Origin: an uncultured Clostridia bacterium
GTDB taxonomy: Bacteria > Bacillota > Clostridia > TANB77 > CAG-508
Direction of reading: 5' to 3'
NCBI GenBank assembly: GCA_944392425.1
Contig: CALXWM010000007.1
Span: 1-43,963, forward strand
Length of the DNA stretch: 43,963 bases
The position numbers were made by a program, and so were the translations under genes. Position 1 is the stretch's first letter, and every line of letters starts with the position of its first letter. Below are positions 1 to 43,963 of the stretch, in pieces. The notes under the pieces are model-generated. The model was not told the DNA's origin and made no database searches. It saw only the letters and a list, made by a program, of their open reading frames with translations.

Positions 1-1353
1 CCAAACTTAGATGTATACAATTATGTAACACAAAGTGAAGCAAGAGCCTTAGCAGAAGGAATGTATAGCAGTGCAAACTATACAAGTAGTTTACCAAGTA
101 GCTATGCATGGGATACAGCACTACAATTCTTAAAACAAACAGGAAATGAAGCATATTTAACAGACTCAAGTCAAGGAAACTACTATAACACAATGCCAGA
201 AGGAAAAACAGAAGCAGGAAGTGTATTAATAGAAACAGGAAAAACAACACCAGTAAAACACTTATATGACATGGGTGGTAACGTATATGAATGGACAACA
301 GAAAGATATTCAAGCCCAGATGCAAGGAAAGTATCTAGAGGAGGATTCTATGGATTTACTTCTACAGATGAACCTGTTATAGGAAGATTTAGCTCATCTA
401 ACACTAGAGACCAAGCAGTAGGCTTTAGAGTAGCATTATTCTTAGGAACAGTAGATAGTGCACCTAAATATATGGATGACCTAAAAGTAGGAGACTATGT
501 AGCATATACTCCAGGCTCAGAAACAAAAAGCAGTTATCCATTAAAAGCATCAGAAAGTGGATATAGCACAGACCAAACAATTTCAAAAGTAGATAATTTG
601 GGCTGGAGAGTACTAAGCATAAATGATGATGGAACAGTAGACTTAATAAGTAGTAGTTTAGCTTCAACTAATACTTTCTACTTTAGAGGTGCACTTGGAT
701 ATAACAATGGTGTATATCTATTAAATGACATAGCAGCTAAGCTATATAGTAATAATAGTCTAGGGGCAACAGCAAGAAGCTTAACAATAGAAGATATAGA
801 AAAAGGAATGAATGAAGCAGGCTTAGAATATGTTCATAGTTATGAAGGTACAGTAGCATACGGAGAGACAAAAACATTTACAGGTTCATATGCATATTAT
901 CCAAATTTATATGCACAGGAAAACGGCTCAGGAATAAATACGACAACGACGAAAACAGACGGAATAGGACAAAGTGATAGCTATTATACAAGCCCTACAA
1001 CAGAAACTTATAGCCAAGCAAGCACAGAGGGATTAACAGTAACGCAGACATATTATACTAGGTCAATGAATAATAGCTATTATAAAAACAGCACATTTTA
1101 CAGCTTAATCCACGGAGTTTCTGATTACCAATGGCTTGCCTCGCGTTATGTCGATGCTTACTCGCCTTATGCGTACTTCGGGCTTCGCTTCGTGACTAGC
1201 AGTTACTTGGGCGGTTACCGCTTGTTCTTCTCGATCAACTACGCGCACGACATTTCTGGCTATCTCCGCCCCGTAGTTTCTCTAAAATCTAATATCCGAT
1301 TAGGCTCAGGAGATGGAAAGAGTAGTTCTACTGCATACCAGATAATAAACTAG
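1..1353 (+). CDS. Surface protein with FGE-sulfatase-like domain and DGR-type variable C-terminus (5' partial)
   Basis: The frame is open from base 1 to TAG at 1351-1353, so the N-terminus lies outside the window; about 450 residues are visible. The first ~150 residues carry the hallmarks of a formylglycine-generating-enzyme (FGE-sulfatase) domain: GGNVYEWTTER, then SRGGF, then a GFRVAL end. That family has a C-type-lectin fold. A second domain follows (LKVGDYVAY, GWRVLSINDDGTVDLIS, GVYLLNDIAAKLYSNN, LGATARSLTIEDIE) and ends in WLASR...LRPVVSL. This architecture recurs in gut Clostridia surface proteins and resembles DUF6273-type domains (recalled, not searched). The 150 bp from the TGG of WLASR to the TCT of PVVS differ sharply in base use from the rest of the gene and look like a DGR variable region. 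No catalytic role is implied; a displayed ligand-binding protein is the inference. A terminator follows at 1579. Confidence 0.85.
   Translation, partial: PNLDVYNYVTQSEARALAEGMYSSANYTSSLPSSYAWDTALQFLKQTGNEAYLTDSSQGNYYNTMPEGKTEAGSVLIETGKTTPVKHLYDMGGNVYEWTTERYSSPDARKVSRGGFYGFTSTDEPVIGRFSSSNTRDQAVGFRVALFLGTVDSAPKYMDDLKVGDYVAYTPGSETKSSYPLKASESGYSTDQTISKVDNLGWRVLSINDDGTVDLISSSLASTNTFYFRGALGYNNGVYLLNDIAAKLYSNNSLGATARSLTIEDIEKGMNEAGLEYVHSYEGTVAYGETKTFTGSYAYYPNLYAQENGSGINTTTTKTDGIGQSDSYYTSPTTETYSQASTEGLTVTQTYYTRSMNNSYYKNSTFYSLIHGVSDYQWLASRYVDAYSPYAYFGLRFVTSSYLGGYRLFFSINYAHDISGYLRPVVSLKSNIRLGSGDGKSSSTAYQIIN
1132..1281 (+). other. Candidate DGR variable region (VR)
   Basis: By hand count only 19 of 150 bases are A (about 13%), against roughly 45% in 961-1020 of the same gene, and G+C rises to just over half. 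Codons fall in two classes. Constant positions use codons without A (TGG CTT GCC TCG CGT, then GTC, GCT, TCG, GCG, TTC, CGC, GTG, TTG, CCC). Nearly all variable positions end in C or T (TAT, GAT, TAC, CCT, ACT, AGC, GGC, ATC, AAC, CAC, GAC, ATT and so on). This is what adenine-specific mutagenesis of AAY codons in a template repeat produces. Arginine is AGA/AGG at every site upstream in this gene but CGT/CGC at all four sites inside. The region lies at the C-terminal end of a C-type-lectin-type protein, the usual DGR target. The 5' limit is approximate. Confidence 0.8.
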
Positions 1354-1371
1354 TGTATGCAGAGTAAAGAG

Positions 1372-1401
1372 CGGCCTGTAAGGCCTTAGGTCTTACAGCC
1401 G
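1372..1401. repeat. GC-containing hairpin downstream of the variable region
   Basis: CTGTAAG (1376-1382) pairs perfectly with CTTACAG (1392-1398) around a 9-nt loop, and the stem extends with CGG/CCG across a one-base bulge. There is no T-run behind it, so it is not a canonical terminator. It lies 18 nt after the stop codon and about 90 nt after the variable region. Some DGRs need a hairpin/cruciform just 3' of the VR for homing; here the distance is larger, so that role is only a possibility. Confidence 0.5.
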
Positions 1402-1418
1402 TCCGTATCAAATAGGAC

Positions 1419-1492
1419 TGTATCAATAGGGACGCTCCTGTTTGACACAAACAGTGTAAAAAACATGTTAAACGGGATGGTTCTAATTGACA
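1419..1492. repeat. Hairpin repeat, GGGACG family, copy 1
   Basis: Left arm TGTATCAATAGGGACGCTCC runs on to TTTGACA; the right arm, read on the other strand, is a diverged copy (TGTCAATTAGAACCATCC, then CGTTTAACA). The arms form an imperfect inverted repeat around a short spacer. The same left arm recurs at 3033 and 8843, and a related core at 35287, 36977 and 43855. Confidence 0.65.
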
Positions 1493-1578
1493 ATCACACA
1501 AGTGCATATACACAATAATAACATCGCTATTTAACGCAACTAAAATTTAAACATGTACCTAGTAAAAATAAATCTAAC

Positions 1579-1635
1579 AAAAAGAAAAGTGATAACAGGG
1601 CAAATAATACCTTATGTCACTTTTCTTTTTTCTAT
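1579..1635 (+). terminator. Rho-independent terminator after the surface protein gene
   Basis: AAAAAGAAAAGTGA (1579-1592) pairs with TCACTTTTCTTTTT (1617-1630), a 14-bp perfect stem with a 24-nt loop followed by more T. The A-rich 5' side means it could also work on the opposite strand. Confidence 0.7.
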
Positions 1636-1669
1636 TTATAATTTTTTATTTTCTATATTATTTCGTCAT

Positions 1670-1758
1670 ATTTGTCGTATTTTGTCGAAAGAAGTCAACG
1701 AAAAAGTGAAATAAATTTGTTGAAATATATTGACATAAAAAATTAAAGAATGTAAAAT
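1670..1758 (+). promoter_or_regulatory. Promoter segment with Spo0A-box-like site, copy A of an 89-bp direct repeat
   Basis: TTGACA (1730-1735), a 17-nt spacer and TAAAAT (1753-1758) make a near-consensus sigma-A promoter. Upstream is TTTTGTCGAAA, containing TGTCGAA (1683-1689), an exact match to the Spo0A-box core, next to a one-mismatch copy (TTTGTCGTAT at 1671) and another (TTTGTTGAAA at 1716) overlapping the -35. The whole segment aligns without gaps to 3093-3181. The next gene starts about 340 nt downstream, so the transcript would have a long leader. Spo0A control is inference from motif only. Confidence 0.6.
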
Positions 1759-2053
1759 ATAACCATAAATTTTAATCAAAAAATTAATTTCAAAATTAAT
1801 TTATTCTAAATTTTTTCAATAAAGCAAAAATCATTTCAAAAGGAGGTGAACTTTTAAGCAAAGGACAAAAAATTAATTATAAAAGATAAAATTTATAATA
1901 TACTAAATTTGTATCAAATAATTTCGTTTGACAAGTTTACTTATTTTAATTCAATATATTTTATATCTATGTTATATCAAATATGCAGAAACAAAGAAAA
2001 TAAAGAAAAATATAAATAGAGAAAAAATAAAAATAAATAAAAATTAAAAGTAG
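1759..2053 (+). other. AT-rich leader with no gene; orphan ribosome-binding motif
   Basis: Nothing in this stretch reads as a gene. It contains AAAGGAGGTGA at about 1839-1849, an excellent Shine-Dalgarno sequence, but the only codons after it (GTG AAC TTT TAA) close at once. It may be a relic of a lost gene start. TTTGACA near 1929 has no convincing -10 partner. Confidence 0.4.
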
Positions 2054-2082
2054 TTGAAAAATCGATAATTATTTGATACAAT
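2054..2082 (+). promoter_or_regulatory. Gene-proximal promoter of the first nuclease gene
   Basis: TTGAAA (2054-2059), 17 nt, TACAAT (2077-2082). The -10 ends only 15 nt before the ATG at 2098, so transcription from here would give a leader of about 9 nt starting at or inside the GGAG ribosome site. Confidence 0.5.
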
Positions 2083-2097
2083 AGAAACGGAGAAAAC

Positions 2098-2895
2098 ATG
2101 TCAAATATTAAAGTAAACAAAGTTGACGCACCACTTTTAGATGATTATGTCTTTAAGCGTACATTTACAAGGGATGATCCAAATGGAATACTTAAAGATT
2201 TTTTAGAAGCAGTATTAAAAATAAAAATACATAATGTACAAGTATTAAATGCAGAAATACCAAAGGACTTATTAGACGAAAGAGGAAGCGTTTTAGATGT
2301 TAGAGCGGAGTTAGACAATAATAGAATTGTCGATATCGAGATGCAATTAAATGATGAAGGCAACATAGATAAACGCAGTTCTGTGTATATGAGCAAAAAC
2401 ATAGCTACTCAAATAAAGACAAGTGAAGACTACAAAGGCTTAAAACCATCAATAGTGATAAACATTTTAAATTTTAATAGATATAAGAGAAATAGTTATC
2501 ACTCAGTGGCACATATGAAATTTGAAAAAACAAGCCAAGAGGAATATGTAGACTTAGGTTATAAGAGAGAGGATGAATTAGCTACAAATGTATTAGAAAT
2601 GCATTTTATAGAATTGCCAAAGTTTATAAAAAAGAATCCAGAAATAAAGACCAAGTTAGATGAATGGCTGTGGCTTATAGTAGGAAGGGAGGATAAAGTA
2701 GAAATGTCAAAGTTAGATAATCCAGAAGTAAAAAAAGCGATGAAGTTGGTAGATGAAATAATGGCAGATCCAAAAGAAAGAGAAATAATCGAAGCAAGAG
2801 CAATGGCAAAGTTTAACTATGACAGTGGAGTTGCATATGCAAAAGAACAAGGAAAGAAAGAGCGGATTAAAGGAAGGAAAAAAGCAACGGAATAG
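2098..2895 (+). CDS. PD-(D/E)XK nuclease family (Rpn/PDDEXK_2) protein, C-terminus frameshifted
   Basis: The protein belongs to the PDDEXK_2 / Rpn group (recombination-promoting nuclease, often annotated as a putative transposase). Visible signs are the N-terminal DDYVFKRTFT, a LDVRAELDNNRIVDIEMQ core holding the likely metal-binding Asp and the E-x-Q of the nuclease fold, and then YMSKNIATQIK and the HFIELPKF segment. The start is ATG 2098 behind ACGGAG. The family usually ends in a charged linker plus a short helix-turn-helix-like tail. Here the reading frame stops at 2895 inside the linker (GKKERIKGRKKATE), while the expected tail lies in the -1 frame at 2883-3023. The break sits at a run of six A (2878-2883). 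A 288-residue paralogue follows at 3411. The role in the cell is not established; DNA cleavage is inferred from the fold. Confidence 0.8.
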   Translation: MSNIKVNKVDAPLLDDYVFKRTFTRDDPNGILKDFLEAVLKIKIHNVQVLNAEIPKDLLDERGSVLDVRAELDNNRIVDIEMQLNDEGNIDKRSSVYMSKNIATQIKTSEDYKGLKPSIVINILNFNRYKRNSYHSVAHMKFEKTSQEEYVDLGYKREDELATNVLEMHFIELPKFIKKNPEIKTKLDEWLWLIVGREDKVEMSKLDNPEVKKAMKLVDEIMADPKEREIIEARAMAKFNYDSGVAYAKEQGKKERIKGRKKATE

Positions 2896-3023
2896 ATGAT
2901 GGCAGAAAAGCCGAGAAAAAAGATAATGCCAAAAGGATGAAAGAACTAAAAATGTCCGATGAACAAATTTGCCAAATATTAAATATAACAGAAGAAGAAT
3001 TAAAAAAGCTAATTGAAGAATAA
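2883..3023 (+). pseudogene. Out-of-frame C-terminal tail of the first nuclease gene
   Basis: Read from AGC 2883 to TAA 3021-3023, this frame gives SNGIDDGRKAEKK, then RMKELKMSDEQICQILNI, then TEEELKKLIEE. That matches the tail of the intact paralogue at 3411 (RLRKHGMSNKEISKMMEI, then NLTEVEKVI). One extra A in the A6 run at 2878-2883, or a -1 slip there, would join it to the upstream frame. Confidence 0.75.
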
Positions 3024-3032
3024 TTGAGTTTA

Positions 3033-3062
3033 TGTCAATAGGAACGCTCCTTTTTGACACAA
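3033..3062. repeat. Hairpin repeat, GGGACG family, half copy 2
   Basis: TGTCAATAGGAACGCTCC runs on to TTTTTGACAC, nearly identical to the left arms at 1419 and 8843. A matching right arm is not recognisable, so this is a half or decayed copy. It begins 10 nt after the stop of the shifted tail. Confidence 0.6.
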
Positions 3063-3092
3063 ACACGATCCGAAAAATAGTTATTTAGTTCA

Positions 3093-3181
3093 ATTTGTCG
3101 TATTTTGTCGAAAGAAGTCGACGAAAAAGTGAAATGAATTTATCGAAATATATTGACATAATAAGTAAAAGAGTATAAACT
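3093..3181 (+). promoter_or_regulatory. Promoter segment with Spo0A-box-like site, copy B of the 89-bp direct repeat
   Basis: TTGACA (3153-3158), 17 nt, TAAACT (3176-3181). TGTCGAA is at 3106-3112, and TTTATCGAAA overlaps the region before the -35. Gapless alignment with 1670-1758 shows that the promoter was duplicated with the nuclease gene. About 230 nt of AT-rich sequence with no visible gene separate it from the ATG at 3411. Confidence 0.6.
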
Positions 3182-3368
3182 ATAAACAATTAATAAATTT
3201 TGAAAAAATTTATTTCTAAAATGATTAGTTATATAGTTTACATTAAAAAATATAACCCAAAATTAAACATTTTTATATTTATCAAATCAAAAGTACTTTT
3301 GTATCTTAAAATTTCACAAAAAAAATCAAAATGAAATTATAGTAAAATAAAATACTTTCGAAATATCG

Positions 3369-3397
3369 TTGTATTTTGATTTCTATTTTGCTATAAT
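3369..3397 (+). promoter_or_regulatory. Gene-proximal promoter of the second nuclease gene
   Basis: TTGTAT (3369-3374), 17 nt, TATAAT (3392-3397), a perfect -10. The ATG at 3411 is 13 nt downstream, so transcripts from here would be nearly leaderless. The -10 overlaps an in-frame ATG at 3396, which argues that translation starts at 3411. Confidence 0.55.
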
Positions 3398-3410
3398 GGA
3401 AAGGAGCAAG

Positions 3411-4277
3411 ATGGAAGAGATTCCAAGTAATATAAAAAACTTTCCACTATTGAATGATGTTATTTTCAAAAGAGTATTTACTAAAAAAGAAAAGAGTGGA
3501 ATATTAGAAGACTTCTTAAGCTCAATCTTAAAGATAAAAATTAAGAAGACAATAGTAAAAAATGCAGAAATACCCAAAGATGCATTAAAAGAAAAATTAA
3601 GTGTATTAGATATTAGAGCAGAAACCGATAATAACAAAATAATTGATTTAGAAATGCAGGTAAAAAATAAGTACAATACAAAGCAAAGAGGAGTTTACTA
3701 CATGAGCAAAAACATAGCTACACAATTATTTGTAGGAGGGCATTATCAAGATATAAAGCCTTCTGTAGTAATACTAATATTAAATTACAATTTATATAAA
3801 GTAAATTCATACCATGTAATAGCACATATGAAATTGGAAAAAACAAGAGATGAAAATTACATAAACTTAGGCTACACGAACGAAGAAAAAGAGGCAACAG
3901 ATATGCTTGAAATGCATATTATAGAATTACCTAAATATAGAAGGAAAAAAGGTAAAACTTATACTAAAAAAGAACAATGGCTTAGCTTAATTGCTGGCGG
4001 GAAGGAGAAAAAAATGGCAAGATTAGATGAACCTAAAGTAAAGGAAGCACTAAAGTTAGTAGAGGAAGTACTAGCAGATTCAAAAGAGAGAGATTTATAC
4101 GAAAGCAGAAAGTTAGCTAAATACGATAGGTATTGTGTGAGAAAACATGGAATCGAGGAAGGAAAAAATAGTGAAAGACGCAAAATTATAAAAAGATTAA
4201 GGAAACATGGAATGTCAAATAAAGAAATTAGCAAAATGATGGAAATTAATCTTACAGAAGTAGAAAAAGTAATTTAA
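3411..4277 (+). CDS. PD-(D/E)XK nuclease family (Rpn/PDDEXK_2) protein, intact
   Basis: A 288-residue paralogue of the gene at 2098, with the same order of motifs: LLNDVIFKRVFT, SVLDIRAETDNNKIIDLEMQ (nuclease core with Asp and E-x-Q), YYMSKNIATQLF, HMKLEKTRDENY and HIIELPKY. The C-terminus is complete: a charged linker, then RLRKHGMSNKEISKMMEI and LTEVEKVI, a probable helix-turn-helix-like tail. The frame is open upstream to TTG 3369, but ATG 3411 is chosen because AAGGAG (3401-3406) lies just before it and the earlier ATG falls inside a -10 box. Members of this family are mobile or recombination-associated nucleases; no terminal inverted repeats that would make this a unit transposon are seen. 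Confidence 0.82.
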   Translation: MEEIPSNIKNFPLLNDVIFKRVFTKKEKSGILEDFLSSILKIKIKKTIVKNAEIPKDALKEKLSVLDIRAETDNNKIIDLEMQVKNKYNTKQRGVYYMSKNIATQLFVGGHYQDIKPSVVILILNYNLYKVNSYHVIAHMKLEKTRDENYINLGYTNEEKEATDMLEMHIIELPKYRRKKGKTYTKKEQWLSLIAGGKEKKMARLDEPKVKEALKLVEEVLADSKERDLYESRKLAKYDRYCVRKHGIEEGKNSERRKIIKRLRKHGMSNKEISKMMEINLTEVEKVI

Positions 4278-4436
4278 TAAAAAGTATGTAAGGTACTATT
4301 AGCAGATAGTAGGCAAATCAAATATGATACAATCAAGAAAAAGCAAGGAGTAAAAAATGATGACAAAAATCGCTGAAACCCTTGGGGATGTATATATATC
4401 GTAAGATTTAATAAAATAAACTTATGTTAACATAGT

Positions 4437-4487
4437 AAAGCTATGTATTTTAAGCAAACAAAAAATGCTTAAAGTACATAGCTTTTA
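4437..4487 (+). terminator. Strong hairpin, probable terminator
   Basis: 4437-4456 (AAAGCTATGTATTTTAAGCA) pairs with 4466-4485 over 20 bp with a single G-T mismatch and a 9-nt A-rich loop, followed by a short T stretch. It separates the nuclease genes from the surface-protein remnant. Confidence 0.6.
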
Positions 4488-4526
4488 TTGCCTAAGTATA
4501 AAAATATAGAAAGGAGTTTTTATAAC

Positions 4527-4778
4527 ATGAAAAATTCAAATAAGAAGAAGAAAATAATTGGAGCAATTGCAATAATGTTAATTTTAATTATATTAACAAT
4601 AATAATAACAACAAATGTGGTAAAAAATAATGGATTAAATAATGGACAATACTTAGCAACAGCAAATGCAAATTCAAATCTTGTTGCACAATATATCAAA
4701 TCTGGTATAACTAAAGCTAAAACTAAAGCTAAAACAGTAAAAAATTATCTATTGATTTACTCCAAAATTATGATATAA
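4527..4778 (+). pseudogene. Truncated N-terminus of a surface protein (83 codons)
   Basis: ATG 4527 follows AAGGAG at 4511-4516. The product starts with a Lys-rich stretch (KNSNKKKKIIG), one membrane segment (IAIMLILIILTIIITTNVV), then NNGQYLATANANSNLVAQY and IKSGIT. I recall this as the export/anchor beginning of the large FGE-domain surface proteins of gut Clostridia, where KxGIT leads into the extracellular part. Here it runs into a tandem 12-bp repeat (KAKTKAK) and stops within the promoter of rpiA. It is best read as a remnant left by deletion of the body of such a gene, possibly a paralogue of the gene at 1-1353 whose own N-terminus is outside the window. An expressed small membrane protein cannot be excluded. 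Confidence 0.5.
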
Positions 4779-4779
4779 T
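4752..4779 (+). promoter_or_regulatory. Promoter of rpiA
   Basis: TTGATT (4752-4757), 16 nt, TATAAT (4774-4779), 35 nt before the rpiA start. It overlaps the last codons of the truncated gene upstream. Confidence 0.5.
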
Positions 4780-4814
4780 TATCCAAAGTTATAAAGTTAA
4801 TATGGAGGAGACAA

Positions 4815-5534
4815 ATGAATAATAATGAGGATATAAAAAGTAGTTCAAACACTAATTTAAATAGTAACGAAAATAATGCATTTACAATAGATATAGAAAA
4901 AATTGAAAATAAAGAAGCAAAGGTTGCTTTAGCAAAAAAAGTATTAGATAAAGTAAAAGATGGCCAAACCATAGGATTTGGCTCAGGCACAACATCATAC
5001 ATTACAGCTATAGAAATTGGAGAAAAAGTAAAAAAAGAGCATTTAAATATAATAGCAGTGCCAACATCAAATGAAATAAAAAGTGTATGTGAAAAATATG
5101 GTATAAAAATAGGCAACTTAATAGAAAATGAGTTGGATTGGGCCTTTGATGGTGCGGACGAAGTAGAACTTAAAGGAAAGTGGCTTATAAAAGGCAAAGG
5201 TAAAGCTATGTTTAAAGAAAAGCTAAACATTATAGCTTCTCCAAAAACATACATACTAGTGGATAACACAAAAATAGTAGATTATTTAGGCCAAAAATGC
5301 AAAGTGCCAATAGAGGTATTTCCACAAGCATTAAAATATGTATCAAGTGAGCTAGAAAAGTTAGGAGCTAAAGATATAACTTATAGAGGATTTACAGAAA
5401 ACAACAATGGCATTTTAGATGTAAGGTTTGAAAAAATAGAAAAAAGCTTAGAAAAACAAGTAAAATCAATTACAGGAGTAATAGAATCAGGGCTATTTTT
5501 AGAATATAAAAACATAGAAATTCTTTCAGTTTAA
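4815..5534 (+). CDS. rpiA: Ribose-5-phosphate isomerase A
   Basis: Cytoplasmic enzyme of the non-oxidative pentose phosphate pathway, interconverting ribose 5-phosphate and ribulose 5-phosphate. Family motifs are clear: GFGSGTT (54-60, phosphate loop), FDGADEV (111-117, with the paired catalytic Asp residues), then IKGKGKAMFKEK (125-136) in place of the usual KGGGGALLREK. This keeps the Lys and the catalytic Glu but replaces the glycines with Lys. PIEVFPQALKYV follows. The 239-residue length includes about 25 extra N-terminal residues rich in Asn/Ser that are not part of the enzyme. Start ATG 4815 has GGAGGAG just upstream. It is a single-gene unit with its own promoter (4752) and terminator (5537). 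Confidence 0.93.
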   Translation: MNNNEDIKSSSNTNLNSNENNAFTIDIEKIENKEAKVALAKKVLDKVKDGQTIGFGSGTTSYITAIEIGEKVKKEHLNIIAVPTSNEIKSVCEKYGIKIGNLIENELDWAFDGADEVELKGKWLIKGKGKAMFKEKLNIIASPKTYILVDNTKIVDYLGQKCKVPIEVFPQALKYVSSELEKLGAKDITYRGFTENNNGILDVRFEKIEKSLEKQVKSITGVIESGLFLEYKNIEILSV

Positions 5535-5536
5535 AT

Positions 5537-5583
5537 AAAAAATACAAGTATATCATTTTCCGCGAAATACTTGTATTTTTTTG
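5537..5583 (+). terminator. Rho-independent terminator of rpiA
   Basis: AAAATACAAGTAT (5539-5551) pairs with ATACTTGTATTTT (5567-5579), a 13-bp perfect stem, and the 3' arm continues into a T-run. Confidence 0.85.
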
Positions 5584-5630
5584 CATTTTTTGATATATTT
5601 AGTTGGAAAATAAATTATTTGGAGGTATAA

Positions 5631-6818
5631 ATGAAAAAAATACTCTTTTCAGCATATTCTCTAGACGTTGGAGGAATTGAAACAGCACTTGTTACATTAC
5701 TTAAGTATCTAGTAAATGACTATGACATTACTTTAGTACTTGAAAAAAAGCAAGGAGTATTTTTAGAGGACTTACCAAAAGAAATAAAAGTCATAACATA
5801 TACTCCAAGTAGTCTAAAATTTAAACTTATAAGAAAAGTAATTAATTTTGTAAAACAATTAAGCTTTAAATTAAAATATAAAAATAAATTTGACTTTTCA
5901 GCAGATTTTGCTACATACAGTATGCCTGCATCTTTTGTGGCTAGAACTGCAAGCAAAAACAACGCCATATGGATTCATAACAATTATATGAATTTTTACG
6001 ATAATGATATAAATCAATATAGAAAATTTTTCAAAAGCTTAAAAGTACAAGAATTTAAGAAAATTGTATTTGTTTCGAATTTAGATAAAAAGGTATTTAT
6101 TGCTCAATTTCCTGAGTTAACCAAATCTACTTATGTATGTAATAATCTAATAGATTATAAAAAAATACAAAAATTAGCTGATGAAAAAATACCTAATGAA
6201 GATTTGAAAAAGATTTTTGGAGAAGATTACCCTAATATTAATTTAAATAAATCATCTAAAAAAGATGCGGAAAAACAAAGCAAAAAAGAAATAAATGCAG
6301 AAACAAAAGTTCCAATCTTTTTAAATGTTGGCAGACATGATGAAAAACAAAAGAAAATATCTAGAATATTAGATGCCACAGAAAAATTAAATAAAAATGG
6401 TTTTAAATTTAAAGTGCTTTTAGTTGGAAAAGGCACAAATACCAAAGATTATGAAGAAATTATCAAAGAAAAGAAATTAAACAATGTTATTTTACTTGGT
6501 GCTAAGAAAAATCCATATCCATATTTTAAAATAAGTGATAGCTTTTTACTTTCATCACAATTTGAAGGATATCCAGTAGTTTTTGTTGAATCAGAAATAC
6601 TTGGACTTCCTATAATAACAACAAATGTATCAGATAGTAAAAAAGACATTGATGGAATATTTGGACAAGTTGTAGAAAACTCTGAAAAAGGCGTGTATAG
6701 AGGAATGAAAAACTTTTTAGAAAAAGGATTAAAAACAGAAAAGTTTGACCCTGAAAAGTTTAACAAAAATATAATAGAACAGATTAAACAAATCATTGAC
6801 ACAGAGAAAGGATTATAA
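5631..6818 (+). CDS. Glycosyltransferase family 4 protein
   Basis: A 395-residue GT-B fold, retaining glycosyltransferase. The N-terminal half opens with MKKILFSAYSLDVGGIETAL, the glycine-rich acceptor-side start typical of GT4. The C-terminal nucleotide-sugar half has PIFLNVGRHDEKQKK, then LLVGKG, ILLGAKKNPYPY, and the E-x7-E motif in FEGYPVVFVESEILGLPII. It acts in the cytoplasm on a lipid-linked glycan. It is the first gene of a run of sugar-transfer genes; its TAA overlaps the next ATG (TAATG at 6816), so the two are translationally coupled. RBS GGAGG precedes ATG 5631. Donor and acceptor cannot be told from sequence. Confidence 0.9.
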   Translation: MKKILFSAYSLDVGGIETALVTLLKYLVNDYDITLVLEKKQGVFLEDLPKEIKVITYTPSSLKFKLIRKVINFVKQLSFKLKYKNKFDFSADFATYSMPASFVARTASKNNAIWIHNNYMNFYDNDINQYRKFFKSLKVQEFKKIVFVSNLDKKVFIAQFPELTKSTYVCNNLIDYKKIQKLADEKIPNEDLKKIFGEDYPNINLNKSSKKDAEKQSKKEINAETKVPIFLNVGRHDEKQKKISRILDATEKLNKNGFKFKVLLVGKGTNTKDYEEIIKEKKLNNVILLGAKKNPYPYFKISDSFLLSSQFEGYPVVFVESEILGLPIITTNVSDSKKDIDGIFGQVVENSEKGVYRGMKNFLEKGLKTEKFDPEKFNKNIIEQIKQIIDTEKGL

Positions 6819-7807
6819 TGATAAGTGTTATTATAACTGCATATAATGCTGAAAAAACAATTGAAAAATGCTTAAATTCAATATTAGACACAAAGTACAA
6901 TAATTATGAAATAGTAATTGTTAATGATGGCTCAACAGATAATACAGAAGATATTATTGAACTTTTTGCAACAGATAAAATTAAGTATTTCTCTAAACCT
7001 AATACTGGTGTTGCAGATTCAAGAAATTTTGGCATAGAAAAAGCAAATGGAGATTATATTACTTTTGTTGACAGTGATGATTATGTATCTAGCAATTATT
7101 TTGAAAATGTAGACAATTATATAGAGCAAGGTGCAGAGTTAATTAAAAGAAAAGGAATAATAATAAAAGAATCACTAAAGAATGAAACGGAACAAGTAAT
7201 ACAAAAACAAGAAAATGAAGAAAACAATCAAAAAAATGCAATAAAAATTGAAGGTGCTACATTTGAACTAACAACAGGTGAGGATGCTTTTAATAAACTT
7301 TGTTTTACAGACAAATATTTAGATACTTTATGGTCATACATTATAAAAAAGAGTTTGCTTACAGATAATAATTTTAAATTTGAAAATGGAAGATATCACG
7401 AGGACTTTGGATTACTTCCATTACTTATACTAAAAGCAAATAAAGTGGTATCTACAAATGATTATGTTTATTATTATGTACAATCAGAAAACAGCATAAT
7501 GAGAGAAAAGAATTTGCCTAAAACAATTAAAAAGGCTGAAGATGTACTTTATCATTATGACAATATTTTAAACCTAATTAAAACATATAATCTAAGCAAA
7601 TTTACTAAAGAAAATGTAGGTATATACTTAACAAATGCAATTTTGCTTAAAATAAAAGAATTTGATGGAAAAGATGAATATACAAAAGCAAAAAAGTGGT
7701 ATATTTGTGAATTAAAAAAGAGAAAAATATATAAAAACATAAAGGCAAGGAATTTGAAACAATTAATAAAAAAGTTGATATTATTCATTAATATTAATTT
7801 GTTATGA
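6818..7807 (+). CDS. Glycosyltransferase family 2 protein
   Basis: GT-A fold enzyme of 329 residues. SVIITAYNAEKTIEKCLNSI is the family's opening strand-helix; NDGSTDN and FVDSDDYV (the DxD-type metal and nucleotide-sugar motif) follow. RYHEDFGLLPLL carries the ED pair near the catalytic base. There are no membrane segments, so it is cytoplasmic. A Glu/Asn-rich insertion (about residues 120-145) separates the catalytic core halves. It shares one base with the stop of the preceding GT4 gene. Confidence 0.9.
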   Translation: MISVIITAYNAEKTIEKCLNSILDTKYNNYEIVIVNDGSTDNTEDIIELFATDKIKYFSKPNTGVADSRNFGIEKANGDYITFVDSDDYVSSNYFENVDNYIEQGAELIKRKGIIIKESLKNETEQVIQKQENEENNQKNAIKIEGATFELTTGEDAFNKLCFTDKYLDTLWSYIIKKSLLTDNNFKFENGRYHEDFGLLPLLILKANKVVSTNDYVYYYVQSENSIMREKNLPKTIKKAEDVLYHYDNILNLIKTYNLSKFTKENVGIYLTNAILLKIKEFDGKDEYTKAKKWYICELKKRKIYKNIKARNLKQLIKKLILFININLL

Positions 7808-7882
7808 AATGTAAATTATTAAATTAATTAATGAAGAAAGCCAACAAAAATTTAAATTAATAAAAAGGAGGCAAAACCAATA

Positions 7883-8842
7883 ATGCCTAAGGTTAGTGTT
7901 ATAGTTCCAGTGTATAATGTGGAAAAATACATAACAAAATGCTTAACATCATTAATAAATCAGACTTTAGATGATATAGAAATAATAATTGTAAATGACG
8001 GATCTACAGACAATTCAGAACAAATAGTAAAACAATTTAAAAGATCTCACAATAACATTATATATGTAACAAAAGAAAATGGAGGATTGTCTAGTGCTAG
8101 GAATTTTGGACTTATTTATGCAACAGGAGAATACATTGCATTCTTAGATTCGGATGATTATGTAGATAGAACAACTTATCAAAAAATGTATGAAAAGGCA
8201 AAGGCTACAAATAGCGACTATGTAGAATGTGATTTTATATGGCAATATCCTGAACATCAAAAAATAGATACAGGATATAGATACAAAGACAAAAAAGAAA
8301 TGCTTGAAAAAGCTAGAGTTGTTGCATGGAACAAGCTAATAAAAAGAGAAATTATTATAAATAATAAACTTAGTTTTCCAGTTGGATTGTATTACGAAGA
8401 TATAGAGTTTTTTTATAAACTTTTGCCTTATATAAATAGTTTTGCATTTGTAGAAGAACCACTTATATATTATGTTCAAAGAGAAAATTCAATAGTAAAT
8501 AAGCAAGGTGCAAAAACAAAGCAAATATTTATGGTATTAGATAATGTAATAGAATATTACAGAAAAATAAATTTGTACAATGAATATGAACCTCAAATAG
8601 AATATACTTACTCAAGACTGTTGCTATGTAGTTCTTTAAAAAGAATGATACAAATTCCAGATAAACTTACAAGAAAACTACTTTTAGAAGAAACATGGCA
8701 AAACTTAAATACTAAGTTTCCGAATTGGAAGAAAAATGAATTGCTAAAAAAGAACAACACAGTAAATGGATTATTTATGAAGACAATGAACAATATTACA
8801 TTTAAAATTTATACTAAAGTGCTAAGATTGTTTTGGAGATAG
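7883..8842 (+). CDS. Glycosyltransferase family 2 protein
   Basis: 319 residues, inverting GT2 of the EpsH/WcaA-like type used in capsule and wall-polymer assembly. Motifs: VSVIVPVYNVEKYITKCL, NDGSTDNSEQ, ENGGLSSARNFG, FLDSDDYVD (DxD) and YYEDIEFFYKLL (ED). AAAGGAGGC lies 12 nt before ATG 7883. Soluble. It is probably co-transcribed with the upstream GT2 gene (75-nt gap). A hairpin repeat begins on the base after its stop codon. Confidence 0.9.
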   Translation: MPKVSVIVPVYNVEKYITKCLTSLINQTLDDIEIIIVNDGSTDNSEQIVKQFKRSHNNIIYVTKENGGLSSARNFGLIYATGEYIAFLDSDDYVDRTTYQKMYEKAKATNSDYVECDFIWQYPEHQKIDTGYRYKDKKEMLEKARVVAWNKLIKREIIINNKLSFPVGLYYEDIEFFYKLLPYINSFAFVEEPLIYYVQRENSIVNKQGAKTKQIFMVLDNVIEYYRKINLYNEYEPQIEYTYSRLLLCSSLKRMIQIPDKLTRKLLLEETWQNLNTKFPNWKKNELLKKNNTVNGLFMKTMNNITFKIYTKVLRLFWR

Positions 8843-8899
8843 TGTCAACAGGGACATTCCTTTTTGACACAAATGTCAAAAAGGTGTATTCCATTGACA
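8843..8899. repeat. Hairpin repeat, GGGACG family, copy 3
   Basis: The left arm TGTCAACAGGGACATTCC runs to TTTTTGACA; the right arm, read on the other strand, gives TGTCAATGGAATACACC and TTTTTGACA. The ends pair perfectly with mismatches in the middle, around a 4-nt loop. It starts immediately after the stop codon of the gene at 7883. Confidence 0.7.
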
Positions 8900-8922
8900 A
8901 AAAAGATAAAAGGAAAATAAAT

Positions 8923-10434
8923 ATGGCAAAAATCAAAAAACTAAAAATAGAATATATTGTATATTTTTACATAATACTTTGTCCTATACTAGACATAGCA
9001 AGTTATTGTTTTAGAAACGCATTTGATACAAGTATTTCAATATCAACTTTTCTTAGACCAATAATACCAATTATTCTTGCTATTTACATTTTTATTAAGG
9101 CAAATAAAAAGCATAAATTAATTCTAGCAGGTATTGCTACAATTTATACTGTTTATGGTGCAATTCACTTAATAGTAACAAAAACTTTTCTAACAGGTTG
9201 CTCTTATGGTGGCATTATGCAAGAACTTCAGTATGTAGTTAATTATACTTTTTTAGTATTTAATTTAATTGTGTTTTACTACATTTTTATTAATAAAAAT
9301 TGGAGAAAAGAGCCTAAGAAAAAAATAAAAAATGAAGAAAAATCAAGCACTGAAAAATTAATAATAGACAAACAAATTAACTCTAAGCAAATGAATTATG
9401 AAAAAGAAAACAAAATTAAAAGTTTAAAAGTTAGTGTTTTAGTCATGTGTGCAATTTACATAGTAAGCATTTATTTAGCCATACTTACTGGAACATCGTC
9501 TTATACATATCCGGAAGAACAAATAGGCTATAAAGGCTGGATTGAATCTGGCAATAGTTTGGGAGCGATACTTTGTATTTCAACATTTATAATACTTCCT
9601 CTAATAAAAGATAAGAAATATAGAATACCCGCAATTATAGTATTACTTCTAGTTGGAGTATATTTAATTGCTCTAATTGGAACAAGAGTTGGACTTTTTG
9701 GCTTTTTTATAGCAATAGCTGTATTTATAGCTATTGAGGTTTTTCTTAGTAAAAATAAAATTGCAATAGTTGGATTTGTAATACTTGCAGTTGGAGTAAT
9801 TACAGTAGGATTGGTTGGATCAAATACATTAAAAAGAAGAGACCAAATGAATGAGTCACAATATACAATAATAGATGAGGCAACAGGTAAAGTTGGACAT
9901 ATGACAGGAGATATGTTAAAAATAAAAAATAGCATATTGAATGGTACTATTGAGGAGGGATTTATGTCCATACCTCAACAAGAGGCAGTGCTTAAATTAA
10001 ATGACTTTGCAAACGAGCATAATATTGCTGGAAATGATACAAGAACTTTGCAATTAATATATAATTTTTACTTGGTATTAGAGCAAAAAAGCATTTTAGG
10101 AATAATATTTGGAAATGGATTTGAAACAAATTTTAGAGAAATGATAATGGAAAATGAACTTGCCAGTTTATTATTTAACTTTGGTATAGTTGGTTTTGCA
10201 CTATATGCAGGTCCATTTTTATGGATACTTATAAATTCAATTATAGATGTAATTAAAAAGCTAAAAGCAAAACAAAAATTAGAAACATTGTATTTAATGG
10301 CAATTTCGGCTTTAGGATTAATTTTCGCATTATCATATTTATCTGGCTACATATTTTTTAATTCATCGCTAATTGCAGTAATATCGGTAATTTCGACTAT
10401 AATATGTTTAAATAATACATACAAAATGGGGTGA
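8923..10434 (+). CDS. Wzy/O-antigen-ligase-like polytopic membrane protein
   Basis: 503 residues from ATG 8923; the frame is open further up, but that stretch runs through the hairpin repeat, and AAAGG precedes this ATG. There are about 10-12 membrane segments. A cytoplasmic-looking Lys/Glu-rich loop falls near residue 130, and a large loop with GTRVGLFGFF before it (compare the SGTR/SGRT signature of the Wzy_C/O-antigen ligase family) runs through DTRTLQLIYNFYLVLEQKS and IIFGNGFETNF. Such proteins polymerise or ligate undecaprenyl-linked glycans on the outer face of the membrane. In an ABC-exporter locus, ligation of a finished chain to another acceptor is as likely as polymerisation. The family call rests on topology and weak motifs. 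Confidence 0.75.
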   Translation: MAKIKKLKIEYIVYFYIILCPILDIASYCFRNAFDTSISISTFLRPIIPIILAIYIFIKANKKHKLILAGIATIYTVYGAIHLIVTKTFLTGCSYGGIMQELQYVVNYTFLVFNLIVFYYIFINKNWRKEPKKKIKNEEKSSTEKLIIDKQINSKQMNYEKENKIKSLKVSVLVMCAIYIVSIYLAILTGTSSYTYPEEQIGYKGWIESGNSLGAILCISTFIILPLIKDKKYRIPAIIVLLLVGVYLIALIGTRVGLFGFFIAIAVFIAIEVFLSKNKIAIVGFVILAVGVITVGLVGSNTLKRRDQMNESQYTIIDEATGKVGHMTGDMLKIKNSILNGTIEEGFMSIPQQEAVLKLNDFANEHNIAGNDTRTLQLIYNFYLVLEQKSILGIIFGNGFETNFREMIMENELASLLFNFGIVGFALYAGPFLWILINSIIDVIKKLKAKQKLETLYLMAISALGLIFALSYLSGYIFFNSSLIAVISVISTIICLNNTYKMG

Positions 10435-10438
10435 TAAT

Positions 10439-11617
10439 TTGAAAAAAATAATTTTTGGAATAACAAGTCTTACAATAGGTGGAGCGGAAAGAGTACTTGT
10501 AGATTTAGCAAATAGACTATCAGAAGAGTATAATGTAACCATTTTTACAATATATGATGGTGGAGAACTAAAAAAAGAACTAAATCAAGGAATAAAGAAA
10601 ATAGCTTTATACAGGAAACCATATAAAGAGTTTTCAAAAATAGAGAAATTAAAAGCATCCTTAAAATTAATAATTTATAAGAAAAAAATATATGAGCTAA
10701 TTATGAAAAGAGGATTTGATGCAGAAATAGCTTTCTTAGAAGGTCCTGTTACAAGGCTTTTTGCAACAAAATCTAATTCTAAAAAAATAGCTTGGATACA
10801 CAATGATATTTCAAAAGTGTATGGAAATGGATTAAAAGCTAAAATAAAAAAATGGGTTGATGGAATAGCCTACAAAAAGTACAACAAGCTTGTGTTTGTA
10901 AGCGAAGAAAATAAAAAAGATTTTAATAAAGAATATAAATGGGCAAATGAAAAAGAACAAGAGATTATTCGCAATTATATAGATTATAAAAAAGTTTTGC
11001 AAAAGGCAAGTGAAAAACTAGATTTGCCTTATGATAATAAAGAAATTAATTTACTTACAGTATGTAGACTAGTAGAACAAAAAGCATTAGATAGATTTAT
11101 AAAAGTTCAAAAAGAACTTGAAATTAAAGGAATACATGTAAAAATCTACATTGTAGGAGATGGCCCTCAAAGATACAATTTGCAAAAACAAATAGATAGC
11201 GAAGGACTAACAAACAAATTCATATTGTTAGGGCAAAAGGAAAATCCATATCCTTATATAAAATATTGTGATTATTTTTGCTTACTTTCATATTATGAAG
11301 GTTATGGAATGGTGCTAGAAGAGGCTAAAATTTTAAATAAGCCAATTATTTTAACAAATACTGCAGCTATAGAATGTGCAAAAGGTTATGACAAAGCAAT
11401 TGTTTTAGAAAACAATTTTGATGGAATTGTTAAAGGTTTAGAAAAAGAACTTAAAAGTGATAATATTAAATATTTGGATAATAATTATAAAAAAGAGTAT
11501 AAAAACTACACATTAGAAGATAAAACTAATAATTTTGAAAACAATTATAATGAATTGCAAAAAACAAATGAAGAAATACAAGAAAAAATCATAAGAAAAA
11601 TTAAAGAGATATTATAG
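10439..11617 (+). CDS. Glycosyltransferase family 4 protein
   Basis: 392 residues; starts at TTG 10439, four nt after the previous stop, with GGGGTGA as ribosome site. There is no better ATG nearby and the start gives the standard MKKIIFGITSLTIGGAERVL opening. The nucleotide-binding half shows LLTVCRLVEQKALDRFI, IVGDGPQ, FILLGQKENPYPY and the E-x7-E motif in YEGYGMVLEEAKILNKPII. It is a cytoplasmic retaining glycosyltransferase. It is a distant paralogue of the gene at 5631 (both carry a KKNPYPY/KENPYPY stretch). Confidence 0.9.
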   Translation: MKKIIFGITSLTIGGAERVLVDLANRLSEEYNVTIFTIYDGGELKKELNQGIKKIALYRKPYKEFSKIEKLKASLKLIIYKKKIYELIMKRGFDAEIAFLEGPVTRLFATKSNSKKIAWIHNDISKVYGNGLKAKIKKWVDGIAYKKYNKLVFVSEENKKDFNKEYKWANEKEQEIIRNYIDYKKVLQKASEKLDLPYDNKEINLLTVCRLVEQKALDRFIKVQKELEIKGIHVKIYIVGDGPQRYNLQKQIDSEGLTNKFILLGQKENPYPYIKYCDYFCLLSYYEGYGMVLEEAKILNKPIILTNTAAIECAKGYDKAIVLENNFDGIVKGLEKELKSDNIKYLDNNYKKEYKNYTLEDKTNNFENNYNELQKTNEEIQEKIIRKIKEIL

Positions 11618-11626
11618 GAGAAAACA

Positions 11627-12523
11627 ATGAAAATATCAATACTTACACCTGCATATAATAGAGGAGATAAATTAAATAAATTATACACAAGTATATTAGT
11701 AAATAACAATTCAAATGTAGATATAGAATGGCTAGTTATGGATGATGGCTCAACAGACAAAACTAGATATATTGTAACCAATTTTATTAAACAAAACATA
11801 ATTGACATAAAGTATTATTATCAAGAAAATAGTGGAAAAATGGAAGCATTAAATAACTTAGTAAAATATGCAACAGGAGATGTAATAATAGAATGTGATT
11901 CAGACGACTATTTTACAGTGGGAGCTTTTGATACAATTGCTAAATATGAGGACAAGCTAACAGATAGCATATATGCTTTAGTTTTTCTAAAATATGACCA
12001 AAATGGAAACAACATGGGAAATAATTTTCCAGAGGATATGCATAGAAGTGATATGTTTAGTCTTTATTTTAGAGAAAATATAACGGGAGAAAAAGCTTTA
12101 GTATTTAATACTAAAATACGTAAAAAATTTGCATATAAATTAGAAGCAGATGAAAAATTTGTTACTGAGGCAAGAATGTATCATCAAATGGACTTAGAAT
12201 ATGATGTAATATGCATAAATGAGCCAATTATGATTTGCGAATATCAAAAAGATGGATATTCAAAAAATATACAAAAAGTATTTAAAGAAAATCCACTAGG
12301 ATATTATGAATATTTTAGAGAAATATTAGAAATGGATTTATCAGGAGTTACTTTAAAGAAGAAATTATATATTTATAAACATTATATACTATTTTCAATT
12401 TTAGCTGAAAGAGATCATGCAATATTAAACGTAACAGGAGTATTAAATAAAATTATTGTGGCAATAATGTGGATACCTGGACTAATAAAAACTAAACTAA
12501 TGTTTAAAGAAAAAACTGAATAG
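11627..12523 (+). CDS. Glycosyltransferase family 2 protein
   Basis: 298 residues, soluble GT-A fold. ISILTPAYNRGDKLNKLYTS, MDDGSTDKTR, ENSGKMEALNNLVKYATGD and ECDSDDYF are the GT2 signatures in order. The C-terminal part (AERDHAILNVTG) is typical of rhamnosyl- or galactosyl-type transferases, but the donor cannot be assigned. RBS AGGAGA precedes ATG 11627, nine nt after the upstream stop, so it is co-transcribed. It is the last gene before a hairpin and a new promoter. Confidence 0.88.
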   Translation: MKISILTPAYNRGDKLNKLYTSILVNNNSNVDIEWLVMDDGSTDKTRYIVTNFIKQNIIDIKYYYQENSGKMEALNNLVKYATGDVIIECDSDDYFTVGAFDTIAKYEDKLTDSIYALVFLKYDQNGNNMGNNFPEDMHRSDMFSLYFRENITGEKALVFNTKIRKKFAYKLEADEKFVTEARMYHQMDLEYDVICINEPIMICEYQKDGYSKNIQKVFKENPLGYYEYFREILEMDLSGVTLKKKLYIYKHYILFSILAERDHAILNVTGVLNKIIVAIMWIPGLIKTKLMFKEKTE

Positions 12524-12546
12524 CTTTGATTCCTATTTTTAGCTTC

Positions 12547-12580
12547 AATTTATATTGAAACCGAAGATAATATAAATTTT
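12547..12580 (+). terminator. AT-rich hairpin, possible weak terminator
   Basis: AATTTATATT (12547-12556) pairs with AATATAAATT (12569-12578), followed by TT. A 10-bp all-AT stem is a weak terminator. It sits between the glycosyltransferase run and the exporter promoter. Confidence 0.4.
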
Positions 12581-12607
12581 GACAAGAACTAGTTTTTATA
12601 TTATTAT
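12579..12607 (+). promoter_or_regulatory. Promoter of the ABC exporter genes
   Basis: Perfect TTGACA (12579-12584), 17 nt, TATTAT (12602-12607), 40 nt before the ATPase start. Confidence 0.6.
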
Positions 12608-12646
12608 ATATGCAGAATATTTTTGAGAGAAAAGGAAGATTTTAAA

Positions 12647-13387
12647 ATGCAAAAAGATAATGAAAACAGAATAATAGTAGAACACGTATATAAAACTTTT
12701 GATGTGTATTTAGATAAAGCAAATAGTATTAAAGAAAAACTATTATTTTGGAAAAGAAATAGAAAAGAGACAAGAGAAGTTTTAAAAGATATTAACTTAA
12801 CAATAAAAAATGGAGAGGCAGTTGCTTTAATTGGAGTTAATGGAAGCGGAAAGTCAACTTTGCTTAAACTTATGACTAAAATTATTTATCCAAATAAAGG
12901 TAAAATAACCACAAATGGAAAGTTAACTTCATTACTAGAACTTGGAGCTGGTTTCCACCCAGATTTTTCTGGAAGAGAAAACATCTATTTTAATGCATCT
13001 ATATTTGGTTTGACCAAAAAAGAAATAGACAAAAGACTTGACCAAATTATAGAGTTCTCAGAACTTGGAAACTACATAGATAATCCAGTTAGAACTTATT
13101 CATCTGGTATGTATATGAGACTAGCTTTTTCTGTAGCAATTAATGTTGATGCAGATATACTTCTAGTAGACGAGATTTTATCAGTTGGTGACCAACATTT
13201 CCAAGAAAAATGCTTAGAAAAAATGAAGGAACTAAAAAAAGAAGGAAAAACAATGGTATTTGTAACACACAGTTTAGGCTCTGCTAGAGAACTTTGTGAT
13301 AGAGCTGTCTGGCTAAACAAAGGTGTTGTACAAATGGATGGTAAAACTGACGAAGTAATAGATGAATACTTAAAAGAAACAACTTAA
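12647..13387 (+). CDS. ABC exporter ATPase for surface polysaccharide/teichoic acid (TagH/Wzt type)
   Basis: 246 residues from ATG 12647 with AAGGAA upstream; the TTG at 12623 lacks a ribosome site. Nucleotide-binding domain with Walker A GVNGSGKST (63-71), signature YSSGM (151-155), Walker B ILLVDE (171-176) and switch His in VTHS (208). The segment TSLLELGAGFHPDFSGRENI is diagnostic for the polysaccharide/teichoic acid exporter branch (TagH, Wzt, KpsT-like, RfbE). The protein ends soon after the nucleotide-binding domain, so it lacks the C-terminal cargo-reading domain of O9a-type Wzt. It energises export of lipid-linked polymer through the permease at 13454. Confidence 0.92.
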   Translation: MQKDNENRIIVEHVYKTFDVYLDKANSIKEKLLFWKRNRKETREVLKDINLTIKNGEAVALIGVNGSGKSTLLKLMTKIIYPNKGKITTNGKLTSLLELGAGFHPDFSGRENIYFNASIFGLTKKEIDKRLDQIIEFSELGNYIDNPVRTYSSGMYMRLAFSVAINVDADILLVDEILSVGDQHFQEKCLEKMKELKKEGKTMVFVTHSLGSARELCDRAVWLNKGVVQMDGKTDEVIDEYLKETT

Positions 13388-13453
13388 TATGAATTTAATA
13401 AGTTAATAAATAAAAGTTTGGATATAAAAAATATAACTCAAAAGGAGCTTCTA

Positions 13454-14227
13454 ATGAACATATTTAAAAGATTATATGATTATAGAGAAATGCTAAAAAC
13501 TAGTATAAAAAAAGATATAGGAGGAAAATACAAAAACTCTTTTCTAGGTGTGCTTTGGTCATTTGTGAATCCACTACTTCAAATTTTGGTATATGCAATA
13601 ATATTTCCACTTATAATGAAAAGTGATATAGAAAACTATGTTGTATTTATGGTTTGTGGTTTAATACCTTGGAACTATTTTTCTACAGTAATTAACAGAT
13701 CATCATTTACAATGATAGAAAATGGAAACATAATTAAAAAGGTATATTTTCCAAGAGAAATATTACCAATTTCAGTGGTTACTAGTGAAACTGTTACATT
13801 TTTAATATCTTCAATATTAATATTATTATTTACTTTTGGATATGGACTAGGAATTACTATAAATATTGTATTTTATCCATTAGTATTAGTAGTACAATAT
13901 GTAATGTTACTTGGAATTTCTTTAATAGTATCAAGTGTTACAGTATACTTTAGAGACCTACAACATTTTATAGGTGTGCTTTTACAATTATTCTTTTATG
14001 CAACACCAATTGTGTACGCAGTAGATGTTATACCAGCAAATTTCAGATGGATATTAAAATTTAACCCAATGACATACATAATTGAGGGTTATAGAGATAT
14101 TTTCTGGGGACAAACAGCGCCAGATATTTCTACTTTACTAATAGTATTAGTAATTGGAATAGTTCTTTGCATAGTGGGATATTTAATATTTAATAAACTT
14201 CAAAAGAGATTTGCGGAAGAACTATAG
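13454..14227 (+). CDS. ABC-2 exporter permease for surface polysaccharide/teichoic acid (TagG/Wzm type)
   Basis: 257 residues from ATG 13454 behind AAGGAG; the TTG at 13418 is in frame but has no ribosome site. ABC2_membrane family with six membrane segments. An amphipathic N-terminus ends in KKDIGGKYKNSFLGVLWSFV, the conserved entry region of TagG/Wzm/RfbD permeases. PLLQILVYAIIF follows, then FRDLQHFIGVLLQLFFYATP and NPMTYIIEGYRD near the C-terminus. It forms the membrane channel with the ATPase just upstream. The ATPase-first order is the reverse of tagGH. Confidence 0.92.
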   Translation: MNIFKRLYDYREMLKTSIKKDIGGKYKNSFLGVLWSFVNPLLQILVYAIIFPLIMKSDIENYVVFMVCGLIPWNYFSTVINRSSFTMIENGNIIKKVYFPREILPISVVTSETVTFLISSILILLFTFGYGLGITINIVFYPLVLVVQYVMLLGISLIVSSVTVYFRDLQHFIGVLLQLFFYATPIVYAVDVIPANFRWILKFNPMTYIIEGYRDIFWGQTAPDISTLLIVLVIGIVLCIVGYLIFNKLQKRFAEEL

Positions 14228-14230
14228 AAT

Positions 14231-14438
14231 TTCAACTTCGATATATGTTCTGTAACATTCATTCTTAATATTTTAAGCGATTCCAAGCTCCAATATACAT
14301 TCTTTCGCATTTGCCTCACGGTTTCGCTTACGCGAAAACGCTTGCACGCTCACTTCGACAGATATACTTAGTTATAATTAAAATGCTCACGCTGTCTTAG
14401 GTCGCTAAACACTTCAGAACATATATTGGAGCTTGAAT
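14231..14438. repeat. GC-richer intergenic element with terminal inverted repeats, copy 1
   Basis: An inner unit (about 14283-14436) is bounded by CAAGCTCCAATATACATT and, inverted, AACATATATTGGAGCTTG. A second inverted match to the right end (TTCAACTTCGATATATGTTC) lies at 14231. The interior holds CGCATTTGCCTCACGGTTTC followed by a small palindrome and CGCTTGCACGCTC, shared almost base for base with the copy at 20449. No open frame of note. It fills the gap between the exporter permease and the next gene, and its right end reaches the leader of the gene at 14487. Confidence 0.7.
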
Positions 14439-14486
14439 ATAGAAAGTAAAAACAAAAATAAAAGGGATGTTAGAAAGGAAATAAAA

Positions 14487-16751
14487 ATGAACTTTGACTT
14501 TTCAAAAGAGCCAGGAAAAAAACTAGAAAAACAAGAATATGAAACAAAAATGGAGCCAGTTATTTCTATTATTACTCCATTTTACAATAGTGGTAAATAT
14601 ATAAGACAAACAGTAAATTCAATATTAAATCAAACATTTCCTAATTTTGAGTTATTAATTATTGATGATGGTTCAAAAGATGAGGAAAGTCTTAAAGAAC
14701 TAGAAAAAATAGAAAAGCTAGATAGTAGAATAAAAGTATTCCATAAACAAAATGAAGGTTTAGCTGCTACAAGAGACTATGGAGCAAAAAAGGCTTCAAA
14801 ATCTAGTAAATATCTATGCTTTATTGATGATGATGATTTAATTGAACCTACATATTTAGAGTGTTTATATTTTTCATTAATTACAAACCCAAAAGCCTCT
14901 TGGGCATATACTGATTCAGTAGGATTTGAAGGACAAGAATATCTTTGGAATAAATATTTTGATTCAAATAAATTAAAAAAGCAAAATGATTTAGTGGCTT
15001 CTTCTTTAATTAGAAAAGAAGATTTTGAAGCAGTAAACGGATATGAATTAAGAGAAAAAGCTCTAAATGAAGACTGGAACTTTTGGCTTAAGCTAATTGC
15101 TAAAGGCAAGTTCCCTGTGCATGTTAATTTTTATGGATTCTGGTATAGAAGAAAATTGAAATCTAGTGAACTTGCTAGAGTTAAAAATAATCAAAAGAGA
15201 AATAATGAAATAATAAGTGAGTCTGCAAAAAAAATAAAAAAGAGAGTAAAAGCTATACAATATCCAAGATTTAATTATGATTGGGACAAAATAGAAGATA
15301 AAATAAATATTGAGACAAATATAAAAAGGCAAAATAATAATAAAACAAATATTTTAATGATTATTCCTTGGATGGTTATGGGTGGAGCTGATCAATTTAA
15401 TTTTGATTTAATTTCTAGATTAGATAAATCAAAATTTGACATAACAATAGTTTCAACAGAGCCAGCTGTAAATATTTATAGACAAAATTTTGAACAATAT
15501 GCAACAGTTTATGATTTAACTACATTTTTGGATCAAAAATATTGGCCTGCATTTGTAAATTATTTAATAGAAAAAAATAATATTAATATTATTTTAAATA
15601 CAAATAGTGAATTTGGATATAGTATGCTTCCTTATTTAAAAGCAAAGTATGCAAACATACCTATTATAGATTATGTTCATATGGAAGAATGGTATAATCG
15701 TAATGGTGGTTATTCTAGAGATTCAAGCAGTGTAGCTTCTGTTATTGACAAAACTTTAGTATGTAATGAAAATAGTAGAAAAATACTAATGGATTATTTT
15801 GGAAGAAATACTAATGAAGTAGAAACTGTTTATATTGGTGTAGATGAGAAAAAATATGACCCAAGTAAATATAACATTCAAGAATTAAAACAAAAATATA
15901 ATCTACCAGAAGATAAATACATAATTAGCTATATTTGTAGAATTTCGGAGCAAAAAAGACCATTTTTATTATTAGAAGTAGCAAAAAAACTAAAAGAAAA
16001 AAGAGATGATTTCATCATTTTAGTTGTAGGAGATGGAAATTTATTAAATAAAATGAAATCTACTGCAAAAAAATATGGTTTATCAAACAATATAATTTTT
16101 ATGGGAAGAACTAATAAAACTGATGAAATATATGCAATAAGTGATTTAACAATTAATTGTTCTATAAAAGAAGGATTAGCTCTAACAGCATATGAATCTT
16201 TAGCTATGGGTGTACCAGTTGTTTCTAGTGATGTGGGAGGACAAAAAGAACTTATAGATAAAAACACTGGAGTTATTGTTCCTTGTATGCAAGATGAGGA
16301 AGATATACAAAACTTTAGCTACAGTGATGAAGAAGTTTTAAATTATATAAATGCCATAAATAAAGTTATAGAAAATTTAGAAAAATACAAACAAAATTGT
16401 AGAAAAAAGATTTTAAACGGATTTACTATAGATCAAATGGTTATTAAAATGACAAATATATTAAAAGAAACTGCCAAAAATCCAAATAGTAAGAAATGTA
16501 TTTCAAATAATAATATAGATATTTGCAAAGAACTTATTACAAATAGGCTTATAGGAATAAGTGATAAATATGTGTGGGAAGCAAAAGAATACAATAAATT
16601 CTATGGATATTCTACAGACGATATGCAAAATTATAAATTTGAATTATTTAAAGATAAAATGTGGCAACATAAGTGGTATAGAGGAATAATAAAACTATTG
16701 CAAAAAACAGGAATAATGAAGGCTTTAAAAAAAGTATCTAATTTAGAATAA
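14487..16751 (+). CDS. Two-domain glycosyltransferase: GT2 fused to GT4
   Basis: 754 residues from ATG 14487 (AAAGGAAA upstream; the TTG at 14433 lies inside the repeat element and is rejected). The N-terminal GT2 domain (about residues 25-270) has ISIITPFYNSGKYIRQTVNS, DDGSKDEES, CFIDDDDLIEP (DxD-type) and NEDWNFWLKL. The C-terminal GT4 domain (about 290-690) begins ILMIIPWMVMGGADQFNFDL and has ISYICRISEQKRPFLL, VVGDGN and the E-x7-E motif in KEGLALTAYESLAMGVPVV. Such fusions add two sugars in sequence, the GT2 inverting and the GT4 retaining. It is soluble and probably follows the exporter in the same pathway. Confidence 0.9.
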   Translation: MNFDFSKEPGKKLEKQEYETKMEPVISIITPFYNSGKYIRQTVNSILNQTFPNFELLIIDDGSKDEESLKELEKIEKLDSRIKVFHKQNEGLAATRDYGAKKASKSSKYLCFIDDDDLIEPTYLECLYFSLITNPKASWAYTDSVGFEGQEYLWNKYFDSNKLKKQNDLVASSLIRKEDFEAVNGYELREKALNEDWNFWLKLIAKGKFPVHVNFYGFWYRRKLKSSELARVKNNQKRNNEIISESAKKIKKRVKAIQYPRFNYDWDKIEDKINIETNIKRQNNNKTNILMIIPWMVMGGADQFNFDLISRLDKSKFDITIVSTEPAVNIYRQNFEQYATVYDLTTFLDQKYWPAFVNYLIEKNNINIILNTNSEFGYSMLPYLKAKYANIPIIDYVHMEEWYNRNGGYSRDSSSVASVIDKTLVCNENSRKILMDYFGRNTNEVETVYIGVDEKKYDPSKYNIQELKQKYNLPEDKYIISYICRISEQKRPFLLLEVAKKLKEKRDDFIILVVGDGNLLNKMKSTAKKYGLSNNIIFMGRTNKTDEIYAISDLTINCSIKEGLALTAYESLAMGVPVVSSDVGGQKELIDKNTGVIVPCMQDEEDIQNFSYSDEEVLNYINAINKVIENLEKYKQNCRKKILNGFTIDQMVIKMTNILKETAKNPNSKKCISNNNIDICKELITNRLIGISDKYVWEAKEYNKFYGYSTDDMQNYKFELFKDKMWQHKWYRGIIKLLQKTGIMKALKKVSNLE

Positions 16752-16798
16752 TCTATAAAATCTACTAGATAGTAGATTATGAGGAGTTAAAATAAAAA

Positions 16799-18319
16799 AT
16801 GCAAAAAATTATGAAAAAATTAAAAGATAAAAATTTATACATTAGTTTATTAATTTCACTAGTATTTTTTGCAATATTCATTAAATTAGAATATGCAACA
16901 GATACATATAGTCTTTTTGAAGAAGCAGTTTCTACAAGAGTAAATCACTTTTTACTATCAGGTAGATTTGTAACAGCACTTTGGTGGGGAGCGGTAAATT
17001 TTTTCCACCTTAGTGATTATTTAATATATTTATCATCTTTTGCTTTAGCAATTATTTGCATAACCCTTTCAATATATAACCTGTTTTTAGTTTTTAGCAA
17101 AAAAATAAAAAAAGAGGTAATTTGCTTACTTGTAAGCACAATTATAATAATAAATCCTTTTACAATTGAGCTATTTTTATTCTTAGAAAAAGGAATTTTA
17201 ACTTTTGCTATACTTTTATCAGTACTTGCTTTTTGCGAATTTGCAAAATATTTAGATGGAAATAAAAAGGCTCTTAAATATGTATTTATATTTATGCTTA
17301 TTGCTACATTTAGTTACCAAGGTGTTATTGGATTATTTATAGCTTTATCAACAGCTTATATTGTGTTTAACACAAAAAGTATTAAGAACTTTATAAAAAA
17401 TAATGTAATAGTTTTACTAGGATATGGTGTACCTGCAATAATTAATTTACTTATCATTAGACTATTTTTCTCAAATGATAGAGTAAATGGAGCTATAAAC
17501 TTTTCAGAGTCTATACAAAAAGTTTTAAATGGCACGAAAGAAATGATAGATTCATATACAATTTTACCGGAAAACACATTAAAGATAGCTATTGGAATAT
17601 TAGCAATATTTTCAATTGTTTTAATAATTATAAATAAAAAAGACAAAATAGGCAGTAAGCTATTAAAAATATTAGGACTTGTATATGTTTTTGTAGCAAC
17701 TTTAGGAATAACAATTATTCCACAGCTTATGCAAAATACAGAATCTATTTGGTTTGTACCAAGAAGCACATATCCTTTTGGTGCAATAATAGGAATAATG
17801 TGTATGTATTTACTATACCTTGCATGTAGGGAAGAATTAGATGTAACAAGCAAAATTGAAGGCAAAAATAATGTAATAACTTTGCAAAATATTGTTAACA
17901 TTTTTGTGGGCACAATTTGTGTAGTAATGCTTTTGATGCAATTATATAGTTTTAATAAAATAGAAATTGATCATTACACAGTAAATTATTTAGATAAAAT
18001 AAATAGTTTAAAAATTGGAGAAGAAATAAAGCTTTATGAGCAAGAAACAGGAAATAATATAACAAAAATATGTGTTTATAATGACATGAATGTAACTTAT
18101 TCTTATAAGGGGTTATGGTCAAACAAAGATACCAATATAACAGGTTTTAATCCGGAATGGTCAATTGTAAATATGATAAATTATTATAACAATCTTGATT
18201 TAACTGCTGGAGAAAAAAGCTCTAAAATAGAGGAAAATTTTAAAGAGCAAGATTGGGACGATTTTAACACAGAACAGATTATATTTATTGATGATACAAT
18301 ACATTATTGTAAGTTTTAG
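16799..18319 (+). CDS. GtrII-like membrane glucosyltransferase (GT-C type)
   Basis: 506 residues with about 11 membrane segments and a C-terminal soluble tail of about 120 residues outside the membrane. Opening features match the Glucos_trans_II (GtrII) family: an early Asp in ATDTYSLFEEAV, then HFLLSGRFVTALWWG and NPFTIELFLFLEKGILTF, then FSYQGVIGLFIAL. These proteins take a sugar from a polyprenyl phosphate and transfer it to a glycan outside the cell. A paralogue lies at 31052; both end in a DW(D/N)xFNxEQ motif followed by a short hydrophobic strand. GAGGAG sits 11 nt before ATG 16799. Confidence 0.75.
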   Translation: MQKIMKKLKDKNLYISLLISLVFFAIFIKLEYATDTYSLFEEAVSTRVNHFLLSGRFVTALWWGAVNFFHLSDYLIYLSSFALAIICITLSIYNLFLVFSKKIKKEVICLLVSTIIIINPFTIELFLFLEKGILTFAILLSVLAFCEFAKYLDGNKKALKYVFIFMLIATFSYQGVIGLFIALSTAYIVFNTKSIKNFIKNNVIVLLGYGVPAIINLLIIRLFFSNDRVNGAINFSESIQKVLNGTKEMIDSYTILPENTLKIAIGILAIFSIVLIIINKKDKIGSKLLKILGLVYVFVATLGITIIPQLMQNTESIWFVPRSTYPFGAIIGIMCMYLLYLACREELDVTSKIEGKNNVITLQNIVNIFVGTICVVMLLMQLYSFNKIEIDHYTVNYLDKINSLKIGEEIKLYEQETGNNITKICVYNDMNVTYSYKGLWSNKDTNITGFNPEWSIVNMINYYNNLDLTAGEKSSKIEENFKEQDWDDFNTEQIIFIDDTIHYCKF

Positions 18320-18390
18320 TAAAATTTCTATTAAAAAAGCTCCAATATGTAGCTTAATAAAACAAATTATCGTTAAAGGGAGAGAATCTA

Positions 18391-20433
18391 ATGAACATTA
18401 TACAAAAGTGTACAAACAAACTGAAAAAGGATTGGAAGTTTTTCTTGATACTTTTTATAAGTATAATAGCTATAATTGCTATGGCATTTTACGCTTTAGG
18501 AGTGTCAAATAAATTATATAATGCAAATGAAAAAATAGAAACAGATAAATATGTAGAAAACATAAATGTAGGCACTATTATAGAGCAAAAAATAATTGGC
18601 GACAAAAATAATTTTGAAAGAGTTGATATTGACTTTGAACCATTTAAGGATGAATATGGCAATTTTTGTAATATTACAATTGGCATGAAAGATGAAACTG
18701 GAAATGTTATAAAAGAAGAAAATATTTCTAGAAATTATATTAGAGAAAATTCTACTTATGAATTTAAATTTAAAAAGCAAAAAAATTCAGAAGGAAAAGA
18801 GTACACTTTATATATTAAATATGAGCCAGAAAGCGGAACAGAAGTTAACAAGTTTTTTTCAGTAAAATACAAAGCTAACGAAAATTTAGCAAGTAATCCA
18901 GAAAATGCAAATATTGAAGTTGAAAATAGCACTAATATTAATCAAGAAAGCTTTTGGGTAAATGGACAACAAGTAAAAGGTACACTTGGAGTACAAGAAT
19001 ACTATTTAAACAATAGTAAACTTATATTTTTCGTAATTGCAGTTATAATTTTAGTAGTATATGCAATATTTATAAGCATTTATTTAAGATATAAAAAAGA
19101 TATAAAAGTAGAAAAAATATTCTTATATACTGTTCCAGTAATTTGCTTGTTTTACATAATAGCTATGCCAACTTTTAAAAATCATGATGAACTTTATCAT
19201 TGGTATAGATCTTATGAAGTATCAATAGGAAAATTTATGGAAGGCATAGATGGAGATACTTTAGGAACTATTATGCCTGAAAGTGTTGGAAAAGCAGCAA
19301 CAGACGATTGGCAAAGTATAACATATGGAAAAGTTAAAGAAAACTTAGGCTTAGAACTAGAAAAAGAAAATACAGCACTTTTGTATTCAGAAACATCTGC
19401 AGTATATTCATTTATACAGTACATTCCTCAAGCAATAGGAATATTTATTACTAGATTATTTACAGATAAAGTATTACTTTTAGCTTATGGTGGAAGAATA
19501 ATGAATATGATATTTTCTATTCTTCTTATATATTGGGCAATAAAGAAAATACCATTTGGCAAAAAAATACTTTTAGGTTTGTCATTTATACCAATTGCAA
19601 TAGAAGGATTTTCATCACTTTCACCAGATGCAATGACAATATCTATGGCATTTTTCTATATTGCATATATACTTAGCCTAGCATTTAATAAAGAAAACCA
19701 TATTATAGATGGAAAGAAAATAGCTATTCTTACCATATTATCAGTAATTATGGCTATGTGCAAAATAGTATATTTGCCATTAATACTATTATTATTTATA
19801 ATACCTAAAGAAAAGTTTAAAAATGAAAAGAAAATAAAAAATATAATATTTATTGGAGCAATTGCAGTTGTATTAAATTTAATATGGCTAATGATTGCAG
19901 GAATTTATCTTTCTCATTTTAGAGAAGGAGATTCAGCAGTTCAAGTTATAAGTATATTAACTCATCCTATAAAATATTTACAAAATTGTTTATATACATT
20001 AAATTTAAATGGACAAGACTATATATATTCAATGTTTGGTGGAGAGCTGGGATGGGGAGAACTTGTACAACTAAATTCAATTGTACCATATGCCTTAGCA
20101 CTAATATGTATATGGATTACAATTACAGATCAAACAATAAAAGATAAGTTTAAACTTTATCAAAAAGTATGGATTTCATTAACTATTATTGCTGTAATAG
20201 GACTTATATTTACAAGTCTTTATGTTCAATGGACTACAATTGGAAGTGATTCTATCTTAGGAATACAGGGTAGATACTTTATACCAATATTGCCTTTAAT
20301 TGCTTTATTAATCGGAAGTCAATTAAAAGTAAAAACAGATTATAGTGAAGAAAACACTTGTAAAACAATTGCCACTATTGGAGTGGTTTTGCAAATTTGG
20401 GCAATTTTAGCAATTGTAATTTGTCATTTGTAA
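18391..20433 (+). CDS. DUF2142 polytopic membrane protein (probable GT-C)
   Basis: 680 residues. One N-terminal membrane segment (residues 15-40) is followed by an extracytoplasmic domain of about 165 residues of unknown fold, then a membrane core of about 11 segments. The core begins at a loop containing FKNHDELYHWYRSYE, the acidic first-loop motif (DE..H/Y) of DUF2142. It also has FSSLSPDAMTISMAFFYIAY and LGIQGRYFIPILPLIALLIG, both diagnostic for that family. DUF2142 proteins have GT-C-like topology and sit in surface glycan loci; transfer of a lipid-linked sugar outside the membrane is inference. GGGAGAG precedes ATG 18391. Confidence 0.82.
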   Translation: MNIIQKCTNKLKKDWKFFLILFISIIAIIAMAFYALGVSNKLYNANEKIETDKYVENINVGTIIEQKIIGDKNNFERVDIDFEPFKDEYGNFCNITIGMKDETGNVIKEENISRNYIRENSTYEFKFKKQKNSEGKEYTLYIKYEPESGTEVNKFFSVKYKANENLASNPENANIEVENSTNINQESFWVNGQQVKGTLGVQEYYLNNSKLIFFVIAVIILVVYAIFISIYLRYKKDIKVEKIFLYTVPVICLFYIIAMPTFKNHDELYHWYRSYEVSIGKFMEGIDGDTLGTIMPESVGKAATDDWQSITYGKVKENLGLELEKENTALLYSETSAVYSFIQYIPQAIGIFITRLFTDKVLLLAYGGRIMNMIFSILLIYWAIKKIPFGKKILLGLSFIPIAIEGFSSLSPDAMTISMAFFYIAYILSLAFNKENHIIDGKKIAILTILSVIMAMCKIVYLPLILLLFIIPKEKFKNEKKIKNIIFIGAIAVVLNLIWLMIAGIYLSHFREGDSAVQVISILTHPIKYLQNCLYTLNLNGQDYIYSMFGGELGWGELVQLNSIVPYALALICIWITITDQTIKDKFKLYQKVWISLTIIAVIGLIFTSLYVQWTTIGSDSILGIQGRYFIPILPLIALLIGSQLKVKTDYSEENTCKTIATIGVVLQIWAILAIVICHL

Positions 20434-20448
20434 ACTTGAATTTTATCC

Positions 20449-20607
20449 AAAATCTACAATATACATTTTTCCGCATTTGCCTCACGGTTTCGCCTACGCG
20501 AAAGCGCTTGCACGCTCCGTCTTCGCTTCTAAGTGCAAGACAAAAGTGTGTGACATCGTTATCAGCTACGCTACGCTAAAAGCTCCAAAACATATATTGT
20601 AGATTTT
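20449..20607. repeat. GC-richer intergenic element with terminal inverted repeats, copy 2
   Basis: Ends AAAATCTACAATATACATT and, inverted, AACATATATTGTAGATTTT. Compared with copy 1, the outer bases differ (TCTA for GCTC), but both arms changed together, so pairing is kept. The core CGCATTTGCCTCACGGTTTC and CGCTTGCACGCTC are shared with copy 1. A 60-codon open frame crossing it (20397-20579) is not a gene. Confidence 0.7.
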
Positions 20608-20663
20608 GAATAAATTTTGAATGTGAAATTAAGTTTATTAATGACAAAAGAAAGGAAGTAAAA

Positions 20664-21602
20664 ATGGACAAAATAGCGGTTTTAATACCTTGCTACAATG
20701 AAGCAAAAACGGTTGAAAAAGTAATAAAGGACTTTAAAAAAGCATTGCCAGAAGCTACAATTTATGTTTATGACAATAATTCAAATGATGGTACAGATGA
20801 AATAGCAAGAAAAGCAGGAGCTGTTGTCAGGTATGAAAGAAAGCAAGGAAAAGGCAATGTTATAAGGTCAATGTTTAGAGAAATAGATGCAGAGTGTTAT
20901 ATCATGACAGATGGTGATGACACATATCCAGCAGAAGATGCTAGAAAAATGTGTGATTTAGTTCTAAACAAAAATGTAGATATGGTAATAGGAGACAGAC
21001 TTTCTTCAACATATTTTGAAGAAAATAAAAGACCTTTCCATAATATAGGAAATGTTGTAGTTAGGGGCTTGATTAATTTAATATATAAAAGTAAAATAAG
21101 AGATGTAATGACAGGTTATAGAGCATTTAGTTATAGATTTGTAAAAACATTTCCGGTACTATCGAAAGGATTTGAAATAGAAACAGAAATGACTATACAC
21201 ACATTAGACAAAAATTTGAATTGGGAAAATGTTATTATAGAATACAGAGATAGACCAAAAGGCAGTTTTTCAAAACTTAACACATATGCGGATGGTGCTA
21301 GAGTAATAAAAACAATAATAACTCTATATAAAAACTATAAACCTTTTTCATTTTTTCTATGGATTGCTTTAATTTGTGGTATAATAGGTACAGCATTTTT
21401 AATTCCTGTACTTATAGACTATGTAAATAGTGGTTTAGTGCCAAAAATGCCATCATTTGTAGCAAGCGTATTCTTTTATATGTGTATGGTTCAATCATTC
21501 TTTGGCGGAATAATATTACAAACGACTATTAACAATTCAAGAAGAGAATTTGAAATTAAATTGAATGAGTTTGAAGATAGAAAAAATAGTAAACTAAACT
21601 AA
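20664..21602 (+). CDS. Membrane-anchored GT2, polyprenyl-phosphate sugar synthase-like (DPM1/GtrB type)
   Basis: 312 residues. The GT2 catalytic domain reads IAVLIPCYNEAKTVEKVIKD, YDNNSNDGTDEIA, IMTDGDDTYPAEDARKM (DxD) and DVMTGYRAFSYRFVKTFP. Two C-terminal membrane segments (about 232-255 and 265-290) follow. This layout is that of dolichol/polyprenyl-phosphate mannosyl- or glucosyltransferases, which load a sugar on undecaprenyl phosphate for use outside the cell. It is more DPM1-like than the two GtrB-like genes downstream. Start ATG 20664 follows AAAGGAAG. Donor sugar unknown. Confidence 0.88.
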   Translation: MDKIAVLIPCYNEAKTVEKVIKDFKKALPEATIYVYDNNSNDGTDEIARKAGAVVRYERKQGKGNVIRSMFREIDAECYIMTDGDDTYPAEDARKMCDLVLNKNVDMVIGDRLSSTYFEENKRPFHNIGNVVVRGLINLIYKSKIRDVMTGYRAFSYRFVKTFPVLSKGFEIETEMTIHTLDKNLNWENVIIEYRDRPKGSFSKLNTYADGARVIKTIITLYKNYKPFSFFLWIALICGIIGTAFLIPVLIDYVNSGLVPKMPSFVASVFFYMCMVQSFFGGIILQTTINNSRREFEIKLNEFEDRKNSKLN

Positions 21603-21633
21603 GAATGTATATTTAGGTTTTTAAGGAGTTGCA

Positions 21634-22656
21634 ATGAAAAAAATATCATTAGTTATACCAATGTATTATGAAGAACAAGTAGCAGAAGAGTGTTATAGAA
21701 GGACAAGAAATGTCTTAAAAAGCATTGAAGAATACGATTATGAAATTATTTTTATAAATGATGGAAGTAAAGATAAAACATTAGAAATATTAGAAACTAT
21801 AGCAAAAGAAGATAATAAAGTTAAGGTAATTTCATTTTCTAGAAATTTTGGACATCAATCGGCAGTAACAGCTGGACTTAAATACGCTACAGGGGATGCT
21901 ATTATTATAATGGATGCGGACTTGCAAGATCCTCCTGAGTTAATACCAGATATGCTTAAGTATTGGGAAAATGGTTATGATGTAATTTATGGCAAAAGAA
22001 AAAAGAGAGAAGGAGAATCTGCTTTTAAATTACTTACGGCAAAAGTATTTTATGAGACATTAAACAAATTATCTGATGTTGAAATACCTAAAGATACAGG
22101 AGATTTTAGGTTAGTGGATAAAAAAGTGGTAGATGTTGTAAACAATTTACCAGAACATAATAAATTTTTAAGAGGATTATTTAGTTGGGTAGGATTTAGG
22201 CAATATGCATATGAATACGAAAGAAAAGAAAGATTTGCAGGAAAAACAAAATATCCACTTAAAAAAATGATGAAATTGGCAAAAGACGGAATTTTTAGTT
22301 TTTCAACAAAACCTTTAAAAATAGTTGGAGGGCTTGGTATTATTTCAGTTATAATATCAATAGCAATTCTTATATACGCAATACTTTCTTATGCATATAG
22401 TTGGAATAACTTAACTCCTGGATGGACATCTATTATGTGTACAATAACCTTTTTAGGAGGAGTTATATTGTTATCACTTTGGATGATTGGAGAATACATA
22501 GGAAGAATATATGAAGAAACTAAGCAAAGACCTCAATACATAATAGAAAAGACTATTAATATTAATAAATTGAGAAATATGAGTAATGACTTTAAATCAA
22601 ATAAAAATGAAAAATTAAAAGAAAGGAGAGTCGTATTAAATACGACAAAAGATTAA
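21634..22656 (+). CDS. GtrB-like polyprenyl-phosphate glycosyltransferase (GT2)
   Basis: 340 residues. ISLVIPMYYEEQVAEECYRR, INDGSKDKT, SFSRNFGHQSAVTAGL, IMDADLQDPPELIPDML (DxD plus the QDPPE signature of GtrB/ArnC) and PKDTGDFRLVD form the catalytic domain. Two membrane segments (about 230-255 and 265-290) and GEYIGRIYEETKQRPQYIIE close the family core. It makes undecaprenyl-phosphate-sugar for a GT-C partner. AAGGAGTT precedes ATG 21634. It is followed by a close paralogue with a 1-nt overlap. No GtrA flippase gene is visible beside it. Confidence 0.9.
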   Translation: MKKISLVIPMYYEEQVAEECYRRTRNVLKSIEEYDYEIIFINDGSKDKTLEILETIAKEDNKVKVISFSRNFGHQSAVTAGLKYATGDAIIIMDADLQDPPELIPDMLKYWENGYDVIYGKRKKREGESAFKLLTAKVFYETLNKLSDVEIPKDTGDFRLVDKKVVDVVNNLPEHNKFLRGLFSWVGFRQYAYEYERKERFAGKTKYPLKKMMKLAKDGIFSFSTKPLKIVGGLGIISVIISIAILIYAILSYAYSWNNLTPGWTSIMCTITFLGGVILLSLWMIGEYIGRIYEETKQRPQYIIEKTININKLRNMSNDFKSNKNEKLKERRVVLNTTKD

Positions 22657-23600
22657 TGAAAAAGATAACAATAATTATACCAGCATATAATGAAGAAGAA
22701 TCTTTACCATTTTTATATGAAAGATTAGAAAAATTAATAAACAGCATGGAAAATTATGAGTTTGAAATATTATTTGTAAATGATGGTTCAAAAGATAGTA
22801 CAATAAATTTAATTAAAGAATATAGAGAAAAAGATCCAAGAATATCTTATGTAGATTTCTCAAGAAATTTTGGTAAAGAAACTGCAATGATAGCAGGCCT
22901 AGATTATGCGACAGGAGATGCAGTAATATTTATGGATGCAGACCTTCAAGACCCACCAGAGTTAATACCAGAAATGATTAAGTACTGGGAAGAAGGATAT
23001 GATGATGTATATGCTCAAAGAAAATCTAGAGCAGGCGAAAGTTTTTTGAAAAAGTTTACATCAAAAATGTATTACAGAGTATTACAAATGCTTACACCAG
23101 TTCCTATTCAAAAAGATACAGGAGACTTTAGACTACTTGATAGAAGATGTGTAAATGCATTAAAAAAACTTAGAGAAACAGACCGTAACTCTAAATCTAT
23201 GTTTAGTTGGATAGGCTATAAGAAAAAAGCAGTAATGTATGATAGAGACGCAAGAGTTGCAGGAAAAACAAAATGGAATTATAAAAAGCTAGTAAATCTT
23301 GCAATAGATGGTATAACATCATTTACAACTTCTCCACTTAGAATATCAACATACATTGCAATACCTACTTTTTTAGCATTGATTATTTATTTTATATATG
23401 TAATAATCAAATGTATAAGACTAAATGTTGCAATTCAAGCATTTCAAGCAATAATTTTATTGGTATTATTCTTCTCAGGAGTTCAAATTCTGCTTTTTGG
23501 CATAATAGGAGAATATTTAGGAAGAATATTTAATGCATCAAAAAATAGACCTTTATATTTAGTAAACGAGTATAATGGAAAAAGAGAAGAAAACGAATAA
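22656..23600 (+). CDS. GtrB-like polyprenyl-phosphate glycosyltransferase (GT2), tandem paralogue
   Basis: 314 residues, same build as the gene upstream: ITIIIPAYNEEESLPFLYER, VNDGSKDST, DFSRNFGKETAMIAGL, FMDADLQDPPELIPEMI, QKDTGDFRLLD, two membrane segments, and GEYLGRIFNASKNRPLYLV. The start overlaps the previous stop (TAATG at 22654-22658). The nearest good Shine-Dalgarno (AAAGGAG, about 22620) is some 30 nt away, with a small hairpin (GTCGTA/TACGAC) between, so translation is probably coupled to the upstream gene. Two side-by-side paralogues suggest two different polyprenyl-P-sugars or acceptors. Confidence 0.9.
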   Translation: MKKITIIIPAYNEEESLPFLYERLEKLINSMENYEFEILFVNDGSKDSTINLIKEYREKDPRISYVDFSRNFGKETAMIAGLDYATGDAVIFMDADLQDPPELIPEMIKYWEEGYDDVYAQRKSRAGESFLKKFTSKMYYRVLQMLTPVPIQKDTGDFRLLDRRCVNALKKLRETDRNSKSMFSWIGYKKKAVMYDRDARVAGKTKWNYKKLVNLAIDGITSFTTSPLRISTYIAIPTFLALIIYFIYVIIKCIRLNVAIQAFQAIILLVLFFSGVQILLFGIIGEYLGRIFNASKNRPLYLVNEYNGKREENE

Positions 23601-23642
23601 TTGTATTACTATAAACAAAAAAAGAAAGAATAAGATGAAAAA

Positions 23643-25247
23643 ATGAAAATTAACAAAGGATTTAATAAAATAATAAAAATTATTGGAATAATATGTATTG
23701 CTTTATTGACAATATTAGTATATATAAGCAATACTGTACTTGGAACACACGAGATAATAGAAATCTTTTTAAATAATATATTCACTATAATTTTACTTAT
23801 TGCAATTTTTATAGCTTTTTATATATTTTTAGACAAAATTAATGACATAAAATTAAAAACGAAAACGAAAACTATATTATTTATTGCTTTGCTAATAATA
23901 TATTTAATAGCTCAAATACTATGGATAAACATAAGAAAATCATATCCTGTAAGTGATCAATATGAAGTTTACAATGATGCAAAAATAATTGCAGAGGGAA
24001 ATATAAATGAATTAATAAAAAACGAATATTTACAAATGTATCCACACCAAACTACATTAATTACTTTTTATGCATTAACTTATAGAATATGTGGCTCTAC
24101 AAATGTGGTTATATTACAGTACTTAAATGCAATTGCAAATACATTTACAATATTTGGATTATATCTTATTGCAAAAGTTATATCTGATAAACAAAACTCT
24201 TTAAATTTTTTTGCAGTTATATTTTTATCAATTGCATTTATACCATTATCAATGCTCTCAACATTCGTATATGGAGATTTAGTAGGACTAGCCTTTGGAG
24301 TCTTTTCAACATATTTTGTAATAAAATATGCTAAAATGCAAAAAATGAGGTATTTGATTATTTCTGCGATATTAATGAGTCTGGCTTGCTATTGTAGAAC
24401 TAATATGTTAATATTTTTTATAGCACTAACTATATACTTATTTATAGATTGTATAAAACATAGTTCAATAAAAAATAAAGATAAAATAAATGCAAAACCT
24501 AATAAAGTAGTAAAAATAATTTTAATATTTATTTTTATTATTATAAGTATACTTCCTACTAATATAGTAAAAAACTATATGGCAAATAAGCTACAGTTAG
24601 AAAAAGAAAATCAATTTCCTACAATAGGACATATAAACCATGGAATATCATATGAAAGCTTTAGAGGACCTGGATGGTATGTAGACAAATATGTTGATGA
24701 GTGGAAAGCAAATGGACACAATAATGAAGTATTTAAACAAAGAGCAAAATCTTTAATTAATGAATATATACATAACCCAATTATGTGCTTTACATTTTTT
24801 ATAAATAAAATAGATTCTATGTGGACTGATCCTACTTTTGGAAGTGTTTGGTACAATACTGAATCTATGGAAATAAATGATGAAGATATAACAAAAGAAG
24901 AATTTATTAGCTATTATAACTTAACTCTATCAATAAAAGATAAACAACTTATTTTTATAATAATCGGAAAAATAATTTTAATAATAATTTATTCATCAAT
25001 ATTTTTATTATTAATAAGAAATAAGAATATAACTAATGAACAAATGTTACTTATACTTATATTTTTAGGTGGATTTGCATTTCAATTATTTTGGGAAGGA
25101 AAATCAAGATATATATTACCTTTTGTATTAATGCTAATTCCTTTAGCGAGTATAGGAATAAAAGAAAATATACAATTTGCAAATAGTATTATAAAAAATA
25201 TAAAAAGCAAAAGAAATATGATAAATTTGGAAAAATCAAGGAGGTAA
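23643..25247 (+). CDS. GT-C glycosyltransferase, PMT/ArnT-like membrane protein
   Basis: 534 residues, about 12 membrane segments. The first large loop reads KSYPVSDQYEVYNDAKIIAE, matching the acidic first-loop motif of the dolichyl-phosphate-mannose-mannosyltransferase/GT39-GT83 group. MYPHQTTLITFYALTYRI and a CYCRTNMLIFFIAL segment follow, and a re-entrant region ends FQLFWEGKSRYILPFVLMLI, the conserved GKSRYxLP block of bacterial PMT_2-like proteins. It is expected to transfer a sugar from a polyprenyl phosphate to a glycan or protein outside the cell. It lies directly after the two GtrB-like donors' genes. Its ribosome site is weak (AAAGAA), and a nested out-of-frame ATG (23635) lies just before. 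Confidence 0.8.
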   Translation: MKINKGFNKIIKIIGIICIALLTILVYISNTVLGTHEIIEIFLNNIFTIILLIAIFIAFYIFLDKINDIKLKTKTKTILFIALLIIYLIAQILWINIRKSYPVSDQYEVYNDAKIIAEGNINELIKNEYLQMYPHQTTLITFYALTYRICGSTNVVILQYLNAIANTFTIFGLYLIAKVISDKQNSLNFFAVIFLSIAFIPLSMLSTFVYGDLVGLAFGVFSTYFVIKYAKMQKMRYLIISAILMSLACYCRTNMLIFFIALTIYLFIDCIKHSSIKNKDKINAKPNKVVKIILIFIFIIISILPTNIVKNYMANKLQLEKENQFPTIGHINHGISYESFRGPGWYVDKYVDEWKANGHNNEVFKQRAKSLINEYIHNPIMCFTFFINKIDSMWTDPTFGSVWYNTESMEINDEDITKEEFISYYNLTLSIKDKQLIFIIIGKIILIIIYSSIFLLLIRNKNITNEQMLLILIFLGGFAFQLFWEGKSRYILPFVLMLIPLASIGIKENIQFANSIIKNIKSKRNMINLEKSRR

Positions 25248-25249
25248 TT

Positions 25250-26344
25250 ATGTGGGGAGATATTGCAATAGCATTCTTACTAGCATTTATAACATCATTT
25301 GTTATGGTACCATATACAATTAAGTTGGCAAAAAAAGTAGGAGCAATTGATTATCCGTCCGATAGAAGAGTAAACAAAAAACCTATACCAAGAATAGGTG
25401 GTATAGCTGTTATAATAGGTTTTTTGGTGTCAGCTATTTACTTGGTTATAACTATGTCAATTGAAGGTAATTTAGAACTTGGCCAGCCAGATAACTATAG
25501 AATGAAACTTCTAGGTTTTTTACTTGGAATAATTGTTTTAAGCATATTCGCATATATAGATGATGTGAAAACTTTAAAACCTTGGCAAAAACTAATTGGA
25601 CAAGTTGTGTCTGCATTAATTATATATTTCTTTGGAATAAGAATTGATACAATAAATGAAGTAACAATTCATCCAGCTTTAAGTTTCATACTTACTATTG
25701 GATGGTTAGTGGGCATAACAAATGCTATTAACCTAATTGATGGTTTAGATGGATTGTCATCAGGTGTATCGCTAATATCTTGTATTAGCTTACTTATAAT
25801 ATTTGCAACAAATGATTCACCACTCATATCAATAATTTTAATAACAGCATTGGCAGGTGCAATTGGTGGATTTTTACCATTTAATATAAATCCAGCCAAA
25901 ACTTTTATAGGTGATGTTGGAGCACAATTTTTAGGATTTAGTTTGGCAACAATTTCAATATTAGGAGTAGCAAAAACAGTTACACTTGTAGTACTTATAG
26001 CACCAATACTAGTACTAGCCCTTCCTATATTTGATACACTATTTGCTATAATAAGAAGAATTGTAAAAGGTAAATCACTAAAAGCAGTATTTCAAGCAGA
26101 TAAAGGACATTTACACCATAGACTAATGAAAAGAGGTTTTTCACAAAAACAAGCTGTAGCAATACTTTATGGAGCAAGTGCTACACTTGGAATGTTTGCA
26201 GTTATATTAATTGATGATGGCATATGGAAAGCTCTTTCATTTGCACTTATAGTAATTGCAGTTATTGCTATAGGCTATAAAGAACTTAAAAATTTTAAAA
26301 ATGAAGAGATAAAGAGTATAAAGGAAAAACGTAAAACTAAATAA
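25250..26344 (+). CDS. tagO: Undecaprenyl-phosphate N-acetylglucosamine-1-phosphate transferase (TagO/WecA family)
   Basis: 364 residues, about 11 membrane segments. It transfers GlcNAc-1-phosphate from UDP-GlcNAc to undecaprenyl phosphate, the first step of wall teichoic acid and related polymers. Motifs: DYPSDRRVNKKPIPRIGGIA (N-terminal UDP-sugar loop), DD at 104-105 (YIDDVKTLKPWQK), NLIDGLDGLSSG (161-172), FIGDVGAQFLGF (219-230) and HLHHR (287-291), the HxHHR motif separating WecA/TagO from MraY. RBS GGAGG precedes ATG 25250, two nt after the preceding stop, so it is in the operon. Presence with the ABC exporter at 12647-14227 ties the locus to an ABC-exported wall polymer. Confidence 0.92.
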   Translation: MWGDIAIAFLLAFITSFVMVPYTIKLAKKVGAIDYPSDRRVNKKPIPRIGGIAVIIGFLVSAIYLVITMSIEGNLELGQPDNYRMKLLGFLLGIIVLSIFAYIDDVKTLKPWQKLIGQVVSALIIYFFGIRIDTINEVTIHPALSFILTIGWLVGITNAINLIDGLDGLSSGVSLISCISLLIIFATNDSPLISIILITALAGAIGGFLPFNINPAKTFIGDVGAQFLGFSLATISILGVAKTVTLVVLIAPILVLALPIFDTLFAIIRRIVKGKSLKAVFQADKGHLHHRLMKRGFSQKQAVAILYGASATLGMFAVILIDDGIWKALSFALIVIAVIAIGYKELKNFKNEEIKSIKEKRKTK

Positions 26345-26377
26345 ATTTTTAATTTGCAACTAATTATTTTAAAATAA

Positions 26378-26530
26378 AGCGACAATATATGTTTTGAAGC
26401 TTTTAGCGACCTGAAGCAGCGTTGAGCATTTGAAACTTTAACTAAGTAGGACTGCTGAAGTGAGCGTGCGAGAGCCTGAGCGAAGGCGAACCTCGAAGCA
26501 AATGCGGAAAAATGTATATTGGAGCTTTAA
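26378..26530. repeat. GC-richer intergenic element with terminal inverted repeats, copy 3 (inverted)
   Basis: Reverse orientation relative to copies 1 and 2. Its right end AATGTATATTGGAGCTT equals the left end of copy 1 on the other strand. GCAAATGCGGAAAA, GTGAGCGTGCGAG and AGCGACCTGAAGCAGCG match CGCATTTGC, CACGCTCAC and the TAGGTCGCT block of copy 1. Outer bases of the left end (GCGACAATATATG) no longer pair fully. It fills the gap between tagO and ruvB. Confidence 0.7.
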
Positions 26531-26586
26531 TATAAAAGTAAAATCACAAATTTAAAAATTTATTTGGTTTTAGAAAGGATTGAACA

Positions 26587-27597
26587 ATGGATGATGAAAA
26601 CTTAATTAGTCCAAATGTTGTAGATGAGCAAGAATCACAGCAAGAAAATGTACTTAGACCCAAAACTTTGAGTGAGTATATAGGACAGACTAAAGTAAAA
26701 GAAAATATGAAGATCTATATTGAAGCGGCAAAAAAAAGAGAAGAACCATTAGACCATGTACTTTTATATGGACCACCGGGACTAGGTAAAACAACACTTG
26801 CAAATATCATTTCACACGAAATGAATTCTAATTTAAAAATAACTTCAGGACCAGCAATAGAAAAGCCAGGAGATTTAGCAGCACTTCTTACAAATCTTTC
26901 TGAATTTGATGTGCTTTTTATAGATGAAATACATAGATTGAACAAAAGTGTAGAAGAAATACTTTACCCCGCATTAGAAGATTTTACACTTGACATAATT
27001 ATAGGAAAAGGACCTAGTGCTAGATCAATAAGACTTGACTTACCAAAGTTTACTTTAATAGGTGCAACAACTAGAGCAGGAGCATTAACAACACCGCTTA
27101 GAGACAGATTTGGTATTGTAGAAAGACTAGAACTATATAATAGTGAAGAACTAACAACAATAGTAAAAAGATCTGCAAACATTTTAGAAATATCAATAGA
27201 AAATGATGCAGCAGTAGAAATAGCAAAGCGTTCAAGGGGAACACCAAGAATTGCAAATAGACTTTTAAAAAGAGTAAGAGATTATGCATCTGTTCTTGGA
27301 AATGGTACAATTACTTTAGATATAGCGAAAATTGCTTTGAATAAATTAGACATAGATGACATAGGTCTAGACTCAATAGATAGAAGATTATTAACAACAA
27401 TGATAGAAAAGTATAAGGGTAAGCCTGTTGGAATAGAAACTTTGGCAACAACTCTAGGAGAAGAAGTAACAACAATAGAAGATGTTTACGAGCCATATTT
27501 AATACAAATTGGTTATATATCTAGAACACCAAGAGGAAGAATAGCCCTTCCAGAAGCATATAAGCATTTGGGATTGGAGTATAATGGGGAAAGTTAA
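26587..27597 (+). CDS. ruvB: Holliday junction branch migration ATPase RuvB
   Basis: 336 residues, full length for the family. AAA+ motor that, with RuvA, drives branch migration of Holliday junctions. Motifs: [19 protein letters not shown], Walker A GPPGLGKT (62-69), Walker [10 protein letters not shown] (111-119), sensor [19 protein letters not shown] and C-terminal winged-helix [28 protein letters not shown] precedes ATG 26587. ruvA is not in the window. In many Clostridia ruvB is followed by queA; here 9.5 kb of other genes intervene. Confidence 0.97.
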
Positions 27598-27686
27598 TAT
27601 GTTCTTACAAGCCAATATATATTCTTTTAATAATAAAATATAAATATTTACCGTAAAAACAAAAGAGTGAGAAAAAGGAGAAACAA

Positions 27687-29579
27687 ATGAATTTAAAAGG
27701 GATATTGTATGTAGCAAGCATTATTTTATTGCAAATAGTATTTTTATGTAAAAAGAAGACGGACAAAAAGTTAAACTTATTTGGAACAATTGGAGTAAGT
27801 ATTGTATTAATAATGTGTTTTAATGCATTTATAAGCTATTGCTTGACATTTTTTTATTTAAAGACAACTCTTACAACACTAACAATTATAAATTTACTAT
27901 TTTCAATAATTATTGGGATTTGGATATCTAAAGATAGAAAGAAAAAAACAGAATTTGCTATGCAAAAATATGAAGTAAATAAAATGGATATTTTTGCTAT
28001 AGTAATAATTGGAATTGTTACAATATTTACAACAGTTTTAAACTTCGGAACTTCATTTAATATAAAATATGAGTCTTCTGATCCTTCATGCCATTACTTA
28101 ACATCTTTAAAATTTATGAAAGAAGAAAAACTTTTATCTACTTCAAAAGATGATTTATATAAAAATTTTACTACAAGAAAATTTGCATCATATGTAAATT
28201 CAGGACTTTTAATGAAATGCTTTGAAGGAAAAATAGATTACATAGATAACTACAAAATTTTTATAGCTTTTGGAATATTTATGTTATTCTTAACAGGATA
28301 TTTATTATATTTCATACTAAATCATTTTACAAAAGATGATAAAACCAAAATGCTGGCATTAGTTTTTTCAGTACTATGTATGCTAGGCTATCCATTAAAT
28401 AGTTTGCTTTTTGGATTTGAATATATGAGCTTGTCTTTTACAGTTATTTTGGCAATAATAGAAATTATATATTTAATTGGCAAAAATAGTATAAGCAAAA
28501 ACTGGTATATAACAATATTATTTTTATTAAACTTTGGACTATTTTGCTCTTATTATATGTTTGTACCATTTGTATATCCAGCAGAGTGGATTTATTTGTG
28601 CATAGTTTCATATCAAAAAGACAAAAAGATATTTACCAAAAACAACATATTCACTTTAACTGTAACATTATTACTGCCATTTTTCTTGGGTTACATATAT
28701 CACTTAGCACCAAGTATTTATCAAGTATTAATAAAAGATAATGCATTAGATGGAGATATATTTTCAACATCTAAAGGAATAATTGATGGCGGATTTAATA
28801 TAGGTGGATACATTTATACAAACTTGTATTCTAATTTTGTTTTACTACTACCACTATCACTTTATGTTACAATTAAAAACTTTAAAGAAAATAAGTTTGT
28901 CTCACTAATGTTTATTTTTAATGTATTGTTTATAATAGTTTTACTTATAGGAAGAGTATTTGACAAAGTATCATACTATTATTTATCAAAAAATTATTTT
29001 ACACTATGGATTATAATGTTTATACTTAACTTTAGAGCACTTATGTACATATATAAGAAACATAAAGTTATGCCTTTTGCATTAACAGGAATTTATATTA
29101 TAATTTTGATTGTATATATTATTTTAGTACCTACTGAATTAAAAAATGAGGAATTAAACTCACACGAAAATATATTTACTGTTATGGATATATTTGGAAT
29201 AAATAAAAATATACTTTTGGAAAAACAAACTGAATTAACAGGTTCAGAAATAGAATTTATTAAAGAGGCACTAGAAAAAATACCAGAAGGCTCTGAATAT
29301 ATATGTGCATTTAATTCTAAGGCAATGGCGTGGTCATATCCACTAACAGGAGAATTACTAGAAAATAAACTTACAAAAACAAAGACAGGACAAACAAGGA
29401 TTGATTATACGCATTTAACATTAGAAAAAACATTGGCTAGAGCAGATTATGCTATTATGTTAAAACATGATCATGAATATAGTTTAATAAATTCAAAAAT
29501 TTTTAATAATTACGATATAATATATGAAACAGATTTAGGAATTGTTGCAGTAAATAACAACCCAGATAAAAGTTGGTAA
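27687..29579 (+). CDS. Large polytopic membrane protein, GT-C-like, unassigned
   Basis: 630 residues with about 13 membrane segments, most in the first 480 residues, followed by a soluble tail of about 130 residues. The first outside loop after the fourth segment reads IKYESSDPSCHYLTSLKFMK, with an acidic/His motif comparable in position to the catalytic loop of GT-C enzymes. I do not recognise a named family. The soluble tail (EFIKEALEKIPEGSEYIC, then TYETDLG-like strands) has an alpha/beta look. AAAGGAGAAAC precedes ATG 27687. It is followed by two more membrane proteins on the same strand. Surface glycan modification is inferred from context and topology only. Confidence 0.6.
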   Translation: MNLKGILYVASIILLQIVFLCKKKTDKKLNLFGTIGVSIVLIMCFNAFISYCLTFFYLKTTLTTLTIINLLFSIIIGIWISKDRKKKTEFAMQKYEVNKMDIFAIVIIGIVTIFTTVLNFGTSFNIKYESSDPSCHYLTSLKFMKEEKLLSTSKDDLYKNFTTRKFASYVNSGLLMKCFEGKIDYIDNYKIFIAFGIFMLFLTGYLLYFILNHFTKDDKTKMLALVFSVLCMLGYPLNSLLFGFEYMSLSFTVILAIIEIIYLIGKNSISKNWYITILFLLNFGLFCSYYMFVPFVYPAEWIYLCIVSYQKDKKIFTKNNIFTLTVTLLLPFFLGYIYHLAPSIYQVLIKDNALDGDIFSTSKGIIDGGFNIGGYIYTNLYSNFVLLLPLSLYVTIKNFKENKFVSLMFIFNVLFIIVLLIGRVFDKVSYYYLSKNYFTLWIIMFILNFRALMYIYKKHKVMPFALTGIYIIILIVYIILVPTELKNEELNSHENIFTVMDIFGINKNILLEKQTELTGSEIEFIKEALEKIPEGSEYICAFNSKAMAWSYPLTGELLENKLTKTKTGQTRIDYTHLTLEKTLARADYAIMLKHDHEYSLINSKIFNNYDIIYETDLGIVAVNNNPDKSW

Positions 29580-29655
29580 AATTTTTTAGGTAGTTTTATT
29601 AATTAAACATAAATACTACTATGTAATTATTAAAAAAGAAAGGTTTTCAATTAAA

Positions 29656-31008
29656 ATGTTAAAAACAATCATAAAATATGTAATAACATTTATTGTTACA
29701 ATGATAATATTAATAAGTTTGCTATTTTTGAGTTCATTAATACCATCAAGTTACATAGAAGAAAATGTTAGAAAATCATCAGAGTTTTTAGATGATAGAG
29801 ACATATATGAGAAAGAAGGAATAAAAACTTTTGGAAAAACAGAAATATTATTTTTATTTACAGATGCCATAATGTTAAATACAGCTTATTCAATAGATAG
29901 CAATCATCCTTATGAATCAATGATGCTTGCTAGAAAAAACTATATACCTGGGCAAACACAAAATATGCATGAAGAAGTGCCGGTAAATATAGGAACAAGC
30001 CCTAATTATGTTGACGAATTTGGAAATACTTTTCAAGTTGCAGAATTATATGGATTAATGCATGGGGAAAATATAGTAGACTCATATGAATATACTAGAT
30101 ATTGGCACGGATATTTAATATTTTTAAGACCACTTTTAACTATACTAAGTGTTGAAGGAATTAGAAATTTATTATTTGTTATTACTATAATACTAACTAT
30201 AACAGTATTATTCCTTATCATAAAAAAGATAAACTTTATAACTGCAATTATATATTTATTATCGTTTTTGGCAGTGAATTTATTTGTAATATGCAATTCA
30301 ATGAATGAAATCACAACATTTATAATTGCTTTAGTCGCAATGATTTTTATATTATTAAAAAACGGAAAATTTAAAAATCCGGCATCTGTCTTTTTAGTAA
30401 TAGGTATGTGCACAAGTTTTTTTGACTTATTAACTACGCCACTAGTAACAATAGGCCTAACACTTCCTCTATATGTATTGCTAAATATAAAAGATAATAA
30501 CAAAAAGCTATATTTAGCTTGTTTTAAAATATGTATTGGTTGGGTAGTAGGCTATGGGCTATGTTGGGCATTGAAATGGGCAATAACAGATATAACTTTA
30601 AATAAACATATAATATCAGATGCAATAAAACAAGTAGTAGTTAGGACAGGTGATGTAAGAGATGCCGGATTTTTAAAAATAGTAAAAATTAATCTTATAG
30701 CACTCGGCAAAACTACTATTAGAGTATTTGTTGTACTATTAGCTATTTTTGCTGTAATAGGATTGGCAAAAGAGATATATGTTAAAAAGGTTAAAAAATC
30801 AAAAACAGAAGGGGTACAAATATTAAAAAATTTAATATTCTTAATAATTGCAGTATTTCCATTTGCTTGGTATTTTGCTTTGCAAAATCATTCTTATATA
30901 CACAGCTTTTTTACAAATAGAATACTAGTAATAACTATTTTAAATATTCAAATAGCATTAACTATGTTTATAGGATTGCAGGATAGTATAATGAAAAAAG
31001 ATGATTAA
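29656..31008 (+). CDS. Polytopic membrane protein of unknown function
   Basis: 450 residues. One N-terminal membrane segment (about 7-32), then an outside domain of about 125 residues (IDSNHPYESMMLARKNYIPG, then QTQNMHEEVP and EYTRYWHGYLIFLRPLLTIL), then about seven further segments. It ends in FALQNHSYIHSFFTNRILVI. The early outside loop rich in Asp, His, Arg and Tyr and the later NHSYIHxFFTxR motif look conserved by design, but I do not recognise the family. Position between a GT-C-like gene and a GtrII-like gene suggests a role in exported glycan. AAAGG lies 12 nt before ATG 29656. Confidence 0.6.
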   Translation: MLKTIIKYVITFIVTMIILISLLFLSSLIPSSYIEENVRKSSEFLDDRDIYEKEGIKTFGKTEILFLFTDAIMLNTAYSIDSNHPYESMMLARKNYIPGQTQNMHEEVPVNIGTSPNYVDEFGNTFQVAELYGLMHGENIVDSYEYTRYWHGYLIFLRPLLTILSVEGIRNLLFVITIILTITVLFLIIKKINFITAIIYLLSFLAVNLFVICNSMNEITTFIIALVAMIFILLKNGKFKNPASVFLVIGMCTSFFDLLTTPLVTIGLTLPLYVLLNIKDNNKKLYLACFKICIGWVVGYGLCWALKWAITDITLNKHIISDAIKQVVVRTGDVRDAGFLKIVKINLIALGKTTIRVFVVLLAIFAVIGLAKEIYVKKVKKSKTEGVQILKNLIFLIIAVFPFAWYFALQNHSYIHSFFTNRILVITILNIQIALTMFIGLQDSIMKKDD

Positions 31009-31051
31009 ATTAATATAGTGTGAAGTAAATTATAGAAAACGGAGAAACTAT

Positions 31052-32542
31052 ATGAAAGAAATAACAAAAGAAACTAAGTCAAAAATAAAAACTTTTATAG
31101 TAATATTAGTAATAACATTAATATTTTGTTTGCCATATTTAATTCCACACAAAATTACAGATAGTTATTGGAATATTGGACTAGAGATTAGTGAATATAA
31201 ATACATTCCATTAAAAGATGGCAGAATAATAAATTTTTTAATATTATTTATACTAGATTTATTGAATATTAAAATGGAAACATATTCAATTGTAGTGCAT
31301 TATGTTTGTTTGATAATATATGCTTTTGCAATTTTTAATGTGTATACATATTTAATAAAAATATTAAGCAGTAAAATTGGTCAAGACAATAAGAAAAAAG
31401 CTATAATTTTAATGGGTTCAGTATTAATAATATTAAACCCTCTAACTGTAGAAAATTTTGCATATATTGACAATATAACAATGTCTTTAAGCATTTGCAT
31501 TGGAACTATAGCAGCAAAAACTTTACATGAAAATAAAGAAAAATCATATATAAAAACTACTTTTCTAATGATATTAGCAGGACTATGTTATCAAGGAAAC
31601 TTAAATATGTGGATAGTCCTTAGCATATTATATTTTGCAATAGATGAAAAAAAGCCAGTAAAAGAATGGATAAAATATTTTGCAAAAATAGCTACAATAG
31701 TTATAATAGTATTATCAGCATTGCTAATTACATTAAACATTTGTAATAGTATTATAGGAAATAAGCAAGCTAGATTAGGTGGTGCTAATTTAAGTTTTGA
31801 AGAAATTATTATATTATTTTTAACGTTTTTTATAGAGCCAATTACAATAATAACATTTGGATATTATCCAAAAATGTTAATAATCTCTGTAATAATTATA
31901 ACTGTTTTTATGATAGAGTGGAAAGAAAAGAATAATACAGAAAATATGATATTGAAATATCTTTTGATTGTATGTATAGCAATACTTGCATGTATTGTTC
32001 CAGCTTTTATGCAGAAGAGCATTAACTTATCAGCAAGAACAACAAATGGAATTGGTGCAATAATTGGCGTATCAATAATATATATGTGTCAAATAATTCC
32101 AAAAGAGGGTAAAGTATTTGAAATAATTTTATTAACATTTTCGGTAATAATTATTGGCATAAACTTATTTGACTATTATAATGTGGCATATATGAGCCAA
32201 ATTACAACTGCTGAGGAACAAAAATATGTTAATGAAATAAATAGTATAATGCTTGAATATGAAAAAGAAAATGATATAATACTAAAGAATGTTATATTTT
32301 TCAAAGATAAGAACTATATAGAAACATATAATAATTTTGAATATAATACATTTACTACAAAATCATTGGGAACATCTTATTCTAGAATTTATTGCTTAAA
32401 TTACTATACAAAAAGAAATTTAGTTGAGTTTCCTTCACAGAAAAAAGTATATAATGAATTGTTTTACGACAAAGACTGGAACGAATTTAACAAAGAGCAA
32501 GTACAATTTGACGGAGATACAGTTTATATATGCCTATACTAA
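31052..32542 (+). CDS. GtrII-like membrane glucosyltransferase (GT-C type), second copy
   Basis: 496 residues, about 11 membrane segments and an outside C-terminal tail. It shares the plan of the gene at 16799: an early Asp-Ser-Tyr loop (ITDSYWNIGLEISEYKYIPL) with KDGRIINFLILF, then LNPLTVENFAYIDNITMSLS, GLCYQGNLNMWIVLSI, and an ending DWNEFNKEQVQF plus a short strand. The shared CYQG/SYQG and DWxxFNxEQ motifs are conserved although overall identity is low. Likely a sugar transferase using a polyprenyl-phosphate donor. ACGGAG precedes ATG 31052. Confidence 0.72.
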   Translation: MKEITKETKSKIKTFIVILVITLIFCLPYLIPHKITDSYWNIGLEISEYKYIPLKDGRIINFLILFILDLLNIKMETYSIVVHYVCLIIYAFAIFNVYTYLIKILSSKIGQDNKKKAIILMGSVLIILNPLTVENFAYIDNITMSLSICIGTIAAKTLHENKEKSYIKTTFLMILAGLCYQGNLNMWIVLSILYFAIDEKKPVKEWIKYFAKIATIVIIVLSALLITLNICNSIIGNKQARLGGANLSFEEIIILFLTFFIEPITIITFGYYPKMLIISVIIITVFMIEWKEKNNTENMILKYLLIVCIAILACIVPAFMQKSINLSARTTNGIGAIIGVSIIYMCQIIPKEGKVFEIILLTFSVIIIGINLFDYYNVAYMSQITTAEEQKYVNEINSIMLEYEKENDIILKNVIFFKDKNYIETYNNFEYNTFTTKSLGTSYSRIYCLNYYTKRNLVEFPSQKKVYNELFYDKDWNEFNKEQVQFDGDTVYICLY

Positions 32543-32612
32543 ACAATTTGAAAAAATGCTTGAAATACAACAATTAGCCTTTGAACGAAGCGAGAAAGGA
32601 ATGAATTTTAAT

Positions 32613-35285
32613 ATGGAAAAAGTTTTATTAATTGATGGCAACAGCATAATGAATAGGGCATTTTATGGAATAATGGGAAATAAAATGCTAACAACAAAAG
32701 ACGGCCACTACACTAATGCAATATATGGCTTTTTATCCATAATGTTTAAGAACATGGAAGAAGTAGAGCCTACATATATGCTAATTGCATTTGACTCAAA
32801 AACTGCAGCAGATACAAGAAAGAAAATGTATGAGGGCTATAAAAAGCATAGACATAGCATGCCAAATGAGCTTGCAGAACAAATGCCAATTATAAAAGAA
32901 ATTTTAACAGCAATGAATATAAAAGTAATTGAAATGCCAGACTACGAAGGAGATGACATACTTGGCACTTTGGCTAAAAGGTTTGCACATAAAGATAAAG
33001 ATGTATATATACTTTCAGGAGATAGAGACTTATTTCAATTAATAGAAGACCATATTACAGTAAGAATTCCTAGAACAAAAATGGGTAAAACCGAAACAGA
33101 AATTTATACAAAAGAAAAGGTTGAGGAAGAATATGGATTAGAGCCAATTGATTTAATAGAAGTAAAAGCACTTATGGGAGACTCATCAGATGAAATACCT
33201 GGAGTTCCAAATGTTGGACCTAAAACTGGTACAAGCCTAATAAAGCAATTTAAAACAATTGCTAATTTGTATAAAGCATTGCATGAAGGAACAATAGAAT
33301 TAACATCAAAGTTAAAAGATACATTAATAAAAAATCAAGATTTAGCAGAACTTTCAAGAGAATTAGGCACAATAAATATAAATGCTCCAATAAAAGAAGA
33401 TTTAGAAGATGTAAAAATAGTAGACTGGGACAGAGAAAAAGTTGCAGAAATATTTAAAAGACTTAACTTTAACAGATTCATAGAAAGATTTAATTTAGAT
33501 AAAGAAATAAATGCAAAAAAAGAAGAAATAAAAATAAATGTAATAGAAAAAAGTATTGATGAATTAGTTGGCGTTATTGATGAAAATTTGATTTTCTATT
33601 TAGAAACAACTTCATCAAATGATGAATCAAGAATTATAAAAAAAGACATATTAGGTATAGGTATATACGAAAAAAATGGAAATATAATATATACTAAATT
33701 AAATGGTAAGGAAGACATATTAAAGCTTAAAAATGTTATGGAAAATAAATCCATAAATAAAATAAGTTACAATATAAAAGAAGACTATGTTTTACTTAAA
33801 GAATATGGGATTAACATGCAAGGTATAAAATATGATGCAGATATTGCAGTATATATATTAAATCCTACAAATACAAAACATAATATAAAAGATATTGCTT
33901 CACAATATTTAGATATAGACTTAGATGATTTAATACCAAAAAAAGAAGATATGCAACTAAATATGTTTGAACAAGTAAAAGACATATCAAATAAAGAAGA
34001 AGTTGGAGCATATGTATATGCATTAAATAGTTTGTATACAATAACAATGAAAAAAATGAGGGAAGACGGATTAATAAAGCTATTTGAAGAAATAGAAATG
34101 CCACTTGTTAGAGTTCTTGGTGACATGCAATTTAATGGAATGAAAGCACAAAAACAAGAAATTGAAAATTTCGGCAAAGAACTAAAAGAAAGATTAGAAA
34201 AAGTCAAAAAAGAAATTTATGAGTATGCAGGAGAAGAATTTAATATTAATTCAACACAGCAACTAGGAAAAATTTTGTTTGAAAAATTAAAATTAACAGA
34301 ACCAAAGAAAAATAAAAAAGGATATGCTACTGATGTAGAAACTTTAGAGGGCATAAAACACGAACATCCAATAGTAGAAAAAGTTTTAGAATATAGAAGC
34401 TTAATTAAGTTAAGCTCAACATATGTAGATGGATTAATTGTATTTATAAATCCAAAAGATAGCAGAATACATGCAGTATTTAATCAAACTATTACAGCTA
34501 CAGGAAGAATAAGCTGTACAGATCCAAACCTTCAAAATTTACCTAGCCATGAAGGAGAAGGAAAAAATATAAAAAAATCTTTCAAAGCTAAAGAAGGATA
34601 TGTATACATTGACGCAGATTATTCACAAATTGAATTAAGAGTATTGGCACATATTTCAAAAGATGAAACAATGATAAAAGCATTTAAAAATGATGAAGAC
34701 ATACATAGAGAAGTTGCATCAAAAGTATTTGGAGTGCCAATTACAAAAGTAACAAAAGAGCAAAGATCTAATGCAAAAGCAGTAAACTTTGGTATAATAT
34801 ATGGTATAACAGCTTTTGGTTTGTCACAACAATTAAAAATAGGAAGAAAAGAAGCACAAAGTTATATAGATAATTATTTGAAAAAATATGGTGGAATAAA
34901 AGAATTTATGGATGGCATAGTAAAAAAAGCTGAAGAAGAGGGCTTTGTAGAAACACTTTTTGGAAGAAGAAGGTATGTGCCAGAGTTAAAATCAAATAAT
35001 TATGTAGTTAGACAATTTGGAACTAGAGTAGCAATGAACACACCAATACAAGGAACAGCAGCAGATATAATGAAAATAGCAATGAATAAAGTATTTGACG
35101 GACTAAAAGGATTAGATGCAAAAGTAGTATTGCAAGTACATGATGAGCTTATTCTAGAAGTAAAAGAAGAACAAAAAGAAAAGGCAAAAGAAATTTTAAA
35201 GTCAAGTATGGAAAATGCAGTTAAATTAGATGTACCACTTAAGGTGGAGTTATCTGAAGGAAAGACTTGGTTTGAATTAAAGTAA
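32613..35285 (+). CDS. polA: DNA polymerase I
   Basis: 890 residues from ATG 32613; the frame is open 63 codons further up into the preceding gene, but MEKVLLIDGNSIMNRAFYG is the canonical start and AAAGGA lies upstream. The 5'-nuclease domain (about 1-300) has YEGDDILGTLA and LSGDRDLFQL. The middle domain corresponds to the 3'-5' exonuclease but lacks its catalytic acids: IFYLETTS stands where FDTET is expected, and YVYALNSLYTI where the YxxxD motif is expected. Proofreading is therefore probably lost, as in Bacillus and Thermus Pol I. The polymerase domain has motif A DADYSQIELRVLAH, motif B RSNAKAVNFGIIYG and motif C LQVHDEL. It fills gaps in replication and repair. A perfect 32-bp inverted repeat begins two bases after its stop. 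Confidence 0.97.
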   Translation: MEKVLLIDGNSIMNRAFYGIMGNKMLTTKDGHYTNAIYGFLSIMFKNMEEVEPTYMLIAFDSKTAADTRKKMYEGYKKHRHSMPNELAEQMPIIKEILTAMNIKVIEMPDYEGDDILGTLAKRFAHKDKDVYILSGDRDLFQLIEDHITVRIPRTKMGKTETEIYTKEKVEEEYGLEPIDLIEVKALMGDSSDEIPGVPNVGPKTGTSLIKQFKTIANLYKALHEGTIELTSKLKDTLIKNQDLAELSRELGTININAPIKEDLEDVKIVDWDREKVAEIFKRLNFNRFIERFNLDKEINAKKEEIKINVIEKSIDELVGVIDENLIFYLETTSSNDESRIIKKDILGIGIYEKNGNIIYTKLNGKEDILKLKNVMENKSINKISYNIKEDYVLLKEYGINMQGIKYDADIAVYILNPTNTKHNIKDIASQYLDIDLDDLIPKKEDMQLNMFEQVKDISNKEEVGAYVYALNSLYTITMKKMREDGLIKLFEEIEMPLVRVLGDMQFNGMKAQKQEIENFGKELKERLEKVKKEIYEYAGEEFNINSTQQLGKILFEKLKLTEPKKNKKGYATDVETLEGIKHEHPIVEKVLEYRSLIKLSSTYVDGLIVFINPKDSRIHAVFNQTITATGRISCTDPNLQNLPSHEGEGKNIKKSFKAKEGYVYIDADYSQIELRVLAHISKDETMIKAFKNDEDIHREVASKVFGVPITKVTKEQRSNAKAVNFGIIYGITAFGLSQQLKIGRKEAQSYIDNYLKKYGGIKEFMDGIVKKAEEEGFVETLFGRRRYVPELKSNNYVVRQFGTRVAMNTPIQGTAADIMKIAMNKVFDGLKGLDAKVVLQVHDELILEVKEEQKEKAKEILKSSMENAVKLDVPLKVELSEGKTWFELK

Positions 35286-35286
35286 A

Positions 35287-35386
35287 GATTTTCCTTTGTG
35301 GACGGTCCTTTTCGTAAACTATTTTACATTGGGGGACGGAGCAAATCGTAAAATTTTACGAAAAGGACCGTCCACAAAGGAAAATC
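35287..35386. repeat. Perfect 32-bp inverted repeat, GGGACG family relative
   Basis: 35287-35318 and 35355-35386 are exact reverse complements over 32 bases, around a 36-nt spacer. The arms contain GGACGGTCCTTTTCGT, the core shared with 36977 and 43855. The spacer holds a further decayed copy (GGGGGACGGAGCAAATCG). It lies between polA and the transglycosylase gene; it could fold into a very stable RNA hairpin or DNA cruciform. Confidence 0.85.
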
Positions 35387-35404
35387 AAGAAGGAGAGTTG
35401 AGAA

Positions 35405-35950
35405 GTGCGAAAAATAATATTAATACTTACAGCAGTTGTAATTGTTTTGTTAATAATATTATTAAACTTCAAGAATATACAAAAGTTAATCTATAGACAA
35501 GATTACGCAGAATATGTTGAAAAATATGCAAAAGAAAATAATGTTGACCCTCTACTAATATATGCTATAATAAAAGCGGAAAGCAATTTTGACGACGAAG
35601 CAGTATCTGGTAGAGGTGCAACTGGACTTATGCAATTAATGGATAATACAGCAAAAGAAGTAGCAACAAACGAAATGATTGAATATGTATCGAGTGAAAG
35701 TTTATTTGACCCAGAGACAAATATAAAATTAGGAGTCAAATACTTTGCAAATTTGCTTGAAATATTTAATAATAATGCAGTAGCATTAGCAGCCTACAAT
35801 GCTGGTATGGGAACAGTGCAAGGTTGGATAGATGAAGGCATAATAAAGGCTGATGGGAGCGATATAGAGCATATACCGTATAATGAGACTAATATGTATG
35901 TTAGGAAAATTTTAAAGGATTATGATATATATCGTAATTTATATAACTAA
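35405..35950 (+). CDS. Membrane-anchored lytic transglycosylase (Slt/GH23 domain)
   Basis: 181 residues from GTG 35405, with AAGGAGAG upstream. N-terminal membrane anchor (3-21), then a GH23 domain: LLIYAIIKAESNFDDEAVSG with the catalytic Glu at 59, GATGLMQLM (72-79), and AYNAGMGTVQGW (130-141). It cleaves the MurNAc-GlcNAc bond of peptidoglycan on the outer face of the membrane to give anhydro-MurNAc ends. It is short, essentially one catalytic domain plus anchor, like the Gram-positive YjbJ/CwlQ group. The inverted repeat at 35287 lies just upstream and may affect its co-expression with polA. Confidence 0.92.
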   Translation: MRKIILILTAVVIVLLIILLNFKNIQKLIYRQDYAEYVEKYAKENNVDPLLIYAIIKAESNFDDEAVSGRGATGLMQLMDNTAKEVATNEMIEYVSSESLFDPETNIKLGVKYFANLLEIFNNNAVALAAYNAGMGTVQGWIDEGIIKADGSDIEHIPYNETNMYVRKILKDYDIYRNLYN

Positions 35951-35974
35951 ATAAAATAATAGGAGGTAAAATTT

Positions 35975-36976
35975 ATGTCAATTTTAGTTACAGGAGGAGC
36001 TGGTTATATTGGCTCACACACAGTAGTTGAATTATTAAATGAAGGGGAAAAAGTTGTAATAGTAGATAACTTTGTAAATAGCAAGCCTTCTGCATTAGAG
36101 GCAATAAAAAACATTACAAATAAAGATTTTAAATTTTATGAATTAGATTTAAGAGATAAAGAAGGATTGAATAAAGTATTTGAAGAAAATAAAGACATAA
36201 CTGCAGTAGTACATTTTGCAGGACTTAAAGCAGTTGGAGAGTCAGTAGCAAAACCTATAGAATACTATGACAATAACATATATGGAACTTTAGTTTTGCT
36301 TGAAGTTATGAAGTCTCACAATGTAAAGAAAATAATATTTAGCTCATCTGCAACTGTTTATGGAGATCCAAAAGAAGTGCCAATAAAAGAGGACTTCCCA
36401 CTTTCTGCAACAAATCCATATGGACAAACTAAATTAATGATAGAGCAAATATTAAATGATGTGTATGTTTCAGATAATGAATGGAGTGTAATTTTGCTAA
36501 GATACTTTAACCCAATAGGAGCACATGAAAGTGGATTAATTGGGGAAAACCCAAATGGAATACCAAATAACTTAATGCCATACATAAATCAAGTAGCACT
36601 TGGAAAATTAGATCATCTAAATGTATTTGGCAATGACTATCCAACACCTGATGGTACAGGAGTAAGAGATTACATTCATGTTGTGGACTTGGCAAAAGGT
36701 CACTTGAAAGCATTAAAAAGAGCAGAAAAAATAACTGGAGTTGAGGCATACAATTTGGGCACAGGAAAAGGATACTCAGTACTAGATATAGTAAAGAATT
36801 TTGAAAAAGCAACAGGCCAAAAAATAAAATATGAAATAACACCAAGAAGACCTGGAGATATTGCAGAATGTTATGCAGACCCATCTAAAGCAGAAAAATA
36901 CCTTGGCTGGAAAGCAGAAAAAGATTTAGAACAAATGTGCAAAGATGCTTGGAATTTTACAAAGAAAAATGTATAA
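35975..36976 (+). CDS. galE: UDP-glucose 4-epimerase
   Basis: 333 residues, extended short-chain dehydrogenase. Motifs: GGAGYIGSH (7-15, NAD binding), HFAGLKAVGES (80-90), FSSSATVYG with the active Ser (122-130), NPYGQTK with the catalytic Tyr 149 and Lys 153, and RYFNPIGAHESG further on. It interconverts UDP-glucose and UDP-galactose (and perhaps the N-acetyl forms), providing a donor that the glycan locus could use. RBS AGGAGG precedes ATG 35975. It is bounded downstream by a hairpin repeat. Confidence 0.95.
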   Translation: MSILVTGGAGYIGSHTVVELLNEGEKVVIVDNFVNSKPSALEAIKNITNKDFKFYELDLRDKEGLNKVFEENKDITAVVHFAGLKAVGESVAKPIEYYDNNIYGTLVLLEVMKSHNVKKIIFSSSATVYGDPKEVPIKEDFPLSATNPYGQTKLMIEQILNDVYVSDNEWSVILLRYFNPIGAHESGLIGENPNGIPNNLMPYINQVALGKLDHLNVFGNDYPTPDGTGVRDYIHVVDLAKGHLKALKRAEKITGVEAYNLGTGKGYSVLDIVKNFEKATGQKIKYEITPRRPGDIAECYADPSKAEKYLGWKAEKDLEQMCKDAWNFTKKNV

Positions 36977-37048
36977 TTTTTTACGATGGGGACGGACCAA
37001 AAAGTAAAAAATAGATTTTACGAAAAGGACCGTCCCAAAAGTAAAATC
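36977..37048. repeat. Hairpin repeat, GGGACG family, copy after galE
   Basis: Left arm TTTTTTACGATGGGGACGGA and right arm TTTTACGAAAAGGACCGTCC form an imperfect inverted repeat with outer AAAAGTAAAAT sequences. It begins at the base after the galE stop, in the gap before queA. Confidence 0.7.
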
Positions 37049-37073
37049 ACAGAAAAAGAAAGAAGGCTTTTTA

Positions 37074-38099
37074 ATGGAATTAAAAGAATTTTATTATAAT
37101 TTACCAGAAGAACTAATAGCACAAGTACCAATAAAAAACAGAGACGAATCAAGATTAATGGTATTAAACAGAAAAGAACAAACAATAGAGCACAAAATAT
37201 TTAAAGATATAATAAATTACCTAGAGCCAGGAGACTGCCTAGTTAGAAACAATACAAAGGTAATACCTGCAAGACTTTATGGCAAAAAAGAAACTGGAGC
37301 GAATGTAGAATTTGTACTTCTTAAAAACATAGAGGGAGACATTTGGGAAGCCATGGTAAGACCAGGTAATAAACTTCATGTGGGTGCAAAAGTAATATTT
37401 GGAGATGGTCTATTAAAAGCAGAAATACTTGAAACTTTGCCGGATGGAACTAGAAAAGTTAAATTTACTTATGATGGAATTTTTAATGAAATTTTAGACC
37501 AAATAGGTTTAATGCCACTTCCACCATATATTCATGAAAGTTTAAAAGACAATGATAGATACCAAACTGTATATGCAAAATACGAAGGTTCAGCAGCAGC
37601 TCCTACTGCAGGATTGCACTTCACACCAAAATTATTACAAAAAATAGAAGAAAAAGGTATTAAAATAGCAAATGTAACACTTCATGTTGGAATAGGAACA
37701 TTTAGACCAGTAAAAGAGAAAAATATTGAAGATCATCATATGCATACAGAGCATTACTACATAAAACAAGAAGATGCAGATAAAATAAACGAAACTAAAA
37801 AAGCAGGAAAAAGAGTTATAGCTGTAGGAACAACATCTTGCAGAACACTAGAAACAATTGCAGATGAAAAAACTGGACTAGTTAAAGCATGTGAAGGAGA
37901 CACAGGTATTTATATTTATCCAGGTTATAAATTCAAATGCATAGATGGATTAATTACAAATTTCCATCTACCAGAATCAACATTACTTATGCTTGTATCA
38001 GCTTTAGCAGGAAAAGATTATATAATGAAAGCATACAAAGAAGCAGTAAAAGAAAAATATAGATTTTTTAGCTTTGGGGATGCAATGTTAATATTGTAG
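37074..38099 (+). CDS. queA: tRNA preQ1(34) S-adenosylmethionine ribosyltransferase-isomerase QueA
   Basis: 341 residues, full length. It builds epoxyqueuosine on tRNA from preQ1 at the wobble position, using the ribosyl part of S-adenosylmethionine. Typical segments are [20 protein letters not shown] at the N-terminus, [53 protein letters not shown] and TTSCRTLE with a closing [17 protein letters not shown]. It is followed 24 nt later by tgt, the preceding enzyme of the same pathway, as in most Clostridia. Confidence 0.96.
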
Positions 38100-39251
<1,152 letters not shown>

Positions 39252-39295
39252 TTAAAAACTTTGTTTCATCCCTATGTATAACAAAAAAGGAAGGA

Positions 39296-40792
39296 ATGAA
39301 ATTTGATATGGATTTAATGGAAAATATTCCGGAAAATACCCCTAAAAAAGGTTCAGGTCTAAAAATAGGCTTTATTATAGTAATAGTGCTAATTATTTTG
39401 CTTATAATAGCAGCTGCTTTTATTTGGATATATAGTCAAAGAATAGCTAGTACTCAATTTAAATTTAACTTAGATGGAAGAAGACAAAATAATTATTCAG
39501 ATAATTTATTTATATTTCAGAATAATAAAATCTACATATCAATCAGAGATATAGCTCCACTTTTGAGCTATAATGTATATAATGGAGGATATGGAGAATA
39601 CACAGAAGACAGAACTAAATGTTATGTAAACAATTCGAAAGAAATAGTTTCTTTTGAAACTAATTCAGACAAAATATATAAATATAATGCAACTACATCA
39701 ACAAATAGTGAAAGTCAAACTTTTAACTTAGATGAACCAATAATTGCATCAGGTTCTAATTTATATATAACATCAGACGGTTTAGTTAAGGCTTTTAATG
39801 TTAGATTTGATTATAATAGTGCAAGCAATGAAGTATCAATATTTAGCTTAAGTTATTTAGCAAACTACTATACAAATCAAATAAGTAATTCAGCAATAAC
39901 ATCAGCAAATAGTAGCCTTTCTGAATCAATTTTATACAATAATCAAAAAGCACTTTTATATAACATGGTTGTTATAAAAGATAGTACAACTAACTTATAT
40001 GGAGTAGCAAGTTTAGCCAATCCTACAAATACAATTATAGGAACAAGATATACAAGCATAGAATTTATGGAAGGTAGCAATGATTTTATTGTAAGAACAT
40101 CAGATAGTAAAATGGGCATCATTGGTAGTGACGGTATAACAAAGGTAAGATTGGAATATGATGACATCAAAGAATTAGACAAAAATTTAGGATTGTATTT
40201 AGTAACTAGCAATAATAGACAGGGTGTAGTAAATAACAACGGAAAAATAATTGTATATCAAGATTATGATCAAATAGGTTTGCCAAATACAATAAATGAT
40301 ACAAATGTAACTAATAAATATATTCTAATGGAAAATTGTATTCCAGTTCAAAGAAATGGCAAATGGGGATTAATAGATATAAATGGAAATGAAATTTTAC
40401 CTGTAGAGTATGACGGATTTGGATGTGATGCAGATACTTCAGTTGATTCAAGATATACAGATGTATTAATTATACCAGAATTGAATGGTATAGTAGTTGA
40501 AAGAGACGAAGTAAATGGAAATACTAGAAATAAAAAATATGGTATGATTACTCCAGATGGAAATTTATTTATAAATATAGTTTTAGATAGTATATATTCA
40601 GTAACAACACAAGGACAAACAACATATTATGCAACATTCCAAGGACAAATACTTGATTTAGTAGACTTTGTACGTCAACAACAAGCAAGTTGGGAGCAAA
40701 ACAATAATGGAACTACAAATAATAGTTCTAATAGTACAAATAATATAAATAGCACAAATTCTACAAACAATAATCAAGCTAACAATACTTAA
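39296..40792 (+). CDS. Membrane-anchored protein with copper-amine-oxidase-N-like and WG-like repeats
   Basis: 498 residues, one N-terminal membrane segment (about 24-46), rest outside. Residues 60-190 (FQNNKIYISIRDIAPLLSYN, then ITSDGLVKAFNVRFDY) resemble the copper amine oxidase N-terminal (stalk) domain that binds the cell surface. Residues 215-440 contain WG-like beta repeats: LYGVASL, KMGIIGSDG, RQGVVNNNGKIIVYQDYDQI, KWGLIDINGNEILPVEYDGF, KYGMITPDGN. The last ~40 residues are an Asn/Ser/Thr tail. Function unknown; a wall-facing structural or sensing role is inference. The ATG at 39308 (residue 5) is an alternative start. It sits between tgt and yajC, where no such gene is expected. Confidence 0.72.
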   Translation: MKFDMDLMENIPENTPKKGSGLKIGFIIVIVLIILLIIAAAFIWIYSQRIASTQFKFNLDGRRQNNYSDNLFIFQNNKIYISIRDIAPLLSYNVYNGGYGEYTEDRTKCYVNNSKEIVSFETNSDKIYKYNATTSTNSESQTFNLDEPIIASGSNLYITSDGLVKAFNVRFDYNSASNEVSIFSLSYLANYYTNQISNSAITSANSSLSESILYNNQKALLYNMVVIKDSTTNLYGVASLANPTNTIIGTRYTSIEFMEGSNDFIVRTSDSKMGIIGSDGITKVRLEYDDIKELDKNLGLYLVTSNNRQGVVNNNGKIIVYQDYDQIGLPNTINDTNVTNKYILMENCIPVQRNGKWGLIDINGNEILPVEYDGFGCDADTSVDSRYTDVLIIPELNGIVVERDEVNGNTRNKKYGMITPDGNLFINIVLDSIYSVTTQGQTTYYATFQGQILDLVDFVRQQQASWEQNNNGTTNNSSNSTNNINSTNSTNNNQANNT

Positions 40793-40814
40793 ATAAAGAT
40801 AATTTGGAGGTAAA

Positions 40815-41102
40815 ATGGAAACTAAACAATTAATAATTACCATTATTACAATTTTATTAATATTAGGTTTGTATTACTTAACTTTGCTTCCTAGAAAAAA
40901 GCAAGAAAAAGAAATTAAAAGTATGCAAGATAATTTAAAGAAAGGTGACAAAGTAATAACATATACAGGCCTTTCAGGAATTATAGAAGAAGTTTTAGAA
41001 GATAGAATAATTTTAAAAACTTATCCGGATGATGTGAAATTATCTATAGAAAAATGGGCAGTTGCTGGAATTGATGACAGAACTATAGAAATAAAAAAAT
41101 AA
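40815..41102 (+). CDS. yajC: Preprotein translocase accessory subunit YajC
   Basis: 95 residues: one membrane segment (about 6-25), then LPRKKQEKEIKSMQDNLKKG, DKVITYTGLSGIIEEV and the beta-rich end ILKTYPDDVKLSIEKWAVAG. This is the YajC plan (PRKKxxKE...GDxVxTxGGxxGxV) with TGLSG for TxGG. It associates with SecDF and SecYEG. GGAGG precedes ATG 40815. Its position before secD and secF is the usual one. Confidence 0.92.
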   Translation: METKQLIITIITILLILGLYYLTLLPRKKQEKEIKSMQDNLKKGDKVITYTGLSGIIEEVLEDRIILKTYPDDVKLSIEKWAVAGIDDRTIEIKK

Positions 41103-41166
41103 AAGAAGTTAAATAGAAGTGACGCCAAAAAATAATAGACATTAAAAATGTATAAGTAATAAACAT

Positions 41167-41212
41167 TATGCACTTAGCATATACTTTATAAAGAAAGTGA
41201 GGTAAGTGCATA
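41167..41212 (+). promoter_or_regulatory. Inverted repeat spanning the ribosome site and start codon of the next gene
   Basis: TATGCACTTA (41167-41176) is the exact reverse complement of TAAGTGCATA (41203-41212). The second arm ends on the first base of the start codon, and the loop contains the ribosome site GTGAGG. It could form an RNA hairpin limiting translation, or an operator. Confidence 0.45.
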
Positions 41213-41610
41213 TGGAAAAATTAGAGACGATGCCTAAAACAGCTAAAGGCAGTGGCATAAAAATATTGATAGGAACAGGAATAGCTTTTATTATAACATT
41301 AATTTGCTTATTAGCTATTTCAATAATATTAACTTATACAAATGTTTCAGAAAACATTATAACAGTATCAGTTATAATTATATCAGCACTAAGCATATTT
41401 ATTGGAAGTATTATTAGTGCAGTAAATATAAATAAAAATGGAATTTTAAATGGTTCTATAGTTGGAGCTATTTATATGATAACAATTTATCTTTTATCAA
41501 GCATATTGGTTTCAGGTTTTTCTTTAAATATGCAAGCTATTATAATGATAGCAATCTCAATATTAGCAGGAATGATAGGAGGCATAATTGGGGTCAATTT
41601 CCACAAATAA
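41212..41610 (+). CDS. Small four-helix membrane protein (TIGR04086-like)
   Basis: 132 residues from ATG 41212 (GAGG nine nt upstream); GTG 41206 is in frame two codons earlier. Four membrane segments (about 14-40, 45-66, 75-98, 103-128), with glycine pairs in the last (ILAGMIGGIIGVNFHK). This matches my memory of the TIGR04086 family of small membrane proteins found beside yajC/secD in Clostridia. No catalytic residues. Position suggests a link with the Sec accessory complex, but the function is unknown. Confidence 0.7.
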   Translation: MEKLETMPKTAKGSGIKILIGTGIAFIITLICLLAISIILTYTNVSENIITVSVIIISALSIFIGSIISAVNINKNGILNGSIVGAIYMITIYLLSSILVSGFSLNMQAIIMIAISILAGMIGGIIGVNFHK

Positions 41611-41693
41611 TAGAAAAGCTCAAAAGAAATTAGTAAAAAATCATATATACTAATAAAAAGCTATTTCTAAAAACAGAAAGGAATATAGTAAAA

Positions 41694-43193
41694 ATGAAAG
41701 CACAGAAAAAACTAAGCATTGTACTAATTTTATTATTAATTATACTAGTTAGTATAGTATCTTTTGTAGGTATTTTTTATCAAAACAAAAATCAAATGGA
41801 AAATATAATACCTAACTACACTTTAGGAACAGACTTAAGTGGATATAGAAAAATATTATTAACTGTAGACGAAAGTGATGAAAGCAATACAGAAGAAGTA
41901 CTTAATTATGATAACTTTGTTAAGTCTGCAAATGTAATTAAAGCCAGACTAAAATCTATGAAAGTTCAAGATTATACTGTAAGATGTGATGAATCATCAG
42001 GACAAATAGAAATAACTATACCAGAAAATACTCAAACTGAATACATATTATCAGATATTACACAAAAAGGTAATTTTGAAATAAGAAATACAGCTAATAA
42101 TGAAGTTCTTATGAACAATGATGATATTAGAAGCGTAACTGTAGATATTGTTCCATCTTCATATAACACAAACACTTCTGCAATTTATATGGATATTAAT
42201 TTCAACAACACCGGATCTAAAAAATTTAGAGATATAACAAGAGATTATCAAAATGTAGTATCAAATGGTATTGCAGAAGAAAATACAGTTGCAGAAGCAG
42301 AATCAACATATAATCAAACAAATACTAATAGTACTGCTACCAATGAGTCTACAGAAAATGAAACTGCTACAAATGAAACTGCAGAAAATAATGAAGTGGC
42401 AAACGGGGCAAGTGATGAAACAGCAGAAGAAGATAATACAACAGAAATAGGCTTATACATTGATGGTACAAGCATGATGACAACATCTTTCTCACAAATA
42501 ATAGATAATGGTGTAATGTCACTATCTTTAGGTACAAGCTCATCTAAAGAACAAACTCAAATACTTTCTTATCAAGCAGAAAGCTTAGCTTCAATACTTG
42601 AAAATGAAGCAATGCCAATACAATATTCTGTAACAGGAAACGTTTATGTATCATCACCAATTGAACAAAATACAATAAATGTTCTTATAGGAATAGGAAT
42701 TTGCATAGCATTAATTATGCTTATAGTTGCAATAATAAAATATAAAGTAAAAGGTGTAGTAATATCTGTATGCAGTATAGGATTTATAGCAGTATATTTA
42801 CTAATACTAAGATATACAAATGTTGTAATAACTCTTGAAGGAATATTCTCAATAGCACTTGTATTTGTTATAAATTATATATTAAATATAATGATACTAA
42901 ATAGACTACAAAAAAATGTAGAAAAAACATTTACAAAAGCAATGACAAAATTTGGCTTAAGTATAATCCCAATGTTAATACTTGCAGTAGTATGTTGTTT
43001 TTCAAGTTGGATGTCACTATTTAGTTTTGGAATGATACTATTCTGGGGACTTGTTGTAAGTGTAATCTATAATTTACTAATAACTAGAACATTCTTAAAA
43101 TGTGTAGGAAATACTAAAAAAGAAGAAAAGAAAAACAAAGAATCAAAAACGCAAAAAGAAAATAAAGATAAGGAAAATATTAAAAAGCAATAA
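41694..43193 (+). CDS. secD: SecD, divergent
   Basis: 499 residues, accessory subunit of the Sec translocon that normally uses the proton gradient to finish export. One N-terminal membrane segment (8-29) and GTDLSGYRKILL (45-56), a weak form of the GLDLxGG motif. The P1 domain is interrupted by an Asn/Thr/Glu/Ala-rich stretch (about 195-250). Then come ESLASILENEAMPIQYSVTG and five membrane segments from about 328. The usual GMAVDANVxIFERI block is replaced by LVFVINYILNIMILNRL, so the conserved membrane Asp is absent while the Arg is kept. The TIxDxNxTT segment is also missing (IIPMLILAVVCCFSSW). Identity rests on plan and on yajC-secD-secF order. The C-terminus is a Lys/Glu-rich tail. Confidence 0.82.
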   Translation: MKAQKKLSIVLILLLIILVSIVSFVGIFYQNKNQMENIIPNYTLGTDLSGYRKILLTVDESDESNTEEVLNYDNFVKSANVIKARLKSMKVQDYTVRCDESSGQIEITIPENTQTEYILSDITQKGNFEIRNTANNEVLMNNDDIRSVTVDIVPSSYNTNTSAIYMDINFNNTGSKKFRDITRDYQNVVSNGIAEENTVAEAESTYNQTNTNSTATNESTENETATNETAENNEVANGASDETAEEDNTTEIGLYIDGTSMMTTSFSQIIDNGVMSLSLGTSSSKEQTQILSYQAESLASILENEAMPIQYSVTGNVYVSSPIEQNTINVLIGIGICIALIMLIVAIIKYKVKGVVISVCSIGFIAVYLLILRYTNVVITLEGIFSIALVFVINYILNIMILNRLQKNVEKTFTKAMTKFGLSIIPMLILAVVCCFSSWMSLFSFGMILFWGLVVSVIYNLLITRTFLKCVGNTKKEEKKNKESKTQKENKDKENIKKQ

Positions 43194-43229
43194 TATAAAA
43201 ATTACATTAAAAAAGAAAGGAACAATAAA

Positions 43230-43853
43230 ATGAGCAAAAAAAGTAAAATAATGAGCATTATTTTAGTCGTTATATTTATAATTGCAATAGTGCTTACAGG
43301 AATAAGAGGCTTAAATGTTGATTTAAATTATGCAGAAGGAGTATCAATTCTATTTAACATTGACCAACAATTTAATACTACAGATGTAGAAAATATTGCA
43401 AGAGAAATATGGCCTGAAGGACAAATAATAGTGCAAAAGGTAGAAGTATATGATGAAACAGCTCTAATAAAGGTTTCGGGAGTAAATGAAGAACAATTAA
43501 CAAATTTAGCAAATAAAATAAATGAAAAGTACGGATTAGAGCTTACATCAGAAGATTTAACTGTACAATATAACTCAAATGTACAAATAAGAGATATTGT
43601 AAGTCCATACATTGTACCAATGCTAATATCAACAGCTTTAATTATAGTATACTACTCAATTAGATTTAGAGGTGTAAAAGAAATACTAGATTTATTAATA
43701 AAATTAATATTTGCAGAAGGCATATTATTTAGTATTTATGCAATAACTAGATTACCTATAGATGTCCTTACAATGCCTATTGGAATGCTTGTATTTGCAG
43801 GAGTTACAATATATGTAACATTAAAACATGAAAATGGTAAACTCGCAAAATAA
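43230..43853 (+). CDS. secF: SecF, shortened and divergent
   Basis: 207 residues against about 300 for usual SecF. One N-terminal membrane segment, then GLNVDLNYAEGVSILFNID, a faint form of G-x-DFTGG, and a periplasmic-type P4 domain (about 38-115). Three membrane segments follow (about 122-145, 150-172, 178-198). The last ends TIYVTLKHENGKLAK, which lines up with the TIVVFDRIREN region of TM4 in normal SecF, but the Asp-Arg pair is gone and TM5-6 are absent. AAAGGAAC precedes ATG 43230. A hairpin repeat starts just after the stop, so the truncation may follow from its insertion. Confidence 0.82.
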   Translation: MSKKSKIMSIILVVIFIIAIVLTGIRGLNVDLNYAEGVSILFNIDQQFNTTDVENIAREIWPEGQIIVQKVEVYDETALIKVSGVNEEQLTNLANKINEKYGLELTSEDLTVQYNSNVQIRDIVSPYIVPMLISTALIIVYYSIRFRGVKEILDLLIKLIFAEGILFSIYAITRLPIDVLTMPIGMLVFAGVTIYVTLKHENGKLAK

Positions 43854-43854
43854 T

Positions 43855-43882
43855 TTTACGATGGGGACGGTCCTTTTCGTCA
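43855..43882. repeat. Hairpin repeat, GGGACG family, left arm after secF
   Basis: ATTTTACGATGGGGACGG followed by TCCTTTTCGT, the same core as 35287 and 36977. The right arm is not seen before the window ends. Confidence 0.6.
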
Positions 43883-43899
43883 AAACTTGTGAATTTTTA

Positions 43900-43954
43900 G
43901 TAAAAATGTCCCAATTTTTTATTACATTTTTATGTAAAAATGTCTCGATTTTTT
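43900..43954. repeat. Pair of 21-nt direct repeats at the window end
   Basis: GTAAAAATGTCCCAATTTTT at 43900 recurs as GTAAAAATGTCTCGATTTTT at 43934, a 34-nt period with two differences. Tandem copies beginning TGT... are reminiscent of the multi-repeat ends of IS21-type elements, but nothing beyond 43963 is visible to test it. Confidence 0.5.
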
Positions 43955-43963
43955 TCTACTTCA

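Follow-up and report, generated by a model that had tools for sequence, protein, structure and literature searches.

Can a gene be rewritten by a diversity-generating retroelement (DGR) when no reverse transcriptase (RT) and no template repeat (TR) lie beside it? The question is raised by the start of a 43,963-nucleotide stretch, hereafter the window, from an uncultured Clostridia bacterium whose own genome (G000) is a MAG of 1.54 Mb in 70 contigs, 94% complete. The initial annotation placed a DGR variable region (VR) at positions 1132 to 1281, in a surface protein, and stated that the window has neither RT nor TR; we looked for both and found neither. The features on which the argument depends are these:

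1 to 1353, forward strand: 3′ part (450 aa) of a gene for a giant, probably surface-exposed protein, its 5′ end cut by the contig start (ORF open at the 5′ end)
88 to 435, forward strand: FGE-sulfatase-like domain, residues 30-145 (PF03781, E=1e-5), with a VR-like end that is A-rich
475 to 1350, forward strand: C-terminal variable (display) domain of no named family; in sister genera, complete cis DGR cassettes have this domain as their target
1132 to 1281, forward strand: the assigned DGR variable region, the most A-poor 150 bp, differing from the G027 ortholog at TR-A sites
1273 to 1284, forward strand: IMH-like 3′ end, GTAGTTTCTCTA, where TRs read GTAG[A/C]TTCTATA
1376 to 1398, forward strand: retrohoming-type hairpin, CTGTAAGGCCTTAGGTCTTACAG, with a conserved apex, AGGCCTTAGGTCT, at 1381-1393 and a covarying stem

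The encoded protein is 84% identical to the C-terminus of a 3,612-aa protein in the related genome G027 and 64% identical to that of a 3,887-aa protein in G028. The complete G027 ortholog begins with a prepilin-like N-terminus and continues through many Ig/FN3-like repeats to an FGE domain and the terminal variable domain. The prepilin-like N-terminus of the full-length orthologs, with its hydrophobic helix (MKKSESGITLLTLAITIIVMLILAG), was judged by eye, and Pfam N_methyl has no match there. A groEL-like ORF adjoins the giant gene in the contigs of both G027 and G028. The VR of the giant G028 protein is itself not A-poor, and an A-poor VR is found in a separate 397-aa gene on the same contig. 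We infer a role in binding at the cell surface. The variable domain had been described as a domain of the C-type-lectin type, but this description fits at most the FGE domain, and that one is outside the VR. Searches of Pfam, NCBIfam, PHROGs and PDB sequences gave no significant match for the variable domain itself, and its AlphaFold model is unusable (pLDDT 32). The VR-like end of the FGE domain is A-rich and therefore is not an active variable region. Similar FGE domains occur in at least nine further places of the same genome (contigs 1, 5, 6, 10, 13, 24, 31 and 33; L260-L267), and none of them matches by blastn the template of the DGR on contig 28, which is described below.

The composition of the region is largely as first reported. 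Positions 1132 to 1281 contain 19 A (13%), exactly the count originally given, and this is the minimum among all 150-bp windows of the sequence; the 1,131 bases upstream in the same gene are 41% A, not about 45% as had been estimated for the gene. Third codon positions within the region comprise 23 C, 16 T, 10 G and a single A. The constant codons, which were said to avoid A entirely, mostly do so, with one exception, a constant valine codon GTA. The reported switch in arginine codons is confirmed, from AGA or AGG at 11 of 11 upstream sites to CGT or CGC at four of four inside. The main ORFs of the window have 13,429 codons, of which CGC and CGT together make up just 16, and four of these 16 lie within the VR (Fisher p=3e-7).

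An inferred template, in which the presumed mutated codons of the VR were replaced by AAC or AAT, was used as a search query over 390 genomes of the family, and it recovered real TRs next to cis VRs in sister genera; these TRs show the positions of template A. In four TR/VR pairs of the sister genera, 83 of 88 mismatches fall on A. The cis cassettes of G389, G419 and G225 consist of a target gene, a MutS_I-domain gene, bAvd, the TR and an RT with an IGNMTSQ-type motif, while in G375 the stretch read stops within the RT region. When VR positions were classed as A or non-A by a gap-free alignment with three TRs, all from other genera and none the species' own, the window VR was found to differ from its closest ortholog, in G027, at 25 of 40 template-A positions but at only 3 of the 100 non-A ones (p=3e-14). 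The difference at VR position 69 (C/T) lies clearly off any template A. Six A-poor VRs of the genus, compared two by two in 15 pairs, show the same bias without exception (p from 3e-3 to 3e-14). Between the window and G027, codon changes in the VR are 18 nonsynonymous to 1 synonymous, against 49 to 49 in the upstream part of the gene (p=2e-4).

Signals that would guide retrohoming are found at the same end of the gene. The A-poor VRs are closed by GTAGTTTCTCTA or a near variant where the TRs read GTAG[A/C]TTCTATA, a difference of the IMH/IMH* type that is common to the window VR and the cis targets of sister genera. Some 90 nt 3′ of the VR stands the hairpin, with its invariant apex AGGCC...GGTCT; the chance expectation of the AGGCCTTAGGTCT apex in the window is 0.02 with up to one mismatch allowed. 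The apex or a one-base variant is found behind the cis DGR targets of G375, G349 and G028 contig 8, with AGGCCTTTGGTCT in G389 and a longer form in G009. An apex of this type also follows other remote VRs. In cis and remote targets alike, it lies about 104-122 nt past the IMH start where both could be recognised; behind some A-poor VRs, for example those of G023 and G025 contig 44, the apex search found none. Across 13 sequences, 96.9% of the cells in the stem are paired, against 33-54% in slid controls, and 19 cells are compensatory, with both sides changed. In phage BPP-1, a hairpin downstream of the VR is needed for efficient DGR homing, where the stem matters for its structure and the loop for its sequence (PMC3240598). 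The window resembles the BPP-1 target, Mtd, in that a hairpin comes after the VR and is conserved by pairing in its stem and by sequence in its loop, although the phage target is a tail fibre and its loop reads GRNA. In addition, phage DGR hairpins stand 4-34 bp past the VR (PMC3240598), whereas the hairpin described here is farther away and has a longer conserved apex.

Because divergence is restricted to the A sites of independently found templates, and because the IMH-like end and the retrohoming-type hairpin are as at cis DGR targets, positions 1132 to 1281 are, judged from sequence, a genuine DGR variable region, and the original claim to that effect stands. A-site divergence amid nearly unchanged constant codons, with 3 of 100 non-A differences in a gene that is otherwise 12.5% diverged, argues that rewriting from one template continued after the window species and G027 separated. 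Recent or present activity at this VR may be inferred.

Where, then, is the machinery? The assembly of G000 gave no cognate TR, whether searched by blastn with the VR or with the inferred template (which matches the VR alone), with an IUPAC pattern or the conserved 3′ end of the TRs, or through alignments that let template A match anything. The best TR of a sister genus scores 97, compared with about 217-221 for cognate TR/VR pairs. TR 3′ ends of the fitting lineage are missing from G000 and present in G028, G023 and G029, where the TRs that carry them do not match the A-poor VRs tested. Nor was an RT of the sister lineage found in G000. The window locus is thus a DGR target and not a complete DGR, with neither a matching TR nor a cognate RT in the assembly. 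Absence of a template from a complete genome had been named beforehand as evidence against a DGR; the template is indeed absent, but the genome in question is a 94%-complete MAG.

The search in related genomes gave similar results. Remote A-poor targets are found in relatives, three of them in G025 and two in G012, and no matching TR was detected in G012, G023, G025, G027 or G028, five related species with such VRs. Had TRs dropped out at random, as assembly completeness would predict, their joint absence over the six species would have a probability of about 1 in a million, as the product of the missing fractions under assumed independence. The cassette is therefore missing in a systematic way: it is carried on an unbinned element, varies between strains or has truly been lost. 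The DGR on G028 contig 8 was considered as the server of the VR on G028 contig 5 and rejected, since its TR does not fit. A viral, phage or plasmid source was likewise discarded, as no matching TR was found in IMG/VR or in phage or plasmid collections; RT relatives in these collections have less than 60% identity and, among the matches listed, at most about 41%. In species-representative genomes, the VR core pattern returned known relatives only, plus chance matches.

We consider it probable that the window VR belongs to the remote targets of a Clostridia DGR lineage and that the cassette, absent from the assembly, most likely acted in trans. Against this count the lack of a matching TR in the genomes and collections searched, the unlike TR and hairpin and the broken frame of the one DGR RT in G000, and the C/T difference at VR position 69. 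Action in trans is the likely mode because no cassette adjoins the gene in the window or in the stretches read around the giant genes of G027 and G028, which are flanked by other ORFs; the locus is thus cassette-free in three species. Under this explanation, the TR RNA would be copied with errors at A by a DGR of the sister-genus lineage, with its order of target, MutS_I gene, bAvd, TR and IGNMTSQ-bearing RT, and the mutated cDNA would replace the VR by adenine-mutagenic retrohoming, directed to its site by the IMH (1273-1284) and the hairpin (1376-1398). The cassette itself could reside on an unbinned mobile element, at a strain-variable locus or in the missing 6% of the genome. The remote service first proposed for this region is supported in part, by the lack of a nearby RT or TR and by the similar remote targets in relatives. 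The further suggestion, that one remote retroelement serves a family of targets, receives no support from the data on G000: the window VR is the single A-poor region found there (of its paralogs, two on contig 26 and another on contig 15 were measured and are not A-poor), and the sole DGR RT, on contig 28, is accompanied by a non-matching template and another hairpin. It is tempting to be more specific and to place the DGR on a mobile or extrachromosomal element, which would account for its absence from every MAG and would diversify, in several species of one Clostridia genus, giant pilin-like proteins of the chromosome at their tips, acting in trans through the common IMH and AGGCCTTAGGTCT hairpin, but we offer this fuller picture only tentatively.

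The VR might instead be a recent fossil, fixed since the cassette was lost from the species after diversifying the gene. The absence of a cognate TR and RT from six assemblies, two of them 94-96% complete, agrees with such a loss, as do the many paralogs that keep a VR-like protein pattern in ordinary A-rich codons, which is what would be expected once rewriting ends. Nevertheless, the IMH and hairpin are intact, and with the rest of the gene 12.5% diverged, three or fewer differences at 100 non-A positions would be surprising (P=9e-4) next to 25 at 40 template-A positions, so that we regard a fossil as unlikely, though worth serious attention. A cassette that some cells carry in cis, at or near the locus, and that was dropped from the consensus assembly is a poorer explanation still and, in our opinion, improbable. 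The cassette does directly follow the target in sister genera, and there is a precedent in Thiohalocapsa DGR 7, for which such variants were shown by long reads (PMC10907252), but the window continues for 42 kb through other genes without a cassette, and the flanks of the giant genes in G027 and G028, within the stretches read, are equally free of one.

We also weighed service by the DGR RT and Avd on contig 28, the sole ones found in G000, through a second, unassembled TR. This DGR (L004:12801-14108 and 16109-16268) is a cis system with a pilin-like target bearing an FGE-type VR, MutS_I, bAvd, RT and TR. Its TR and the neighbouring VR fit each other, with 17 of 18 differences at A and no other convincing match for the TR, whereas the hairpin of its target differs from that of the window and the reading frame of its RT is interrupted at the IGN motif. 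The TR mismatch, the other hairpin and the broken frame led us to reject it as the server, and even with a second TR its involvement would be very improbable. Finally, an island of codon usage produced by horizontal acquisition or codon selection, with no DGR at all, is compatible with the composition alone but hardly credible, as it would not yield differences confined to template A, an IMH end or a hairpin.

The closest known counterparts are four cis cassettes, in G389, G419, G225 and G375, which represent sister genera within the family. Their target domain is homologous to that of the window, the constant codons of the VR are largely the same, the IMH/IMH* difference is shared and, in G389, G419 and G375, so is the downstream hairpin apex, identical or nearly so. 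Unlike the window, they carry TR, Avd and RT directly after the target. Remote DGR targets as such are already established, among cyanobacterial variable proteins (PMC7517822) and as trans targets in Thiohalocapsa PB-PSB1 (PMC10907252). In both, as here, the VR lies far from the RT and paralogous targets are dispersed, and Thiohalocapsa DGR 7 likewise has VRs for which the reference genome contains no matching TR elsewhere (PMC10907252). Different from ours, those VRs lie on C-type-lectin domains in proteins that are mostly cytosolic or sensors (PMC7517822, PMC10907252), and the cyanobacterial ones are linked to a TR in their own genome (PMC7517822). What is new is a VR without its cassette that sits at the C-terminal end of a pilin-like repeat protein of some 3,600 residues, in uncultured Clostridia, and has a target hairpin of the Clostridia type.

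An RT-anchored survey states that remote targets escape it (PMC8144416), and DGR-diversified proteins are thus undercounted, since surveys based on RT contigs cannot see such targets. The window locus was found without its RT, by base composition alone, and the constant codons of the VR, the IMH end and the covarying hairpin apex together provide a testable handle for finding others. If the VR is in fact served in trans from an unbinned element, surface proteins of the host would be diversified by a separable mobile machine.

Some further observations deserve mention. Paralogs with the same VR-like protein pattern and an A content of 0.23-0.33 are found at L045 (second copy), L048, L049, L051, L053, L055, L057, L059 and, in G000, L042-L043, and the hairpin is still there in at least one A-rich paralog (L015, on G028 contig 5). 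These are possibly retired variable regions, which would form a series for dating the last DGR action.

Four DGR RT genes have one extra C right before the GGTAAT of the IGN..SQ motif, so that the zero frame reads ATA/ATC-CGG-TAA: L002:1470-1510 (G000 contig 28), L069 (G008), L070/L283 (G012) and L297 (G177). Three of them form one close lineage, and that of G177 is separate. CGG occurs once among the 13,429 codons of the window. The extra C may represent either convergent inactivation or a +1 programmed frameshift. On G028 contig 14 (L287, L288; 1492-1710 and 5359-5628), a DGR-like RT is apparently split at HKIGNLTAQ, with its halves about 3.6 kb apart and a 410-aa tyrosine recombinase-like ORF nearby, possibly through an insertion into the RT motif. 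On G028 contig 15 (L284: 39881-40567 and upstream), an RT frame follows, in-frame, a TR-like stretch rich in Asn (NNTNNAYNANFNNGYINNNNVNNNNYVR); this may be another type of DGR, with the TR upstream of the RT.
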